From Microbacterium sp. LWH11-1.2 (lineage in GTDB: Bacteria > Actinomycetota > Actinomycetes > Actinomycetales > Microbacteriaceae), in contig NZ_CP151636.1 of the NCBI RefSeq assembly GCF_038397745.1, forward strand, positions 1,240,001 through 1,304,000: a stretch of 64,000 nt of DNA, read 5' to 3'. The stretch's first letter is position 1, and every line of letters starts with the position of its first letter. Below the pieces are notes generated by a model, which was given only the letters and a program-made list of their open reading frames with translations, was not told where the DNA came from and made no database searches. The position numbers were made by a program, and so were the translations under genes. Positions 1 through 64,000 of the stretch are shown here, one piece after another.

Positions 1-3000
1 AGCGTCGTCGAGTACGAACCGGCGGCGAGCGCGGACGGCACGGTCACGGCCTCGCCCAAGACGGCGGGCGTCGCCCAGGGGACGATGGGCGCGATCAACC
101 CGGCGACCGGGCTGTACTACTACGGCGGATTCTCGGGGAGCACCGTCAACCTCTACGTCTTCGACCCGGCGACGAACAGCGCGCCGGCGGGGCCCGTCGT
201 GTCGATCACGACGACCAACCCGCCCGGTCTGAACGGCGACATCGCGTTCGACAAGACGGGTCGGCTGTACGTGGTCGCCGGAGGCGCGAACCAGGCCGCC
301 CTCTACGTCGCCGACGGCACGGTCCCGACCTCCGGCACCGGCACCACCCTGAGCTCGCGCGAGCTGTCGCGCGGCTCGACCACGGCGGCGACGAACGGCA
401 TCGCCTTCGGATCCGACGGCTTCCTCTACCTCGGCGGTCTCACCGTGCTGCAGAAGACGAACCCGATCACGGGCGCGCCGACCGGGACCACGTTCACCCT
501 CACGGGCGCCACCTCGACCGACCTCGGCTCCTGCGCGAACCCGTCCACCGCTCAGACCGTCACAGGATTCGACGGCCCCCGCGCGCAGCCCACCGATCAG
601 GTGCGCGTCGTGCTCGAGGGCGGCTCGTACGGTCCTGACGGGACCACGCCGGACTTCCCGGACAGCGACTCCGGCCCCGACGGCGACGGCGACCCCAGCG
701 AACCCGGCCTCATCATCCCGGGGGAGACCTACACGATGCGGCAGGAGCCCGTCGGCACCACGGACCTCGACGACTACACGACGACCTGGACGTGCACCGA
801 TGCGACCGGTGCCGTCGTCGCGAGCGGCACCGGCAACAGCGCCACATTCACCGCGCCGGCCGGCACGGACGGCGCGAACATCGTCTGCGCCTTCGTCAAC
901 GTGCTCCCGCCGCCCGTCGCGGTCCCGGATGCCGGCATCGGCGCCTTCGGCGCCCCCATCCCGCTCCCGGGAGCCAAGAACGACCAGCCGGGAACCGGCA
1001 CCATCCTGCCCGAGCAGACCGTGTTCACGGATCCGACCGCGACCGACGGCGGCAAGAGGCTCCAGACCCCCGACGGCGTCTGGACGATCGACACCGACGG
1101 CGGGATCACCTTCACCCCGGCCCCCGGGTTCAGCGGCGACGCCACCGCCGAGTACCGCATCGTCGACGACAACGGGCAGACATCCACCGCCACGGAGACC
1201 GCGACGGTGCGCCCCGGTCCCACGGCCGTCGCCGACACCGCTGCGACGACGCAGGGGACCAGTGTGCAGATCCCCGCGCTCGGGAACGATGCACCCGGCC
1301 AGAACGCCGACGGCACTCCGGGGGCCGTTCCGCCGGCATCCGTCGTCTTCGAGACGACCGGGCAGCCGGCCGGATCCGTCGTGAGCTCCGACGGCCGCCG
1401 TCTCGAAGTGCCGGGCGAGGGCGTCTACACGATCGACCAGACGACCGGCGTCGTGACCTTCGCGCCGGATCCGACCTTCGACGGCCCGACGACGACGCCC
1501 GTCGCCTACCGCTTCACAGACAGCCTGGGCAATCCCGCGGCGTCGACCATCACGGTCACGGTCACGGCCGTGACTCCGACGGCCGTGAACGATTCGACCA
1601 CCACGCCGCACGCGACCCCGGTGACCGTCGACGTCGTCGGCAACGACGTCCCCGGACCCGGGGGCGCGATCGTCCCCACCTCGACGGTCTTCACCGATCC
1701 GGCCGCCACCGACGGCGGCACGTCTCTGGTCACACCCGAGGGCACCTGGCGCGTGACCCCGGAGGGGCAGGTCGAGTTCACTCCGGCGGACGGCTTCACC
1801 GGCACCGCGTCGACGCCGTATCGGATCACCGATGCGAACGGCCAGCAGAGCACCGCGACCGTGTCGGTCACCGTTCGCCCAGGACCGACCGCGAACCCGG
1901 ACAGCGCCTCGACACCCCAGAACGTCGACGTGTCGTTCCCGGTCCTCGGCAACGACGTGCCCGGCACGGCGGCCGACGGCAGCGCGGGCGCCTTCGACCG
2001 TGATTCGTTCCGGTTCAGCGTCACGCCCGGGCTTCCCGCCGGCAGTGCGGTGGGCGGCAGCGGTCGCGTGCTCACGGTTCCCGGGGAGGGCGTGTACACC
2101 TTCGATCCGGCGACCGGTGACGTCACCTTCGACCCCGAGCCGCTGTTCACGGGCGCTGCGACGCCGGTCACGTACATCGTCACCGACTCGTTCGGCAACG
2201 ACGCGTCGACGACGGTCTCCGTCACGGTCACCGCGGTGACGCCGACGGCGATCGGCGACGCCGCGAAGACTCCCGGGTCGACTCCCGTCGACATCGACAT
2301 CCTCGCCAACGACGAGCCGGGCGCTCCCTCGGCGCCGCTCGTGCCCTCATCGGTCGTCTTCACCTCGCCGGATGCGACGGACGGGGGCAAGACGCTGGTC
2401 GTTCCCGGCGAGGGGACCTGGGTCGTGCGGGACGACGGCACGGTGCGCTTCAGCCCCGTCCCGGGCTTCGCCGGTCCGACCGCGCCGGTGGTCTATCGCG
2501 TGGCCGATGAGAACGGCACCCCCGCCACGGCCGAGATCATCGTCACCGTGGGCAGCGGGGCACTCGCTGCACCCGACGCGGAGACGACGCTGCAGAACAC
2601 ACCGGTCGTCCTCGACGTCCTGGACAACGACTTCGCGAGCGATCTCGGGAGCCCGTGCGATCCCGGTGAGACGAACGTGCCGGCCGGGTGCGACACGGGG
2701 ATCCTCGTCCCGCCGAGCGTGATGTTCCCGACGGCGGGTCAGCCGGTGGGCGCGATCGTCACCGACGGCGGCACGACGCTGACCGTGCCGGGCGAGGGCG
2801 TGTACTCGGCCGATCCTGCCGGCAGAGTCACCTTCACCCCGGAACCGGCCTTCACCGGAACCGCGACGAGCGTCGTCTACGGCGCGACCGACTCCCACGG
2901 CGCGACCGTCTCATCGACCATCACCGTCACCGTCACCGGGGTGACGCCCCAGGCTCAGGACGACAGCGCGACCACACCGTTCGGAGTGCCCGTCGCTGTC

Positions 3001-4752
3001 GACCTGCTCGACGACGACAGCGCCGGCGACGCCTCGGCGCCGCTGGTGCCGGCCGCCACGGTGTTCCCGGCCACGGGACAGCCGTCCGGCGTCACCGTCT
3101 CCGCCGACGGAAAGACGCTCACGATCGACGGGCAGGGCACGTACGTGCTCGACGCCGCGGGCTCCGTCGTCTTCACGCCGGCCGATGGCTTCAGCGGAAC
3201 GACGACCCCCGTGATCTACCGGATCGCCGACGCCAACGGCACGACCGACGACGCCCGCGTGCAGATCACCGTCCGGCCCGGACCGGTCGCGGCTCCCGAC
3301 ACGGACTCGACGCCGCAGGGCGTCCCGGTGACCCTGCGGCCGCTCGACAACGACACCCCGTCCCGCAACGCCGACGACTCGGAGGGCGCGTGGGATGCGA
3401 GCACTCTGCGCTTCCCGACCACGGGCCAGCCGGCCGGCGCCCAGGTGCTCGACGGGGGCACCCGCCTCGTCGTGCCCGGGGAGGGCACCTACACCGCGGC
3501 CGCCGACGGCTCGGTCACGTTCACGCCGCTCCCCGCCTTCGCCGGCCTCGCCTCCGTGGTGTCGTACACCGTCACAGACGCGATCGGGAACGGGGTCACC
3601 TCGACCATCGTGATCGAGGTCACCCCGGTCATCCCGACCGCGACCGACGACGCGGCCGTGACACCGTTCGCGACTCCCGTGACGTTCGACCTCGCCGGGA
3701 ACGACGAGCCCGGCGACCCCGCGGTTCCTCTCGACCTCACCTCCGTGGTCTTCGAGGCGTCCGGTATCCCCGCCGGCCTCACGGCCGAGATCCGCGACGG
3801 CGGCAAGACGCTCGACGTCGCCGGCGAGGGCGTCTACACGCTGCGCGCCGACGGGACGGTGACGTTCACGCCCGCGGAGGGTTTCAGCGGCACGACGACC
3901 CCGGTCCGCTACACGATCCTCGACGAGAACGGCTCGTCCGCGAACGCCGCGCTCACCGTGACCGTGCGACCGGGGCCCGACGCGAACGCCGATGTCGAGA
4001 GCACGCCGCAGAACGTGCCCGTGACCGTCGACATCCTCGGCAACGACAGCCCCGGACAGCAGGCGGACGGGACGGACGGTGTGCTCGACCCCGCGTCCCT
4101 GGTCTTCCCCGCGACGGGCCAGCCGGTCGGCTCGACCGTCGGCGGAGGCGGCAAGACGCTCGACGTCCCCGGCGAGGGCACGTACGAGATCGGATCGGAC
4201 GGACGGGTGACCTTCACGCCTGTTCCCGCGTTCCGCGGAGCGGCGACGCCCGTGACGTACGCCGTGACCGATTCGCTCGGCAACTCCGCCAGCTCGACGG
4301 TGACCATCACGGTCGCAGGCGTCGATCCGATCGCGCGGAACAACGCGGCGACCACCGCGCCGGGAGTCCCGGTGGTGATCGATGTGATCGGCGACGACGC
4401 TCCGGGTACCACCGGAGTGCCGCTCGACCGCTCGACCCTCCGCATCGTGGGCGCCGACGGCGCGCTCGTGACAGATCTCACCGTCCCCGGTGAGGGCGTC
4501 TGGACCGTGGTGGATGGCAAGATCGTGTTCACGCCCGCGCCCGGGTTCGTCGGCAGGACCACGTCGATCACCTACTCGGTGGCGGACGCGAACGGCACGC
4601 GGGTCACCGCGACCGTGACCGTGACGGTGGCCGCTGGCGCGAGCACCGCTCTCCCGACGACCGGTGGTGCCGTGCCGTGGATCCCCCTCGGGGCGGGCCT
4701 CCTGCTGCTGCTCGCCGGGATCGCGATCCTGATCCGTCGACGTTCGGCCTGA
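1..4752 (+). CDS. LPxTG-anchored CshA-like repeat surface protein, 5' end outside window
   Basis: The reading frame is open from the first base, so the N-terminus lies outside the window; 1583 residues are visible. The first ~300 residues hold a beta-propeller-like stretch and a prealbumin-like segment. Eleven tandem modules of about 102-128 residues follow (residues ~306-1547), each ending with a VTFTPxxGFxG-type strand and a Tyr-x-x-x-Asp motif, as in CshA-type fibril repeats. The C-terminus has an LPTTG sortase motif (residues 1551-1555), a hydrophobic segment and an RRR tail. Family knowledge says such proteins are covalently attached to the wall and act in adhesion or biofilm formation. 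No sortase is visible here. A small lipoprotein starts one base after the stop. Confidence in a sortase-anchored repeat protein is high; the ligand is unknown. Confidence 0.9.
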   Translation, partial: SVVEYEPAASADGTVTASPKTAGVAQGTMGAINPATGLYYYGGFSGSTVNLYVFDPATNSAPAGPVVSITTTNPPGLNGDIAFDKTGRLYVVAGGANQAALYVADGTVPTSGTGTTLSSRELSRGSTTAATNGIAFGSDGFLYLGGLTVLQKTNPITGAPTGTTFTLTGATSTDLGSCANPSTAQTVTGFDGPRAQPTDQVRVVLEGGSYGPDGTTPDFPDSDSGPDGDGDPSEPGLIIPGETYTMRQEPVGTTDLDDYTTTWTCTDATGAVVASGTGNSATFTAPAGTDGANIVCAFVNVLPPPVAVPDAGIGAFGAPIPLPGAKNDQPGTGTILPEQTVFTDPTATDGGKRLQTPDGVWTIDTDGGITFTPAPGFSGDATAEYRIVDDNGQTSTATETATVRPGPTAVADTAATTQGTSVQIPALGNDAPGQNADGTPGAVPPASVVFETTGQPAGSVVSSDGRRLEVPGEGVYTIDQTTGVVTFAPDPTFDGPTTTPVAYRFTDSLGNPAASTITVTVTAVTPTAVNDSTTTPHATPVTVDVVGNDVPGPGGAIVPTSTVFTDPAATDGGTSLVTPEGTWRVTPEGQVEFTPADGFTGTASTPYRITDANGQQSTATVSVTVRPGPTANPDSASTPQNVDVSFPVLGNDVPGTAADGSAGAFDRDSFRFSVTPGLPAGSAVGGSGRVLTVPGEGVYTFDPATGDVTFDPEPLFTGAATPVTYIVTDSFGNDASTTVSVTVTAVTPTAIGDAAKTPGSTPVDIDILANDEPGAPSAPLVPSSVVFTSPDATDGGKTLVVPGEGTWVVRDDGTVRFSPVPGFAGPTAPVVYRVADENGTPATAEIIVTVGSGALAAPDAETTLQNTPVVLDVLDNDFASDLGSPCDPGETNVPAGCDTGILVPPSVMFPTAGQPVGAIVTDGGTTLTVPGEGVYSADPAGRVTFTPEPAFTGTATSVVYGATDSHGATVSSTITVTVTGVTPQAQDDSATTPFGVPVAVDLLDDDSAGDASAPLVPAATVFPATGQPSGVTVSADGKTLTIDGQGTYVLDAAGSVVFTPADGFSGTTTPVIYRIADANGTTDDARVQITVRPGPVAAPDTDSTPQGVPVTLRPLDNDTPSRNADDSEGAWDASTLRFPTTGQPAGAQVLDGGTRLVVPGEGTYTAAADGSVTFTPLPAFAGLASVVSYTVTDAIGNGVTSTIVIEVTPVIPTATDDAAVTPFATPVTFDLAGNDEPGDPAVPLDLTSVVFEASGIPAGLTAEIRDGGKTLDVAGEGVYTLRADGTVTFTPAEGFSGTTTPVRYTILDENGSSANAALTVTVRPGPDANADVESTPQNVPVTVDILGNDSPGQQADGTDGVLDPASLVFPATGQPVGSTVGGGGKTLDVPGEGTYEIGSDGRVTFTPVPAFRGAATPVTYAVTDSLGNSASSTVTITVAGVDPIARNNAATTAPGVPVVIDVIGDDAPGTTGVPLDRSTLRIVGADGALVTDLTVPGEGVWTVVDGKIVFTPAPGFVGRTTSITYSVADANGTRVTATVTVTVAAGASTALPTTGGAVPWIPLGAGLLLLLAGIAILIRRRSA
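916..4640 (+). repeat. Eleven tandem CshA-like modules alternating between two types
   Basis: Module starts are near 916, 1222, 1576, 1888, 2242, 2563, 2947, 3286, 3634, 3979 and 4327. Odd modules end in D(A/E)NG followed, in most, by a VRPGP-like junction. Even modules end in a TDSxGN-like strand followed by a TVTxVTP-like junction and carry a longer insert after the NDxPG motif. The true repeat unit is therefore an A-B pair of about 220 residues. Confidence 0.8.
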
Positions 4753-4753
4753 C

Positions 4754-5128
4754 GTGAGGGCCACCGTCCCGACCGTCGTCGCGGCGCTCGCCGCGGCGGC
4801 GGTCCTCGCCGGATGCAGCCCGTCAGGACCGCCCGCGCCCTCGGTCACCGGGGGGACGAGTGCCGTGGAGGATCTGACGATCGATGAGTGCCCGCCGGGG
4901 AGCGGACGTCTGACGTCGACGGGTTCATTGCAGAACAGCGAAGGCGACGCGGGCGACTATCTCGTGCGCGTGAGCTGGCTCGACACCGACGGATCCGTGA
5001 TCGCGTCGGCGTGGCAGGAGATCGAGGCGGTGGATGCGGGAGCATCCGCCGACTGGTCCGTCTCCGCCGATCTCGGCGAGGCCTCCGCGAGCAGCTGCAC
5101 CGTCGCCCTCACGCGCGGCGTTCTCTGA
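4754..5128 (+). CDS. Small secreted lipoprotein
   Basis: A 124-residue protein starting with GTG one base after the surface-protein stop, so the two are probably co-transcribed and coupled. It has a short basic N-terminus, an Ala-rich hydrophobic core and a lipobox ending in LAGC (Cys at about residue 21), so it should be lipidated and held on the outer face of the membrane. The mature part, about 100 residues, contains a beta-rich stretch that looks like a FxLyD/Ig-like fold (SLQNSEGDAGDYLVRVSW). No enzyme motif is visible. The linkage suggests a role alongside the wall-anchored protein, but that is inference. Confidence 0.75.
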   Translation: MRATVPTVVAALAAAAVLAGCSPSGPPAPSVTGGTSAVEDLTIDECPPGSGRLTSTGSLQNSEGDAGDYLVRVSWLDTDGSVIASAWQEIEAVDAGASADWSVSADLGEASASSCTVALTRGVL

Positions 5129-5147
5129 CCCCACGGAGGCGCGGGCG

Positions 5148-5606
5148 CTACAGAGCGGCGGTCACCCCGGGCAGCAGCTTGGTGAGGATCGTGCCGAGCT
5201 GCGCGCGCTCCTCGTCGCTGAGCGGACCCAGGACCAGCTCGCGGATCTGCGCGACGTGCACGGGCGCCGCCGACCGCAGCAGCTCACGTCCGGCGGGGGT
5301 GAGGGTCGCCGAGAGCGTTCGCCGGTCGCTGCCGCACGAGGACCGCGCCACCCAGCCGCGCTCCTCGAGAGAGTCCAGGGCGTGGCTGAGGCGCGACCTG
5401 CTGAGCCCGGCGATCTGCGCGAGCTCGGTCATCGTGACCGTGCTCTCGCCCCGGCCGGCGAGCGTGATCAGGATCGCGTAGTGGGCGTGGTTGAGTCCGG
5501 TCTCGGCCTTGAGGGTGCGGTCGAGCACCTGCGGGAGCAGCTGCACGAACCGGATCGTCGGCAGCCACGTCGCCATCTCGGCGTCGTCGAGCCGACGCTC
5601 GTCCAT
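5148..5606 (-). CDS. MarR-family transcriptional regulator
   Basis: A 152-residue winged-helix protein. The central part reads MTELAQIAGLSRSRLSHALDSLEERGWV, the usual MarR recognition helix, followed by a wing containing SDRR. The ATG overlaps the TGA of the preceding ribA gene (TGATG), which fixes this start and indicates translational coupling. It is the last gene of an apparent exporter-ribA-marR operon, so it may control that operon in response to a small molecule, perhaps an exported substrate. The ligand cannot be read from sequence. Confidence 0.85.
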   Translation of the reverse strand: MDERRLDDAEMATWLPTIRFVQLLPQVLDRTLKAETGLNHAHYAILITLAGRGESTVTMTELAQIAGLSRSRLSHALDSLEERGWVARSSCGSDRRTLSATLTPAGRELLRSAAPVHVAQIRELVLGPLSDEERAQLGTILTKLLPGVTAAL

Positions 5607-6265
5607 CACGCGGCGGACAGGTCGATGGTGTGCGCGGTGTGATCGCGCTTGGCCTGCAGGTAGCGCGAGTTCGCGTCCGACAGGTGCACCCCGGTCGGCA
5701 CACGGTCCGTGACCCGGATGCCGAGTCCCTCGAGCTGCACCGCCTTGTCGGGGTTGTTGCTGAGCAGACGGATGCCGTCGACCCCCGCGGCCCGCAGCAT
5801 CTGGGCTGCGACGGTGTAGTCGCGCTCGTCCTCGCCATGGCCGAGAGCGACGTTGGCCTCGTAGGTGTCGAGGCCGGAGTCCTGCAGGGCGTAGGCGTCG
5901 AGCTTGGCGTAGAGGCCGATGCCGCGACCCTCCTGGCGCAGGTAGAGCAGGAAACCGCCCTCGTCCGAGATCCGCTCGACCGCCTCGCGCAGCTGCGGGC
6001 CGCAGTCGCAGCGCTCGGAGCCGAACACGTCGCCGGTCAGGCACTCGCTGTGCGGGCGCACCAGCGGTGCGTCGCCACCGGCATCCGCTCGCTCCATCGC
6101 CGCGCGCCAGTCTCCGAGTCCCAGCAGCAGGTGCTCACGGCCGTCGACGAGTCCGTCGAACGTGACCACATCGGCGGTCGTGGCGAAACCATCGGCGAAG
6201 CGCAGCGGCACGCGTACCCGCGTGCGCTCGGTGGCGACCGGAACGACGGTTGAAGTTTCAATCAT
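5606..6265 (-). CDS. ribA: GTP cyclohydrolase II
   Basis: A 219-residue protein matching stand-alone RibA. The zinc-binding signature HSECLTGDVFGSERCDCG is intact with Cys75, Cys86 and Cys88, followed by the RQEGRGIGL loop at about residues 110-118. The family hydrolyses GTP to 2,5-diamino-6-ribosylamino-pyrimidinone 5'-phosphate, the first step of riboflavin synthesis. It is not fused to RibB and no other rib genes are near, so it may be an accessory copy. Its start is 27 bases after the stop of an EamA exporter and its stop overlaps a MarR gene, so the three look like one operon. Confidence 0.9.
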   Translation of the reverse strand: MIETSTVVPVATERTRVRVPLRFADGFATTADVVTFDGLVDGREHLLLGLGDWRAAMERADAGGDAPLVRPHSECLTGDVFGSERCDCGPQLREAVERISDEGGFLLYLRQEGRGIGLYAKLDAYALQDSGLDTYEANVALGHGEDERDYTVAAQMLRAAGVDGIRLLSNNPDKAVQLEGLGIRVTDRVPTGVHLSDANSRYLQAKRDHTAHTIDLSAA

Positions 6266-6292
6266 GCGAGATGCAACGCGTCGACGGGTCGT

Positions 6293-7177
6293 CTATTCCC
6301 GCCGACGACGGATCAGCTTCAGCTCGCTGACGAGGATGCCGAGCACGACGAGCGCCCCACCGATGAGTGCGGTGACCGGCAGGCGCTCGCCGGCGATCCG
6401 CCCGATGACCCCGGCCCACACCGGTTCTCCGGCGTAGATGATCGTCGCGCGGGTCGGCGACACGGACTTCTGCGCCCAGTTCATCGTGAGCTGGATCAGG
6501 CAGCTGGCGGCGCCGAGCCCGACCGCGCAGCCCACCCAGATCCAGGAGAACTCGGGGATCCCCTCGCCGACGACCGGCATGGTCAGGAGCCCGAGCGCGC
6601 CGGCGGTCAGCAGCTGCACGACGGTGATGCGTCCGAGGTCGATCTTCCCGGCGAACACGCTGATGAGGATGATCTCGGCGGCGATCGGGAGGGTGCTGAT
6701 CATCGTCGCGATCTCGCCGGTGCCGAGGCTGAGCGTGAAGGCGTCGGGGCCGGCGATGAGCACCAGTCCGACGAAGGCGAGTCCCGCGCCGATGAAGGCC
6801 ATGGCGGGTGGGCGCTTGCGGAACACCGCCCATTGCGCGAACGGGACGAGCGGCACGTACATCGCGGTGATGAACGCGGAGGTGCTGCTGTCGATCGTCT
6901 GCAGCCCGAACGTCTGCAGGCCGTAGCCGAGGTAGATCATCACGCCGATCGCGACGCCGGCTCCCACGTCCCGCCACCGGATGCCGCGCAGGACGCGCCG
7001 GAAGATCACGACGCTGATGAGTCCGGCGATGAGGAAGCGCACGCCGACGAAGAACCACGGCCCGGAATGCTGCATGGCCCAGTGCACGAGCAGGAACGTG
7101 CTGCCCCATACTGCGGTGATGGCGATGAGGGCGGCTTCCTGCGGGCGGAAGCGCATCCAGCGAAGACGAGAGGGCAT
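6293..7177 (-). CDS. EamA/DMT-family transporter
   Basis: A 294-residue integral membrane protein with about ten hydrophobic helices in two halves. The first helix carries AVWGSTFLLV, the WGxxF signature of EamA exporters, and the second half ends with the typical GEPVWAGVIGRI segment. The family exports metabolites or amino acids across the cytoplasmic membrane. A GAAAGGGC ribosome site precedes the ATG, and a minus-strand TAGGCT box lies at 7212-7207. It heads the exporter-ribA-marR operon. A substrate related to flavins or purines is possible from context only. Confidence 0.85.
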   Translation of the reverse strand: MPSRLRWMRFRPQEAALIAITAVWGSTFLLVHWAMQHSGPWFFVGVRFLIAGLISVVIFRRVLRGIRWRDVGAGVAIGVMIYLGYGLQTFGLQTIDSSTSAFITAMYVPLVPFAQWAVFRKRPPAMAFIGAGLAFVGLVLIAGPDAFTLSLGTGEIATMISTLPIAAEIILISVFAGKIDLGRITVVQLLTAGALGLLTMPVVGEGIPEFSWIWVGCAVGLGAASCLIQLTMNWAQKSVSPTRATIIYAGEPVWAGVIGRIAGERLPVTALIGGALVVLGILVSELKLIRRRRE

Positions 7178-7268
7178 CGTTGCCCTTTCTCGACGTTGCC
7201 GGATCGAGCCTATCCGCCCGACGGTGACGCGAGAAGACGGGCCGGCGCCGGATGCCGGAGCGACTCGA

Positions 7269-7274
7269 TAGCCT
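7269..7274 (+). promoter_or_regulatory. Leaderless -10 box of sulfurtransferase
   Basis: TAGCCT lies exactly six bases before the ATG at 7281, which predicts transcription starting at or beside the start codon. A GGAGG directly touches the ATG and is too close to serve as a ribosome site. Confidence 0.55.
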
Positions 7275-7280
7275 CGGAGG

Positions 7281-8120
7281 ATGAGCAGCTTCGTGAGCGT
7301 GAACGCGGTGAATGACCTCCTGTCTCAGGGCGCCCCGGTGCGCCTGATCGACGTGCGGTGGCGACTCGATCGTCCGGAGGCCGGGCATGACGACTATCTG
7401 ACCGGGCACATCCCCGGTGCGGTCTTCGCCTCGCTCGACACGGAGCTCTCGACGCACGGCGAGCCGTCGGAGGGTCGGCATCCGCTGCCGTCGACCGCGA
7501 CCCTCCAGGCGGCGGCGCGCCGCTGGGGCGTGAACGACGGCGACATCGTGGTCGCATACGACGACGCCAAGAGCACGGCTGCGTCGCGCGCCTGGTGGCT
7601 CCTCCGCCAGGCCGGCGTCGACGTGCGCGTGCTCGACGGCGGCCTCCGCGCGTGGAAGGCCGCCGGGTTCGACATCGCCACCGACGACGTGATCCCCGAG
7701 ACGGGTGAGGTCGTGCTCGAGGAGATCGGCGGCGATGCGCTCTCGATCGACGAGGCGGCCGCGTTCCCGGCATCCGGTGTCCTGCTCGACGTGCGCGCTC
7801 CCGAGCGCTACCGCGGCGAGACCGAGCCGCTCGACCCGCAGGCCGGGCACATCCCCGGCGCACGCAACCTCCCGACGATGCTGCATCTCGACGCCGAGGG
7901 GCGCCTGCTCGATCCGGAGACCGTCCGCTCGACATTCGCGGGGATCGGAGTCGCACCGGGCACACCTGTCGCCGCGTACTGCGGCTCCGGCGTCACTGCT
8001 GCGCACACGGCGCTGATCCTCAGCGAGGTCGGCATCGACGCGAAGGTGTTCCCCGGGTCGTGGAGCCAGTGGTCGAACACGCCGGGTCGTCCGGTCGCAA
8101 CGGGTGATCAGCCCGGCTGA
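7281..8120 (+). CDS. sseA: Thiosulfate/3-mercaptopyruvate sulfurtransferase
   Basis: A 279-residue tandem rhodanese protein: an inactive N-terminal domain (~1-135) and an active C-terminal domain (~150-275). The active-site loop is CGSGVT with the nucleophile at Cys234; this type of loop is usual for mercaptopyruvate-type enzymes. The family moves sulfane sulfur from thiosulfate or 3-mercaptopyruvate to thiol acceptors in the cytoplasm. It is divergent from the EamA operon and probably leaderless. Its last 13 bases overlap the end of the opposite-strand helix-turn-helix gene inside a palindrome. Confidence 0.9.
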   Translation: MSSFVSVNAVNDLLSQGAPVRLIDVRWRLDRPEAGHDDYLTGHIPGAVFASLDTELSTHGEPSEGRHPLPSTATLQAAARRWGVNDGDIVVAYDDAKSTAASRAWWLLRQAGVDVRVLDGGLRAWKAAGFDIATDDVIPETGEVVLEEIGGDALSIDEAAAFPASGVLLDVRAPERYRGETEPLDPQAGHIPGARNLPTMLHLDAEGRLLDPETVRSTFAGIGVAPGTPVAAYCGSGVTAAHTALILSEVGIDAKVFPGSWSQWSNTPGRPVATGDQPG

Positions 8121-8123
8121 TCA
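8105..8123. terminator. Palindrome shared by two convergent stop codons
   Basis: TGATCAGCC-C-GGCTGATCA is a palindrome with 9-base arms around one central base. It contains both stop codons and gives both proteins the same last five residues, GDQPG. It could act as a two-way pause or terminator, but no T-tract follows on either strand. Confidence 0.5.
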
Positions 8124-9040
8124 CCGGCGTCATCGCGGGGGCCGTACCCCCACAGCAGCTCCACGGCGCCCGGGCCGAAGGCGCGGTGGACCAGGTGCAC
8201 CGACCCGCCGCCGTTGGGCGTCACCGGGGTGATCGTGATCCCGGATGCCGTCTCGACGCGCTCCTCGCACCAGTCCGGCAGCGCATCCGGATGGAACCGC
8301 ACCCAGACCAGCAGTTCGCGGCACTGCCGGGCCACACCGTGGCCGGTCTCGCGCGTCGGCGGATAGTCCGGCGGGTACTCGACCGACCATTCGACCATCG
8401 TCGTGTCGGGCGCGGACAGGGGAGCGTCGAGTTCGAACAGCACGCCGTGGACCTCGCCGCCGGCATGCGAGTACTCTCCCGCGATGCGTCCTCCCGACAC
8501 CGCGCGGAAGATCGGCGAGGGGGTGCGGGTGCCGGGCGTCAGCTCGAGGAAGGGGGTGCCCGTCATCGTGCCGGACGTCGCCTGGAGGACGCTCCTCGTG
8601 ATGCAGTACGACACGTTGCCGTCGGCGTCGACGTCGGTCACGGAGTGCGTCGTGATCTCGCGTGAATGGTCGGGATACGGGGCTCCGAGCGCGGCGTACG
8701 CGTCTTTCACCGCCGTCTCGAGGTCGTGCTGGTCGATCGGGAACTGACTCGGCCCGAGGGGGCCCGTCCGCTTGGTGGACGGGAGGAGCCCGGCCAGGGC
8801 GTCATCGTCGAGGCCGAGCAGCTGCTCGATGTCGGCCAGCGCCGCCAGGGACTGTGCGCCTTCCGGTCGCCGGGCGCCGGAGCGCCAATAGCTGAGCGTC
8901 GCCATCGAGACGCGGTTCCCCCGACGCTTCAACTGCCGCTGCAGCCAGGAGAGAGTGACGTCCTTCGCGTTGATGGCGTTGCGGAGGGCCCCCGCGAACG
9001 CCTCCGAGGAGGACCCGTGATCGTCATATTCGAAACTCAT
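8108..9040 (-). CDS. Helix-turn-helix regulator-like protein
   Basis: A 310-residue protein. Residues ~10-85 contain an XRE-like helix-turn-helix (VSMATLSYWRSGARRPEG, followed by an LLGL helix), and the remaining ~220 residues form a beta-rich domain I do not recognise. The chosen ATG at 9040 has a good GGAGGGG ribosome site; an upstream in-frame start lacks one. The architecture resembles actinobacterial proteins that read a signal through the C-terminal part, but that is inference. The nearest divergent target would be the membrane-protein pair at 9354. Confidence 0.7.
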   Translation of the reverse strand: MSFEYDDHGSSSEAFAGALRNAINAKDVTLSWLQRQLKRRGNRVSMATLSYWRSGARRPEGAQSLAALADIEQLLGLDDDALAGLLPSTKRTGPLGPSQFPIDQHDLETAVKDAYAALGAPYPDHSREITTHSVTDVDADGNVSYCITRSVLQATSGTMTGTPFLELTPGTRTPSPIFRAVSGGRIAGEYSHAGGEVHGVLFELDAPLSAPDTTMVEWSVEYPPDYPPTRETGHGVARQCRELLVWVRFHPDALPDWCEERVETASGITITPVTPNGGGSVHLVHRAFGPGAVELLWGYGPRDDAGDQPG

Positions 9041-9353
9041 CACACCACCCCTCCGGTATGTGAAGGCCATCGTCCTAAAGTGAGCATACGACCGCACACG
9101 CGCACCTCAGGGGACCGGGTGGGCGAGTGGGGTCGATCGACTGTGTCGTCGAAGGGCAGGGTGCCCGACCTTGCGTACGACCAGTCTCACGCAGTGACGC
9201 CCCCTTACTGCGTTCGTCGTGAAGCCCGGTGATCGATCTGGGGAGATCCACCGGGCTTCACGAACACCCCTCCCGTGCGCTCCCGCGCGCGGCTCCGCGG
9301 CTTCGCGGCCCCGCGTAGACTGGGAGGAACACCCCGGAGGACTCTGGATCGTC
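9041..9353. other. Divergent intergenic region
   Basis: No gene is supported in these 313 bases. They hold a 12-bp perfect-stem hairpin (9220-9260), a TAGACT -10-like box (9316-9321) for the plus-strand membrane genes, and the GGAGGGG ribosome site of the minus-strand helix-turn-helix gene. Confidence 0.6.
9220..9260. other. 12-bp stem hairpin in divergent promoter region
   Basis: TGAAGCCCGGTG at 9220-9231 pairs perfectly with CACCGGGCTTCA at 9249-9260 around a 17-base loop that can itself partly pair. There is no T-tract. It could be an operator for a dimeric regulator, such as the adjacent helix-turn-helix protein, or a terminator for antisense transcripts. Confidence 0.5.
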
Positions 9354-10049
9354 ATGTCTGCCCCTGCCCGCGCATTCACCATGCGACACGTGCAACTGCT
9401 GCGCGCGCTCTTCGCCGCCGTCGCCGCGCTGATGATCACGTTCTCCTCCGACCACTCGGCCCCGGTCGGGCTCTCCGTCTTCAGCGGCTTCGTGTTCGTC
9501 ACGGCGCTCGTGCAGGTGCTGGCTGCGTGGCTGGTGCTGCCGGAAGGGTCGCGCTGGCCGCAGGTCCTGCTCGCGGCGCTCGGCGTCATCGCCGGCATGG
9601 CGAGCGGCATCCCCGCCTGGCGGTCGGATGATCTGTTCTTCGTGGTGGTCTCCGTCTGGGCCATCGTCACCGGCGGGGTCGAACTCCTCGCCGGCATCCG
9701 CGCGCGCCGCACGGCCGACCCGCTCGCGCGTGACGCGATCACCATCGGTGCGCTCGGCATCCTCCTCGGTGTCGTCCTCCTGCTGATCCCGGCCGGATTC
9801 GTGCAGGAGTACACGATCGACAAGGCGGGCACGTTCCTGCTCTCCGGCATCATCCTCGGGGTCGGCATGTTCGGCGGCTACGCCGCGATCGTCGCGGTCT
9901 TCCTCGGCATCGCGGGCCTCACCCCGAAACGAGCGGATGCCGCCGACGTCGACGTCTCCGCAGCGCCCGCTGCCGCCGGTGCTGACCGCGCCGCGGCATC
10001 CGGTACCGATCAGAGCGCAGCCTCGGCCGAGCGCGGAGGAGAGCGATGA
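9354..10049 (+). CDS. DUF308/HdeD-like membrane protein
   Basis: A 231-residue protein with about six hydrophobic helices in residues ~10-190 and an Ala-rich, hydrophilic C-terminal tail. The paired-helix pattern and FVVVSVWAIVTGGVELLAGIRARR resemble HdeD/DUF308 proteins, whose function is unclear apart from links to acid stress. The ATG at 9354 follows a GGAGG; TAGACT at 9316-9321 is a likely -10. The stop overlaps the next start by four bases (ATGA). Confidence 0.7.
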   Translation: MSAPARAFTMRHVQLLRALFAAVAALMITFSSDHSAPVGLSVFSGFVFVTALVQVLAAWLVLPEGSRWPQVLLAALGVIAGMASGIPAWRSDDLFFVVVSVWAIVTGGVELLAGIRARRTADPLARDAITIGALGILLGVVLLLIPAGFVQEYTIDKAGTFLLSGIILGVGMFGGYAAIVAVFLGIAGLTPKRADAADVDVSAAPAAAGADRAAASGTDQSAASAERGGER

Positions 10050-10399
10050 GCGACGAGAAGCCGACCCGGCGGGACATCCTGCGTCCGCTGCACCTGCTCG
10101 GCATCGCGCTGGGCTGCGGCATCTTCGCGATGGTCGTCACCCTGGTCTCCACCGGCGCCTTCACCGCGCGGGTGAACACGGCGATCGCGGACGGCAGCTA
10201 CGACGGCCTGACGCCGGTCGCGCTCGGCCTCGTCGTCGGCGGCGGCGCGTTCATCGCGACCCTGCTGATCCTCGCGATGCTGATCCTCGCCGTCGATCCG
10301 GCCGACGTCACCAAGACGATCGACCGTCCGGTGCTGTACGACGCGGAGCCCGACGAGGACTCCGGCACCGACAAGCCGGCCCACCCCGCTTCCTCCTGA
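10046..10399 (+). CDS. Small two-helix membrane protein
   Basis: A 117-residue protein whose start overlaps the preceding stop (ATGA), so it is translationally coupled to the DUF308-like gene. It has two hydrophobic segments at about residues 17-40 and 62-84 and an acidic C-terminal tail. I do not recognise the family; the coupling suggests a partner of the preceding membrane protein. Confidence 0.7.
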   Translation: MSDEKPTRRDILRPLHLLGIALGCGIFAMVVTLVSTGAFTARVNTAIADGSYDGLTPVALGLVVGGGAFIATLLILAMLILAVDPADVTKTIDRPVLYDAEPDEDSGTDKPAHPASS

Positions 10400-10688
10400 C
10401 GACCGGATTCCTCTCCGCGCCGGAGCGGGGGTCGGCCGGACGTCGATCCTCTCGTCATCGACGATCCCGCACCGATCTCTGCGCGCTCTCCCCGAGACCA
10501 TGACCTCCTAACATCCGATCAAAGCCGCCCTGAACGCGCCGACCGGGAGGACTTTCGTCGAAAGAGGTACCCATTCGTCCATAGACATCCGAGGTCTGCT
10601 GTCGCACACTGACTTGTGGCGGACACGACGCACCGTTGCGCGAGCTGCCGATGCCCCAGATGACGATGATGCTCCGGAGGTTGCAGTG

Positions 10689-13600
10689 ATGATGGTCCCC
10701 CTTTCCCGTCGACAGGTTCTGCAGGTGGGCGGTCTCGCCCTTCTCGCCCCGTTCGCCCCCCAGTTCCTCGCGGCTCGGCCCGCCGCGGCGATCGTTCACG
10801 GCGCAGGAGTCTCCCTGCGCGCCGTCGCCGCCGGAGCGATTCCCCGACCGGAGCTGTCGCCGCACGCGCTCTGGTACGGCACGCCTGCGGCGAACTGGGA
10901 GACGCAGGCGCTTCCGATCGGCAACGCCCGCCTCGGTGCGAAGCTGTTCGGAAACCCGGATGCCGAGGTCATCCAGTTCAGCGAGCAGAGCTTCTGGGGT
11001 GGCGTCAACGACTACGACAACGCCCTCGCCGGGCAGCCCGACGGTGCGTACGACACCAGCGTGACCGGATTCGGCTCGTTCCGCGACTTCGGCGAGGTGA
11101 CGGTCGCGTTCGGAGCACGCAACACCGTGACCTCCCCCGGCGGACCGTATGAGGTGTCCGGGGGAGAGAGCGTCGAGAAGACCTATGACGGGGATTCCGG
11201 CACGAAGTGGTGCCTGATCGCCCCGCCCGCCGAGGTGATCTGGCAGGCGGACCTGGCCGAGCCGACCGCCGTGTCGTCGTACTCGCTCACGAGCGCGAAC
11301 GACGTGCCGGATCGCGACCCCCAGGACTGGCGGCTCGAGGGCTCCGCCGACGGAGCGACGTGGATCGCGCTCGACTCGAGGGCCGAAGCCCCGTTCGCGC
11401 AGCGATTCCTCACGAAGAGCTTCGACTTCGCGAACACGGAGGTGTACGGCCACTACCGGATCGTCTTCGCGCCGAAGGCCGGTATCAGCCACTTCCAGGT
11501 CGCCGAGATCTCCCTGGGCGGCGTCGACCTGGCGCAGGGAAGCGCCGTATACGTCTCTTCGCCGAGCGGGCACGCGGATGCGCTGGTCGGCAGCGTCGAC
11601 GCCGATCCCACGACCGTGTGGGATGTCCCGACCACCGGGTCCGGAGCGATCTGGCAGGTCGAGCTGAGCGCGAAGCGCGCGCTGACCGGCTACGTTCTCG
11701 CGAGTGCTCCGGATGAGCCGGAGAAGGACCCGCAGAGCTGGACGGTGTCCGGGTCCGACGACGGGCGGGACTGGACCGCGCTCGACACCCGGTCCGGTGA
11801 GACGTTCCCCGATCGCGGCACCGGACGCGCGTTCGCGTTCGCCAACTCCACCGCCTACGCGATGTACCGGATCGTCTTCTCCGGACCCTCGGCGTTCCGT
11901 CTGGGGGGCATCGCGTTCACGGGCGACGGCTACAGCACGGCGGGCGCACGCGCCGTCGTCGACTACCGCCGCGCGCTCGACATCGCCGACGGCACCCACA
12001 GCACGCATTTCGCGACGGCGCAGGGGACAGTGCTGCGGGAAGCCTTCGCGAGCCGCGACGCCGATGTCATCGCCGTCCGCTTCACCGCAGATCGGCCCGC
12101 TGCCCTCGACGCCCTCATCACGATGGTCTCGAAGCAGGAGGGTGTGCCCACCACGGCCGATGCCGCCGGACGTCGGCTGAGCTTCTCCGGGACCATGGCG
12201 AATCAGCTCGCGCACGCGGCCGTCGTCCGCATCGCCGACACCGATGGAGAGATCACCGCCGAATCCGGCGGACTGCGCGTCGCCGGGGCGTCGTCGATCA
12301 CGCTGCTGCTCGACGCTCGCACGGACTATCGGCTGAGCGCCGCCCACGGATGGCGCGGCACGGCTCCCGAGCCGGTCATCGAAGACGCCCTCACGGCCGC
12401 GGCATCGCTGTCCTGGGACGACCTGCGCGCCGCTCACACCGAGCAGGTCGCCAGCCTGATGCAGCGGGCGAAAGTGCAGTGGGGGCAGTCCGATGACGAG
12501 GTGATGGCCCTGCCGACCGACCGTCGACTCGCGCGCTACGGAGCGGGGGAGTCCGATCCGACTCTCGAGCAGACCCTGTACGCCTACGGGCGCTACCTGC
12601 TCCTCAGCTCCTCCAAGCCGGGCGGTCTTCCCGCGAACCTGCAGGGGCTGTGGAACAACAGCAACCAGCCGGCCTGGGCGAGCGACTACCACACGAACAT
12701 CAACATCCAGATGAACTACTGGGGAGCGGAGTCCGCCGACCTCCCCGAATCCCACGAGGCTCTGGCCGCGTTCATCCGCGAGGTGGCCGTGCCGAGCCGG
12801 GTCGCGACGCGCAACGCGTTCGGCGCCGACGTGCGCGGGTGGACCGCTCGCACCTCGCAGAGCATCTTCGGCGGCAACGCGTGGGAGTGGAACACGATCG
12901 CCAGCGCCTGGTACGCCCAGCACCTCTATGAGCACTGGGCATTCACGCAGGACAAGAAGTATCTGCGCGACCTCGCCTACCCGCTCATCAAGGAGATCTG
13001 CCAGTTCTGGGAAGACCAGCTCAAAGAGCTCCCCGACGGAACCCTCGTCGCGCCGATGGGCTGGTCGCCGGAGCACGGGCCGCGCGAAGACGGTGTCATG
13101 CACGACCAGCAGATCATCTGGGACCTCTTCCAGAACTATCTCGAGTGCGCGGAGGCGCTCGACGTCGACAAGAAGTATCAGAAGGCCGTCGCCGACATGC
13201 AGGAGCGGCTCGCTCCGAACAAGATCGGCCGGTGGGGGCAGCTGCAGGAGTGGCAGACGGACCGCGACGACCCCGAGGACATCCACCGGCACACGTCGCA
13301 TCTGTTCGCGGTCTATCCCGGGCGCCAGATCACCCCCGACACCCCCGAGCTCTCGGCTGCGGCGCTGGTGTCCCTGAAGGCGCGCTGCGGCGAGAAGGAG
13401 GGCGTGCCCTTCACCGCCGCGACCGTGTCGGGAGACAGCCGGCGCTCGTGGACCTGGCCGTGGCGAGCAGGTCTCTTCGCCCGCCTCGGCGACGCCGAAC
13501 GTGCCGGCATCATGGTGCGCGGCCTGCTCACCTACAACATCCTGCAGAACCTGTGGGCGAACCATCCGCCGTTCCAGCTCGACGGGAACTACGGCATCGT

Positions 13601-13892
13601 CGGCACGATGGTCGAGATGCTCCTGCAGAGCCACGGCGGGGTCATCCGGCTTCTTCCGGCCCTTCCTGCGGACTGGTCGGCGACCGGGTCGTTCGAAGGA
13701 CTGCGGGCGCGGGGCGGATATCGGGTCGACTGCGAGTGGCGGGACGGGGAGGTCGTGTCCTACGACATCGTCGCGGATCGAGCGCCGAACATGAGCAACG
13801 TGATCGTGGTCGTCAACGGACAGCGGCGCAAGGTCAAGCCGGGCAACCCCAAGAACGGCAAGCCGATGCGCGATCTCGGGCCTGCCGACTGA
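10689..13892 (+). CDS. GH95 alpha-L-fucosidase/galactosidase-like enzyme, Tat-exported
   Basis: A 1067-residue protein. The N-terminus has a twin-arginine signal (SRRQVLQ then a hydrophobic run ending ARPAAA), so it should be exported folded. The GH95 N-terminal domain begins with ALPIGNARLG. It is interrupted by two F5/8 type C (discoidin)-like beta domains at residues ~147-278 and ~285-416, then resumes with DYRRALDI. Residues expected for GH95 catalysis are present: Asn670 and Asn672 in HTNINIQMNYWG, Glu795 in SPEHG and Asp965 in LDGNYG. The family releases 1,2-linked fucose or related sugars from glycans by inversion. Start chosen for a GGAGG eight bases upstream; GTG at 10686 is an alternative. 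It stands alone, with a hairpin terminator behind it. Confidence 0.85.
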   Translation: MMVPLSRRQVLQVGGLALLAPFAPQFLAARPAAAIVHGAGVSLRAVAAGAIPRPELSPHALWYGTPAANWETQALPIGNARLGAKLFGNPDAEVIQFSEQSFWGGVNDYDNALAGQPDGAYDTSVTGFGSFRDFGEVTVAFGARNTVTSPGGPYEVSGGESVEKTYDGDSGTKWCLIAPPAEVIWQADLAEPTAVSSYSLTSANDVPDRDPQDWRLEGSADGATWIALDSRAEAPFAQRFLTKSFDFANTEVYGHYRIVFAPKAGISHFQVAEISLGGVDLAQGSAVYVSSPSGHADALVGSVDADPTTVWDVPTTGSGAIWQVELSAKRALTGYVLASAPDEPEKDPQSWTVSGSDDGRDWTALDTRSGETFPDRGTGRAFAFANSTAYAMYRIVFSGPSAFRLGGIAFTGDGYSTAGARAVVDYRRALDIADGTHSTHFATAQGTVLREAFASRDADVIAVRFTADRPAALDALITMVSKQEGVPTTADAAGRRLSFSGTMANQLAHAAVVRIADTDGEITAESGGLRVAGASSITLLLDARTDYRLSAAHGWRGTAPEPVIEDALTAAASLSWDDLRAAHTEQVASLMQRAKVQWGQSDDEVMALPTDRRLARYGAGESDPTLEQTLYAYGRYLLLSSSKPGGLPANLQGLWNNSNQPAWASDYHTNINIQMNYWGAESADLPESHEALAAFIREVAVPSRVATRNAFGADVRGWTARTSQSIFGGNAWEWNTIASAWYAQHLYEHWAFTQDKKYLRDLAYPLIKEICQFWEDQLKELPDGTLVAPMGWSPEHGPREDGVMHDQQIIWDLFQNYLECAEALDVDKKYQKAVADMQERLAPNKIGRWGQLQEWQTDRDDPEDIHRHTSHLFAVYPGRQITPDTPELSAAALVSLKARCGEKEGVPFTAATVSGDSRRSWTWPWRAGLFARLGDAERAGIMVRGLLTYNILQNLWANHPPFQLDGNYGIVGTMVEMLLQSHGGVIRLLPALPADWSATGSFEGLRARGGYRVDCEWRDGEVVSYDIVADRAPNMSNVIVVVNGQRRKVKPGNPKNGKPMRDLGPAD

Positions 13893-13900
13893 CCCGCACG

Positions 13901-13933
13901 GTGCCGGCGGCCGGGCTCTCCCGGCGCCGGCAC
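13901..13933 (+). terminator. Hairpin terminator after GH95 gene
   Basis: GTGCCGGC, one bulged G and GCCGGG pair with CCCGGC and GCCGGCAC around a CTCT loop, giving an 8+6 bp GC stem nine bases after the stop codon. No T-tract follows. Confidence 0.65.
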
Positions 13934-13983
13934 CCCGCGTGCCCGCCACGCCGATCCGGAATACTCCCGGAGACGCGGGGCTT

Positions 13984-15426
13984 GTGCCTAGAGTGACTGC
14001 CTCCGTCGACCGCGCCTCCATCGGACTGCGCTCGGCACGCGGACCGGTCCTCGGTGCGCTGATGCTCGCCACCGGACTCATCGCCATCGATGCCACGATC
14101 CTCGCGACGGCCGTGCCCAGCATCGTCCGCGAGCTCGGCAGCTACCAGCAGTTCCCGTGGCTGTTCTCCGTCTACCTGCTCGCACAGGCGGTGAGCGTGC
14201 CGATCTACTCGCGCTTCGCCGACACGGTGGGGCGCAAGCCGATCATCCTCCTGGGCATCGGTCTCTTCCTGCTCGGCTCGATCCTCTGCGGGTTCGCATG
14301 GAGCATGCCCGCCCTCATCGTCTTCCGCGTCATACAAGGCCTCGGCGCGGGGGCGGTGGCTCCGATGTCGATGACGATCGTCGGCGACATCTACACCGTC
14401 GCCGAGCGCGCCAAGGTGCAGGGCTACGTCGCGAGCGTCTGGGCCGTCTCGTCGGTCGTCGGTCCGGCGCTCGGCGGCATCTTCGCGCAGCTGGACGCCT
14501 GGCGGTGGATCTTCTGGGTCAACATCCCGCTCTGTCTGATCGCCGGATGGATGCTGCTGCGCAAGTACCACGAGAAGAAGCAGACTCAGCGGCACCGGAT
14601 CGACTACGCCGGAGCGGTACTACTCACCATCGGACTGACCGGCATCATCCTCGGGATGCTCGAGGGCGGCAACGCCTGGGCGTGGCTCTCGGTGCAGAGT
14701 GCTCTCTGCTTCGGCATCGGCATCCTCGCCCTGGCGGCGTTCGTGCTCGTGGAGCGCCGCACGCCCGAGCCGATCGTCGACCTGCGCCTCGCGCGGAGGC
14801 GGCTCATCCTCACGACCACGATCGTCTCGCTCGGCGTCGGGGCGCTGATGATCGGCGTGACGAGCTTCGCGCCCGCCTACCTGGAGGGGTCCATCGGCAT
14901 CGCACCGCTGCTGTCCGGACTCGCGGTCGCGGCGCTGACCCTCGGCTGGCCGCTCTCGGCGGCGAACGCCGGACGCCTCTACCTGCGGATCGGCTTCCGC
15001 CGCACCACTCTGATCGGGATGAGCATCGCGACGATCGCGGCCATCGCGCTCGCCGCCGTGTCACCGTGGCCGAATCCGTTCGTGATCGCCGGGGTGGCGT
15101 TCCTGTTCGGCTTCGGTCTGGGCTGGAGCGCCGCCCCCACCCTCATCGCCGCACAGGCCTCGGTCGGCTGGGGCGAGCGGGGCGCGGTCACCGGGATGAA
15201 CGCGTTCGCACGGTCGGCGGGCAGCGCCGTCGGCGTCGCCGTGTTCGGTGCGATCTCGAACTCCGTGATCGCGCAGGGCCGCGGACCGGGAGACCCCGAC
15301 ACGATCATCTCGGCATCCGTCTGGGTGTTCGTCGCGGTCGCCGTCACCGCCGTGCTCACGCTGATCGCCGCCGCCTTCATGCCGAAGGACTCCGTGCCGC
15401 AGCGCTCCGGCGAGGTCGACGACTAG
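13984..15426 (+). CDS. MFS multidrug exporter (DHA2/EmrB-QacA type)
   Basis: About 480 residues with roughly 14 predicted membrane helices. Visible signatures are the loop 2-3 motif A-like segment RFADTVGRKP and the helix-5 motif C-like segment SVVGPALGGIF, typical of drug:H+ antiporters. It ends in an acidic tail. The start is uncertain: GTG codons at 13939, 13984 and 13993 are all in frame and none has a strong ribosome site. The preceding gene ends in a terminator hairpin, so it is probably transcribed alone. The substrate is unknown. Confidence 0.85.
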   Translation: MPRVTASVDRASIGLRSARGPVLGALMLATGLIAIDATILATAVPSIVRELGSYQQFPWLFSVYLLAQAVSVPIYSRFADTVGRKPIILLGIGLFLLGSILCGFAWSMPALIVFRVIQGLGAGAVAPMSMTIVGDIYTVAERAKVQGYVASVWAVSSVVGPALGGIFAQLDAWRWIFWVNIPLCLIAGWMLLRKYHEKKQTQRHRIDYAGAVLLTIGLTGIILGMLEGGNAWAWLSVQSALCFGIGILALAAFVLVERRTPEPIVDLRLARRRLILTTTIVSLGVGALMIGVTSFAPAYLEGSIGIAPLLSGLAVAALTLGWPLSAANAGRLYLRIGFRRTTLIGMSIATIAAIALAAVSPWPNPFVIAGVAFLFGFGLGWSAAPTLIAAQASVGWGERGAVTGMNAFARSAGSAVGVAVFGAISNSVIAQGRGPGDPDTIISASVWVFVAVAVTAVLTLIAAAFMPKDSVPQRSGEVDD

Positions 15427-15578
15427 ATCCGCAGCCCGGCTCGGCGTGCGGTATTCAGTCAGGACTCAGGTCTGGACGGAACCTCGTCCGGGAAAGACGG
15501 GGACGTCAGGTCCCGACGCCCACGGTCTTGCTGAATTGTGAACGCGGTCTGCTCGGCCCCGCTGAGCCGGAGGTCTGG

Positions 15579-16961
15579 TCAGCGCGCGAGCTGCTCCGCG
15601 ATGCCCGTGTAGGTCGCGGGCGTCAGAGCGAGCAGGCGCTGCTTCGCGGCGTCCCCGATCTCGAGGCCCTCGACGAACTCCGCCAGGTCGGCGCCGCCGA
15701 CGCGGTGTCCGCGGGTGAGCTCCTTGAGCAGGGCGTACGGGTCGCTGATCGTCGAACGACCGGCCACGACCTCGGCGCGGATGACGGTCTGGATGGCCTC
15801 GGCGAGCACCTCCCAGTTGACGTCGAGGTCGGCGAGCAGTACGTCGCGCGACAGCGAGATCGCGTTCAGACCCCGGCGCAGGTTGTCGAGCGCGAGCTGC
15901 GAGTGACCGAAGGCCACGCCGATGTTGCGCTGCGTGGTCGAGTCGGTCAGGTCGCGCTGCAGACGGCTGGTGACCAGCGTCTGTCCGAGCGATGCGAACA
16001 GGGCGCCCGAGATCTCGAGGTTCGCCTCGGCGTTCTCGAACCGGATCGGGTTGATCTTGTGCGGCATCGTCGACGAGCCGGTGGCGCCGGCGACCGGGAT
16101 CTGAGCGAAGTACCCGAGCGAGATGTACGTCCAGATATCGGTGGCGAGGTTGTGCAGGATGCCGCCGGCGTGACGCACCCGGTCGTAGAGCTCGACCTGC
16201 CAGTCGTGCGACTCGATCTGCGTCGTGAGCACGTTGAAGCCGAGCCCCAGGCCCTCGATGTACTCGCGGGCGATGGTCGGCCAGTCGGCGTCAGGGTCGG
16301 CGGCGAGGTGCGCCGACCAGGTGCCGGTCGCGCCCGAGAACTTCGCCAGATAGTCGGATGCCGCGATCTGGCCGCGCACGCGCTCGAGGCGCCACGCGAA
16401 CACGGCGATCTCCTTGCCCATGGTCGACGGCGTCGCGGGCTGGCCGTGGGTGCGGGAGAGCATCGGGGCGTCGGCGTGCTCGACCGCGAGCTCGCGGAGC
16501 TTGGCGATCACGGTGTCGAGAGCGGGCAGCCAGACCTCTTCGACCGCGCGCTTGACCGTGAGGGCGTAGGAAGCGGAGTTGATGTCCTCGCTCGTGCAGG
16601 CGAAGTGGGTGAGCTCGGCGATCGCATCCAGCCCGAGCGTCGAGAGACGGTCGCGCACCAGGTACTCGATCGCCTTGACGTCGTGCTGCGTGACGGCTTC
16701 CTTCTCGGCGAGCCAGTCGATCTCGGCCTGGCCGAAGTCGCGGTACAGCGCGCGCAGACGCTCCTTGTCGGCATCTGACAGCGGTGTGGTCTCGAACAGC
16801 GAGCGGTCGGTGAGGGCGATCAGCCACTCGACCTCGACCTCGACACGTGCGCGGTTCAGTCCGGCCTCGGAGAGGAAGTCGGCGAGTCCGGTGACGGCGC
16901 CGCGGTAGCGGCCGTCGAGAGGGCTCAGGGGCTGCGGCGGGAGCGAGGGCTGGAAAGTCAG
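15579..16961 (-). CDS. purB: Adenylosuccinate lyase, apparent CTG start
   Basis: About 460 residues matching PurB. The SPLDGRY signature sits near the N-terminus, SSTMPHKINPIRFEN is the catalytic signature loop, and TSEDINSA and SRTHGQPATPSTMGKE are the other family motifs. The enzyme makes fumarate in two steps of purine synthesis. The frame must begin upstream of SPLDGRY, yet there is no ATG, GTG or TTG there. The best candidate is CTG at 16961, six bases after AGGAGG and overlapping the upstream stop as CTGA. Starting at GTG 16658 would remove about 100 conserved residues. The gene is coupled to the phosphatase upstream. Confidence 0.9.
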   Translation of the reverse strand: MTFQPSLPPQPLSPLDGRYRGAVTGLADFLSEAGLNRARVEVEVEWLIALTDRSLFETTPLSDADKERLRALYRDFGQAEIDWLAEKEAVTQHDVKAIEYLVRDRLSTLGLDAIAELTHFACTSEDINSASYALTVKRAVEEVWLPALDTVIAKLRELAVEHADAPMLSRTHGQPATPSTMGKEIAVFAWRLERVRGQIAASDYLAKFSGATGTWSAHLAADPDADWPTIAREYIEGLGLGFNVLTTQIESHDWQVELYDRVRHAGGILHNLATDIWTYISLGYFAQIPVAGATGSSTMPHKINPIRFENAEANLEISGALFASLGQTLVTSRLQRDLTDSTTQRNIGVAFGHSQLALDNLRRGLNAISLSRDVLLADLDVNWEVLAEAIQTVIRAEVVAGRSTISDPYALLKELTRGHRVGGADLAEFVEGLEIGDAAKQRLLALTPATYTGIAEQLAR

Positions 16962-17497
16962 GGGAGTCCTCCTGATGAGGCCCCGGAGTTCCGGGGCGTG
17001 CGGGGGAGACGAAGGGCGGGTTCGAGCTGGCGGAACAGGCCCCGTGTCGACGCCTCAATCATACCGAGCACCGAATCGAACATGTCGGCGCCCGCGTAGT
17101 AGGGGTCGGGGACGTCGTGCGTCGAGGCATCCGGATCGAAGGCCAGCAGCAGGGTGACCTTGCCCTCCTCGTCCTCGTCGCGGGCCCACTCGCGGAGGAT
17201 GCGCTCGTGCGTGCGGTCGAGCGCGACGACGAGGTCGTTGTCGGCGAAGGACGCCGCGGTGAACTGCCGCGCGCGATGCTGGGACCCGTCGTAGCCCCGC
17301 CGAGCGAGCGAGTCGATCGTGCGGTGGTCGGCGCGCTCGCCGAGGTGCCAGTCACCCGTGCCGGCGCTGCGCGAGATGATGCGGGACCCGAGTCCCTGCC
17401 GCTCGGCGAGGTCCCGGAAGACGACCTCGGCCATGGGAGACCGGCAGATGTTCCCCGTGCAGACGAAGATCACGCGAAAGGGATCCGGGGAAGTCAC
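16958..17497 (-). CDS. Low-molecular-weight protein-tyrosine phosphatase
   Basis: About 179 residues. The P-loop CTGNICRS (C-x5-R-S) lies near the N-terminus, and DPYYAGADMF carries the family's catalytic Asp-Pro near the C-terminus. The family dephosphorylates phosphotyrosine or phosphoarginine proteins, often linked to polysaccharide export or stress. The start is a GTG reading VTSPDPFRVIFVCTG; it lacks a clear ribosome site. Its TGA overlaps the CTG start of purB, and the AGGAGG for purB lies within its last codons. Confidence 0.85.
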   Translation of the reverse strand: MTSPDPFRVIFVCTGNICRSPMAEVVFRDLAERQGLGSRIISRSAGTGDWHLGERADHRTIDSLARRGYDGSQHRARQFTAASFADNDLVVALDRTHERILREWARDEDEEGKVTLLLAFDPDASTHDVPDPYYAGADMFDSVLGMIEASTRGLFRQLEPALRLPRTPRNSGASSGGLP

Positions 17498-17612
17498 CCG
17501 TCCATTCTGCCTGGCGTCGGCTGTCCTGCACAGCGCGCGCCGGCATACCGGCTCTCCACCGCTGCGGATATTCCGGGTCGGATGGGAGCGGTGGATCACG
17601 GATGCTGGGCGC

Positions 17613-17876
17613 ATGCACTCCTTCACACATGCAGAGGCCTACGCCTCGGACGCCTTCTGGGCATGGGTGACCGCGCGGCGAGAGATCGACGCCGCGATCA
17701 CCGCGCTCGAATCGGCGGGGGCCGCGCTGGTGGCTCTCGTCGACGATTCCGACTGGCGGTCGGACGGGGTCAGGGCGCTCCACGAACTGCTCGGTCGCGT
17801 CCAGGACGGCACAGGATCGGAGATCGGCGGACTGCAGGTGCGCGCGTGGGAGCTGGAGGCGGTGGTGCAGGGATGA
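17613..17876 (+). CDS. Small helical protein, ESX-like
   Basis: An 87-residue, wholly helical protein with two amphipathic stretches around a central DDSDWRSDG turn, reminiscent of the WxG turn of ESX/WXG100 proteins. There is no signal peptide or membrane segment. Its stop overlaps the ATG of the lipase-like gene (ATGA), so the two products are made together and may associate. I do not recognise a named family. Confidence 0.6.
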   Translation: MHSFTHAEAYASDAFWAWVTARREIDAAITALESAGAALVALVDDSDWRSDGVRALHELLGRVQDGTGSEIGGLQVRAWELEAVVQG

Positions 17877-19162
17877 GCGGCGACCTGGAGATCGATCACG
17901 GAGGTGCGATCGCCGTCGACACCGAGGCGATGCGCGATGTGGGCAGGCGCATGACGTCGCTGGCATCCCATCTCGAGGAGGCGCGGGACGCGGTCATGCG
18001 GGCTCGCGGGATCATCGTCGGCGCACCGGGCTTCGCCGAGCAGGTCGACGTCGGCGCGCTGGAGGCGAGCCGCGATCGCATCGGCGCCCTGCGATCCGAG
18101 GTGGACGAGGCCAGCATCGGCACGCTGCTGATGGCGGATGCATTCGAGATCGTCGAACTGCGCGCCGAGGCCGAGGCGCTGGCGCACACCGACGCCGCTG
18201 CCGCTGCCGCGCTCGAGGCCCGGATCGATCGGATGGTGGCCGCCGACGCGCGCATCGGCGCGATGGCGGACCAGCTCGTCGCCCAGTGGGAGAACGAGCG
18301 GTTCGAGGGGCTCGACACGCAGTGGGACATGGGTGAGCTCCTCCCGCCGTTCTTCACGATCGGCGCGTTCATCGGCACGACCGCGCGGCTCGGCCATGTG
18401 CTGCCGGGCATGACGCTCAAGGGCGATGTCGAGCCGGTGTCCGTCACCACCGTGAAGTCCTCCACGCCGGATGCGCCTCCGGCGACCCTTCGCGGGGCCT
18501 TCGAGAGGATGCCGAAGGACGCGAGTGCGCAGGTGGCCGTCGAGAAGCTCCGGTTCGACGACGGGTCGACGAAGTACATGGTGTATCTCAAGGGCACGCA
18601 GAACTTCGTGCCCTGGCAGGCCGGCGGGCCCGAACCCTGGGACATGAAGTCGAACGCCGAGCTGTACACGGGTGAGAAGTCGGCGTCCTACCAGGCGGTG
18701 ATCGACGCGCTCCATGCCGCGGGCGCGGAATCCGGCGACACCATCGGCGTCGTCGCCCACTCTCAGGCGGGAATGATCGCGGTGCACATGGCGATGGAGA
18801 GCTCTTTCGATGTCGAGTTCGTCGCGACCGCGGGCAGCCCGACGGTCGGCACCTTCCGCGACGACCAGCTGGCCGTGCAGATCCTGCACACCGACGACGT
18901 CGTAGGCAGCATGTCCGGCGGAGGATCGCCCGCGGGCAGCGGATCGCCCGACAGCTTCATCGCGACCCGGGTGGCCGATCCGAATCCCGGGATCCAGGAT
19001 CTGGCGCTCGCGCCGCACAGGTTCGAGCCCTACCTCGAGACCGCGGAGATGATCGACGAATCAGACGACCCGCGGGCTGTCGCACTCGGCGACTACTGGA
19101 CGCGGTTGGGCGAAGCCGTCTCGGTCGAGCGCACCGAGTATCACGCGGAGCGCATCCGGTGA
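17873..19162 (+). CDS. Alpha/beta-hydrolase (lipase-like) with helical N-terminal domain
   Basis: A 429-residue protein. Residues ~1-150 are helical and charged with no signal peptide, resembling WXG/LXG-type targeting or chaperone-binding regions. Residues ~190-400 form a lipase-like alpha/beta hydrolase with nucleophile motif AHSQAG (G-x-S-x-G with the first Gly replaced by Ala), followed by a TAGSP strand. A late His in APHRFEP could complete a triad. It is coupled to the small helical gene upstream. This suggests a lipase sent to the surface or a T7SS-like effector, but no ESX secretion genes are visible. Confidence 0.65.
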   Translation: MSGDLEIDHGGAIAVDTEAMRDVGRRMTSLASHLEEARDAVMRARGIIVGAPGFAEQVDVGALEASRDRIGALRSEVDEASIGTLLMADAFEIVELRAEAEALAHTDAAAAAALEARIDRMVAADARIGAMADQLVAQWENERFEGLDTQWDMGELLPPFFTIGAFIGTTARLGHVLPGMTLKGDVEPVSVTTVKSSTPDAPPATLRGAFERMPKDASAQVAVEKLRFDDGSTKYMVYLKGTQNFVPWQAGGPEPWDMKSNAELYTGEKSASYQAVIDALHAAGAESGDTIGVVAHSQAGMIAVHMAMESSFDVEFVATAGSPTVGTFRDDQLAVQILHTDDVVGSMSGGGSPAGSGSPDSFIATRVADPNPGIQDLALAPHRFEPYLETAEMIDESDDPRAVALGDYWTRLGEAVSVERTEYHAERIR

Positions 19163-19165
19163 GAG

Positions 19166-19288
19166 ATGGCTGATTGCCTGATCGCCGCCGTCGCCATCCG
19201 TCGCGATGTTCCGCTCCTGCAGCGGGATCGCGAGTTCGCGTTCCTCGCGGAGATCAGTCCGTTGCGGTTGCACGCGGTCGGCGGCTGA
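19166..19288 (+). pseudogene. PIN-domain (VapC) toxin C-terminal remnant
   Basis: A 40-residue reading frame one codon after the lipase stop. It contains DCLIAAVAIRR and LLQRDREFAFLAE, matching the last third of VapC-type PIN ribonucleases, including the two C-terminal acidic positions. The first two-thirds of the domain, with the N-terminal Asp, are absent and no antitoxin precedes it. It looks like the debris of a deleted vapBC pair next to the Doc/RHH locus. Confidence 0.6.
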
Positions 19289-19299
19289 CCGAATCCGTC

Positions 19300-19704
19300 T
19301 CAGTCGCGGCGCTGCTTCTTCGTCTGCGGGCGCAGGATGAAGCCGAAGATGCCGTTGATCACCGAGATGATGAGCGCGGCCAGCACGCCCCACCAGAAGT
19401 CGCCGACGGTCAGGCCCCAGCCGAACCCGCTCGTGATCCAGGCCGTGAGCCACAGCAGGAAGCCGTTGATGATGAGCCCGATGAGGCCGAGCGTGAGGAT
19501 GTAGAGCGGGAAGGCGACGATCTTCACGACCGTGCCGATGATGGTGTTCACGATCGCGAAGATCGCGGCGACCGCGAGCAGCGTCAGCACCAGCTGAAGG
19601 GTCTCGCCGGGCGGGAACGCGGTGATCACGACCTGCAGGGCGGGGATCAGAGTGACCACCCAGAGGGCGAAGGCGTTGACGACGACGCGGATGATGAAGC
19701 GCAT
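19300..19704 (-). CDS. Phage holin family 4-like (YvlD) membrane protein
   Basis: A 134-residue protein with four hydrophobic helices and a short basic tail (RPQTKKQRRD). The pattern VVNAFALWVVTLIPALQV followed by NTIIGTVVKIVAFPLYILTLG matches the YvlD family, named phage holin 4 but widespread as chromosomal membrane proteins with no phage context. Some members are controlled by envelope-stress systems. No lysin or other phage gene is near, so a lysis role is unlikely. Confidence 0.8.
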   Translation of the reverse strand: MRFIIRVVVNAFALWVVTLIPALQVVITAFPPGETLQLVLTLLAVAAIFAIVNTIIGTVVKIVAFPLYILTLGLIGLIINGFLLWLTAWITSGFGWGLTVGDFWWGVLAALIISVINGIFGFILRPQTKKQRRD

Positions 19705-19738
19705 AGTGCGTCCAGTGTCGCACGCCCGCCCGCGCTTG

Positions 19739-20125
19739 TCAGGAAGCGGACGTCCCTTGCAGTGGAATGCGATGCGCTCGGATGCGCCGCTCGGATTCAT
19801 CGAGGTCGATCTCTCCGGACGCGACGCCGACGACGAGGTCGAACGCATCGTCGGTCGCGAAGTTGTGCTTCCAGCCGTTGATCCAGAGGAACGCGACGAA
19901 GGTGGTCCACGCCGTGCGCTTGTTCCCGTCGGAAAGGGGACGGTTGCGAGCGAGCGACTCCAACAGCGCAGAAGCCTTTCGGTCGATCGTCCCGTAGGCA
20001 TCGTCGCCGAACAAGGATGCCGCCGGGCGGGCAAGCGCGGACGCGAGAAGCCCGGCGTCGCGCACGTGGAAGCCGAGCCGGTCGACGGTGAGGAGTCCGT
20101 CTTCGAGAGTGAGGTACTCGGTCAT
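19739..20125 (-). CDS. Doc/Fic-family toxin, catalytic His replaced by Arg
   Basis: A 128-residue death-on-curing protein. The core motif reads NRPLSDGNKRTAW at residues 61-73; close relatives normally have NHPLxDGNKR. The catalytic His is Arg62 here (codon CGT, one transition from CAT). Active Doc proteins phosphorylate EF-Tu, and that His is required. The upstream helices (LLASALARPAASLFG) are normal. The start overlaps the antitoxin stop (ATGA). The toxin may be inactive or have changed chemistry. Confidence 0.85.
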   Translation of the reverse strand: MTEYLTLEDGLLTVDRLGFHVRDAGLLASALARPAASLFGDDAYGTIDRKASALLESLARNRPLSDGNKRTAWTTFVAFLWINGWKHNFATDDAFDLVVGVASGEIDLDESERRIRAHRIPLQGTSAS

Positions 20126-20328
20126 GCGTCTTCGAGACGCTCCAGGAGTGCACTGTCATTGGTGAGGACGAAGTCGACCGCCGAGTTCACGAGTGCGGTG
20201 CGCGAGGTGTCGTTCGCGAATCGCGTCGCCGCTTCGATGATCACCGCGTGCTTCGACATGTGCCGGGCGCGGGCGATCGCCTCGAGCTGGGCATCGAGTT
20301 CTTCCGGGAGTCGCACGGTCATAGCCAT
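20122..20328 (-). CDS. Ribbon-helix-helix antitoxin
   Basis: A 68-residue protein with an N-terminal beta strand MTVRLPEELDAQL and helices of an RHH/CopG domain, then a C-terminal region expected to cover the toxin. Its stop overlaps the Doc start by four bases. Two in-frame ATGs lie two codons apart (20328 and 20322). A 6-bp-arm inverted repeat covers the first ATG, consistent with autorepression as in other RHH pairs. Confidence 0.8.
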   Translation of the reverse strand: MAMTVRLPEELDAQLEAIARARHMSKHAVIIEAATRFANDTSRTALVNSAVDFVLTNDSALLERLEDA

Positions 20329-20341
20329 ACCAGAATGGTAT
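20327..20341. promoter_or_regulatory. Inverted repeat, candidate antitoxin operator
   Basis: ATACCA-GAA-TGGTAT overlaps the first antitoxin ATG. Six-base arms with a three-base spacer fit a dimeric ribbon-helix-helix repressor binding its own promoter. Confidence 0.5.
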
Positions 20342-20378
20342 CACTCGCTTTCCCCGGAGCCCGGGGACCCGAGACTTC

Positions 20379-20384
20379 TAGACT
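20379..20384 (+). promoter_or_regulatory. Leaderless -10 box of aminotransferase
   Basis: TAGACT ends six bases before the GTG at 20391. No ribosome-binding site precedes the GTG, so a leaderless transcript is predicted. Confidence 0.6.
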
Positions 20385-20390
20385 GGCGAT

Positions 20391-21458
20391 GTGACCGAGC
20401 CGATCCTGCCCCGCATCCGCCCCGCCATCGCTGCGCTCGCGCCGTATCGGCAGGGCAGGCAGGCGGGTCCCGATGCGTTCAAGCTCTCCAGCAACGAGAA
20501 CCCCTTCGAACCGCTGCCGTCGGTGCTCGACGCTCTCCAGCGCACGACGCCGATCAACCGCTACCCGGATGCGACCGCCGGGCGTCTGCGAGCGCGGCTC
20601 GGAGAGCGCTACGGGGTCGAGGCCGACCAGGTGCACGTCGCGTCCGGCAGCGTGTCGATCCTGCACCAGCTGATCCTCGCGACGGCGTCGGTGGGCGACG
20701 AGGTCATCTACGCGTGGCGCTCCTTCGAGGCGTACCCGAGCCTCCCGCTCGTGGCGGGCGCGACCGGGGTGCAGGTGCCCCTCACGGCCGGCTCCCGGCA
20801 CGACCTCGACGCGATGGCGGATGCCGTGACCCACCGCACCCGCGCGATCATCGTCTGCACGCCCAACAACCCGACCGGGCCGATCGTCACGAGCGCGGAG
20901 TTCGCCGCGTTCGTCGCGCGGGTCCCGGCCGACGTCCTCATCATCCTCGACGAGGCGTACGCCGAGTTCGTGACGGCGTCCGACGCGGTCGACGGCCTCG
21001 CCGAGCGCGTCTTCGAGCAGCACCCGAACGTCGTGGTGCTGCGCACCTTCTCGAAGGCCTACGGGCTCGCGGGACTCCGCGTCGGCTACGCGATCGGACA
21101 CGAGAAGGTGCTGGATGCCGCGCGCACCACCGGCATCCCGCTCTCGGTCACGTCCGCCGCCGAGAACGCTGCGATCGCGAGCCTCGACGCCGAGGGGGAG
21201 CTCCTCGAGCGCGTCGCCGTGATCGTCGAGCGCCGCACCCGCCTGGTGGAGGGCCTCCGCGCGCAGGGCTGGGACGTCCCGGACTCGCAGGCGAACTTCG
21301 TCTGGCTGCCGACGGGGGAGAGCACCGAGGAGGTGGCCGCCGCCTTCATCGAGAACGACCTCGTCGTGCGGCCGTTCCCCGGCGACGGCATCCGCATCTC
21401 CGTGGGCGAAGAGGGCTCCATCGCCCGCGTCCTCGAGGTCGCGGCCGCCGCCCGCTGA
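20391..21458 (+). CDS. HisC-like/aromatic amino acid aminotransferase
   Basis: A 355-residue class I/II PLP aminotransferase of the HisC group. Signatures are LSSNENPF near the N-terminus, CTPNNPTGP, the DEAYAEF strand, and [15 protein letters not shown] with the PLP lysine. HisC converts imidazole-acetol phosphate to histidinol phosphate, while close actinobacterial paralogues (Pat) act on phenylalanine and tyrosine. No other his gene is nearby and a 2-oxoacid dehydrogenase operon follows, so a Pat-like role in amino acid turnover is plausible but unproven. GTG start, leaderless box. Confidence 0.85.
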
Positions 21459-21551
21459 GCTCGCGTCGCGCGTCGTTCCGCCCCGATTCTCCGGTTTCCC
21501 GGGAGATACGAGGGGGTCCTAGGTATGCGTGACCGGGCATGCCGGCGCGGG

Positions 21552-21557
21552 TACCGT
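21552..21557 (+). promoter_or_regulatory. Leaderless -10 box of the 2-oxoacid dehydrogenase operon
   Basis: TACCGT (TANNNT) ends six bases before the GTG at 21564, the same spacing as at several other genes in this window. Confidence 0.45.
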
Positions 21558-21563
21558 GAGGAT

Positions 21564-22691
21564 GTGACCTCGTCTGAGACTGAACTCGTCCGCGTCCTCG
21601 ATCAGGACGGCCGCTACGCTCCCAGCCCCGCCGCCGAGCAGTATCTGCCGTTGATCGAGGCGATCAGCGATGCAGAGCTCGAGCAGTTCTACCGCGACAT
21701 GGTGGTCATCCGCGCCATCGACACCCAGGCGACCAACCTGCAGCGTCAGGGGCAGCTCGCCCTGTGGCCGCCGAGCCGCGGCCAGGAGGCGGCACAGGTC
21801 GGATCGGGCCGTGCCGCGCGCGCACAGGACACGATCTTCCCGTCGTACCGCGAACACGCGGTGACGCGGATCCGCGGCGTCGACCCGCTCGACATCATCA
21901 AGCTCATGCGCGGTGTCTCGCACGGCGGGTGGGACCCGACGGACCCGAAGAACGGCAACACCCGTCTCTACACGCTGGTACTCGGCTCGCAGGTTCTGCA
22001 CGCGGCCGGCTACGCGATGGGCCTGTCCTTCGACGGACGCAGCGGCACCGGCGATGCCGATCGCGACGAGGCCGTCATCGTCTACTACGGCGACGGCGCC
22101 TCGAGCCAGGGCGATGTCCACGAGGCCATGGTCTTCGCCGCGAGCTACCAGGCCCCCACGGTCTTCTTCCTGCAGAACAACCACTGGGCCATCTCGGTTC
22201 CGGTCACGACGCAGTCGCGCGTGCCGCTGGTGCAGCGCAGCGCCGGCTACGGCATCCCGAGCGTCCGGGTCGACGGCAACGATGTGCTCGCCAGCTATGC
22301 GGTGTCGCGCGTGGCGCTGGACGAGGCCCGCAGCGGCCAGGGGCCGCGCGCGATCGAGGCGGTCACCTATCGCCTCGGCGCGCACACCACGAGCGACGAC
22401 CCGACCAAGTACCGGCACACCGACGAGGAGGACATCTGGGCGCTCCGCGACCCGATCGTGCGCATGCGCACCTTCCTCGAGGGTCGGGGAGCTGCGGCAT
22501 CCGTCTTCGACGATGCGGATGCCGAGGGCGCGGATGCCGCGGAGGATCTGCGTGCCCGGACCGTCGAGCTCGGACCGCCGCCGGTGAGCCGGATGTTCGA
22601 CCACGTCTACAGCGATCCGCATCCGCTGATCGAGGAGCAGAAGGCCTGGCAGGCGAAGTACGAGGCGTCGTTCGAGGGAGGAGCACTGTGA
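21564..22691 (+). CDS. 2-oxoacid dehydrogenase E1 component, alpha subunit
   Basis: A 375-residue thiamine-diphosphate enzyme subunit. The ThDP/Mg motif runs from YGDGASSQGDVHEA to FFLQNN, and YRLGAHTTSDDPTKYR is the typical phosphorylation-loop region. With the beta subunit it decarboxylates branched-chain 2-oxoacids or pyruvate and transfers the acyl group to E2 lipoyl. Actinobacteria usually use AceE for pyruvate, so a branched-chain substrate is more likely. GTG start; the stop overlaps the beta-subunit start (GTGA). Confidence 0.9.
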   Translation: MTSSETELVRVLDQDGRYAPSPAAEQYLPLIEAISDAELEQFYRDMVVIRAIDTQATNLQRQGQLALWPPSRGQEAAQVGSGRAARAQDTIFPSYREHAVTRIRGVDPLDIIKLMRGVSHGGWDPTDPKNGNTRLYTLVLGSQVLHAAGYAMGLSFDGRSGTGDADRDEAVIVYYGDGASSQGDVHEAMVFAASYQAPTVFFLQNNHWAISVPVTTQSRVPLVQRSAGYGIPSVRVDGNDVLASYAVSRVALDEARSGQGPRAIEAVTYRLGAHTTSDDPTKYRHTDEEDIWALRDPIVRMRTFLEGRGAAASVFDDADAEGADAAEDLRARTVELGPPPVSRMFDHVYSDPHPLIEEQKAWQAKYEASFEGGAL

Positions 22692-23668
22692 CTCTCGAGA
22701 CGATGCCCCTGAGCAAGGCCATGAACGCCGGTCTGCGCAAGGCCATGGAGAACGACCCGAAGGTCATCCTGATGGGGGAGGACATCGGCAAGCTCGGCGG
22801 CGTCTTCCGCGTCACCGAGCACCTGCAGCGCGACTTCGGTGAGAAGCGGGTGCTCGACACCCCGCTGGCCGAGTCGGGGATCGTCGGCACGGCGATCGGA
22901 CTCGCGATGACCGGTTTCCGTCCGGTCATCGAGATCCAGTTCGACGGGTTCGTGTTCCCCGCGTTCGACCAGATCACCACGCAGCTGGCGAAGCTGACCA
23001 ACCGGCACGAGGGGAAGCTATCGCTGCCGATCGTGATCCGCATCCCCTACGGCGGGCACATCGGCGCGGTCGAGCACCACCAGGAGAGCCCGGAGGCGTA
23101 CTTCACGCACACCCCGGGGCTGCGGGTGGTCTCGCCGTCGACGCCGAACGACGCCTACTGGATGATCCAGGAGGCGATCGCCTCGAACGATCCCGTGATC
23201 TTCATGGAGCCGAAGAGCCGCTACTGGCCCAAGGGCGAGGTCGAGCTCGACGCCTCTGCCGCCCCGCTGCACGCTTCGCGGGTCGTCCGCACCGGCAGCG
23301 ACGTCACGCTCGTCGGCCACGGCGCCATGGTCACGACGCTGCTCCAGGCCGCGGCGCTCGCCGAAGCCGAGGGCACGAGCTGCGAGGTCGTCGACGTGCG
23401 ATCGCTGTCGCCGGTCGACTACGAGCCGATCCTCGACTCGGTGCGCAAGACCGGTCACATGGTCTACGCGCAGGAGGCGCAGGGCTTCACGAGCCTCGGC
23501 AGCGAGATCGCCGCGACCGTGATGGAGCGCGCGTTCTACGCGCTGGAGGCTCCGGTGCTGCGCGTCTCCGGCTACGACACCCCGTTCCCGCCCGCGAAGC
23601 TCGAGGGCGTGTATCTTCCGGATGCCGACCGCATCCTCGAAGCCGTCGACCGCTCCCTGGCCTACTGA
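22688..23668 (+). CDS. 2-oxoacid dehydrogenase E1 component, beta subunit
   Basis: A 326-residue transketolase-like subunit with [33 protein letters not shown] and [17 protein letters not shown], all typical of E1-beta. It forms an alpha2beta2 heterotetramer with the preceding subunit. The GTG start overlaps the alpha stop. The E2 gene follows after 22 bases. No E3 (lipoamide dehydrogenase) gene is present in the window, so it must come from elsewhere in the genome. Confidence 0.9.
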
Positions 23669-23690
23669 CGCTGTTCCGAAAGGCATCCTC

Positions 23691-25037
23691 ATGAGCACGC
23701 AGAACTTCAACCTCCCCGACGTCGGCGAGGGCCTGACCGAGGCCGAGATCGTGTCGTGGAAGGTCGCCCCGGGCGACACCGTCGCGATCAACGACGTGAT
23801 CTGCGAGATCGAGACCGCGAAGTCGCTCGTCGAGCTGCCGTCGCCGCACGCCGGTGTCGTGGGCGAACTGCTCGCGGCCGAGGGGACGACGGTCGAGGTC
23901 GGCTCGCCGATCATCACCTTCACCACGGCGGATGCCGCTGCAGCGCCCGCGGTCGCGGTCGCCCCGGCACCCGAGGAGGGCGGCGGTTCCGTGCTCGTCG
24001 GCTACGGCACCGGGGGAGGAGCGACCTCGCGCCGCAAGCGCCCGGCCGAGCGCGCCGTGCGGTCATCCGTCGGCGTCATCGCGAAGCCCCCGATTCGCAA
24101 GCTCGCCCGCGACCTCGGCGTCGACCTCACCGCGGTCACGCCGACCGGCGCCGACGGCGAGGTCACGCGTGACGACGTCGTGAAGCACGCCTCCCAGGCG
24201 AGCGTGTTCCGCAACATCGAGACGCCCGAGTGGGGCGAGGTGCGCGAGGAGACGGTTCCCGCTCCGCAGAGCGCCCCGGCCGGACTGGCCCGCGGGCTCG
24301 CGCCCGCTGCGGCTCCCGCTGGCACGAGCGACGACGGGCGCACCGAGTCCATCCCGGTCAAGGGCGTGCGCAAGGCGACGTCGTCGGCCATGGTGCAGAG
24401 TGCCTACTCCGCGCCGCACGTGACGGTCTGGAAGGAGATCGACGCGAGCCGCACGATGGAGCTCGTCAAGCGTCTCAAGGCCTCGCCCGACTACGCCGAC
24501 ATCCGCGTCTCGCCGCTGCTGATCATGGCGCGCGCCGTCATCTGGGCGGCCCGCCGCACGCCGATGGTCAACGCGGCGTGGATCGAGACGGATGCCGGGG
24601 CCGAGATCTCCGTGCGTCACTACGTGAACCTGGGCATCGCGGCCGCGACCCCGCGCGGCCTGCTCGTGCCGAACATCAAGGATGCGCAGGACCTCGGCAT
24701 GAAGGACCTCGCCCGGGCGCTCAATCGCCTCACGGTCACGGCCCGCGAGGGCAAGACCTCGCCGGCCGACCAGCAGGGTGGCACGATCACGATCACCAAC
24801 ATCGGCGTGTTCGGGATGGATGCCGGCACCCCGATCATCAACCCCGGCGAGGCCGGGATCGTGGCCATGGGCACGATCAGCCAGAAGCCGTGGGTCGTCG
24901 ACGGAGAGGTGCGTCCCCGCTGGGTGACCACGGTCGCCGGCTCCTTCGACCACCGCGTGATCGACGGCGACGGCATGAGCCGGTTCATCGCCGACGTGGC
25001 ATCCGTGCTCGAGGAGCCGGCGCTGCTCGTCGACTGA
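23691..25037 (+). CDS. Dihydrolipoamide acyltransferase (E2)
   Basis: A 448-residue E2 with one lipoyl domain (residues 1-80; lipoylated Lys44 in [11 protein letters not shown]), an Ala/Pro-rich linker, a peripheral-subunit-binding domain ([15 protein letters not shown], ~125-165) and a catalytic domain (~220-448) with the [11 protein letters not shown] active-site motif. It passes acyl groups from E1 to CoA and forms the core of the complex. It is the last gene of the operon, followed by a large hairpin. Confidence 0.93.
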
Positions 25038-25073
25038 TCCGCGGGCTCTGCGGCGTCGGCATCCGACGCCCGG

Positions 25074-25145
25074 CGAAGGGGATCCCACGATCTGAAGGAG
25101 CGCTGTTCGCGCAGGCTCCTTCGCATCGTGAGATCCCCTTCGTTT
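25074..25145 (+). terminator. Long interrupted hairpin after E2 gene
   Basis: An 11-bp arm (25074-25084 with 25132-25142), a 6-bp arm (25086-25091 with 25125-25130) and an 8-bp arm (25094-25101 with 25115-25122), separated by 1x1 and 2x2 mismatches, around a 13-base loop, then TTT. It is a likely rho-independent terminator and unusually long. Confidence 0.75.
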
Positions 25146-25165
25146 CATGCTTCCGCATTCGCGGG

Positions 25166-25195
25166 TTGACAAAACCCGTCCTCAGGACTCATGAT
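25166..25195 (+). promoter_or_regulatory. Promoter of the ABC transporter operon
   Basis: TTGACA (25166-25171, consensus -35), an 18-base spacer and CATGAT (25190-25195) as -10. This is the clearest -35/-10 pair in the window. Confidence 0.7.
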
Positions 25196-25202
25196 TCATG
25201 GG

Positions 25203-25220
25203 TGCGAGAACGTTCTCGCA
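25203..25220. promoter_or_regulatory. LacI-type operator
   Basis: TGCGAGAACGTTCTCGCA is a perfect 18-bp palindrome with the central CG usual for LacI-family operators. It lies just downstream of the -10 box, over the expected transcription start, where binding would repress. The operon's last gene encodes a LacI-family protein. Confidence 0.75.
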
Positions 25221-25246
25221 GAATCGCAACTCCGAAAGGCTCAAAG

Positions 25247-26323
25247 ATGCGCACCCGAACGACGTTGTCCGCACTAATGCTCACGGCTCTCGCCGCAGCG
25301 ACCCTCAGTGGATGCTCCGCCCCGGCGCCGTCCGACGGCGATGTCTCTGCCGCTCCTACGGACGCGGCGCAGGTGACCGGGCCCCTCAACATCGCCTGCT
25401 CGCAGCAGGAGGATTTCTGCCAGAGCATCACCGCCGCCTTCTCTGAGGCCACTGGAATCGACGCGACCTACGTGCGCCTCGGCTCCGGCGAGGTCCTCGC
25501 TCGGCTGGAGACGACGCCGGGCGAATTCGATATTTGGTCCGGTGGACAAGCCGAGAACCACCTCATCGCCGACGACCGCGGTTTCATCGAGGCCTACGTC
25601 TCACCGAACGCAGAGAAGCTCCCCGCGCAGTACAACGATGCGGACGGGATCTGGTCCGGGTTCTACACGGACTCCGTCGGCTTCTGCTCGAACAAGGCGG
25701 AGTTGAAGAAGCTCGGCGTCGACGCTCCCACATCCTGGGACGACCTTCTGGATCCGGCGCTGAAGGGCGTCGTCTCGATGCCCCACCCGGCGACGGCGGG
25801 CGTCGGCTACATGGCGATGTACACCGTCGAGACGTTGAACGATGGCGACACCGATGAGACGGTCGACTACTTCCAGGAACTCAACGAGAACATCCTGCAG
25901 TACTCGAAGTCCGCGGCCACCGGCACCGAGCTCACTGGCCGCGGGGAGGCGGCAGTCGCGATCTCGCTCGACTCCGACTGTGTGAAGGCCAAGGAGGCCG
26001 GATACTCCGACCTGGTCGTCACCTACCCGAAGGAAGGCACCGGATACGAGGTCGGTGCCGTGTCCGTCCTGAAGGATGCACGGAACGCCGCGGCGGCGCA
26101 GGCCTACATGGACTGGATTCTGACGGTGGACGCGCAGGACCTCTATGCCGACGTGCCCTCCTTCGCGGCACCGACGCTGCCGGACGCCGAACGAGGCGAG
26201 ACGGTTCCGGATCAGGAGAAGGTCGACAAGGTCGACTGGGATCTGCAGGATGCCGCCGACAGCCGCGACGCTCTCGTCGGACTCTTCGAGAGCGACATCG
26301 CGTCGTCCGCAACCGCGCAGTAA
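25247..26323 (+). CDS. ABC transporter substrate-binding lipoprotein (Fbp/AfuA/PhnS-like)
   Basis: A 358-residue lipoprotein with lipobox LSGC (Cys23). Motifs FDIWSGGQ, VGFCSNK and TSWDDLLDPALKG match the iron(III)/hexose-phosphate/2-aminoethylphosphonate binding-protein family. It collects solute outside the membrane for the permease and ATPase encoded next. Ribosome site GAAAGG precedes the ATG. Four cysteines beyond the lipobox are present. The exact ligand cannot be read; the LacI regulator and 2H phosphoesterase in the operon point to a phosphorylated organic compound more than to iron. Confidence 0.85.
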   Translation: MRTRTTLSALMLTALAAATLSGCSAPAPSDGDVSAAPTDAAQVTGPLNIACSQQEDFCQSITAAFSEATGIDATYVRLGSGEVLARLETTPGEFDIWSGGQAENHLIADDRGFIEAYVSPNAEKLPAQYNDADGIWSGFYTDSVGFCSNKAELKKLGVDAPTSWDDLLDPALKGVVSMPHPATAGVGYMAMYTVETLNDGDTDETVDYFQELNENILQYSKSAATGTELTGRGEAAVAISLDSDCVKAKEAGYSDLVVTYPKEGTGYEVGAVSVLKDARNAAAAQAYMDWILTVDAQDLYADVPSFAAPTLPDAERGETVPDQEKVDKVDWDLQDAADSRDALVGLFESDIASSATAQ

Positions 26324-26377
26324 TCCACGGGCGAATGCCGGAGCGATCTGCGTCCGCCCCCACTCACGGGACTCACC

Positions 26378-28123
26378 ATGAACTCACTTCCTCTTCCGCA
26401 GCAGGAGACGGCGACCGCCACTCTCGTGCGCACCAGGCGCAGCAGGCGAATCCACGTAACGGCGCACCGCAGCGCAGGCGTGTGGCTCGTGCTCGCGATC
26501 GTGCTCGCCTGCCTGACTCTTCTGCTCGGTCTTCCTGTCGGCAAGCTCCTCCTCGCGGGTGCGTCCGCGGACGGACTCGCGGCAATCACTGCGGTCGTCG
26601 TCGGGAGTGACGCGCGTGCGCTGCAGAACTCGCTCCTGCTCGGCCTGTGCGTCGGCATCATCGGCACGGCCGTCGGCTTCATCACGGCATACGCGCAGGT
26701 GTTCCTGGAGTTTCCCGGCAAACGTCTCCTGCACTGGCTCACTCTGCTTCCACTGATCTCGCCGCCGTTCGCGGCGGCGACCGCGATCATCACGCTGTTC
26801 GGTAGACGTGGGCTCATCTCCTACCAGCTGTTCGGAATCGAGCTCGACATCTACGGGCTCCCGGGACTGATCATCGTGATCGCGATGACGTTCACCCCGC
26901 TCGCGTACATGAACATCCGCGGCATGATGGAGAACCTCGATCCGTCGATGTTCGAGGCCGCCGCCTCACTCGGCCTCTCCGAGCTCCGTACGCTCTTCCG
27001 TGTCACGATCCCCATGGTCGTGCCCGCTCTGCTGACCTCGTTTCTGATCCTCTTCGTCGAAGCTCTCGCCGACTTGGCCAACCCCCTGGTCATCGGCGGA
27101 GACTTCCGAGTGCTCGCCAGCCAGATCTACTTCGCGATCGCCGGAAGCGGTGACATCGCCAAGGCGGCCGGGCTTGCAGTGGTGCTCCTCGTTCCCTCGC
27201 TCCTCGTCTTCGTGATCCAGAAGTACTGGGCGGGGAAGAAGTCCGTGATCACGGTCTCGGGCAAGCCGGCGGGAGCGTTCCGGCCGATCCGCAGCCGGTC
27301 CGTGCGGATGCCGGTGCTGATCCTCGCGAGTCTCTGGATGGCGCTCGTGGTCATCGTCTTCGGCACCATCCTCGTCGGCGGATTCGTGTCCATCCTCGGC
27401 GTCAACAACACCTTCACCCTGGACCACTACGAATTCGTGTGGCGCCTCGGAGCCGATGCCATGCAGACCACGTTGCTCATGACGCTCGTGGCCGCGCCCA
27501 TCGCCGCCGCGCTCGCGGTCCTCATCGCCTGGCTTGTCGTCCGACACTTTCAACGCTTCGGTCGCGTGCTCGATTTCGTCGGAATGCTCGGCTCCGCGAT
27601 CCCCGGGACCGTTCTCGGGCTCGGGTTCGCACTCGCCTACTCGCAGCCCACCTACTTCCTCGGCGCGACCGTCCTCCCGGCACTCGCCGGTGGTCTCGCC
27701 GTGGGCGGAGGTTCTGCCGCGATCATCATGGTGTTCATCGCTCGAGGGATCCCCACCGGACAACAGGCCTCCATCTCGGGACTGAAACAGATCAATCCGC
27801 AAGTGGATGAGGCCGCGATCTCTCTCGGGGCGGGCCAGCTCGCCACTTTCGTGCGGGTCTCGCTGCCGCTGATCACTCCGGCGATCGTCACGGCCGTGAC
27901 CTATGCGATCACCAAGTCGATGACGACGATCACGGCCATCATCTTCATCACCACGCCGCAGACGAAGGTGATGACCTCCCAGATCCTCGATGAGGTCGAC
28001 GCCGGGCGATTCGGCAACGCGTTCGCGTACTGCACCGTCCTCATCGCGATGGTCCTGGTCATCCTGACGCTGACGACGCTCCTCCTTCGCAGGCTCAACC
28101 GATCAAAGAGAACGAAGCAATGA
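26378..28123 (+). CDS. ABC transporter permease, two fused membrane domains
   Basis: A 581-residue protein with about twelve membrane helices. Two copies of the EAA loop are visible, FEAAASLGLSELRTLFRVTIP near residue 190 and DEAAISLGAGQLATFVRVSLP near residue 475, showing a fusion of two FbpB-like domains. It forms the channel of the importer. The stop overlaps the ATPase start by four bases. Confidence 0.88.
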   Translation: MNSLPLPQQETATATLVRTRRSRRIHVTAHRSAGVWLVLAIVLACLTLLLGLPVGKLLLAGASADGLAAITAVVVGSDARALQNSLLLGLCVGIIGTAVGFITAYAQVFLEFPGKRLLHWLTLLPLISPPFAAATAIITLFGRRGLISYQLFGIELDIYGLPGLIIVIAMTFTPLAYMNIRGMMENLDPSMFEAAASLGLSELRTLFRVTIPMVVPALLTSFLILFVEALADLANPLVIGGDFRVLASQIYFAIAGSGDIAKAAGLAVVLLVPSLLVFVIQKYWAGKKSVITVSGKPAGAFRPIRSRSVRMPVLILASLWMALVVIVFGTILVGGFVSILGVNNTFTLDHYEFVWRLGADAMQTTLLMTLVAAPIAAALAVLIAWLVVRHFQRFGRVLDFVGMLGSAIPGTVLGLGFALAYSQPTYFLGATVLPALAGGLAVGGGSAAIIMVFIARGIPTGQQASISGLKQINPQVDEAAISLGAGQLATFVRVSLPLITPAIVTAVTYAITKSMTTITAIIFITTPQTKVMTSQILDEVDAGRFGNAFAYCTVLIAMVLVILTLTTLLLRRLNRSKRTKQ

Positions 28124-29274
28124 CACGCACAAAGCAGACCACGACGAACGACGGCAGCAGCGAGAAGGAAGCCAGAGCGCTCGGTGCCCTCGAACTCCGT
28201 GATGTCGACAAGACCTACTCGACCCGCCGCGCCGCGGGTAAGGCCGTCGACGGATTCAGCCTCTCGGTGGAGCCGGGGCAGTTCGTGACGCTCCTCGGCC
28301 CGTCCGGCTGCGGCAAGACCACGACGCTGCGAATGATCGCCGGCTTCGAGACGCCGACCGGGGGCGACATCCTCATCGACGGTCGTTCCGTCGTCTCGGT
28401 CGCGCCGAACAAACGCCCCATGTCGATGGTGTTCCAGTCATATGCGCTCTTCCCCCACCTCAACGTTCAGGACAACGTCGGATTCGGACTCACCGCCCGG
28501 CATGCGAGCAAGATCGAACGGAAGCGGCGCGTGGATGCCGTCATGGAACTGATGGGTATCGCTCAGTACGCTGTGCGATACCCGCATGAGCTGTCCGGCG
28601 GACAGCAACAGCGGGTGGCACTTGCCAGGGCCGTGGTGATGGAGCCGAGCATTCTCCTGTTCGACGAGCCGCTGTCGAATCTCGACGCGAAGCTGAGAGT
28701 GCGGATGCGCGAGGAGATCCGAGGACTGCAGCAGCGTCTCGGCATCACCTCGGTGTTCGTGACGCACGACCAGTCCGAGGCGATGACGATGTCCGACATC
28801 GTCGTGGTCATGAAGGATGGGCGGATCAGGCAAGTCGGAACGCCGCAGGACATCTATCACCGTCCGGCCGACACGTTCGTCGCTTCCTTCCTCGGGACGG
28901 CGAACTTCCTCGACGCCGTCATCGACAACGTGGAGGAGGTCGACGGCGCGAGCTTTGCGACCATGTCCATCGGCAGCCAGACCGTCATCGTGCCCTGCGC
29001 CGACGACGTCGTGGCGGGCGAGAGCACAAAGGTTCTCATCCGCTCCGAGAACCTGCACATCATCTCGCCTGAGGCGAGCGCCGGTGGGCACGCCTTCCCA
29101 GGGACGATCCGCTCGACCTCTTTTGACGGATCCATCACCAGATACACGGTCGACACGCTCCAGGGAGTCCTCCACGGCCAGGCCCCCGGAACGGAGACGC
29201 CGATCGGTCTCGGCGCGTCCGTGCGATGCGTCTATGACCCGTCGGACGCATGGGTCGTGGGGGAACGCGAGTGA
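28120..29274 (+). CDS. ABC transporter ATP-binding protein with TOBE domain
   Basis: A 384-residue ATPase of the Fbp/Pot group. Walker A GPSGCGKTT, Q-loop QSYALFPH, signature LSGGQQQRVALARA, Walker B ILLFDEP and H-loop THDQSEA are all intact. A TOBE-like domain occupies residues ~290-384. It powers the preceding permease. Start overlaps the permease stop (ATGA). Confidence 0.92.
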   Translation: MTRTKQTTTNDGSSEKEARALGALELRDVDKTYSTRRAAGKAVDGFSLSVEPGQFVTLLGPSGCGKTTTLRMIAGFETPTGGDILIDGRSVVSVAPNKRPMSMVFQSYALFPHLNVQDNVGFGLTARHASKIERKRRVDAVMELMGIAQYAVRYPHELSGGQQQRVALARAVVMEPSILLFDEPLSNLDAKLRVRMREEIRGLQQRLGITSVFVTHDQSEAMTMSDIVVVMKDGRIRQVGTPQDIYHRPADTFVASFLGTANFLDAVIDNVEEVDGASFATMSIGSQTVIVPCADDVVAGESTKVLIRSENLHIISPEASAGGHAFPGTIRSTSFDGSITRYTVDTLQGVLHGQAPGTETPIGLGASVRCVYDPSDAWVVGERE

Positions 29275-29317
29275 CGCGCCTCGGCGGCGGGTCGTCGGGC
29301 GGGCGGAGGTAGGAGGC

Positions 29318-29974
29318 GTGCAGCGATTCTTCGACCTCCCGCATGCGCAGTGGCGTCGCATGGACCGTTGTCTGCACCTCTACGCGATCCCCGAGCCATC
29401 GAGTGAGCTGCTCAGCGCATCGGATGAAGCGATCGCAGCGCTCCGGGAGATTCAGGGCATCGAGGTCCAGCCCCCGGAGTTCGTTCACGTGACTTTGCAG
29501 CGACTCGATGCCTACGAGGAGGACCTCCGTGCCCCGGCATGGCGGAAGCTCCTCGCGGCGGCACCGTCCGTGCTGTCTCATCGGCGGACGTTCGAGCTGG
29601 CGTTCGAGAAGCCACGCGCGATGAGTCACGCGGTGGAGGCGGTCGCGGAGGGCGGCGTCCACTGGGCGAGGCTGATAGCCGACATCAGGCAGATGGTGCT
29701 CGCGCACCTTCCGGACGGCGTTCTCGTGCCGCCGCCGCTCGTTCCGCACTACTCTTTGGCCTACTGCACTGAGGACCGATCGGACGAACCCGTCGAGAGT
29801 GCGCTGAAGCCCACCGCGACGCGCACGCGCATGCGCGTCGCTGAGGTCTCACTCGTCTCGGTCACGCAGGCTCCGCGCGAGGGCAGGTTCTCCTTCGACG
29901 TGCTGGAGCGCTGGCCGCTCGGCGATAGACTTCCTCCGTCGCGTCTCGCACAAGAGCAGGAGCATGTCCGGTGA
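29318..29974 (+). CDS. 2H-phosphoesterase (2'-5' RNA ligase-like) protein
   Basis: A 218-residue protein with two H-x-[TS]-x motifs, HVTL at His57 and HYSL at His144, the catalytic pair of the 2H superfamily, which opens or closes cyclic phosphodiesters in RNA, nucleotides or small metabolites. A GTG at 29318 has GGAGG eight bases upstream; ATG at 29360 is the alternative. The stop overlaps the LacI start, so it belongs to the transporter operon and probably acts on the imported compound, for example a cyclic phosphate. Some 2H proteins sit in phosphonate operons. Confidence 0.8.
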   Translation: MQRFFDLPHAQWRRMDRCLHLYAIPEPSSELLSASDEAIAALREIQGIEVQPPEFVHVTLQRLDAYEEDLRAPAWRKLLAAAPSVLSHRRTFELAFEKPRAMSHAVEAVAEGGVHWARLIADIRQMVLAHLPDGVLVPPPLVPHYSLAYCTEDRSDEPVESALKPTATRTRMRVAEVSLVSVTQAPREGRFSFDVLERWPLGDRLPPSRLAQEQEHVR

Positions 29975-30993
29975 ATTTTCGCCCCGCTGTCGGGCTCACT
30001 GACGTCGCGAAGGCCGCCGGGGTCTCGGTGGCCACCGCGAGTCGAGCACTGCGCGGGGCGGACCGGGTCAGCCAGGAGACGGTTGCTCTGGTGCGCGAGA
30101 CGGCCGCTCGCCTCGGATACGTCCCCGACAAGAGGGCGGTGAACCTGCGAAGTCACACGCCCGCGGCTGTGGGACTGCTCCTGCGCAGCGCTGAGCTCTC
30201 CTTCTACGGCGCCATCGCCGCGCAGATGCAGTCGGAGGTCGACTCTCACGGCATCGACCTGCTGATCGCCAACGGCGGAGACGACCGGAGCTCGCAGTCG
30301 CGAGCGATCGAGACTTTGGTCGGGCACCGTGTGGCGGGCATCGTCTTCGCTTCTGGCCGCGCAGCGCCGGAAGCGATCGAGAAGGCCGCGGCATCCGTCC
30401 CCACCGTTCTCGTCGGCGCCGTCTCCTCGGTGGAAGGCATCGCTTCGGTCGTCATCAGCGGGGAAAGCGAGGCGCAGATGGCTCGTGCCGTTCTCGAGGC
30501 CGGCCATAGGCGTGTGGCGGTGACGAGGTCCCTGGTGGCAGGGACAGCAGTGCTCCAACGCCGGTCGGAGCGGTACGAGGAGACGTTGCGTCTCGGTGAG
30601 GCCCGTGTTCTCGCCCTGGAAGTCGGTGATGGACAAGCGGGACTCACCGAGCAGGTGGATCGAGCGCTGCGACAGGGGGTGACGGCGATCATGGCCGGCG
30701 ACGATCTCACGGCGCTGCACATTCTCGAGATCCTGGCGGAGCGAGGTGTCCGGTGTCCGGAGGAGATCTCTGTGACGGGTTTCGATGGCGTCGGTGTACT
30801 GCAGTCGCCTCTGTTCGGACTGACGACGATGAAGCAGCCGGTGAGGGACCTGGCCGCCACCGCCACCGCATTGCTACTCGCTCGTCTGACGGGAGGTCCG
30901 GCGACGGCGACGCAGGACAGCATCCCGGGGCGGTTCGTGCCAGGGCGCACGCTGCGCAACCTTCAGCGCAGCGAGTACCCGCCGTCGACGTAG
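29971..30993 (+). CDS. LacI-family transcriptional repressor
   Basis: A 340-residue regulator. The N-terminal helix-turn-helix and hinge read LTDVAKAAGVSVATASRALR, followed by a periplasmic-binding-protein-like sensor domain (~65-335). GTG start overlaps the phosphoesterase stop. It most likely binds the perfect palindrome at 25203-25220 and controls the operon in which it is encoded. Its 3' end overlaps the convergent SDR gene by 31 bases. Confidence 0.9.
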   Translation: MNFRPAVGLTDVAKAAGVSVATASRALRGADRVSQETVALVRETAARLGYVPDKRAVNLRSHTPAAVGLLLRSAELSFYGAIAAQMQSEVDSHGIDLLIANGGDDRSSQSRAIETLVGHRVAGIVFASGRAAPEAIEKAAASVPTVLVGAVSSVEGIASVVISGESEAQMARAVLEAGHRRVAVTRSLVAGTAVLQRRSERYEETLRLGEARVLALEVGDGQAGLTEQVDRALRQGVTAIMAGDDLTALHILEILAERGVRCPEEISVTGFDGVGVLQSPLFGLTTMKQPVRDLAATATALLLARLTGGPATATQDSIPGRFVPGRTLRNLQRSEYPPST

Positions 30994-31706
30994 AGCGTCG
31001 AGCCGGTCGTGTAGCCGTTCACGAGCAGGTGGATGACGGCATCCGCCACCTCGCCCTCGGTGCCGGGGCGGCGGAGCAGCGTGTCGGCGCTGAACTGCGC
31101 GAACGCAGCCGCGCGGGCCGCCTCATCGCGGTTCGCCCAGAGGTTCCCGTCGATCGTCCCGGGTGACACGGCATTGACGCGCACCGGGGCGAGTTCCACG
31201 GCCAGACCGCGAGCGAGCCCTTCGATCGCCGCATTCGCGGCGACGTACGCGGGCGCCGCAGCGGGAGGGCGCACGCTCGCCGCCCCGGACATCAGCACGA
31301 TCGAGGCATCGGGGGAGAGCAGGTCCAGGGCGGCGCGCACGACCCGGTACTGACCCCAGAACTTCGACTCGAAGGGGGAAGCGGCCGCCTGCGGATCCAG
31401 GTCCCGCATCGACCCGACGACATAGTCGGCCGCGGTGGTGAAGATCCCGTCGACGGTCGGGATGTCGGCGAAGAAGCGGGTGACCGACTCGTCGTCGGAG
31501 GTATCGACCGTGTTCCACCGCGCCCGCGGGCCGAGTTCGGCGACGGCCGCCTCGAGACGGCTCGGCGTGCGGCCGCCGAGCACGACCTCGGCTCCGAGGG
31601 CGAGGGATCGCCGTGCGACCTCGAGGCCGATTCCGGAGCCGCCCCCGATGAGGACGACCGTCCGATCGCGGAGGCGTGCGTCGAGGGGGTCTGTGGAGAG
31701 GGACAT
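30963..31706 (-). CDS. SDR-family oxidoreductase with YxxxN
   Basis: A 247-residue short-chain dehydrogenase. The nucleotide loop GGGSGIG is present near residue 22, as are the catalytic-type Ser region (VLMSGAAS) and a C-terminal VDGGYSL motif. The catalytic Tyr-x-x-x-Lys is Tyr154-x-x-x-Asn158 (codon AAT), and the usual NNAG strand reads TTAA. Loss of the lysine usually weakens or abolishes dehydrogenase activity. It is transcribed alone, convergent with the LacI gene. Substrate unknown. Confidence 0.8.
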   Translation of the reverse strand: MSLSTDPLDARLRDRTVVLIGGGSGIGLEVARRSLALGAEVVLGGRTPSRLEAAVAELGPRARWNTVDTSDDESVTRFFADIPTVDGIFTTAADYVVGSMRDLDPQAAASPFESKFWGQYRVVRAALDLLSPDASIVLMSGAASVRPPAAAPAYVAANAAIEGLARGLAVELAPVRVNAVSPGTIDGNLWANRDEAARAAAFAQFSADTLLRRPGTEGEVADAVIHLLVNGYTTGSTLYVDGGYSLR

Positions 31707-31809
31707 GCATCCATTCTGCGACGCCTTCATCGACGCGCGAATATGCGGTGTGCACATCCGTCACGAGAATCAGTGCACTCTGCACGTTCCTGTGCGATGG
31801 CTGCACGGA

Positions 31810-31815
31810 TACCGT
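31810..31815 (+). promoter_or_regulatory. Candidate -10 box of the permease/hydantoinase operon
   Basis: TACCGT lies 17 bases before an in-frame ATG at 31833 and 35 bases before the preferred ATG at 31851. Confidence 0.35.
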
Positions 31816-31850
31816 GGCCGCAACCCGTCCACATGACTCTGGAGAACACC

Positions 31851-33215
31851 ATGGCCACCACGGCACACGCCGACGATTTCGCCCTCAGTCGCGTCCGTCC
31901 GGAAGCGCAGAAGCCCTGGTTCGGGATCGCGGTCCAGCGATTCGGTCAGGTCTCCGCCCTCTCGCAGTTCCTGCTGGGCGCCACGCTCGGCTACAGCATG
32001 ACGTTCGGCGAGGCCTTCCTCGCCCTCCTCCTCGGTTCGATCATCCTCGAGGTGATCATGTGCATCGTCGGCATCATCGGCCAGAAGGAAGGGCTCAACA
32101 CGGCCCTGTTGGCACGATGGACCGGATTCGGAGAGGTCGGCGCCTCCCTCGTCGGCCTCGCCATCGGCATCAGCCTGATCGGGTGGTTCGGCATCCAGAG
32201 CGCGATCTCCGCCGAGTCGCTCGATGCGCTGCTGCCCGGCGTCATGCCGATCTGGGCCTGGAGCCTGCTCTTCGGCCTCGCGGTCACCGCGATCGTCGCC
32301 TTCGGATTCAAGGGCATGCAGTGGCTCGCGAACATCACCGTGCCGCTCTTCCTGATCCTCGTCGGGTGGTCGATCATCAGCGAACTCGTCGACCACGATC
32401 TCGGCGAGCTGATCACCGGACCCGCTCCCGGCCCCACGATGAGCGTCTTCGCCGGCACGGGCATCGTCGCCGGAGGGCTCATCGTCGGCGCGATCATCAC
32501 CGCCGACATGACGCGCTTCAACCGGTCCCGTGCCGACGTGATCAAGCAGACGGTGGTCGGCGTCTCGCTCGGCGAGTTCGTCATCGGGCTCGCGGGAGTG
32601 CTCCTGGCGCACGCCGCGGCCTCGGGCAACATCGTGGCCATCGTCACCTCGTCGATCGGCTTCGTGGGTCTGATCATCGTGATCACGGGCACGCTCAAGA
32701 TCAACGACTGGAACCTGTACTCGTCGACGCTCGGACTGGTCAACTTCATCTCGACCGCGTTCAGCAAGAACCTCCACCGCGTCACCACGACGATCGTCCT
32801 CGGCGTCGTCGGCTCGGTGCTCGCCGCCGTCGGCATCCTCGGCCAGTTCTCGGGCTTCCTCATCATCCTCGGCGTCGCCTTCCCGCCGATCGCGGGCATC
32901 ATGGTCGCCGAGTACTTCATCGTGCGCCGCTGGCGTCCCGAGCTGGACGCGAGCAGGGAGACCGGACGCCTCCCCGACACGGCACCGCGCATCGTCCCGG
33001 CCACGCTCGTGATCTGGCTGGTGTCGGCCGTCGTCGGCTACGTCGTCACGTGGGGCATCCCGCCCGTGCTGTCGCTGCTCCTCTCGATGGTCCTGTACGT
33101 GATCGCGGGCAAGCTCGGCTGGGTGCGCGGCATCGGAACCGCCCGCACGGCGCAGCCGGAGCTCGAGACGGATGCCGCCCCCGACGCGGTCCCCGGTCTC
33201 GGCGCCACCAACTGA
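31851..33215 (+). CDS. NCS1-family purine/cytosine/hydantoin permease
   Basis: About 454 residues with twelve hydrophobic helices. Segments FLLGATLGYSMTFGEAF, ADMTRFNRSRADVIKQ and NDWNLYSSTLGLVNF resemble cytosine/purine permeases of the NCS1 family, which bring in nucleobases, allantoin or hydantoins by symport. The ATG at 31851 has GGAG six bases upstream; ATG at 31833 is possible. It is followed by a hydantoinase/oxoprolinase gene, which fits uptake of a hydantoin-like ring compound. Confidence 0.88.
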   Translation: MATTAHADDFALSRVRPEAQKPWFGIAVQRFGQVSALSQFLLGATLGYSMTFGEAFLALLLGSIILEVIMCIVGIIGQKEGLNTALLARWTGFGEVGASLVGLAIGISLIGWFGIQSAISAESLDALLPGVMPIWAWSLLFGLAVTAIVAFGFKGMQWLANITVPLFLILVGWSIISELVDHDLGELITGPAPGPTMSVFAGTGIVAGGLIVGAIITADMTRFNRSRADVIKQTVVGVSLGEFVIGLAGVLLAHAAASGNIVAIVTSSIGFVGLIIVITGTLKINDWNLYSSTLGLVNFISTAFSKNLHRVTTTIVLGVVGSVLAAVGILGQFSGFLIILGVAFPPIAGIMVAEYFIVRRWRPELDASRETGRLPDTAPRIVPATLVIWLVSAVVGYVVTWGIPPVLSLLLSMVLYVIAGKLGWVRGIGTARTAQPELETDAAPDAVPGLGATN

Positions 33216-33271
33216 CCCACCGCAAGAGAAGCAACACACGCAGCAGAAGCAACAGAAAGAGAACCACCCTC

Positions 33272-34825
33272 ATGCACATCGGAATCGATGTCGGCGGAAC
33301 CAATACCGATGCCGTGCTCATGGACGGCACCCTCACCTTGGCGGCGGTGAAGCACGCCACGACGGAGGATGTCACGAGCGGCATCGTCCAGGCGATCGAC
33401 GCCCTGCGGTCCGGGCACCACTTCGACGGGGACCACATCTCCGCCGTGATGATCGGCACGACGCACTTCATCAACGCGCTCGTGGAGGCCAAGCGGCTCG
33501 CGCCGACCGCGGCGCTCCGGCTGGGCCTCCCCGCCACGAAGGCCCTTCCGCCGCTCGTGGACTGGCCCGCCGGACTCGTCGAGGCGATCCAGGGCCGGAG
33601 CTACCTCGCCCACGGCGGCTACGAGTTCGACGGGCGGCCCATCTCCCCGCTCGACCCGGACGAACTCCGCGCGCACGCCGCGGACATGCGCGCCAACGGC
33701 ATCCGCTCTGTCGCCATCTCCTCGGTCTTCAGCCCGGTCAATCACGACCTGGAGGTCGAGGCGGCGCAGATCATCGCCGAGGAGCTCGGCGATGACGTCG
33801 CCATCTCGCTCTCTCATGAGATCGGACGGATCGGGCTCCTCGAGCGGGAGAACGCCACGATCATCAACGCCGCCCTGCGCGAGCTCGCGTCGGAGATCGT
33901 CGACGGCCTCACGGCCGCGGTGCGCCGGCAGGGGATCGAGGCCCCGATCTTCCTCAGCCAGAACGACGGCACGCTGATGGACGAGGACTACGTGCGCCTG
34001 TATCCGGTGGCGACCTTCGCGTCGGGGCCGACGAACTCGATGCGAGGCGCCGCCCTGACCAGCGGTCTCGCGACGTGCGCCGTGGTGGACATCGGAGGAA
34101 CGACCACCGACATCGGCCTGCTCATCAACGGGTTCCCCCGCGAGACGGCGAACGAGGTGAAGGTGGCCGGCATCCGCACCAACTTCCGGATGCCGGATGT
34201 GCTGTCCATCGGAATCGGCGGCGGATCCATCGTCGACGAGGAGACCGGCGAGGTGGGGCCGGAATCCGTGGGCTACCGGCTCACGACCGAGGCGCTCGTC
34301 TTCGGCGGGTCCACGCTCACCGCCACCGACATCGCGGTCGCGGCCGGCCGAGCCGACATCGGCGACGCCTCGAAGGTCGCTCACCTCGATCGCGCGTTCG
34401 TCGAGCGGGTGCTCGAGCGGATCGGCGAGCGGGTCGCTGAGGCGGTGGATCGCATGCGCACCTCGCCCGAGCCGATCCCGGTGGTCGCCGTCGGTGGCGG
34501 ATCGATCCTCGTCTCCGGCGAGCTGCCGATCTTCGGTGCCGTGCAGCGGCCCGAGAACTACGCGGTCGCGAACGCGATCGGCGCCTCCATCGCCCAGGTC
34601 GGCGGCGAGATCGACAAGGTCTACGCGATCGAGCCCGGTCGCCGCGAGGAGGCCATCGCCGCGGTGCGCGCGGAAGCCGTCGACAAGGCCATCGCCGCCG
34701 GCGCCTTCCCCGCCTCGGTCGACATCGTCGACTTCGACGAGGTCCCGATCCCGTATCTCCCCGGCAACGCCACCCGCATCCGGGTCAAGGCCGTGGGCGA
34801 CCTCGACATGGGCGGTGTGCGATGA
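33272..34825 (+). CDS. Hydantoinase/oxoprolinase family protein
   Basis: A 517-residue protein. The N-terminal GIDVGGTNTDAVLMDG and the later VVDIGGTTTDIGLL are the two phosphate-binding loops of the HyuA/oxoprolinase actin-like fold, followed by SIGIGGGSI. The family opens hydantoin or 5-oxoproline rings with ATP. A separate HyuB subunit is absent. It is shorter than full HyuA (~680-700), as is common for forms linked to DUF917. The stop overlaps the next start (ATGA). A purine-rich 56-base spacer with CAGCAGAAGC repeats precedes it. Confidence 0.85.
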   Translation: MHIGIDVGGTNTDAVLMDGTLTLAAVKHATTEDVTSGIVQAIDALRSGHHFDGDHISAVMIGTTHFINALVEAKRLAPTAALRLGLPATKALPPLVDWPAGLVEAIQGRSYLAHGGYEFDGRPISPLDPDELRAHAADMRANGIRSVAISSVFSPVNHDLEVEAAQIIAEELGDDVAISLSHEIGRIGLLERENATIINAALRELASEIVDGLTAAVRRQGIEAPIFLSQNDGTLMDEDYVRLYPVATFASGPTNSMRGAALTSGLATCAVVDIGGTTTDIGLLINGFPRETANEVKVAGIRTNFRMPDVLSIGIGGGSIVDEETGEVGPESVGYRLTTEALVFGGSTLTATDIAVAAGRADIGDASKVAHLDRAFVERVLERIGERVAEAVDRMRTSPEPIPVVAVGGGSILVSGELPIFGAVQRPENYAVANAIGASIAQVGGEIDKVYAIEPGRREEAIAAVRAEAVDKAIAAGAFPASVDIVDFDEVPIPYLPGNATRIRVKAVGDLDMGGVR

Positions 34826-35916
34826 GCTGGACGATCACCCGCGACCTGATCCCCGGGCTCGCCCGCGGTGCCGCCGTGCTCGGCACGGGCGGCGGCGGCG
34901 ACCCGTACATCGGTGCCCTGCTCGCCTCGCAGGCCCTGCGCCTGCACGGCGATGTCACGGTCGTGTCGCTCGACGAGGTGCCGGACGACGCGCTCGTGCT
35001 GACCGTGGCGATGATGGGTGCGCCCACGGTCATGGTCGAGAAGCTGCCGAGTCTCGACGAGGTCACCGCCCCGGTGCGAGCGCTGGGGGCGGCCCTCGGC
35101 CGCGCCGTCACGCACATCGCGTGCGCGGAGGTCGGCGGCGTCAACTCGACCATCCCGATCGCCGCGGCCGCCGCGCTCGGGCTGCCGCTCATCGACGGCG
35201 ACGGGATGGGCCGCGCGTTCCCGGAACTCCAGATGGTGCTGCCGACGCTGTACGGCATCGATGCGTCGCCGCTCGCGTTCAGCGATGAGAAGGGCAACGT
35301 GGGCGTGCTGAACACCGTCGACAACAGCTGGACCGAGCGCATCGCCCGCGTCGCCTGCGTGGAGATGGGCTGTTCTGTGATGATCTCCGGCTTCCGGATG
35401 TCGGGGGCGCAGGCGCGCGAGGCGCTCGTCGCCGACTCCCTGTCGCTGTGCCGCGAGATCGGCGAGGGCATCGACTCTGCGCGGGAGGCCAAGACGGATC
35501 CCGTCGCGCGGGTGGTGGCTCTTCTCGGCGGACGGGAGCTGTTCGAGGGGAAGGTCGTCGACGTGGAGCGCGCGACCACCACGGGCTTCGCCCGCGGCAG
35601 GGCGAGGATCGAGGGTGCGGACTCGGCACTGGAGCTCTCGTTCCAGAACGAGCACCTCATCGCGACGCTCGACGGACAGACCCTCGTGACGACACCGGAC
35701 CTCATCATCGTGCTCGACCACGACTCGGGTGAGCCGATCACGACGGAGGGACTGCGCTACGGGCAGCGGGTCCGCGTGATCGCCGCACCGAGCGATGAGC
35801 GCTGGCACGGCGCCGCCGCGCTGGCGATGGTCGGGCCCGGCTACTTCGGGTACGACCTGCCCTCTCATCGATTCGACGGCCGGGTCGAGACCCTCGTCGA
35901 GGAGGCTGCCGCATGA
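34822..35916 (+). CDS. DUF917 protein, copy 1
   Basis: A 364-residue protein whose N-terminus reads ARGAAVLGTGGGGDPYIG, the signature of DUF917 (S-methyl thiohydantoin desulfurase-like). It also has a GVNS motif and a DGDGMGRAFPELQM segment. The family is found with HyuA-like proteins and is thought to act on hydantoin or thiohydantoin rings. It overlaps both neighbours by four bases and is closely similar to copy 2 (35913). Confidence 0.85.
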   Translation: MSWTITRDLIPGLARGAAVLGTGGGGDPYIGALLASQALRLHGDVTVVSLDEVPDDALVLTVAMMGAPTVMVEKLPSLDEVTAPVRALGAALGRAVTHIACAEVGGVNSTIPIAAAAALGLPLIDGDGMGRAFPELQMVLPTLYGIDASPLAFSDEKGNVGVLNTVDNSWTERIARVACVEMGCSVMISGFRMSGAQAREALVADSLSLCREIGEGIDSAREAKTDPVARVVALLGGRELFEGKVVDVERATTTGFARGRARIEGADSALELSFQNEHLIATLDGQTLVTTPDLIIVLDHDSGEPITTEGLRYGQRVRVIAAPSDERWHGAAALAMVGPGYFGYDLPSHRFDGRVETLVEEAAA

Positions 35917-37025
35917 GCTGGCAGCTGACCAGCGCGGATCTTTCCGATCTCGCTCGCGGCGCCACGCTGCTCGGAACCGGCGGTGGAGGGGACCCGTACA
36001 TCGGCAAGATGCTGGTCGAACAGGTCCTCGGCGACCGGTCGATCACGATCCTGGATCCCGAGGATCTGACCGACGACATGTTCGTGATCCCGACGGCGCA
36101 GATGGGAGCGCCGACCGTGATGATCGAGAAGATCCCGGCCGGCTTCGAGGCCACGCTCGCCCTGCGCACGCTCGAGGAGCACCTCGGGCGGACGGCGGAT
36201 GCGACGATGCCGATCGAGTGCGGCGGCATCAACTCGATGATCCCCCTCATGGTCGCCGCCGAGACCGGCCTTCCGGTCGTCGATGCGGACGGGATGGGGC
36301 GCGCGTTCCCCGAGCTGTCGATGGAGACCTTCGCGGTCTACGGTGTGCACGGCTCTCCGCTCGCTCTGGCGGGCGAACGGGGCGAGCGCGTGATCATCGA
36401 CACCGGGGACGACGACCGGCAGATGGAGTGGCTGGCGCGCGGGATCACCATCCGCCTCGGCGGCGTCGGTCACATCGCGGAGTACGCGATGTCGGGCGCG
36501 GATGTGAAGCGTACGGCGGTCCCGCGCACCATCTCGATGGCGCTCGCGCTGGGGCGGATGATCCGGGAGGCGCGAGAGGCGCATCGATCCCCGTTCGAGG
36601 CGATCGCGGCGACGCTGTCCACGACGCTCTACCCGCACGTGCGTGAGCTGTTCGTCGGGAAGGTGACCGACGTGGAGCGCCGCACGACCGAGGGGTTCGC
36701 GCGCGGTACCGCGATCGTCTCGGCATCCGATCCGTCGAGTGACGACCGTCTGGAGATCTCCTTCCAGAACGAGAACCTCATCGCGCGCCGCAACGGCGAG
36801 GTGGTCGCCATCGTGCCCGACCTGATCTGCGTGGTGGACCACGAGTCCGCGGAGCCGATCACGACGGAGGGGCTGCGCTACGGGCAGCGCGTGCGCGTGC
36901 TCGGCATCTCGACGCCGGAGATGATGCGCACGCCGGAGGCTCTGCAGGCATTCGGGCCCGGGGCGTTCGGGTTGACCGAGCCCTTCTCGCCGGTGGAGGC
37001 AGCGGAGGTGGCGAGCCTAGGCTGA
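35913..37025 (+). CDS. DUF917 protein, copy 2
   Basis: A 370-residue paralogue of the preceding gene, sharing ARGATLLGTGGGGDPYIGK, DADGMGRAFPELSM and EPITTEGLRYGQRVRV. Start overlaps the previous stop (ATGA). The last codons carry an internal TAGGCT box six bases before the ATG of the third copy, so the downstream part of the operon may also be transcribed separately. Confidence 0.85.
   Translation: MSWQLTSADLSDLARGATLLGTGGGGDPYIGKMLVEQVLGDRSITILDPEDLTDDMFVIPTAQMGAPTVMIEKIPAGFEATLALRTLEEHLGRTADATMPIECGGINSMIPLMVAAETGLPVVDADGMGRAFPELSMETFAVYGVHGSPLALAGERGERVIIDTGDDDRQMEWLARGITIRLGGVGHIAEYAMSGADVKRTAVPRTISMALALGRMIREAREAHRSPFEAIAATLSTTLYPHVRELFVGKVTDVERRTTEGFARGTAIVSASDPSSDDRLEISFQNENLIARRNGEVVAIVPDLICVVDHESAEPITTEGLRYGQRVRVLGISTPEMMRTPEALQAFGPGAFGLTEPFSPVEAAEVASLG
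37018..37023 (+). promoter_or_regulatory. Internal leaderless -10 box
   Basis: TAGGCT ends six bases before the ATG at 37030 and overlaps the first base of the stop codon of DUF917 copy 2. It could give separate expression of copy 3 and the PucR regulator. Confidence 0.5.
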
Positions 37026-37029
37026 GCCC

Positions 37030-38067
37030 ATGCCGGTCACCCTCGATCTCGACAGCCTCCCCGCGCTGGCAACGGGGTTCGCGCTGCTCGGCTCGGGCGG
37101 TGGCGGCGGGACGACCATGCTCGAGCTCGTGCTGCGGGATTCCCCGGACTGGCCGATCACCCTGCATGACGTCGACGAGCTGGATCCCGACCTCCCGGTC
37201 CTCGGGGCCGCTTTCGTCGGTTCGACCATCCTCCTGGGCGAGCGGCTCCCGGGAACCGCCCCCTTCGCTCGGCTCATCGCCGCGGCGGAGCGCTGGTTGG
37301 GATATCGCGTTCCGGTGGTCTGCTCGCTCGAGGGCGGCGGACTCAACGGCCTCGCGTCGTTCACGCTGGCCGGCGAGCGGATCATCGTCGACGCCGATCT
37401 GACCGGCCGGGCCGTTCCGGCGCTCGACCAGATGTCGCTCCTGGTCGACGGCGTCCCGAACATCATCGTCACGTGCGACACGGGTGCCGGCGGGGTCGCC
37501 CTCGTCGAGACCGACCGCGCGCTCGACATCGAACGCATCGTGAGGGCGGCGACCGTCCAGGCGGGCGGTGCCGGCGGCATGGTCTTCGCGGGCTTCACCG
37601 TCGGGTCCCTGCGCGAGCACGCGATCGTCGGCAATGCCGCGCACGCGCTGCGGCTGGGAAAGGCGTTCCTCGGCGCCGAGACCGGGCCGCTCGATCATCT
37701 GGCCGGGACGCTGGGCGGGCGGCTGCTCGCGGAGGGGCGCATCACCGCGATCGAGATCGACGAGCGGGATCCGCACGTCACCGTCTTCGGAATCGAGGGG
37801 AGCGCGGGCGAGGTGCACAGACTCGTGGCCCGGTCCGAGAGCCTCGCGCTGATGACCGACGGAAGGCTCGAGGCCGCAGCCCCGGATCTGGTGGTCGTGC
37901 TCGACGCGATCTCGCGCGACATCCTCGAGGTCCCCAGTCTGTCGATGGGCCGGTACGTCGCCGTGATGCAGCTGGATGGACCGGCGTGGTGGTCGCACTC
38001 CACCGCGCGCCTTCGCCATGTGGTCCCCTCGGTCTACGGGCTGGATGAATTGGACGGCCTCTCATGA
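37030..38067 (+). CDS. DUF917 protein, copy 3 (divergent)
   Basis: A 345-residue member of the same family with a degenerate glycine motif (LGSGGGGGTTML instead of LGTGGGGDPYIG) and GGGLNG in place of GGINS. It is clearly less like copies 1 and 2 than they are to each other, suggesting a different role, such as a structural subunit or different substrate. The stop overlaps the PucR start by four bases. Confidence 0.8.
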   Translation: MPVTLDLDSLPALATGFALLGSGGGGGTTMLELVLRDSPDWPITLHDVDELDPDLPVLGAAFVGSTILLGERLPGTAPFARLIAAAERWLGYRVPVVCSLEGGGLNGLASFTLAGERIIVDADLTGRAVPALDQMSLLVDGVPNIIVTCDTGAGGVALVETDRALDIERIVRAATVQAGGAGGMVFAGFTVGSLREHAIVGNAAHALRLGKAFLGAETGPLDHLAGTLGGRLLAEGRITAIEIDERDPHVTVFGIEGSAGEVHRLVARSESLALMTDGRLEAAAPDLVVVLDAISRDILEVPSLSMGRYVAVMQLDGPAWWSHSTARLRHVVPSVYGLDELDGLS

Positions 38068-39572
38068 GCGACGCCCTCCTGCTGAGCGCCCTGCTCGCCC
38101 ATCCCGAGAACGGCGGCGTCCGTGCGATCGCCGGACCGGAGGATGTCGAGTGGACCGGCGTCGTCGTGGAGTCGGACGAGACCCTGCTGCCGTCGGACGG
38201 TGCCGGGCGCCTGGTCATCCTCACCGAGTCGCCGCCCGACCGCTCCTGGCAGCAGGACGCGCTCATCCGCCGCACGCGCGATCGCGGCTTCCGGGCACTC
38301 GCGGTGCCCCGCGCCGAGGGGTTCGGCCCGGGTACCCGCGCGCTCGCCGCGCGGCTCGGGTTCACCGTGCTGCACGTCGATCGACCGATCCTGCTGGCGA
38401 AGGCCTGCTGGCAGCTGGTCGAAGCGCGCGATGCGCTCGCCCTGCACTACGTGCGGAAGGTCGCGCAGTCGATCGAGTACCACGCGGACAGCCTTGCCGA
38501 CCTGCTCCGCCACCTCTCCACGAGCGTGCGGCACGGCGTCGCTCTGCTCGATGCCGAGGGCGTGCTGCTCGAATCCGGAGGAGCACTGGCCCCGGACGTG
38601 CACGCGTCGATCGATTTCGCCCCGTGGCTCGACATCGTGCGTGCGCCGGGCGGCTCCGCGGCCTCCGTGCGTGTCGACAGTCCGAGCAGAGAGGGTCTGC
38701 GACTGGCGTTCTTCGGCGAAGGCCTCGACGAGCGCCAGGTCACCGCGCTCGCGGTCGCCGCCGAGGTGGCGATGCCCGCCGTCGCCGCCCGGATCCTGAT
38801 CGACGAGGTGGAGGAGGTCAACGACGCCTCGGTGTCGTCGGGAGTGCTGCGGGATTTCGTCGATCTGCGCGGCACACCGGATCTCGATGTGGAGCGCCGC
38901 ATGCTCGAGCGCGGATGGCGGACGAGCGGATACCACCTCGGCTTCCGGCTCATCGGGCGCACCCGTGTGGACGCGCTCCAGCTCCTCCGTTTCGTGATCG
39001 GCGAGCTCGGTCGCATCTCCGTCGATTCGCACGCGACCACGGGTGGTCGCGGCGTGACCGGCTGGCTGACCTTCACCGAGCCGCCGGCGCCGCCGCAGAT
39101 CGAGCAGTGCGTGGCGGCCCTGCGGGAGCTCCACGTCGCCGCCCGACGCTCGTTCAACGTCGCGACCGGGGTCGGGTCGGTGGCGAACGGCTCCGCGGGG
39201 CTCACGACATCGTTGAGCGAGGCGTCCGATGCTTCGAAGATCGCCGTGAACCGCTCGGCCACCGGCTGGTTCGTGCGTGTCGACGGACTCGGGCTCGAAC
39301 GGCTCCTGCTCGCATGGACCGGCAACGACACGTTCGTCCCGGCGGCGCAGTCGCTCCTCGCGCCGTTGCAGGAGGGACGCGGCGAGCTGTTGACGACGCT
39401 GTCGGCGTACCTGGATCATGAGTCGGCCCTCGCTCCGACCGCGGCCGCCCTCGGTCTCCACCGGAACACCGTCGCCAGTCGCATCCATCGCGCACAGGAG
39501 CTGCTCGGCGTGGACATGAGCGATCCCGAGGTGCGGTTGGCCCTGCACCTCGCGTGCCGCGCGGTGCGCTGA
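38064..39572 (+). CDS. PucR-family transcriptional regulator
   Basis: A 502-residue regulator. An N-terminal PucR-like sensor (~1-130), a middle GGDEF-like/CdaR region and a C-terminal helix-turn-helix (LAPTAAALGLHRNTVASRIHR, ~463-483) are visible. PucR/CdaR proteins activate purine, allantoin or sugar-acid catabolism. Being the last gene of the operon, it probably controls the NCS1-HyuA-DUF917 genes in response to the substrate. Confidence 0.85.
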   Translation: MSDALLLSALLAHPENGGVRAIAGPEDVEWTGVVVESDETLLPSDGAGRLVILTESPPDRSWQQDALIRRTRDRGFRALAVPRAEGFGPGTRALAARLGFTVLHVDRPILLAKACWQLVEARDALALHYVRKVAQSIEYHADSLADLLRHLSTSVRHGVALLDAEGVLLESGGALAPDVHASIDFAPWLDIVRAPGGSAASVRVDSPSREGLRLAFFGEGLDERQVTALAVAAEVAMPAVAARILIDEVEEVNDASVSSGVLRDFVDLRGTPDLDVERRMLERGWRTSGYHLGFRLIGRTRVDALQLLRFVIGELGRISVDSHATTGGRGVTGWLTFTEPPAPPQIEQCVAALRELHVAARRSFNVATGVGSVANGSAGLTTSLSEASDASKIAVNRSATGWFVRVDGLGLERLLLAWTGNDTFVPAAQSLLAPLQEGRGELLTTLSAYLDHESALAPTAAALGLHRNTVASRIHRAQELLGVDMSDPEVRLALHLACRAVR

Positions 39573-39696
39573 CGGCTCGCACCCGACTCGCGGAAACCCG
39601 ACGGAGGTGGCGACCTGCGTCTATGGAGCGCGTCTCGGCAGCGGGTCACACTGGGGGCGGCGAGCGCACGGGGCCTCGCCTGCGTGAGGAGACGAC

Positions 39697-39864
39697 ATGT
39701 CCGACGAGAAGAAGATCCCTGCCGACGCCGAAGCCAGCGCGACAGCGTCCGCCGAACTGACCGACGAGCAGCTCGCCGAGGTCGCCGGCGGCAACGGCCA
39801 TCCGATTCCGGGGCGGCACATGGACAAAGCCGAGATCGAGAAGGCCCTCCGCGGCGGGAATTAG
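39697..39864 (+). CDS. Double-glycine-leader peptide 1 (bacteriocin/RiPP-like precursor)
   Basis: A 55-residue peptide. The leader begins MSDEKKI and ends in ELTDEQLAEVAGG (residues 20-32), matching the hydrophobic ELxxxxLxxVxGG pattern of leaders cut by C39-peptidase ABC exporters. The putative core after Gly32 has 23 residues, starts NGHPIPGRH and has no Cys, Ser or Thr, so lanthionine or thiazole chemistry is excluded. It may be an unmodified bacteriocin-like or signalling peptide. Ribosome site GAGGAG. No exporter, protease or modifying enzyme is encoded in the window. Confidence 0.75.
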   Translation: MSDEKKIPADAEASATASAELTDEQLAEVAGGNGHPIPGRHMDKAEIEKALRGGN

Positions 39865-39971
39865 CGCGCCGACGCGGCAGAGGAGGCGACCTGCGTCTAT
39901 GGAGGCGGCTTCGCCGGCGGAACACACTTGTTCTGCGAGTGCACAAGGCCTCGCCTGCGTGAGGAGACGAC

Positions 39972-40145
39972 ATGTCCGACGAGAAGAAGATCGCTGCGGA
40001 AGCCCCCGCCCCCGAAGAGACGGCACCGCCAGAGCTGACCGAAGAGCAGCTCGAGCAGGTCGCCGGCGGCGGCGCCTACCCGGACCAGGGGCGCGGGGGT
40101 GGGAACATCTCCCTCGAGGAGAAGGTCCTCCGCGGCTGGAAGTAG
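39972..40145 (+). CDS. Double-glycine-leader peptide 2 (bacteriocin/RiPP-like precursor)
   Basis: A 57-residue paralogue of the preceding peptide. The leader begins MSDEKKIAAE and ends ELTEEQLEQVAGG (residues 21-33). The 24-residue core starts GAYPDQGRGGGN and ends KVLRGWK, whereas peptide 1 ends KALRGGN. The leader is closely conserved and the core diverged except for the K-x-L-R-G end. It contains one Ser, one Tyr and one Trp but no Cys. It is followed 20 bases later by the convergent ROK gene. Confidence 0.75.
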   Translation: MSDEKKIAAEAPAPEETAPPELTEEQLEQVAGGGAYPDQGRGGGNISLEEKVLRGWK

Positions 40146-40164
40146 AGGAAGCCGGAGGCCGAGG

Positions 40165-41385
40165 CTAGGCGCGCATGCGGAGACGCTGCTCCGCGAGCCT
40201 CGGCACCGCCTGCTCGCGCGCGGCCCGGCGGGCGGTCGCGACGGCGCCGACCGACACGACCTCGGCGCCGAGCTCGGAGGCGAGGATCTCGGGTGCCGGC
40301 AGGTGCAGCTCCCCGGGGAGCACGCGGCGCGCCGCGGCCAGCACGGGCTCGACGCTCTCGGCGACGGCGCCGCACACGATGACGCGCGCCGGGTCGTACA
40401 TGCTGCCGAGCACACCGACGACGCGGGCGACCGTGCCGCCGACGCGGTCGGTGACGAGCATCGCGTCCTCGTCGCCTGACGCGGCGAGGGTCAGGACCAG
40501 TCGGGGGTCGATGCGCTCCGCCGCGACGAGGCGCCCGACCGCGCTGTCACGATCGATCTCACCGGCGTCGACGGCCGCCTGCGCGTGGTTGCGCACGGCG
40601 TACGAGAGCCCGAACGCCGAGCCGACGCCGATGATGTGGTCGAACACGACACCCTCGCCGACACCGCCGTGCGCCCCGTGCAGGACGTGGCCGTCGACGA
40701 CGACTCCGCCGCCGAAGCGCTCGCTGGCGAGCAGAGCGACGTAGTCCCGGCATCCGATCGCGGCTCCGACCGCGCCCTCGGCGATCGCGGCGAGCTGGGC
40801 GTCGTTCTTGATCTCGACGACCGGCGCCCAGTCGCGCAGGGCATCGGCGAGTCCCGGGTTGGTGCGCTCCCAGAAGCCATCAGGGTGCGGCGGTGAGATG
40901 CCGTTGCGGTCGACGGGAGCGGCGACCCCGACGCACAGGGCCAGGACCTGCTCGCGGGTCACTCCGGCTTCCGCGAGCGCCGCGCGCAGACTCTCGATGA
41001 TCGTCGCGCGCCGCTCTTCGGCGGAGTGGGTCGGGTCGACCTCGATGCGATGGTGCACGAGCGTCGTCTCGAGCGGATCGGCGACGGTCACCGCGAGATG
41101 CGTGTCGCCCGCGTCGATGCCGACGACGACGCCGAGGTCGGGGGAGAGGGAGAAGCGGCGAGCGGGGCGGCCGGAGCGGTAGCTGCCGACCGCGCGGGCG
41201 TTGGGGAGCTCGCGCAGCACCTCGGCGTCGAGCAGCGTGTCCATCGCGTCGATCGCGGTGGAGCGGGTCAACGACGTGCCCGCCATGACCTCGGTCGCCG
41301 TGAACTCGCCCGCCGCCCAGGCGAAGTCGAGCACCGCTCCGACGCTTGCGCGCCCGGTGCCGAGATCCGCCGAGACTTCTGTCAC
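40165..41385 (-). CDS. ROK-family transcriptional regulator
   Basis: A 406-residue ROK protein with an N-terminal winged helix (TATEVMAGTSLTRSTAIDAM) and a ROK kinase-like domain beginning VVGIDAGDTHLAVTVAD. The usual zinc Cys cluster (CxCGxxGCxE) is missing; the region reads GAHGGVGEG, as in other actinobacterial ROK repressors. GTG start at 41385 has AAAGG nine bases upstream. It is divergent from a sugar ABC importer and glucosidase, which it probably represses in the absence of sugar. Confidence 0.85.
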   Translation of the reverse strand: MTEVSADLGTGRASVGAVLDFAWAAGEFTATEVMAGTSLTRSTAIDAMDTLLDAEVLRELPNARAVGSYRSGRPARRFSLSPDLGVVVGIDAGDTHLAVTVADPLETTLVHHRIEVDPTHSAEERRATIIESLRAALAEAGVTREQVLALCVGVAAPVDRNGISPPHPDGFWERTNPGLADALRDWAPVVEIKNDAQLAAIAEGAVGAAIGCRDYVALLASERFGGGVVVDGHVLHGAHGGVGEGVVFDHIIGVGSAFGLSYAVRNHAQAAVDAGEIDRDSAVGRLVAAERIDPRLVLTLAASGDEDAMLVTDRVGGTVARVVGVLGSMYDPARVIVCGAVAESVEPVLAAARRVLPGELHLPAPEILASELGAEVVSVGAVATARRAAREQAVPRLAEQRLRMRA

Positions 41386-41430
41386 GCCCCTTGACCTTTC
41401 TGTCGTGCCAATGAGAGAGTACCTCTCGAC

Positions 41431-41460
41431 AGAGTAAATTCGCTCACTAGATTTAGTACG
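41431..41460. promoter_or_regulatory. AT-rich candidate ROK operator
   Basis: AGTAAAT and ATTTAGT form an imperfect inverted repeat (TAAAT at 41435-41439, ATTTA at 41451-41455) in the divergent region between the ROK gene and the importer. It is the only AT-rich stretch nearby. Confidence 0.4.
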
Positions 41461-41485
41461 CGGATATACGGGGACCGAGAGGACG

Positions 41486-42832
41486 ATGGTGTCTGAGAAA
41501 CGAACACGCGCACTGCGGACGATCGCGGGAGCCCTCGGGCTCACCCTGGTCGGAGCCGCACTCACGAGCTGTGCGGCCGGCTCGGGGGCGGAGACCATCC
41601 GCTTCACCTTCAGCAAGCGCGAGGCCATCGAGTTCATGACCGAGCTCGTCGCGGAGTACAACTCCTCGCAGGACGACGTGAAGGTCGAGATCGACACCTC
41701 GGGTGTCGACGTCGTCTCCGCCAGTTTCGTGCGGGGCAACCCGCCCGACATCATGCTCGCCAACTACAACTACGAGATCGCCCGGTTCGTGCAGCGCTGC
41801 GCCCTCACCGATCTCTCCGACACCGATGCCGCCGCCGGCATCCGCGACGACCTGCAGCCTCTGATGGACCAGTACGGCTCCTGCGAGGGCCGCACCAGCG
41901 CTCTCCCGTACTCCGTGATGGCGGCATCCGTCATCTACAACAAGGAGATCTTCGACGCGCAGGGTCTCGACGTCCCGCAGACCTGGGACGAGCTGCTCGC
42001 CGTGTGCGACCAGCTGAAGCAGGCGGGCATCGACCCGTTCTACGCCACCTTCAAGGACGACTGGACCGTCGCGCAGGGCTGGTACGACTACACGGCCGGC
42101 GGGTCGGTCGACGTGATCGACTTCTTCGACGCGCTCGCCGAAGAGGGCACGGAGGTCGGCCCCGACTCTCCGGTGTCCTTCCAGCAGGACTTCGCCGAGC
42201 CCATGGACCGGATGATGCAGCTCGCGAGCGAGTACACGAACACGGATGCCGCGAGCCGCGGCTACGGCGACGGCAACCTCGCGTTCGGCAAAGGCGAGGC
42301 GGCGATGTATCTGCAGGGCCCATGGGCCTTCAGCGAGATCGAGAAGACCGCGCCGGACCTCGACCTCGGCACCTTCCCGCTGCCGATGACCGACGACCCC
42401 GCGGACCTGGGCGTGCGGGTCAACATGGACCTCGCCGCGATGATCCCCGAGGAGTCTCGTCACCAGGAAGCCGCGCGGGACTTCCTCGAGTACCTCTACC
42501 TCCCCGAGAACATCGAGGCCTACAACGCCTCGCAGCTCGGATTCACGCCGACGACCGGTGCGCCGGCGCCGGACGATCCGCGGGTCGAGGGGATGATCGA
42601 GTACTACGACAACGGCCAGATCTACCAGGGGCCGTCGGTGCTCGTGCCCAAGACGCTCCCGATGTTCAACTACGCGCAGGCCATGGTCCTCGGCGCATCG
42701 CCCGAGTCGACGCTGCGCACGATGGACGCCGACTGGGCGCGGATCGCCTTCCGCGCACCGATACCCACCACTCAGGATTCCGCATCCGGCGAGACATCCT
42801 CATCCGGCGAGACAGAGGAGTCGACGCCATGA
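41486..42832 (+). CDS. Sugar ABC transporter substrate-binding lipoprotein
   Basis: A 448-residue protein with lipobox LTSC. Segments such as FVRGNPPDIML, YNKEIFDAQGLDVPQTWDELL and GKGEAAMYLQGPW are typical of family 1 carbohydrate-binding proteins. It should deliver an oligosaccharide to the two permeases encoded next. The tail is a low-complexity SGETSSSGETEESTP, with ATCCGGCGAGACA repeated in the DNA. Its stop overlaps the next start. An MsmK-type ATPase is absent from the operon and is presumably shared. Confidence 0.9.
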   Translation: MVSEKRTRALRTIAGALGLTLVGAALTSCAAGSGAETIRFTFSKREAIEFMTELVAEYNSSQDDVKVEIDTSGVDVVSASFVRGNPPDIMLANYNYEIARFVQRCALTDLSDTDAAAGIRDDLQPLMDQYGSCEGRTSALPYSVMAASVIYNKEIFDAQGLDVPQTWDELLAVCDQLKQAGIDPFYATFKDDWTVAQGWYDYTAGGSVDVIDFFDALAEEGTEVGPDSPVSFQQDFAEPMDRMMQLASEYTNTDAASRGYGDGNLAFGKGEAAMYLQGPWAFSEIEKTAPDLDLGTFPLPMTDDPADLGVRVNMDLAAMIPEESRHQEAARDFLEYLYLPENIEAYNASQLGFTPTTGAPAPDDPRVEGMIEYYDNGQIYQGPSVLVPKTLPMFNYAQAMVLGASPESTLRTMDADWARIAFRAPIPTTQDSASGETSSSGETEESTP

Positions 42833-43800
42833 CGAACACCGCTCTGCCGAACCCGGCAGTCCCGAGCATCACCAAGCCTCCGGCCCCGTCGACCGACACG
42901 ACGTCGGTCATCACCGGCGGCGCGCGCGGGCTGCGTCGCCGCACCAAGCGCGTCGAGCCGATCTACTACCTGTTCCTGCTTCCGACCCTGGCGCTCTTCA
43001 CGCTCGCGATCACCGTGCCGGGCGTGGTGGGCATCTTCTTCAGCTTCACCGACTCGATCGGCATCGGCGAGTGGAGCTTCAACGGGCTCACCAACTACAT
43101 CGCGATGTTCAGCGACCCGGCGATCCTGCAGAGCTATCTGTTCACCTTCGGCTTCTCGATCGCCACCGTGATCGTGGTCAACGTGGTCGCCTTCCTGCTC
43201 GCGGTCGGCCTGACCTCGCGCATCCGCTTCAAGACCGGCCTGCGGACGATCTTCGTGATCCCGATGGTGATCTCGGGCATCATCATCGCCTACGTCTTCA
43301 ACTTCCTGTTCTCGAACTCGATCCCGGCCGCAGGTGCCGTCACCGGCATCCCGTGGCTGCAGACCAGCCTGCTCGCGAACCCGGATCTCGCCTGGATCGC
43401 GATCGTGATCGTGACCGCCTGGCAGGCGGTTCCCGGCACGCTGCTGATCTACATCGCCGGACTCCTGTCGGTGCCCGGCGAGGTGTACGAGGCCGCGAGC
43501 ATCGACGGCGCGAACAAGAGGCAGCAGCTTCTGCGCATCACGCTCCCGCTCGTCGCCGGCTACGTGGTGATCAACGTGATCCTCGGCTTCAAGGGCTTCC
43601 TCAACGCCTACGACATCATCGTCGGGCTCACCAACGGCGGACCCGGCACCTCGACCCGCAGCGTCGCCATGACGATCATCGCGGGCTTCAACGGCGGCGA
43701 CTACGCCTACCAGATGGCCAACGCGACTATCTTCTTCATCGTCGCCGTGCTCATCTCCCTCCTCCAGCTGTCGCTGACGCGCGGAAGGAACGCACTCTGA
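42829..43800 (+). CDS. Sugar ABC transporter permease (MalF/LacF type)
   Basis: A 323-residue membrane protein with six helices after a proline-rich, basic N-terminus. The EAA loop reads YEAASIDGANKRQQLLRITLP and the C-terminal region contains LTNGGPGTSTRS, typical of the MalF-type partner. It imports the sugar with the following permease. It overlaps the binding-protein stop by four bases and ends TGATG into the next gene. Confidence 0.92.
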   Translation: MTNTALPNPAVPSITKPPAPSTDTTSVITGGARGLRRRTKRVEPIYYLFLLPTLALFTLAITVPGVVGIFFSFTDSIGIGEWSFNGLTNYIAMFSDPAILQSYLFTFGFSIATVIVVNVVAFLLAVGLTSRIRFKTGLRTIFVIPMVISGIIIAYVFNFLFSNSIPAAGAVTGIPWLQTSLLANPDLAWIAIVIVTAWQAVPGTLLIYIAGLLSVPGEVYEAASIDGANKRQQLLRITLPLVAGYVVINVILGFKGFLNAYDIIVGLTNGGPGTSTRSVAMTIIAGFNGGDYAYQMANATIFFIVAVLISLLQLSLTRGRNAL

Positions 43801-44675
43801 TGTCGACGCAGACGATCACCACCCAGACCGCGGGCAAGAAGCCCCGCATCAAGATGGAGCGGCCCAACTGGTCGGGCACGATCATCCTGATCCTGTGCAC
43901 GGTCACCGTTCTCCTCCCGCTCTACGTCACCATCTCGATGGCGTTCAAGACCACAGGGCAGGCCGTCGACGGCAACGCCTTCTCGCTCCCCGCGCCGTTC
44001 AGCATCGACGGGTTCGTCGAGGCGTGGAACCTGACGAAGTTCCCGGTCGGCGCCGGCATCTCGCTGCTGGTCACCGCGGGCACGGTCGCGGCGACCATCA
44101 TCCTCGCGGCGTTCGCGTCCTACGCGATCGTGCGCAACTGGGACCGCAGGCTGTTCCGCTGGTCGTTCTTCTACCTGCTCGCGGCGATGTTCATCCCGTT
44201 CCCGGTCGTGGCGCTGCCGCAGATCCAGCTCACGGGACGCGTCGGGCTCGACAATCCGTTCGGCGTGATCATCCTGGCCACGATGTTCCAGCTGAGCTTC
44301 AGCGTGCTGCTGTTCACCGCGTTCCTGCGGTCGATCCCGATCGAGCTCGAGGAGAGCGCGCGGATCGACGGCGCCACGACCTGGCAGACGTTCTGGCGGC
44401 TGATCTTCCCGCTGCTGGCTCCGATGAGTGCGACGGTCGGCATCTTCGCGTTCCTCTACGCCTGGAACGACTTCATGATGCCGTCGCTGATCATCTCGGA
44501 CCCCGCGATGCAGACGCTCCCGGTGCGGCAGAACCTGTTCCAGAACCAGTTCAGCAACAACTACAACGTCGCCTTCGCCTCGTACCTGATGGCGATGGCC
44601 CCCGCGATCCTGGCGTACCTGTTCACGCAGCGCTTCGTCATGGAGGGCGTCACGCAGGGCGCCGTCAAGGGCTGA
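43800..44675 (+). CDS. Sugar ABC transporter permease (MalG type)
   Basis: A 291-residue membrane protein with six helices. The EAA loop reads EESARIDGATTWQTFWRLIFP, and PVRQNLF near the C-terminus is typical of the MalG partner. Its start codon shares one base with the preceding stop (TGATG). No ATP-binding gene follows; a glucosidase gene starts 68 bases downstream. Confidence 0.92.
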   Translation: MSTQTITTQTAGKKPRIKMERPNWSGTIILILCTVTVLLPLYVTISMAFKTTGQAVDGNAFSLPAPFSIDGFVEAWNLTKFPVGAGISLLVTAGTVAATIILAAFASYAIVRNWDRRLFRWSFFYLLAAMFIPFPVVALPQIQLTGRVGLDNPFGVIILATMFQLSFSVLLFTAFLRSIPIELEESARIDGATTWQTFWRLIFPLLAPMSATVGIFAFLYAWNDFMMPSLIISDPAMQTLPVRQNLFQNQFSNNYNVAFASYLMAMAPAILAYLFTQRFVMEGVTQGAVKG

Positions 44676-44683
44676 CGACCCAT

Positions 44684-44708
44684 GGGTCCCTGAGCCCGTC
44701 GAAGGGCC
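44684..44708. repeat. Dispersed CCTGAGC-GTCGAAGG element, copy 1
   Basis: GGGTCCCTGAGCCCGTCGAAGGGCC sits between the permease and glucosidase genes. A related copy lies at 57417-57450. Its ends GGTCCCT/AGGGCC are partly complementary. It looks like a short non-coding dispersed repeat. Confidence 0.55.
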
Positions 44709-44743
44709 ACCGACCGCAACAAGAAAGAAGGAGTTCTCCCCTC

Positions 44744-46426
44744 ATGACCGACGCGCTTCTCGTCGAGACCCGCAAGGCCGATTCCGCCGCCTGGTGGCGG
44801 CAGGCCGCCGTGTACCAGATCTATCCGCGGAGCTTCGCCGACGCGAACGGCGACGGGCTGGGTGACATCCCCGGCATCGTCTCCCGCGCCGACTATCTCA
44901 GAGACCTCGGCATCGACGCGGTGTGGCTGAGCCCGTTCTACCCCTCGGCGCTCGCCGACGGCGGCTACGACGTGGCCGACTACCGGAACGTCGATCCCCG
45001 CCTCGGAACGCTCGACGACTTCGACGCGATGGTCGAGGCGCTGCATGCCCGCGGCATCCGGGTCGTGGTCGACATCGTGCCGAACCACAGCTCCGATCTG
45101 CACGTGTGGTTCCAGGAGGCGCTCGTCGCGGGCCGCGGTTCGGCGGCGCGCGAGCGCTACATCTTCCGCGAGGGGGCAGGTCCCGAGGGATCCGAGCCGC
45201 CGACGGACTGGGGCGCGGCGTTCGGCGGCAGCGCCTGGGAGCGTGTCGAGGACGGGCAGTGGTACCTGCACAGCTTCGCGGTGGAGCAGCCCGATCTGAA
45301 CTGGGATCACCCGGAGGTGCGCGCCGACTTCCTCGAGACGCTGCGCTTCTGGTCGGACCGCGGAGTCGACGGCTTCCGCATCGACGTCGCCCACATGCTC
45401 ACGAAGGACCTCACCGAGCCGCTGCCGAGTCAGGCCGAGCTCGATGCGATGGATCGCACGTCGGGCCGGCATCCGCTCCTCGATCGCGACGAGGTGCACG
45501 AGATCTACGCCGAGTGGCGTGCGGTGTTCGACGAGTACGATCCGCCGCGCACCGCGGTCGCCGAGGCCTGGGTCGAGACCCCGGAGCGCCGCGCCCGCTA
45601 CGCCTCGGCCGAAGGGCTCGGGCAGGCGTTCAACTTCGACCTGCTCGTCGCCGAGTTCGTCGCCGAGGACTTCCGCGACGTCATCACCGAGAACCTCGAG
45701 CAGGCGCAGGCGAGCGGTTCGTCGACGACCTGGGTGCTGTCGAACCACGACGTGACCCGGCACGCCACCCGCTATGGGCTGCCGTCGCTGCGCGGCCGCG
45801 CGGTCAAGCAGGGCACGGAGTGGGTCGCCGCGGGCGGCCCGTCGGACCAGCTCGACCGCGAGGGCGGGCTGCGCCGTGCGCACGCCGCGACCCTGATGCT
45901 GCTCGGCCTTCCCGGCAGCACCTACCTCTACCAGGGCGAGGAGCTCGGGCTGCACGAGGTCGCGCAGATCGCGCCCGAGCAGCGCCAGGACCCGGCGTTC
46001 CTGCGCGAGGAGGCGTTCGACGGACTCGGGCGAGACGGATGCCGCGTGCCGCTGCCGTGGACGGCATCCGGCTCTTCCTTCGGTTTCGGCTCGGGTGACG
46101 CGCACCTCCCGCAGCCCTCCTGGTTCGCGGAGTACGCGGTCGACGTCGAGGCGGCCGACCCGACATCGACGCTCTCCCTCTACCGAGAGGCGCTGCGCCT
46201 GCGGCATGTGCTGCAGGCTGAGGAACGTCTGGAGTGGATCGAGACCGGACGCGATGACGTGCTGCGCTTCGCCCGCCCCAACGGGTGGCAGGTCGTGACG
46301 AACTTCGGCGTCGAGCCGTTCGACCTCGGGGCGGATGCCGCTGACGTCGTACTGGGCGAGGTCGTCGACGGGGCCGTTCCGGGAGAGACGACGGTCTGGA
46401 TCGCGCCGGCGGGTCTCGTCGGCTGA
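44744..46426 (+). CDS. GH13 alpha-glucosidase
   Basis: A 560-residue family GH13 enzyme. The start AVYQIYPRSFADANGDGLGD is typical of oligo-1,6-/alpha-glucosidases. Catalytic residues are Asp214 (GFRIDVAH), Glu274 (VAEAW) and Asp336 (SNHD), on an (alpha/beta)8 barrel with a C-terminal beta domain. It has no signal peptide, so it cleaves imported alpha-glucosides in the cytoplasm. AAGAAGGAG precedes the ATG. It fits the ABC importer and ROK regulator as one uptake-and-hydrolysis unit. Confidence 0.93.
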   Translation: MTDALLVETRKADSAAWWRQAAVYQIYPRSFADANGDGLGDIPGIVSRADYLRDLGIDAVWLSPFYPSALADGGYDVADYRNVDPRLGTLDDFDAMVEALHARGIRVVVDIVPNHSSDLHVWFQEALVAGRGSAARERYIFREGAGPEGSEPPTDWGAAFGGSAWERVEDGQWYLHSFAVEQPDLNWDHPEVRADFLETLRFWSDRGVDGFRIDVAHMLTKDLTEPLPSQAELDAMDRTSGRHPLLDRDEVHEIYAEWRAVFDEYDPPRTAVAEAWVETPERRARYASAEGLGQAFNFDLLVAEFVAEDFRDVITENLEQAQASGSSTTWVLSNHDVTRHATRYGLPSLRGRAVKQGTEWVAAGGPSDQLDREGGLRRAHAATLMLLGLPGSTYLYQGEELGLHEVAQIAPEQRQDPAFLREEAFDGLGRDGCRVPLPWTASGSSFGFGSGDAHLPQPSWFAEYAVDVEAADPTSTLSLYREALRLRHVLQAEERLEWIETGRDDVLRFARPNGWQVVTNFGVEPFDLGADAADVVLGEVVDGAVPGETTVWIAPAGLVG

Positions 46427-46434
46427 TCGCGCGA

Positions 46435-46469
46435 GAGGGGGAGCGGCTCGTGATGAGTCGCTCCCCCTC
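46435..46469. terminator. Bidirectional terminator between glucosidase and CPBP genes
   Basis: GAGGGGGAGCG (46435-46445) and CGCTCCCCCTC (46459-46469) form an 11-bp stem around a 13-base loop between two convergent genes. Confidence 0.75.
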
Positions 46470-46471
46470 CT

Positions 46472-47356
46472 TCACGCCTCTGGCACAGCGGCCGGCGCGG
46501 CACGGCGCGCGCGTCGGGCCTCGAGGATCAGGACGATGATCGTCGCCGGCACCGACAGGAAGAGCAGGATCTGTCCGATGGCGGCGAAGGCGTTCAGCAC
46601 TCCGAAGAGCGGCGATCCGGCACTGCCCTGCGCGGCCATCTGGAGGAAGTTGTTCGTGAAGTGCACGGCGATCGCGAGCCAGAGACCCCCGGCCCGTCGT
46701 GCGAGGTAGCAGGCGGTGCCGAGCACGAACGTGAACAGCAGCTGGCTGAGCGTCGACGGCAGGTCAGCCCCCGAGATCAGGTTCAGCAGGTGCATCGCCG
46801 CGAATCCCGCCGACGTGATCAGCCACACGGCCCATTCCGGCACGCGTGAGCCGCGCAACCCGACGAGCACCACTCCGCGCCACCCGATCTCCTCCTGGAA
46901 GACGATGCCGCCCATGGCGATCACCTGCAGGACGATGAGAGAACCCGAAGGTTCCGGTGTCGCGGCGATGCCGAGGATCGCCGTCAGGGCGAATGCGCAC
47001 GCGGTCGCCCACGGAACGATGGCGAACGCACGCGGGCGCAGCGGTGTCGGCTCGAACTGCAGCACCCGCCACCATCCGGCGACGGTGATGATCGCCACGA
47101 TCACGAGGACCTCGTACGCGGGGCCGTCGAAGAAGTAGTCGGCAAGCGCCCTCTGATCGGTGAGCAGCCCGAAGACGTCGCTCGCATTGGGCTCGGGAGG
47201 CTTCCCCCCGAACGGCATCGCGAGGAGCAGGACGAGTGGGGCGATGAGCCACACCAGCACATAGACCGTTGCGAGGGGCGCCGTGGGTCGGAGGGCACGC
47301 CCTTCGAGGGGGAGCGGCAGGGCGGGGGAGCGGCGGGTGCGGGGAGGGATGGTCAT
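46472..47356 (-). CDS. CPBP-family intramembrane metalloprotease
   Basis: A 294-residue membrane protein with about seven helices. The EExxxR motif is EEIGWR, a later helix has FAAMH and another has HFTNN, the three conserved CPBP motifs. Such proteins cleave membrane substrates or process peptides, including bacteriocin-related ones. A GGAG precedes the ATG. It is divergent from znuA. No link to the small peptides at 39.7-40.1 kb is shown by the sequence. Confidence 0.85.
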   Translation of the reverse strand: MTIPPRTRRSPALPLPLEGRALRPTAPLATVYVLVWLIAPLVLLLAMPFGGKPPEPNASDVFGLLTDQRALADYFFDGPAYEVLVIVAIITVAGWWRVLQFEPTPLRPRAFAIVPWATACAFALTAILGIAATPEPSGSLIVLQVIAMGGIVFQEEIGWRGVVLVGLRGSRVPEWAVWLITSAGFAAMHLLNLISGADLPSTLSQLLFTFVLGTACYLARRAGGLWLAIAVHFTNNFLQMAAQGSAGSPLFGVLNAFAAIGQILLFLSVPATIIVLILEARRARRAAPAAVPEA

Positions 47357-47455
47357 CTGAACTCCGAAAGGTCGGCTGGGGTGAGAAAGGCCCGAGCCTA
47401 GTGAGGCGGCTTCCACGTCACTCCGACCGGCTGTGAACGGCACCGCCGTCCCGAG

Positions 47456-47485
47456 TTGATAATGGTTCTCATTAGCACGTAGAGT
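47456..47485 (+). promoter_or_regulatory. znuA promoter with Zur-like box
   Basis: TTGATA (47456-47461) and TAGAGT (47480-47485) are separated by 18 bases, and the ATG is six bases beyond. TAATG-N5-CATTA (47460-47474) is an inverted repeat inside the spacer. A zinc-bound Zur there would block RNA polymerase. Confidence 0.65.
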
Positions 47486-47491
47486 GAGAGC

Positions 47492-48475
47492 ATGCACAAG
47501 CCCTTCGCCGCTCTCGCCCTCGCATCCGTCGCCGCTCTCGCGCTCGCCGGATGCTCCACCCCCGCCGCGGGCGGGAGCGAAGACGGCAAGGTCCAGGTCG
47601 TGGCGAGCACCAACGTCTACGGCTCGCTCGCCGCGCAGATCGGCGGCGACCGCGTCGACGTGACCTCGATCATCACCTCCGTGACGCAGGACCCGCACTC
47701 CTACGAGGCGACCGCCCGCGATCGCCTGACCGTGCAGAAGGCCGACCTCGTGATCGAGAACGGCGGCGGCTACGACGCGTTCATCGACGACCTGCTCGAC
47801 GGATCGGATGCCGAGGTGCTCACGGCCGTCGAGTTCTCGCACGACTTCCCCGGCAACGAAGGCCATGAGGAGGGCGACGCCGACGCGGAGGAGCACGACC
47901 ACGATCACGCCGAGGGCGAAGAGGGTCACGAGGGTCACAACCACATCGAAGGCTTCAACGAGCACGTGTGGTTCGACCCGCACACGATGATCCACGTCGT
48001 GGAGGACATCGCGGCCGACCTGGCGGAGCTCGACCCCGAGGGCAAGGCCGACTTCACCGCTGCGGCCCACGCGATCGTCGCCGAGCTGGAAGGGTTCGAG
48101 ACCGACCTCGAGACGATCAAGACGGAGGCCGCCGGCGCGAAGGTCTTCATGACCGAGCCGCTCCCCGGCTACATCGCCGCAGCCGCCGGACTGACCGACG
48201 TCACCCCCGAGGGCTTCGCCGAGGCCGTCGAGGAGGGCACGGATGTCGCCCCTGCCGTGCTGCTGGAGGCGCTGAACGTGATCGACAGCGGCGAGGTCAC
48301 CGCGCTGCTCACCAACGCGCAGACCGGCGGTGCCGAGACGGACCGCGTGGAGACGGCCGCGAACGACGCCGGCATCCCGGTCGTGGCCTTCACCGAGCTC
48401 CTGGAGGACGGATCGTCGTACTCTGAGTGGATGCGTGACGCGATCAAGAGCCTCGCCGCCGCCGTCCAGCCGTGA
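47492..48475 (+). CDS. znuA: Zinc ABC transporter substrate-binding lipoprotein
   Basis: A 327-residue lipoprotein with lipobox LAGC (Cys21). It has the typical DPHSYEATARD metal-site segment, a His/Asp/Glu-rich loop (~residues 125-150, EEHDHDHAEGEEGHEGHNH) and HVWFDPHTM. These define the ZnuA/AdcA cluster 9 family that captures Zn(II), with Mn(II) less likely. The ATG appears leaderless. A Zur-like inverted repeat sits in the promoter. The stop overlaps the znuC start. Confidence 0.92.
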   Translation: MHKPFAALALASVAALALAGCSTPAAGGSEDGKVQVVASTNVYGSLAAQIGGDRVDVTSIITSVTQDPHSYEATARDRLTVQKADLVIENGGGYDAFIDDLLDGSDAEVLTAVEFSHDFPGNEGHEEGDADAEEHDHDHAEGEEGHEGHNHIEGFNEHVWFDPHTMIHVVEDIAADLAELDPEGKADFTAAAHAIVAELEGFETDLETIKTEAAGAKVFMTEPLPGYIAAAAGLTDVTPEGFAEAVEEGTDVAPAVLLEALNVIDSGEVTALLTNAQTGGAETDRVETAANDAGIPVVAFTELLEDGSSYSEWMRDAIKSLAAAVQP

Positions 48476-49326
48476 CGGCGCCCGGTCGAGAGGGTCAGGG
48501 GCCCGACTCGGGCGACCGCCCGGTGCTGGAGATCTCCGGCGCCGCCCTCCACCGCGGGGACCGTGAGCTGTGGTCGGGGCTCGACCTGAGGGTGGAGCCG
48601 GGCGAGTTCATCGCCGTGCTCGGCCCGTCGGGATCCGGCAAGACCACGCTGCTGCGCAGCATCCTGGGTCTCCAGCCTCTGTCGTCGGGGACGATCACCG
48701 TCGCGGGTCAGCCCGTGCACCGCGGCAACGCGCGCATCGGCTACATCCCGCAGCAGCGCTCGCTCGCGCCCGACACGAGCATGCGGGCGCGCGACCTGGT
48801 GGCGCTCGGCGTGCAGGGGAGCCGCTTCGGATTCCCGATCCCGCACCGCGGCGACCGGGCCAAGGTCGATGGCCTCCTCGAGGCGGTGGGCGCCGCGCAC
48901 TTCGCCGATCGTCGCGTCGGCCTGCTCTCCGGCGGCGAGCAGCAGCGGCTGCGCGTCGGCCAGGCGCTCGCCGACGAGCCGTCGCTGCTCCTGTGCGACG
49001 AGCCGCTGTCGAACCTCGACCTGGCGAACCAGCTCGGCGTGACCGACATCATCGACCGGCAGCGCCGCGAGCGCGGCGCCGCGGTGCTCTTCGTCACGCA
49101 CGACATCAACCCGATCCTCAACCGCGTCGACCGGATCCTGTACATCGCGGGCGGGCGCTTCCTCCTCGGCACCCCGGAAGAGGTGCTGCAGACGCGCGTG
49201 CTCACCGACCTCTACGGGACACCCGTCTTCGTGCTCCGCGCCGGGGATCGCCTGGTCGTCGTCGGAGTACCGGATGCCGAGCCGCACCACGACCACGGCG
49301 ACCACGAGCACGGAGCAGACGCATGA
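48472..49326 (+). CDS. znuC: Zinc ABC transporter ATP-binding protein
   Basis: A 284-residue ATPase with Walker A GPSGSGKTT, the Q-loop region YIPQQRSL, signature LSGGEQQRLRVGQAL, Walker B LLLCDEP and H-loop THDI. The C-terminus is His/Asp-rich (PHHDHGDHEHG), which could bind zinc. It energises ZnuB. GTG start overlaps the znuA stop. Confidence 0.93.
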   Translation: MTAPGREGQGPDSGDRPVLEISGAALHRGDRELWSGLDLRVEPGEFIAVLGPSGSGKTTLLRSILGLQPLSSGTITVAGQPVHRGNARIGYIPQQRSLAPDTSMRARDLVALGVQGSRFGFPIPHRGDRAKVDGLLEAVGAAHFADRRVGLLSGGEQQRLRVGQALADEPSLLLCDEPLSNLDLANQLGVTDIIDRQRRERGAAVLFVTHDINPILNRVDRILYIAGGRFLLGTPEEVLQTRVLTDLYGTPVFVLRAGDRLVVVGVPDAEPHHDHGDHEHGADA

Positions 49327-50198
49327 TCGCGTCGGCGGGCCTCGTGCCGATGGTCGACTGGAGCGACGTCTTCTCCTTCCAGGACTACGGCGAGCTCGTG
49401 GCCCTTCTCGCCAACTCGATCATCGCCGGCGCCGTGCTCGGCATCGTCGGCGGTCTCATCGGCGTCTTCGTGATGCAGCGGGACCTCGCGTTCGCGGTGC
49501 ACGGGGTGAGCGAGCTGTCGTTCGCGGGTGCCGCCGCCGCCCTCCTGTTCGGCGGCAGCGTCGTCGCCGGGTCGCTCGGCGGAGCACTCGTGGCAGCGAT
49601 CCTCATCGGCGTGCTCGGGGCGAAGGCGAGAGACCGCAACTCGATCGTCGGCGTGCTCATGCCGTTCGGCCTCGGCCTCGGCATCCTGTTCCTCTCGCTG
49701 TACGACGGGCGCAGCGCCAACCGCTTCAGTCTGCTGACCGGGCAGATCGTCTCGGTCTCGAGCCCCGACCTCGGCTGGCTGATCGGCATCAGCATCGTCG
49801 TGCTGCTCGGGCTGCTCGTGATGTGGAACCCGCTGCGCTTCGACTCGCTCGACCCGGAGTCGGCCGCCGCGCGAGGAGTGCCCACCCGTGCCGTCAGTCT
49901 GATCTTCATGGTGCTGCTCGGACTCATCGTCGCGGTCAGCGTGCACATCATCGGCGCGCTGCTCGTCATGGCGCTGCTCGTGACACCGGCCGCTGCCGCG
50001 ATGCGCATCACGGCGGGGCCCGTCGCGGTGCCGCTGCTCGCCGCGCTGTTCGGCTTCGTCTCGGCCGTCGGCGGCATCCTGCTCGCCCTCGCCGGCACGC
50101 TCCCCGTGAGCCCGTACATCACGACCCTGTCGTTCACGATCTACGTCGTGTGCTGGATCGTGCAGCGCGTCCGGGCCCGCGTGCGCCGCGTGGCCTGA
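49323..50198 (+). CDS. znuB: Zinc ABC transporter permease
   Basis: A 291-residue membrane protein of the ABC-3 family with eight or nine hydrophobic helices. GVSELSFAGAAAALLFG and VGALLVMALLVTPAAAA-like segments (here IIGALLVMALLVTPAAAA) are typical. It forms the zinc channel with ZnuC. Start overlaps znuC by four bases. Confidence 0.92.
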   Translation: MIASAGLVPMVDWSDVFSFQDYGELVALLANSIIAGAVLGIVGGLIGVFVMQRDLAFAVHGVSELSFAGAAAALLFGGSVVAGSLGGALVAAILIGVLGAKARDRNSIVGVLMPFGLGLGILFLSLYDGRSANRFSLLTGQIVSVSSPDLGWLIGISIVVLLGLLVMWNPLRFDSLDPESAAARGVPTRAVSLIFMVLLGLIVAVSVHIIGALLVMALLVTPAAAAMRITAGPVAVPLLAALFGFVSAVGGILLALAGTLPVSPYITTLSFTIYVVCWIVQRVRARVRRVA

Positions 50199-50249
50199 CC
50201 GCGGCGGGCATGCGCATGGCGGGAATATCGCTACGCGTGCGGCGGGTTG

Positions 50250-50260
50250 CTACACTGTAG
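50250..50260. promoter_or_regulatory. Palindrome over the -10 of the antitoxin gene
   Basis: CTACACTGTAG is an 11-base palindrome with a central C. It contains a TACACT -10-like box (50251-50256) seven bases before the ATG at 50264. It is a candidate operator for the RHH antitoxin and suggests a leaderless, autoregulated transcript. Confidence 0.5.
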
Positions 50261-50263
50261 TGC

Positions 50264-50686
50264 ATGGTAGCTCCCACCAACGTTCGCTTCAGTGAGCCTG
50301 TCCATGAGGCCCTGACCCGATACGTGCACCTCACCGGTCAGACGAAGTCCGGGGTCATCAACAGTGCCGTCGAAGAGTGGTTGAGGATGCAGGTGCACAC
50401 CAGCATCCGGTTTGTCACGATCGAGACCGGTGAGAGGCGCGCGCGACTTGTCGACGGACCCGAGGTATGGACCATCGCGGAAGCATGGCTGGCGCACGAA
50501 CCGGAGAGTCGCAGGGTTCCCGAGCTGGTGGACGTTCTCGGGTTGCCGGAGCGGTCGATCGAGGCTGCTCTGAGCTACTGGGCGGACTTTCGCGCTGAGA
50601 TCGACGGCGTGATCGAGCGGCATCGCGCTGCCCAAGACGAGGCGCTCGCGGCCTGGGAGAGGCGCCGCGCGATTGACGCCGCCTGA
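50264..50686 (+). CDS. RHH antitoxin with DUF433-like tail
   Basis: A 140-residue protein. The N-terminal 45 residues form a ribbon-helix-helix DNA-binding motif (NVRFSEPVHEALTRYV then SGVINSAVEEWLR). The C-terminal part (VWTIAEAWLAH through LPERSIEAALSYWADF) resembles DUF433 domains that accompany DUF5615 toxins. It overlaps the toxin start by 14 bases. Family knowledge suggests it neutralises that toxin and represses its own promoter. Confidence 0.75.
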   Translation: MVAPTNVRFSEPVHEALTRYVHLTGQTKSGVINSAVEEWLRMQVHTSIRFVTIETGERRARLVDGPEVWTIAEAWLAHEPESRRVPELVDVLGLPERSIEAALSYWADFRAEIDGVIERHRAAQDEALAAWERRRAIDAA

Positions 50687-51035
50687 CGTCCGATTTCTCC
50701 TCGACGAGCATTACCCGGCGTGGTTGGCCGACGCGCTTCGCGACGGAGGCATCGACGCAGAAGCCGTCGTCGAGCGGGAGGACCTTGTCGGCGCCCCCGA
50801 CACGACCGTCCTCCAGGTCGCCACCGATGAGCATCGGCTCGTGATCACCGAGGATGTGAATACCTTCGCGCTCGCCATGCATCGCATCCCTGAGCACGGC
50901 GGAGTCGTCTTCAGCCACCACAGGCGCTTCCCTCGGAACCGGCATGGGCTCGAAGGTCTGAGGCTGGCCCTGATCGCCTTTGCGGCGGCGCCGCCTTCGT
51001 CGAGCGGTGAGCCGTCCTTCGTGTGGTGGTTGTGA
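50673..51035 (+). CDS. DUF5615/PIN-like toxin
   Basis: A 120-residue protein starting with TTG inside the antitoxin gene. The N-terminus VRFLLDEHYP and a later VITEDVNTF give the acidic residues of the Mut7-C/DUF5615 PIN-like fold, proposed to be ribonuclease toxins. The C-terminal third ends VWWL. The arrangement antitoxin then toxin with overlap is standard. The toxin activity is inferred. Confidence 0.75.
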   Translation: MTPPDVRFLLDEHYPAWLADALRDGGIDAEAVVEREDLVGAPDTTVLQVATDEHRLVITEDVNTFALAMHRIPEHGGVVFSHHRRFPRNRHGLEGLRLALIAFAAAPPSSSGEPSFVWWL

Positions 51036-51070
51036 AAGCGAATCGTCGGATCAGGAGCGGACCCCGCCGC

Positions 51071-52372
51071 TCACACCCGGGCGAGCGCCTCGATGTCCTC
51101 GAGGAACTGGGCGGCGGTCTCCGGCGACACCGTCGTGCGCGTGCCGGCGATCGCGTCGAGGTAGTCCTGCGTGCTCGGGCCGACGGCATCCGCTGCCGCG
51201 TCCGCGATGCCCGGCGTCCGTGACCCGACAGCCGCCTCGAACGCCCGCTGCGAGGCGCTGCGGGCGGCGAACTCGATGTCGGCCGGCGAGAATCCGTCGG
51301 TGCGCTGGACGAGCACGTCGATGTCGACGACATCGCGGGTGATGTCGGGGATGTAGCGGCTCCAGATGGCGGCACGCGCGGCACGGTCGGGCAGCCCGAT
51401 CGGGATCACGTAGTCGAACCGGCCGTGGCGCAGGAACGCGCTGTCGAGGGCGCGGATGAAGTTCGTCGCGCACACCAGCAGGCGGCCGGGCTGCTCGCGG
51501 AACGCCGGGATGATCTTCAGCAGCTCGTTCGTCACGCCCTGCAGCGGCGACGGCGGCTCCCCGGAGCGCTGGGCCGCGATCTCCTCGACCTCGTCGATGA
51601 AGACCACCGCGTGCTCGAGCTCCGAGATCTTGGTGAAGGTCTCGCGCAGCGCCCCCGCCAGCCCCTTCGGGTCGGCCGCGAGGCGCGAGGGGAACACCTC
51701 GACGAACGACCATTCGAGCCGCGAGGCGATGGCCTTGGCGAACGTGGTCTTGCCGGTGCCGGGAGGGCCGAACAGCACCACCGCGCGCGGGGGCACGACG
51801 CCGAAGCTCTCGGCGAGATCCTGCTCGGCCAGCGGCAGCACGAGTCTCTGCTCGAGGATGTCCTTCTCGCGACGCATACCCGACACCGATTCCCACAGGT
51901 CGCGCGGCATCTGCCGGCCGCCCAGCTCGGCGAGCGAGGTGAGCTCCTGCCGCTGCACGGGGATGCGGCGCTCGAAGTAGCGGAGGTGATGCTTCTGCTC
52001 GAATCCCCGGGCGTCGAACGCCGCCAGACGCGTCTCGACCTCGGGCATCAGAGCAGACAGCTTGGTCAGGCCGTACGGGGCCATGCTCTTCTCGAGCGCG
52101 GCGAGCAGCGCCGATCCGATCCCGCGATCGCGCCAGGCGTCGTCGATGGCGAAGAACACCACCCAGCCCTGATCGTGGGCCGCACGTCCCACCACGGCCG
52201 CGATCACCTCGTCGCCGTGGACCGCGACGATCGCGTGATCCTTCTGGCAGGAGGCGACGACCTCGCTGAGGTCGTACACCGGCTCGGAACCCGAGCGCTT
52301 CAGCTCCTCCCAGAGATGGAGGATGCCGCCCAGATCGTCGTTGTGGAACTCGCGCAGTCGCCAGCCGGTCAT
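51071..52372 (-). CDS. GNAT acetyltransferase-AAA+ ATPase fusion
   Basis: A 433-residue protein. Residues ~1-140 form a GNAT domain (RDRGIGSALL is the acetyl-CoA loop). Residues ~165-400 form a classical AAA+ ATPase with Walker A GPPGTGKTT, Walker B VVFIDEVEE, sensor 1 CATNF and an HGRFDYVIP arginine-finger/box VII segment, followed by the small helical domain. Most AAA+ proteins of this type unfold or remodel targets. How acetylation and remodelling relate is unknown. GGGAG precedes the ATG. It is divergent from the Fur gene. Confidence 0.85.
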   Translation of the reverse strand: MTGWRLREFHNDDLGGILHLWEELKRSGSEPVYDLSEVVASCQKDHAIVAVHGDEVIAAVVGRAAHDQGWVVFFAIDDAWRDRGIGSALLAALEKSMAPYGLTKLSALMPEVETRLAAFDARGFEQKHHLRYFERRIPVQRQELTSLAELGGRQMPRDLWESVSGMRREKDILEQRLVLPLAEQDLAESFGVVPPRAVVLFGPPGTGKTTFAKAIASRLEWSFVEVFPSRLAADPKGLAGALRETFTKISELEHAVVFIDEVEEIAAQRSGEPPSPLQGVTNELLKIIPAFREQPGRLLVCATNFIRALDSAFLRHGRFDYVIPIGLPDRAARAAIWSRYIPDITRDVVDIDVLVQRTDGFSPADIEFAARSASQRAFEAAVGSRTPGIADAAADAVGPSTQDYLDAIAGTRTTVSPETAAQFLEDIEALARV

Positions 52373-52478
52373 CGGGACTCCCTCGTCTCGGATGCCGCCA
52401 CGATACCGGCGCGGTGCGCCATCACCCAGACGGGTGCGTAATACGAGACGCTCCCAGCCCTCGCCAACCCCCGCCGCC

Positions 52479-52484
52479 TAGACT
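52479..52484 (+). promoter_or_regulatory. Leaderless -10 box of the Fur-family gene
   Basis: TAGACT ends six bases before the ATG at 52491, identical in sequence and spacing to the aminotransferase box at 20379. Confidence 0.55.
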
Positions 52485-52490
52485 TGTCCC

Positions 52491-52907
52491 ATGGCTCAAC
52501 GGAACACCTGGCAGCGCGAACGCGTGCGCGAAGCGCTCGCCGACGCGCGTGGTTTCGTGAGCGCGCAGAACCTGCACGCCGCGCTGCGTGACGACAACAC
52601 CGGGATCGGACTCGCGACCGTGTACCGCGCGCTCGCCGGACTCGCCGCATCCGGCGACGCCGACTCGCTGCAGAGTCCGGAGGGCGAGGCGCTCTATCGC
52701 GCCTGCACCACCCAGGCCCACCACCACCACCTCATCTGCCGTTCCTGCGGTCTGACGGTCGAGATCGAGGCGAAGGACGTCGAGCAGTGGGCGCACCGCA
52801 CCGCCGCTCTCCACGGGTTCACCGAAGCCGCGCACGTGGTCGACATCTTCGGACTGTGCACGCCCTGCACGAACAAGCGCGACGCCGAACGGGCAGCGAA
52901 CGCGTGA
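52491..52907 (+). CDS. zur: Fur-family regulator, probably Zur
   Basis: A 138-residue Fur-type protein. The winged-helix reads GIGLATVYRALAGLAASG. HHHHLICRSCG (Cys pair 1) and GLCTPC (Cys pair 2) give the structural zinc site, with the His-rich stretch forming the regulatory site. Family members sense Fe, Zn or Mn. The znuABC operon 2.3 kb away and the zinc-linked permease downstream make Zur the best reading. The stop overlaps the next start. Confidence 0.85.
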   Translation: MAQRNTWQRERVREALADARGFVSAQNLHAALRDDNTGIGLATVYRALAGLAASGDADSLQSPEGEALYRACTTQAHHHHLICRSCGLTVEIEAKDVEQWAHRTAALHGFTEAAHVVDIFGLCTPCTNKRDAERAANA

Positions 52908-53950
52908 GCCCCTCGGCAGGCACGGCGACCCGCCCGGGGCATACGCACGCGCACCGCCCGACACGCTCGCCGCGTTCCGCGTGGGTCGGCCTCGGCCTCG
53001 GCGTCGCGATCATCGCGGCGCTCTTCCTCGTCGACCGATTCCTGCCGTCCCTCTTCCCCGCGTCGCTGCCGACCCGCGCGCAGGACGGGCTCACGCTCGC
53101 CCTCAGCGTGCTCATCGAGGCTCTGCCGTTCGTGGTCCTCGGCGTTCTGCTCTCGATCGTGGTGCAGGTCTGGCTCCCGGCCGACGTCATCCACCGGTGG
53201 CTGCCGAAGCGCGCCTGGGCACGTCGTGCGGTGCTGTCGCTGCTCGGGATGCTGATCCCGGTCTGCGAGTGCGGCAACGTGCCGTTCGCGCGCGGCCTCA
53301 TGATGCGCGGGCTCGCTCCGGCCGAGGCGCTGACGTTCCTCATCGCCGCGCCGATCGTCAATCCGATCGTGATCCTCACCACCCATGCGGCATTCGGGTG
53401 GGACGGCGGCATCCTCATCGCCCGCCTCGTCGGCGGGTACCTGATCGCCAACCTCATCGGCTGGATCTATAGCCGGCATCCGTCGCCCGACTCCCTGCTG
53501 ACGCAGCGCTTCGTCGACACGTGCGACCGTGTCACGCACGAGCCGGGCACGCCGGTGCGCCGCAGCCTCACGCAGTTCCTCGTCGAGCTGCGTGCCGTCA
53601 TGCCCGCGCTCGTGATCGGATCCGCGCTCGCCGGAGCCGTGCAGGTGCTCATCCCGCGTGACATGCTCCTCGCGATCGGATCGAATCCGGTGCTCTCGAT
53701 CGTCGCCATGATGGTGCTCGCGATGACCGTCGCCATCTGCTCGAACGTCGACGCGTTCTTCGCCCTGTCCTTCGCGTCGACGTTCTCGTCCGGCGCGCTG
53801 GTCGCGTTCCTGCTGGTCGGGCCGCTCGTCGACATCAAGATGCTCGCGCTCATGCGCACCACGTTCACCGGACGCACACTGGCCGGCATCGTCGGCGTCG
53901 TGGTGGCGGCGGCCTTCGCGATCGGGATCGGGGTGAACGTCCTTGTCTGA
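52904..53950 (+). CDS. UPF0718/SupT-type permease
   Basis: A 348-residue membrane protein with about eight helices. The signature VCECGNVPFARGLMMRG, with a Cys-x-Cys pair, and FLIAAPIVNPIVI define the UPF0718/ArsP-like permease family. Members export arsenicals or move metals, and many are paired with a TIGR03943 (DUF1980) protein, as here. GTG start overlaps the regulator stop (GTGA), so it is co-transcribed with and likely controlled by that Fur-type protein. Confidence 0.85.
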   Translation: MSPSAGTATRPGHTHAHRPTRSPRSAWVGLGLGVAIIAALFLVDRFLPSLFPASLPTRAQDGLTLALSVLIEALPFVVLGVLLSIVVQVWLPADVIHRWLPKRAWARRAVLSLLGMLIPVCECGNVPFARGLMMRGLAPAEALTFLIAAPIVNPIVILTTHAAFGWDGGILIARLVGGYLIANLIGWIYSRHPSPDSLLTQRFVDTCDRVTHEPGTPVRRSLTQFLVELRAVMPALVIGSALAGAVQVLIPRDMLLAIGSNPVLSIVAMMVLAMTVAICSNVDAFFALSFASTFSSGALVAFLLVGPLVDIKMLALMRTTFTGRTLAGIVGVVVAAAFAIGIGVNVLV

Positions 53951-54761
53951 GCAGACGACATCGCGAGCGCGGGCCCTCGGCACGCGCTGGCTCGGCGTCG
54001 GCCTTGCCGCGGTCATCGCCGTCGTCACGCTCGGTCTCGGCATCACCGGACGGCTGACCCTCTACATCAGCCCCGAATCGGTGTGGTTCGCGTGCGCCGC
54101 GGCCGTCGTGACCCTGGCCGGAGCGATCTGGTCGTTCGCGCTTCCCCTCGGCGAGGAGGGCGACCACGATCACGGGCACGGCCACGATCACGGGCACGGA
54201 GCGGATGCCGCAGACGACGCGCATGACGCGCCGCGACCGGCGGCCTCGCCCCGGCGAACCCTCGCCGCCGTCGGCGCGGTCACCGGCGGAGTCGTCGCCA
54301 CGGGCGTGGTCGCCGCCGCCCTCGTGCTGCCGCCGGCGTCGCTGTCGGTGGAACTGGCGATGTCGCGCGCGGGGGAGCAGACCGCACTCTTCGCCGGGGC
54401 CGACACCGTCGCTCTCGGCGTCGCGGACACCACGACCTTCGGCATCGGCGACTGGGCGAGCGTCTTCGCCACCGCGACGAACACGACCGCGTACGACGGG
54501 GCCGCGGTCACCCTCACCGGCTTCGTCACGCCCGGTGCTTCGGGCGACGACGGCGTGAACCTCACCCGTCTGGTCATCACGCACTGCGTGATCGACGCGC
54601 AGACCGCCACCCTGCCGGTCTCGGTCGATCCCGACGAGTACCCCACCGGCCAGTGGGTCGAGATCACCGGAACCGTCAGAGCGGATGCCGACGGCGACCT
54701 CCACATCGAGCCGACCGACGTCGTCGCGATCGATGAGCCGGGGGATCCGTATGAGTACTGA
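53943..54761 (+). CDS. TIGR03943/DUF1980-type putative permease subunit
   Basis: A 272-residue protein starting with TTG inside the preceding gene. Two N-terminal membrane helices (~15-65) are followed by a His/Asp-rich linker (DHDHGHGHDHGHG), another membrane helix (~100-125) and a beta-rich domain with VTLTGFVTPG and RLVITHCVIDA. That matches the partner of UPF0718 permeases. The histidine cluster suggests metal binding, consistent with the Fur/Zur gene upstream. Confidence 0.82.
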   Translation: MSEQTTSRARALGTRWLGVGLAAVIAVVTLGLGITGRLTLYISPESVWFACAAAVVTLAGAIWSFALPLGEEGDHDHGHGHDHGHGADAADDAHDAPRPAASPRRTLAAVGAVTGGVVATGVVAAALVLPPASLSVELAMSRAGEQTALFAGADTVALGVADTTTFGIGDWASVFATATNTTAYDGAAVTLTGFVTPGASGDDGVNLTRLVITHCVIDAQTATLPVSVDPDEYPTGQWVEITGTVRADADGDLHIEPTDVVAIDEPGDPYEY

Positions 54762-56628
54762 GGACGAGCGGCCGGAGATCCCCGCCGTCCCGCGCACGCG
54801 CGCGGAGATGCGCGCCGCCCGTGAGGCCGCAGAGGCCGCGGAGGCGGAGCGGATCACTCGCGCGGCCGCGCCCGCGGAGCAGACCGAACGGAGCGCCGAA
54901 CAGCCGGATGCCGGCGCGGACGAGGCGGCTGTTCGAGAAGCGGCTGCCCGGGAGGCGGCTGCCCGTGAGGCTGTTCGCCTGGCCGGTGAGCGCGAGATCG
55001 CCGAGCAGGAAGCCGCTGCCCGGAAGATGGCCGCCTTCGAAGCCGCGGCTCGGGAGGATGTCGAGGCGACTGCTCAGGAGGATGTCGAGGCGGCTGTCGC
55101 GGCCGACCTCGGTGAAGGGCTCGAGAGGGACGCGGTTTCCGCGGTTCCCGTCGCCCCCGAGTCGGTGCTGGCCGGGCTGACGCCGGTCGCCCCGGACGCT
55201 GCCCCACGACCCGTCCCGGGGACCGACACCGCGACATCGGTCCCTCGCGGGCCGGTGCGGAACCCGCGCCGCTTCCTCATCGCCCTCGGCGCCGTCCTCG
55301 GCGTGCTGGTGCTGGTCGGAACCGGCCTCGGCATCGTCAGCCTCCTGCAGGGACCGCGCATCTCCGAGGTGCAGGTCGATCCGGCGCAGGCGATCGAGTC
55401 CTCGGGCAGCCGAGTCATCATCACCGCGAACCAGGCGCTCGCCGACATCGACCCCGAACAGGTCACGGTCGAGCCCGCGGTGCCGTTCACGGTCGACGCG
55501 TCCGGCCGCGGAGTCGGCATCCGCTTCACCGTGCCGCTCGACGAGTCGACGAAGTACACGGTGCGCGTCGCCGATGTCGCGGGAAGGGGCGGCGGGCCGT
55601 CGACCGACCTCCGCACGACGTTCACGACCCCGGCCTCGAACATCTTCCTGCTCCGGCGAGACGCCTCCGGCGATGACACCATCTTCCGCACCGACCTCAG
55701 CGGCGAGAACGCCGTGCCCGTGTTCTCGCACGAGGAGATCAACGACTTCCGGGCGACGTCGACCCAGCTGGTCGTCTCCGTCGCGGAAGACGACGGCTCC
55801 CGGCTGCTCGTGATGGACCGCGACGGCACGGACGAGCGCGAGCTGAAACTCCCCGGCGTGGGATTCGTCGGGGCGATCCAGGTCTCCGAGCGCGGCGGGC
55901 TCGTCGGCTACAGCTACTCGGACCGCGAGCTCAGCGACACCGAGGGCCGTGCCAGCGTGCTCGTCACCCAGTCGCTGAGCGGGGACGACGATCCGCAGAT
56001 CATCGAGGTCGGCGACGCCGAGGCGAGCGTCTTCGTCTGGCAGTTCGTCCCCGACAGCGCCGCCGTGCTGTTCATCGACTTCGACGGTGCGCTGTCGCTC
56101 GTCGACCGTTCGACCGATGCGGGAGTGCAGTCGCTGGGACTCGCGTCCACGATCCAGGGGATCTCCCGCGGAACGTACACCGCGATCGTGGAGCGCGTCG
56201 ACGGCTCCGTGGTGGAGATCAACCTCGCCGACGGGTCGGAGGCGCCGCTCGCGGCATCCGATCCCGACTACGGCACGGCGACCTCGATCACCCCCTTCCC
56301 CGGCGGCACTCTCCGCCATGTCGTGCAGCGCGACGCGAACGGCATCCCGGTGGGGCAGGCGGTCATCCGCGTGGACGAGGACGGCACGGCGACGCCGCTG
56401 GTCGAGGTCGGCTCGTCCGACCGGATCCTCCAGGCCTGCGCATCGCCGAGCGGACAGTACGCCGCGGTGGCCCTCGCCGCCGACATGGCGAACAACCCGT
56501 ACGACGGGATGCTCCTGCCGCTGCCCGAGAACGTCGAGACGCACCTCATCGACATGGATTCCGGCAAGGAGCTCGTCGCTCTCACGGGCTTCGACGCCTC
56601 CTGGTGCCAGACGGCTCCGCGGTTCTGA
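54751..56628 (+). CDS. Membrane-anchored protein with Ala/Glu-rich coil and beta-propeller-like domain
   Basis: A 625-residue protein overlapping the preceding gene by 11 bases. Residues ~1-120 are Ala/Glu/Arg-rich and predicted coiled coil with repeats of AAREAA. One membrane helix lies at ~170-192. An Ig-like segment (~195-290) and a repetitive beta region (~295-620) with WD40/TolB-like blades follow outside the cell. No catalytic motif is visible. It may be a cell-envelope sensor or scaffold. GGGGG six bases before the ATG fixes the start. Confidence 0.7.
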   Translation: MSTEDERPEIPAVPRTRAEMRAAREAAEAAEAERITRAAAPAEQTERSAEQPDAGADEAAVREAAAREAAAREAVRLAGEREIAEQEAAARKMAAFEAAAREDVEATAQEDVEAAVAADLGEGLERDAVSAVPVAPESVLAGLTPVAPDAAPRPVPGTDTATSVPRGPVRNPRRFLIALGAVLGVLVLVGTGLGIVSLLQGPRISEVQVDPAQAIESSGSRVIITANQALADIDPEQVTVEPAVPFTVDASGRGVGIRFTVPLDESTKYTVRVADVAGRGGGPSTDLRTTFTTPASNIFLLRRDASGDDTIFRTDLSGENAVPVFSHEEINDFRATSTQLVVSVAEDDGSRLLVMDRDGTDERELKLPGVGFVGAIQVSERGGLVGYSYSDRELSDTEGRASVLVTQSLSGDDDPQIIEVGDAEASVFVWQFVPDSAAVLFIDFDGALSLVDRSTDAGVQSLGLASTIQGISRGTYTAIVERVDGSVVEINLADGSEAPLAASDPDYGTATSITPFPGGTLRHVVQRDANGIPVGQAVIRVDEDGTATPLVEVGSSDRILQACASPSGQYAAVALAADMANNPYDGMLLPLPENVETHLIDMDSGKELVALTGFDASWCQTAPRF

Positions 56629-56648
56629 GATGGGCTCGCGGCTCTGAG

Positions 56649-57362
56649 ATGACCGACCACGATGCGCGGCGTCGCGCCACGCGCGCGGAGCTGAGCGGCT
56701 CGGCGGTCGATGTCGCGCCTCGTCTGCTCGACGCGGAGCTGCGCACGGTGCTCACGGCACCCGGTGCCGACCCCGTCGAGGTGCGCCTGCGCATCACCGA
56801 GGTCGAGGCCTATCACGGGCAGGGAACAGGGGCGCTGCCCGACCCCGGCTCGCATGCGCGCATGGGGCGGACGGCGCGCAACGCCACGATGTGGGGCGAA
56901 CCCGGGCATCTGTACGTGTATCTGAGCCACGGCATCCATTCCTGCGTCAACGTCGTCGCCGGTCCCGAGGGGCAGGGCGACGGGGTGCTGCTCCGCGCCG
57001 GCGAGGTCGTCTTCGGGACGGATGCCGCAGCCCGGCGCCGTGGCGCGACACTGCCGCTCGGACGCACGGCGCTGCGCGATCTCGCGCGAGGACCCGGTCG
57101 GCTCGGGCAGGCCGTGGGCCTTCGGCATCCGCTGCATGACGGGATCGACGCGATCACCGGCGCGGAACAGCACGGCGCGCGGGCGGAGCTGTGGCTCGCG
57201 GAGCGCCGCACCGACATCGCCACCGGCCCTCGTGTCGGCGTGGCCGGCGTCGCCGGAACGGACGCCTTCCCGTGGCGGTTCTGGCTCGACGGGGATCCGA
57301 CGGTGTCGCCGTTCCGCTGGGGACGCGGGGCGCAGGCGGCCTCTTCCGGCGTGCTAGACTGA
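56649..57362 (+). CDS. 3-methyladenine DNA glycosylase (AAG/Mpg family)
   Basis: A 237-residue protein matching the AAG/Mpg family: ARLLD-like [17 protein letters not shown] with the catalytic Glu, [19 protein letters not shown], and [13 protein letters not shown]. The enzyme excises alkylated and deaminated purines. Its stop codon overlaps the TAGACT promoter box of the ribosomal genes. A short repeat CTGAGATG surrounds its ATG, so the start is the second copy. Confidence 0.88.
57355..57360 (+). promoter_or_regulatory. -10 box of the rpmB-rpmG-rpsN operon
   Basis: TAGACT overlaps the stop of the glycosylase gene. Transcription from it would give a leader of about 150 bases. Confidence 0.5.
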
Positions 57363-57516
57363 CTCTTTGTCTGCGCACACTCCTGTGCGCAGTTCGCGTG
57401 CCGGTTGGGTTTTCTCGGTTCCTGAGCTTGTCGAAGGAGTCGAAGGGCCCGCGGCGTGCAGACAAGGGATCTTGGGTGGGGCCGTCCGGCCCCACGGTAG
57501 AGAAGGAGTCACCATC
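57361..57516 (+). other. Structured 5' leader of ribosomal-protein operon
   Basis: Two hairpins are visible: CTGCGCACA/TGTGCGCAG (57371-57379, 57384-57392) and GTGGGGCC/GGCCCCAC (57476-57483, 57488-57495). TTGTCTGC (57367-57374) can pair instead with GCAGACAA (57458-57465), which would open the first hairpin. No Zur-like inverted repeat is seen here. Confidence 0.5.
57417..57450. repeat. Dispersed CCTGAGC-GTCGAAGG element, copy 2
   Basis: GGTTCCTGAGCTTGTCGAAGG followed by a duplicated GTCGAAGG and GGCCC lies in the ribosomal leader. It shares CCTGAGC, GTCGAAGG and the terminal GGCC with the copy at 44684. Confidence 0.55.
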
Positions 57517-57753
57517 ATGGCAGCAGTGTGCCAGGTGACCGGAGCTGTTCCCGGTTTCGGTCACAACGTCTCGCACTCGCACCGCCGGACGAAGCGCCGC
57601 TTCGACCCGAACGTGCAGAAGAAGACCTATTTCGTGCCGTCGCTCGGCCGTAAGATCACGCTCAACGTGTCCGCCAAGGGCATCAAGGTGATCGACGTCC
57701 GCGGCATCGAGAACGTGGTCAAGGACCTCCAGGCGAAGGGTGTGAAGCTCTAA
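57517..57753 (+). CDS. rpmB: Ribosomal protein L28, zinc-independent type
   Basis: A 78-residue L28. [19 protein letters not shown] and [10 protein letters not shown] match the actinobacterial RpmB2-like form. Only one Cys is present, not a full zinc ribbon. In mycobacteria the rpmB2-rpmG1-rpsN2 set is Zur-regulated and replaces zinc-bearing paralogues. GAAGGAG precedes the ATG. Stop overlaps the L33 start (TAATG). Confidence 0.92.
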
Positions 57754-57923
57754 TGGCCAAGAAGGCTCAGGACGTCCGTCCGATCATCAAGCTGCGTTCG
57801 ACGGCGGGTACGGGTTACACGTACGTGACCAAGAAGAACCGCCGCAACACCCCCGACCGCCTCGTGCTGAAGAAGTACGACCCGGTCGTCCGCAAGCACG
57901 TCGAATTCCGAGAGGAGCGTTGA
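57753..57923 (+). CDS. rpmG: Ribosomal protein L33, zinc-independent type
   Basis: A 56-residue L33 ([33 protein letters not shown]). It has no cysteine, so it lacks the zinc ribbon. The ATG shares its first base with the rpmB stop. It binds the large subunit near the E site. It was found by reading the sequence directly because it is short. Confidence 0.93.
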
Positions 57924-57926
57924 TCA

Positions 57927-58232
57927 ATGGCTAAGAAGAGCAAGATCGCTCGCAACGAGCAGCGCAAGGTCATCGTGGAGCGTTACGCCGAGCGTCGCGC
58001 CGAGCTGAAGAAGACCCTGGTCGACCCGAACGCCACCGACGAGGCCCGCGAGGCCGCACGCGTCGGCCTGCAGAAGCTGCCGCGCAACGCGTCGCCTGCT
58101 CGCGTGCGTTCGCGCGACGTCATCGACGGCCGCCCCCGCGGTGTCCTCACGAAGTTCGGCATCTCGCGTGTCCGCTTCCGTGACATGGCACACCGTGGCG
58201 AGCTGCCCGGCGTGACCAAGTCGAGCTGGTAA
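57927..58232 (+). CDS. rpsN: Ribosomal protein S14, zinc-independent type
   Basis: A 101-residue long-form S14 ([43 protein letters not shown]). It has no cysteine, so it is the zinc-free form. GAGGAG precedes the ATG by eight bases, three bases after rpmG ends. It ends the rpmB-rpmG-rpsN set; rpsR, often fourth in this group, is not present. Confidence 0.93.
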
Positions 58233-58241
58233 GCACCCGCT

Positions 58242-58279
58242 GAAAAGGGGCGAGGATCTTCGGATCCTCGCCCCTTTTC
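58242..58279 (+). terminator. Strong terminator with UUCG loop
   Basis: A perfect 17-bp stem (58242-58258 with 58263-58279) capped by TTCG, with AAAA and TTTT at the base. Typical rho-independent terminator, working on both strands. Confidence 0.9.
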
Positions 58280-58534
58280 GCGTTCCGGGTCAGGCCCCTG
58301 CGGCATCCGCATCCGCATCCGCATCCCGCGCGCAGCGGCGCGGTGTCGGGCTGACTTCGCAGCCTCGGGCTGAAGATCGAGGCGGCAGCTTCCGCCGGAC
58401 GCGGTGTCTTCTCCCGACGGTGAGCCTCCGACTTCTCGTCCACAGTGGGCGCTGTCACTCAGCTCTGCACATGCTCCGCGGAGCGACGGGCGAAGCTCCG
58501 CAGGAGATGCGCACGCCGGGCAATATCGGCACCC
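58280..58534. other. Intergenic region with GCATCC microrepeat
   Basis: No gene is supported here. Four tandem copies of CATCCG lie near 58304-58326, and the rest shows no clear promoter beyond TATCGG just before the ATG at 58535. Confidence 0.5.
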
Positions 58535-59360
58535 ATGGATCCGGTATCTGCGCTGCGGGCGCGCGATGGGGTAGCGAGAGTCAGAACGCTTCGGCGAGTC
58601 GGCGTCAGCGATCACGATCTGCGTCGAGCGCGAGAACGAGGGCTGATCTTCTCGGTGTGCCGGGGCTGGGTCGCATTGCGCGGAGCCGATGGGATGCTGG
58701 TGGCCGCGGCACGACGGGGGGGTCGTGCTCAGCTGCGTGACGCTCGCCGCTCGCAAGGGGCTGTGGGTGCTCGACGATTCGCGGCCCCATCTCGCGGCGC
58801 CACCGCGGTCAGGCCACGCGTCGGCTGCGCGCGGAGTCATCCATTGGAACGCGCCGACCTTCCCTCGCGATCCGGATTCCTGCGAGGACTCGCTCGAGAA
58901 CGCGTTGGTGATCCTTGCCCGGTGCCAACCGTACGAGAGCGCCTTGGCGACATGGGAGTCGGCCTTCAGGCAGAGGCTGGTCGATCCAGCGGAGCTCGAG
59001 CGAGCCCCGTTGCCGCCCGTCGCCCGTCGGCTGGTCGAGGAAGCGCGACCGTTCGCCGACTCGGGCACCGAGACGATCTTCCTCACGCGGCTCGCCTGGC
59101 TCGACCTGGCGATCACCCCGCAGGTGTGGATTCTGGGACACCGGGTGGACTTCCTGATCGGCGAGCGCCTCATAGTCCAGGTCGACGGAGGTCACCACGT
59201 CGGCGCGCAGCGCTCCAGTGACATCGCGCACGATGCTCTGTTGACGCTGCATGGTTATCACGTGATCCGCATCGGCTACGACCAGCTCATGAATCAGTGG
59301 CCGTGGGTGCAGCGGACCATCCTCGCCGCCATCGGGCAGCGGCTTCACCGTGCAGCCTGA
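58535..59360 (+). pseudogene. AbiEi/DUF559-type protein, frameshifted at a G7 run
   Basis: The N-terminal part (from ATG 58535, MDPVSALRARDGVARV and DHDLRRARERGL) resembles the AbiEi antitoxin-type winged helix. The C-terminal part (VDFLIGERLIVQVDGGHH, SSDIAHDALLTLHGYHVIRI) is a DUF559 endonuclease-like domain. The two are in different frames, joined at a run of seven Gs near 58716-58722; deleting one G restores about 275 residues. It may be a real mutation, phase variation, or a sequencing error. Confidence 0.75.
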
Positions 59361-59385
59361 TGCGTTCGCGATGCCTTACATCGAG

Positions 59386-59458
59386 TCGGGCGGAGATCTC
59401 GCCGATGGGCGGAGGATGCATTCGCAAACCTCCGCCCATCGATGAGATCTCCGCCCGA
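59386..59458. terminator. Very long hairpin between convergent genes
   Basis: A 15-bp arm (59386-59400 with 59444-59458) and a 12-bp arm (59404-59415 with 59429-59440) are separated by a 3x3 internal loop, with a 13-base loop at the tip. It sits between the DUF559-type gene and the convergent hydrolase gene. No T-tract is seen. Confidence 0.75.
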
Positions 59459-59496
59459 CAAGGTGCGGTAAGCGCGCGGCGCGCAGCGCCCGGGCA

Positions 59497-60324
59497 TCAG
59501 GCGACGGATGCCGTCGCGTGCGCCTCGGCCCAGGCGAGGGCCTCGTCGGCGATCTCCTCCCAGCCGTCCTGGCTGACGAGCCGGTGCGTGCGGCCGGTGT
59601 ACTCCTTGCGCTCGACGATCGCGGGGCTGCCGGTGGAGAGGTACTTCTTCTCGATCGCCCGCACGATGGCCGGCGGCACGACGTGGTCGATCTCTCCGGC
59701 GATCAGGAGCAGCGGGGCGCGGTCGGCGCGGCTGTAGTCGACGTGGGTCACGCCGCCCTTCTCGTTGAGCACCGAGGTGACGCCCTCGAAGAAGACCCGG
59801 TTGTACGAGTTCACCGCGTACTCCTCCCACAGGGCGTCGGATGCCGCGCGGGGCAGGTCGTTGCCGAACGTGAAGTGAAAGTGGCGCTTCGACAGCGGCT
59901 TCGCGCCGTTGCGTCCGAAGGGGTTCGAGAGGATCGGCGTGCCGGTCCACAGAGTGGAGAGGGGGAGCGCCGTGACGCCGGCCGTCTGCCCCGGTGCGAC
60001 GCCGACGTACGCGACGCCGAGTCCGCGATCGGCGAGCATCTGGGTGATCACTCCGCCGAACGAGTGGCCCATGATGATCGGCTTGGCCGGGAGGGCGCGG
60101 ATGATGCGCTCGTAGTGGTCGGCGATCTGCTTCAGGCCGATGCCCTTGAGAGCTGCCGGGTTGCGACGGATGTCCTCGACCGTGCGGTCGTCGATGCCGG
60201 GCCACCCGGGAACGATGACCTCGTGGCCCTTCGCGCGGAAGCGCTCTGCCCAGGTGTCCCAGCTCTTCGGCGTCATCCACAGTCCGTGGATCAGGACGAT
60301 CGGGGTCTTGTCGGTGCTGTTCAT
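59497..60324 (-). CDS. Alpha/beta-hydrolase
   Basis: A 275-residue cytoplasmic alpha/beta hydrolase. The nucleophile elbow is GHSFGG (Ser ~99), GEIDHVV carries the acid and GRTHRLV the histidine; HGLWMTPKSW is the oxyanion region. No signal peptide. It is divergent from a TetR regulator whose operator-like palindrome lies between them, so it is likely repressed by that protein. The substrate, an ester or small aromatic compound, is unknown. Confidence 0.85.
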   Translation of the reverse strand: MNSTDKTPIVLIHGLWMTPKSWDTWAERFRAKGHEVIVPGWPGIDDRTVEDIRRNPAALKGIGLKQIADHYERIIRALPAKPIIMGHSFGGVITQMLADRGLGVAYVGVAPGQTAGVTALPLSTLWTGTPILSNPFGRNGAKPLSKRHFHFTFGNDLPRAASDALWEEYAVNSYNRVFFEGVTSVLNEKGGVTHVDYSRADRAPLLLIAGEIDHVVPPAIVRAIEKKYLSTGSPAIVERKEYTGRTHRLVSQDGWEEIADEALAWAEAHATASVA

Positions 60325-60377
60325 GATTTCTTCTCCTGTCTGCGGCCCCGCCCTCTGCGGTGGCTGTATAGTGATAG

Positions 60378-60397
60378 TAGACCGAACGTTCTATCTA
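60378..60397. promoter_or_regulatory. TetR-type operator
   Basis: TAGA-CC-GAACGTTC-TA-TCTA is a 20-base inverted repeat (TAGA-N2-GAAC, GTTC-N2-TCTA) in the divergent region of the hydrolase and TetR genes. Confidence 0.6.
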
Positions 60398-60486
60398 CCG
60401 CAACTCCTTCGACAAACTTCTTTTCCGCGATCGGATTCGAGGGGCGGATGCGGGGGATCGGATGCGACGATGAGAGGAGAGAGATC

Positions 60487-61068
60487 ATGAACATCACCAC
60501 GAAGCGCCCAAGTCCCGCCCGCGCCCGATTGATCGACGCCGCCACCCGCCTCTTCTACGAGGAGGGCATCCATGCGGTGGGTGTCGATCGCGTGATCGAG
60601 GAGGCCGCGGTGACGCGCGCCACCCTCTACAAGCAGTTCGGCGGCAAGGAGAATCTCGTGCTCGCGTACCTCGCGGGCGAGGACGAGGCGCTCCGAAGCA
60701 TGTTCGCGGATGCCGGAGCCGCCGTCGCCGATCCCGATGACCTGCTGACCGCCGTGATCGACGGCATCGCCGCCGACATCCGCCACCGCCACACGCGCGG
60801 ATGCCCGTTCATCAACGCGGCAGCCGAGTACCCCGATGCCGCGGGCGCCGTGCGCCGGCTCATCGGCGAGCACCGGGAGTGGTTCCGGGCGACGCTCCAG
60901 GCCGTGGCCGAGGGGGCGGGTCTCACGCGTCCGGCCGACGTCGCCGCATCGCTCGTCCTGCTGCGGGATGCCGCCCTCGTCGGCGGCTATCTCGACGGCG
61001 ACGACCGCGTGACGCCGGCGTTCGAGCGCACCGCGCGGTCGGTGATCGACGCGCACCGGCGGGCGTGA
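60487..61068 (+). CDS. TetR-family transcriptional regulator
   Basis: A 193-residue regulator. The helix-turn-helix (RLIDAATRLFYEEGIHAVGV, then AAVTRATLYKQFGGKENLV) is at residues ~13-60. The C-terminal ligand-binding part contains HTRGCPFINAAAEYPD, seen in a common TetR subgroup. ATG follows AGAGGAGAGAGATC. It probably represses the divergent alpha/beta hydrolase gene and itself through the palindrome at 60378. Confidence 0.85.
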   Translation: MNITTKRPSPARARLIDAATRLFYEEGIHAVGVDRVIEEAAVTRATLYKQFGGKENLVLAYLAGEDEALRSMFADAGAAVADPDDLLTAVIDGIAADIRHRHTRGCPFINAAAEYPDAAGAVRRLIGEHREWFRATLQAVAEGAGLTRPADVAASLVLLRDAALVGGYLDGDDRVTPAFERTARSVIDAHRRA

Positions 61069-61250
61069 ACGACCTGAAACGTGTGACTGGAGTGACCAAA
61101 GTGGTGCGACACGCCCAGTAATTGCCCAAAACCCGCGAAATGACGCGGAAATGTGGGCGGTCGTTGATACATTCGAGGCGGTCGCAAGACCAGGAGCATC
61201 CGCTCCGAACCCACAACGATGCGACGGGATCTCGTCGCTGGAGGAGTGAC

Positions 61251-61538
61251 ATGGCTGACAAGTCCATCACCAAGACCGAGCTCGTCGCGAGCATCGCAAG
61301 CGCCACGGGCCAGAGCCAGGCCACCGTCTCCGGTGTCCTCGACTCGCTGTTCGCCACGGTCTCCGACGCCGTTGCCAAGGGCAGCAAGGTCTCGATCCCG
61401 GGCTGGATCTCGTTCGAGCAGGTCGACACGGCCGCACGCACGGGCCGCAACCCGCAGACCGGCGCCGAGATCAAGATCCCGGCCGGCAAGCGCGTCAAGG
61501 TGACCGCTGGCTCCAAGCTCAAGGCTGCCGTCAAGTAA
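61251..61538 (+). CDS. hup: HU-family DNA-binding protein
   Basis: A 95-residue histone-like protein (MADKSITKTELVASIAS, GSKVSIPGWISFEQ, ARTGRNPQTGAEIKIPA). It binds and bends DNA as a dimer. GGAGGAG precedes the ATG. The long basic tail of mycobacterial HupB is absent. A TACATT box at 61168 is a possible -10, giving a leader of roughly 75 bases. Confidence 0.93.
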   Translation: MADKSITKTELVASIASATGQSQATVSGVLDSLFATVSDAVAKGSKVSIPGWISFEQVDTAARTGRNPQTGAEIKIPAGKRVKVTAGSKLKAAVK

Positions 61539-61554
61539 TTCGACGCACCTTCAC

Positions 61555-61587
61555 GAAGGCCGCCGCCCCACTCGGGTGGCGGCCTTC
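61555..61587 (+). terminator. Terminator after HU gene
   Basis: GAAGGCCGCC (61555-61564) and GGCGGCCTTC (61578-61587) form a 10-bp stem that can extend by CCC/GGG. No long T-tract follows. Confidence 0.7.
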
Positions 61588-61629
61588 TGCGTCTGCCGAC
61601 GGCGGTCAGCCAGGACGGATGCCGCGGCT

Positions 61630-61635
61630 TAGGCT
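61630..61635 (+). promoter_or_regulatory. Leaderless -10 box of the CopD-CtaG gene
   Basis: TAGGCT ends six bases before the GTG at 61642. GGAGG also lies just before the GTG, but it is too close to be a usual ribosome site. Confidence 0.5.
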
Positions 61636-61641
61636 GGAGGG

Positions 61642-63654
61642 GTGACTTCCGGCGCCGAGACGACCACCCGGTCCTCGGCGTATCGACTCGCCGGGATCGC
61701 GATCCTCCTCGTCGCAGCCGTCATCGCCACGGTGATCGCCCTCGCGCTCGGCGGCGGAGCGAAACCTCCGCTGCTGCAGGACCCCGGGCCCTTCGTGCTC
61801 TGGGGCACGCCGATCGCGAAGCTCGTGATGAACATCGCCGGTGCCGCGATGCTCGGGTCGCTGGTGCTCGCGCTCTTCGCGCTGCGGGCGGGGGAGCGGG
61901 CCTTCGACGCCGCGCTGAACATCGCCTCGATCGGCGCTGCGGTCTTCACTGTCGCATCGGGGCTGGCCGGATTCCTCGCGTTCATGGCGGCGTTCAACCC
62001 GAAGCTCAGCATCGAACGCGAGTTCGGCGCGCAGCTCGGCCGGTTCCTTCTCGACCTGCCGCTCGGGCAGTCATGGCTGATCACCACGATCTTCGGCGCG
62101 GTCATCACGGTGCTCGCGTTCGCCTGGCGCACCTGGACGCCGACGCTCATCACGGCGCTCCTCGCCGCGGCATCCTTCCTGCCGCTCGCGACGCAGGGCC
62201 ACGCGGGAGATCTCGCCGGCCACAACGTCGCGGTGAACTCGATCCTGCTGCACATGATCGCGGCGGCGGTCTGGCTCGGCGGGCTGCTGCTGCTCGTGCT
62301 GCTGCGCGGCCGCACCGACGTCGACACCCCGCGGCTGGTGGCGCGGTACTCCTCGCTCGCGATCGCCGCGTTCGCCGTCGTCGCCGTGTCGGGTGTCACC
62401 CGCTCGATCGTCGCCGTCGGCAGCTGGGACGCCCTGTGGGCCACTCCCTACGGCGCGATCGTGCTCGCGAAGGTCGCGCTGCTCGTCGGCATGGGGCTGC
62501 TCGGCGCCTGGTATCGCACGCGCCTCATCCCGAAGCTCGAGGGGGAGCGCGCCACGCGCTGGTTCTGGATGCTGGTGCTCGGCGAGGTCGCGCTGATGGG
62601 GCTGGCCTCCGGTGCCGCAGCCGCGCTCGCGCGCACGCCGCCGCCGACCGGGGAGACCGCCGCGTTCGCCCAGACGCCGGCCGAGATCCTGACAGGCGCC
62701 AAGCTCCCGCCGGAGCTCACCCTCGAGCGCTGGTTCACCGCGTGGAACATCGACGTGCTCTGGCTGGTCGCCGCCGGATTCGGCCTGTTCCTCTACCTCG
62801 CGGGTGTGATCCGCCTGCACCGCCGCGGCGATCGCTGGCCGATCTACCGGACCGTGTTCTGGGTGCTCGGCATGCTGATGCTCGTCTGGGTCACGGGCGG
62901 ACCGATCAACGCCTACCAGGAGTACCTCTTCAGCGTGCACATGCTCGGGCACATGATGCTGTCGATGGCGATCCCCCTGCTGCTCGTCTCCGGCGCCCCG
63001 ATCACGCTGGCGCTGCGTGCCGTGCGCAAGCGCGACGACGGCACCCGCGGCGGCCGCGAGTGGATCATGTGGGCCGTGCATTCGCCCTTCGCCCGGGTGG
63101 TCACCCATCCGTTCGTCGCGGCGGCGATCTTCATCCTGTCGCTGTGGGCGTTCTACTTCACCGACCTCGTGCGCTGGTCGATGTACGAGCATCTGGGACA
63201 CGAGTGGATGGTCATCCACTTCCTCCTGTCCGGCTACCTCTTCGTGATGAGCCTGATCGGCGCCGATCCCGTGCCGTACCGGCTGCCGTATCCCGGACGC
63301 CTCATCACGCTCATCGCCGTCATGGCCATGCACGCGTTCTTCGGCATCGCGATCATGATGCAGGAGGGGCTCATGGTCGCGGACTGGTTCGGTTCGATGG
63401 GCCGCGACTGGGGGGTCGACCCGCTGGCCGATCAGTACGTCGGCGGCGGCATCGCCTGGTCCATCGGCGAGATCCCCACGCTGATCCTCGCCATCACGGT
63501 CGCGATCCAGTGGAGCCGCAGCGACACGAAGCTGCAGCGCCGGAACGATCGGCATGCCGACCGCACCGGCGACGCCGAGCTCGAGGAGTACAACGCCAAG
63601 CTCGCCGCCCTCGCCGAGCGCGACCTGCGGGACGCGGAGCGAGAGCGCCGCTAG
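61642..63654 (+). CDS. CopD-CtaG fusion membrane protein
   Basis: A 670-residue membrane protein with roughly 14-16 helices. The N-terminal half (~50-330) resembles copper-resistance CopD (NSILLHMIAAAVWLGGLLLL). The C-terminal half (~350-640) is CtaG-like, a cytochrome c oxidase assembly factor (VHMLGHMMLSMAIPLLLV, HFLLSGYLFVMSLIGADP), with histidines that could bind copper. The fusion is common in actinobacteria and suggests copper delivery to the terminal oxidase. GTG start. Confidence 0.88.
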   Translation: MTSGAETTTRSSAYRLAGIAILLVAAVIATVIALALGGGAKPPLLQDPGPFVLWGTPIAKLVMNIAGAAMLGSLVLALFALRAGERAFDAALNIASIGAAVFTVASGLAGFLAFMAAFNPKLSIEREFGAQLGRFLLDLPLGQSWLITTIFGAVITVLAFAWRTWTPTLITALLAAASFLPLATQGHAGDLAGHNVAVNSILLHMIAAAVWLGGLLLLVLLRGRTDVDTPRLVARYSSLAIAAFAVVAVSGVTRSIVAVGSWDALWATPYGAIVLAKVALLVGMGLLGAWYRTRLIPKLEGERATRWFWMLVLGEVALMGLASGAAAALARTPPPTGETAAFAQTPAEILTGAKLPPELTLERWFTAWNIDVLWLVAAGFGLFLYLAGVIRLHRRGDRWPIYRTVFWVLGMLMLVWVTGGPINAYQEYLFSVHMLGHMMLSMAIPLLLVSGAPITLALRAVRKRDDGTRGGREWIMWAVHSPFARVVTHPFVAAAIFILSLWAFYFTDLVRWSMYEHLGHEWMVIHFLLSGYLFVMSLIGADPVPYRLPYPGRLITLIAVMAMHAFFGIAIMMQEGLMVADWFGSMGRDWGVDPLADQYVGGGIAWSIGEIPTLILAITVAIQWSRSDTKLQRRNDRHADRTGDAELEEYNAKLAALAERDLRDAERERR

Positions 63655-63660
63655 GCCCGC

Positions 63661-64000
63661 TCAGTCGGCGATGGGTTCGCCCGGGGAGCCGACCCGGATC
63701 GACGCGGACCCGTCCGGCAGGATCGTGATCGTGCCGTTGACCTGGAAGGGCACGTCCTCGGACACCGGCTCGATCGAGCCGTCGAACAGCGACTGGATCT
63801 CGACCTCGACGTGAGCCACGGCATCCGTCGTCGGGATCTGCCAGTTGCCGCCGTCCGGTGCGACCGTGACCTGCGGCTGGGCGCTGATCGACCACTGCGG
63901 CGGGGAGGCGATGCGGTCGCGGACCTCCAGGCCGAACGGGCACGCGGCCGGCATCAGCACCTGCTGCGTCGTGCACTGTGTCAGGAACTCCTCGACGCGC
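63661..64000 (-). CDS. Secreted or membrane protein fragment
   Basis: The C-terminal 112 or so residues of a minus-strand gene whose start lies beyond the right edge. The visible part is beta-rich (WSISAQPQVTVAPDGGNWQ, ITILPDGSASIRVG) with two cysteines near its N-terminal end. It could be an extracellular domain, but I do not recognise the family. It ends six bases from the stop of the CopD-CtaG gene and is convergent with it. Confidence 0.6.
   Translation of the reverse strand, partial: RVEEFLTQCTTQQVLMPAACPFGLEVRDRIASPPQWSISAQPQVTVAPDGGNWQIPTTDAVAHVEVEIQSLFDGSIEPVSEDVPFQVNGTITILPDGSASIRVGSPGEPIAD

Follow-up and report, generated by a model that had tools for sequence, protein, structure and literature searches.

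Two small tandem genes in Microbacterium sp. LWH11-1.2 encode precursors with double-glycine leaders, and they raise the questions of which machine exports and cuts them and whether their products are modified. The genome (G000) is one contig of 4,223,098 bases, and the stretch analyzed here, called the window, comprises 64,000 nucleotides (G000:C1:1240001-1304000). The initial annotation described tandem open reading frames (ORFs) of 55 and 57 residues with a common MSDEKKI start and double-glycine leader ends, within a repeated unit of about 275 bp that keeps an identical 20-mer some 68 bases upstream of each ATG and an identical stretch before each start. These descriptions were confirmed: the frames lie at 39697-39864 and 39972-40145, the unit repeats at 275-276 bp, the 20-mer GGCGACCTGCGTCTATGGAG, at 39609 and 39885, precedes the first ATG by 68 bases and the second by 67, and the identical stretches are blocks of 46 bases. 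After MSDEKKI, the leaders end in ELTDEQLAEVAGG (twin 1) or ELTEEQLEQVAGG (twin 2) and fit ELT[D/E]EQL..VAGG, a textbook double-glycine type with a leader end of the form L[ST]xxxLxx[VI]xGG and a short core. Leaders recognized by C39 peptidases carry hydrophobic residues at -4, -7, and -12 together with GG, and the twin 1 leader agrees with this motif. The initial annotation proposed looking for homologues in related genomes, and twins were indeed found in 3 of 366 genomes of the genus, LWH11-1.2 included; the others are TPD7012 (G238), called the same species as LWH11-1.2, and EST19A (G283), in which the GG ends are kept. The genes and their neighbors are as follows.

38064..39572, plus strand: flanking regulator-like gene, by appearance presumably PucR, outside the system; marks a conserved place, with the same neighbor in TPD7012 and EST19A
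39672..39717, plus strand: 46-base identical block 1 by sequence comparison (ribosome site, ATG, codons 1 to 7)
39697..39864, plus strand: twin peptide 1 precursor, 55 aa, with orthologues in TPD7012 and EST19A
39697..39792, plus strand: leader of twin 1, 32 aa, ending ELTDEQLAEVAGG
39793..39861, plus strand: predicted mature peptide 1, 23 aa, free of Cys, Ser, and Thr, computed mass 2496.28 Da
39947..39992, plus strand: 46-base identical block 2 by sequence comparison (ribosome site into codon 7)
39972..40145, plus strand: twin peptide 2 precursor, 57 aa, with orthologues in TPD7012 and EST19A and a metagenome relative, P0004
40071..40142, plus strand: predicted mature peptide 2, 24 aa, computed mass 2586.33 Da
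40165..41763, minus strand: flanking gene, which we take to be ROK, outside the system; same neighbor in TPD7012 and EST19A

The genes on either side of the twins are the same in all three genomes (window; L173, L174), and no immunity gene was evident by eye among the ORFs adjoining them. The genus search returned 11 genomes at an E value of 0.01 or below, the other eight being weak matches in frames of at least 179 aa, and a twin 1 search of 58 relatives, a draw without TPD7012 and EST19A, returned LWH11-1.2 only. In EST19A the twin 2 frame reaches 115 aa from an upstream GTG; the ATG of MSEKKIP was taken as its start because the alignment begins there. CCTC...GAGG, at 39672-39695 and 39947-39970, may base-pair and so mask the ribosome site of each twin.

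The two cores had been described as different apart from a K-x-L-R-G end. They are not unrelated: the cores can be aligned, with P, G, and LRG in common, and the twins are 55% identical over the whole peptide. The related picture of a conserved leader with a diverged core holds only in part, as the cores are related and twin 1 has a pN between species of 0.13 for both core and leader. The converse idea, that cores are more conserved than leaders, was rejected for twin 1 by the same values. By alignment count, core identity between LWH11-1.2 and EST19A is 16/23 for core 1 and 20/24 for core 2, with seven nonsynonymous and two synonymous changes in core 1 and four and three in core 2, counts too small for a verdict on selection.

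The search for a C39 exporter that the initial annotation had proposed gave one match in the genome. The C39 peptidase domain (PF03412) occurs at 2016329-2016715, within an NHLM-type exporter about 0.73 Mb from the twins, in support of the earlier view of double-glycine secreted peptides sharing one processing machine. YcaO likewise has a single match, at 2011578-2013959, and for C39 and YcaO, both outside the window, the claim that the 64 kb encode no exporter or modifying enzyme holds. In TPD7012 and EST19A, ordinary ABC ATPases occur some 8 kb away from the twins (weak matches, L173 and L174). The distant cluster, at about 2.01 Mb, encodes an NHLP precursor (TIGR03793, 76.1 bits, cut-off 50.9; core FYYPQLSRPEDYGKLGKK, 2188.13 Da before modification), a YcaO cyclodehydratase (TIGR03604) fused to a leader-binding domain (TIGR03882), a SagB dehydrogenase (TIGR03605), and the NHLM exporter, which consists of HlyD (TIGR03794), a C39 ABC transporter (TIGR03796, 964 bits versus a cut-off of 853), and a second ABC protein (TIGR03797). 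All six exceed their NCBIfam cut-offs, and a response regulator and a histidine kinase lie on the other strand of the cluster.

Counting LWH11-1.2, YcaO was found in 6 of the 366 genus genomes (E of 1e-30) and the NHLM C39 exporter in 7 (E of 1e-100), and every genome with twins also carries the YcaO and exporter cluster. One genome, G342, has the NHLM exporter without a YcaO match, and among 396 genomes of the order only LWH11-1.2 gave the exporter at an E value of 1e-120. In Microbacterium rhizomatis (G188), NHLP, YcaO, and SagB (L040) lie about 0.63 Mb from the NHLM exporter and the regulator and kinase (L176) on one contig, and therefore the system can split. The NHLP cores of six clusters (L004, L037, L038, L039, L040, L041) differ, with Cys in G185, G188, and G142 and without Cys but with YPxLSxPEDY kept in LWH11-1.2, TPD7012, and EST19A.

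The repeated 20-mer upstream of the twins is more than chance. In the 4.22-Mb genome it has two exact sites, those of the twins, and one more at up to three mismatches, whereas its reversed pattern has none at that threshold. The third site has two mismatches, lies at 2011069-2011088 (minus strand), and stands upstream of a third short double-glycine precursor, peptide 3, beside the distant cluster. The common element has the sequence GACCTGSGTCYATGG, in which a dyad, GACC-NN-SGTC, precedes YATGG, and it is shared by the twins, the NHLM exporter operon, peptide 3, and, more weakly, the NHLP precursor. The initial annotation called the twins an orphan system; this element instead links them to the NHLP/YcaO/SagB/NHLM cluster and peptide 3, 0.73 Mb away. 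The features concerned are as follows.

39609..39628, plus strand: 20-mer copy 1, exact, holding the operator-like dyad GACCTGCGTC plus YATGG (39612-39626); conserved in TPD7012 and EST19A
39647..39652, plus strand: predicted -10 element CACACT of twin 1, 20 bp after the motif
39885..39904, plus strand: 20-mer copy 2, exact match, with the motif at 39888-39902
39923..39928, plus strand: predicted -10 element CACACT of twin 2
L004:4312-4491, minus strand: peptide 3, recognized by its 20-mer site and leader

The last 13 leader residues of peptide 3 are identical to those of twin 1; its core has several Ser and Thr residues, and the computed mass of the mature peptide is 3470.61 Da. Its GTG start was chosen within a longest frame of 95 aa, and it scored 13.3 bits on the NHLP model, below the cut-off of 50.9. 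Its stop overlaps the start of a 113-aa two-helix membrane protein (L004:3974-4315) that has no Pfam match and is a candidate immunity protein. Neither twin 2 nor peptide 3 gave a match when searched against plasmids. Among the best 80 of 253 loci with YcaO relatives, four had a short double-glycine frame, of which one is the EST19A peptide 3 and three look by eye like late-start NHLP tails; the scan is insensitive, because it missed peptide 3 of TPD7012 (L076).

When the degenerate motif was combined with the downstream box (RACCYRSGTCYATGG-N20-NANNNT), four exact sites were found in LWH11-1.2, before twin 1, twin 2, the exporter operon, and an LAxTG surface protein. Five further sites had one or two mismatches: a PF00144 hydrolase (one), peptide 3, the NHLP precursor (two), 1417059, and 4137396. 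The last two of these nine sites, at two mismatches each, have no link to the system, and 1417059 lies inside ORFs; the reversed control gave three sites at up to two mismatches in the same genome. The LAxTG protein (656 aa, L004:17271-19241) adjoins the cluster and has no Pfam match, and its element, exact to the degenerate motif, is kept in EST19A.

Across the genus, the exact 15-mer motif has 22 sites in 13 of the 366 genomes, and a NANNNT box lies 20 or 21 bp downstream in 18 of the 22 (all but G194, G201, G296, and G304), versus 3.2% of background positions; the sites are not independent, LWH11-1.2 and TPD7012 being one species. Twin 1, twin 2, peptide 3, and the exporter account for 12 sites, four each in LWH11-1.2, TPD7012, and EST19A. 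The other 10 occur one per genome: before a peptide-3-like gene in G200, before PF00144 hydrolases in G142, G189, G230, and G253, and elsewhere in G194, G201, G296, G304, and G318. Among the seven exporter genomes, the exact motif precedes the exporter in three, with one mismatch in G142 and two in G188. The genus search found no exact motif in G185, G188, or G342, and the 19-kb exporter locus of G342 has no site at up to two mismatches. A table of 23 sites, chosen by gene, includes the NHLP genes of G185, G188, and G142, whose upstream sites (three mismatches) have the same arrangement; because those sites were picked by position, they illustrate the pattern but are no proof of it.

One candidate for the protein that binds the element is the cluster's response regulator, which has PF00072 and PF00196 (GerE) domains and is accompanied by a HisKA_3-type kinase with eight predicted membrane helices. 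Its assignment to MadR (NF047785) was rejected (96 bits versus a cut-off of 300). In G200, G230, and G253, in which YcaO and the exporter were not found, a homologue of the regulator (88-92% identical) and its kinase are located some 1.4 kb away from the motif, and thus the motif is tied to the cluster's regulator family; the pair was not seen at the loci round the motif in the other 7 of the 10 single-site genomes. A second regulator/kinase pair (regulator 192/221 identical, kinase 71%) lies at 2.03 Mb beside the PF00144 hydrolase whose element has one mismatch. This locus, L187:4816-8501 (G000:C1:2028815-2032500), encodes a PF00144 serine hydrolase lipoprotein with the paralogous pair, and a comparable layout occurs in G200, G230, and G253. 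The arrangement points to duplication of a system that controlled the hydrolase, after which one copy took over the peptide cluster, the order of events being conjectural. With two paralogous pairs in LWH11-1.2, the twins may be controlled by one of the regulators or by both; by the company it keeps, the cluster's response regulator is the best candidate binder.

We conclude that the twins are probably distal members of one peptide-secretion regulon, which would use the cluster's C39 protein for export and cutting and would yield linear products. Secretion by the distant cluster's exporter seems most likely because the twins carry the same switch as the cluster. The NarL/GerE-type regulator, driven by the eight-helix kinase, would bind the dyad and switch peptides and exporter on together. 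The C39 domain would then cut after GG during export, and the products would leave as linear peptides of 23-24 residues, since core 1 of LWH11-1.2 has no heterocyclizable residue and the leaders lack the NHLP fold. Outside the cell, they would act alongside the cluster's azole peptide. Against this reading stand the distance of 0.73 Mb, the lack of an evident immunity gene beside the twins, and the restriction of twins to three genomes, two of one species; moreover, the second paralogous regulator/kinase pair could be the acting one. A further point against it is G200 (96% complete), which has the exact element before its peptide-3-like gene (L165:9525-9793) and no C39 match; that gene may be a relic or use another exporter, or a contig may be missing.

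Relatives of the peptides were sought more widely. A single-sequence search of 5.8 billion proteins with twin 1 returned only itself, and an eight-row profile search gave 81 matches at an E value of 1 or below, of which the 22 inspected show three families, A (the twins), B (peptide 3), and C (the G342 type). In family B, K-x-YPPW is invariant in seven sequences (K[P/S]YPPW), and one member is from Arthrobacter alpinus (P0022). In family C, six sequences share 30 invariant columns that pass through the leader end and on into the core, and the core DGAWGDE[I/V]SRLR is almost invariant. The G342 precursor, MSQDPK...ELTDEELDSIAGG-DGAWGDEISRLRNGGIT (L175:7532-7696), is the first gene of an NHLM export operon and overlaps the HlyD start, and no RiPP enzyme of known kind was found among six scanned neighboring ORFs of the 19-kb locus. 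Judged from its sequence, this locus supports the idea that NHLM exporters may carry short precursors without modification. Such conserved cores favor fixed targets or receptors over a role as ever-changing bacteriocins, with the reservation that family A comprises few sequences. No published report of these peptides was found in open-licence papers.

One way in which conserved short peptides could be coupled to a kinase is a pheromone role for the twins (or peptide 3), with export by the NHLM system, sensing by the eight-helix kinase, and autoinduction through the common operator, as in pln/blp; we regard this as possible but rather unlikely. The operator before the exporter and each twin, the membrane helices of the kinase, the short cores, and the near-invariant family C core all agree with it. 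Regulons of the pln/blp type are governed by a LytTR-type regulator, and blp is akin to pln in having the same repeats at several promoters. LWH11-1.2 resembles them in having the same site before peptides and exporter, but differs in its GerE/NarL-type regulator and HisKA_3 kinase. In pln of Lactobacillus plantarum, response regulators bind identical DNA repeats at several promoters, among them the promoter of the transport operon (PMC2714321); here, too, the element stands at several promoters including the exporter's, and binding is predicted. However, no pheromone or peptide gene was seen next to the cluster kinase, which is still 71% identical to its hydrolase-side paralogue. Moreover, in G230 and G253, where neither such peptides nor a C39 match were found, the kinase/regulator homologues adjoin a PF00144 hydrolase, so the older signal was probably a different one. 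Given this older-looking hydrolase partner of the kinase family, the twins are a little more probably antagonistic companion peptides than signals. A broader extension, which we consider speculative and improbable as a whole, is that short double-glycine peptides with fixed, unmodified cores (A, B, and C) form an actinobacterial class exported by NHLM systems, with at least one member serving as the pheromone of an eight-helix HisKA_3 kinase and NarL-type regulator and with chromosome-wide autoinduction coupling azole-peptide export to distant loci.

If the twins belong to the cluster's regulon, they might also, with low probability, be substrates of its YcaO and SagB enzymes, converted to azoles or otherwise changed in the backbone. 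Predicted co-regulation with the cluster and the leader-binding domain (TIGR03882) of the YcaO fusion would allow this, as would EST19A core 1, which has one Thr and one Ser. The initial annotation reported no Cys in either core and no Ser or Thr in peptide 1; in LWH11-1.2, core 1 lacks all three residues and core 2 has one Ser, and in EST19A that Ser is Pro and core 2 has none of these residues. Neither core, nor either EST19A orthologue, is rich in Cys, Ser, and Thr as azole-forming (TOMM) precursors are. Azoles can be excluded on compositional grounds only for LWH11-1.2 core 1 and EST19A core 2, because EST19A core 1 and peptide 3 have Ser and Thr. The twin leaders scored 13.0 and 15.2 bits on the NHLP model (TIGR03793, cut-off 50.9), and in the one case studied, an azoline-forming YcaO binds the NHLP leader as a folded domain (PMC12455567). 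The twins also fell below the cut-off of the class IIb two-peptide bacteriocin model (TIGR03949; 12.9 and 15.1 bits versus 21.5). Azole formation on the twins is thus unlikely, core 1 lacking Cys, Ser, and Thr here and the leaders lacking an NHLP domain, and the initial label of RiPP-like is, in the sense of a modified peptide, doubtful on the same two grounds.

Haft et al. (2010; PMC2887384) note that TOMM precursors are occasionally located far from the enzyme genes. The NHLP/N11P-TOMM clusters described there resemble the distant cluster in their NHLP precursor, YcaO/scaffold fusion, and TIGR03794/03796/03797 exporter. The twins and peptide 3 differ in their short leaders, which lack an NHLP domain, and in being linked by a common upstream element, and the twin cores are nearly devoid of heterocyclizable residues. 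For cyanobacteria, Wang et al. (2011; PMC3140520) class 150 of 290 precursors as "other" (not NHLP, N11P, HetP, or DUF37) and describe NHLP/N11P cores as diverse and rich in Gly, Cys, Ser, and Thr. Those clusters likewise place double-glycine precursors beside HlyD/C39 exporters, whereas the twins are actinobacterial, 0.73 Mb away, and marked by a common operator-like element.

It is very improbable that the twins are a decayed or chance duplicate of a cluster unit, left without function at a distance from it: the genes are small and occur in only 3 of 366 genomes, but in EST19A both frames remain open at the same place, with GG ends, operators, and -10-like boxes retained, and the 12 bases changed in all in the twin 2 leader leave it in frame.

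Placing the twins in the cluster's regulon bears on how such peptides are found. Genome mining that is based on clusters misses peptides far from their machine; here, a common promoter-like element connects two remote precursors to the exporter they probably use and brings a third to light. The motif, a spacing of 20-21 bp, and NANNNT together make a testable rule for secreted-peptide genes in Microbacterium. The finding suggests that NHLM exporters, known for NHLP/Nif11 products, also transport small companion peptides whose cores are conserved and perhaps unmodified.
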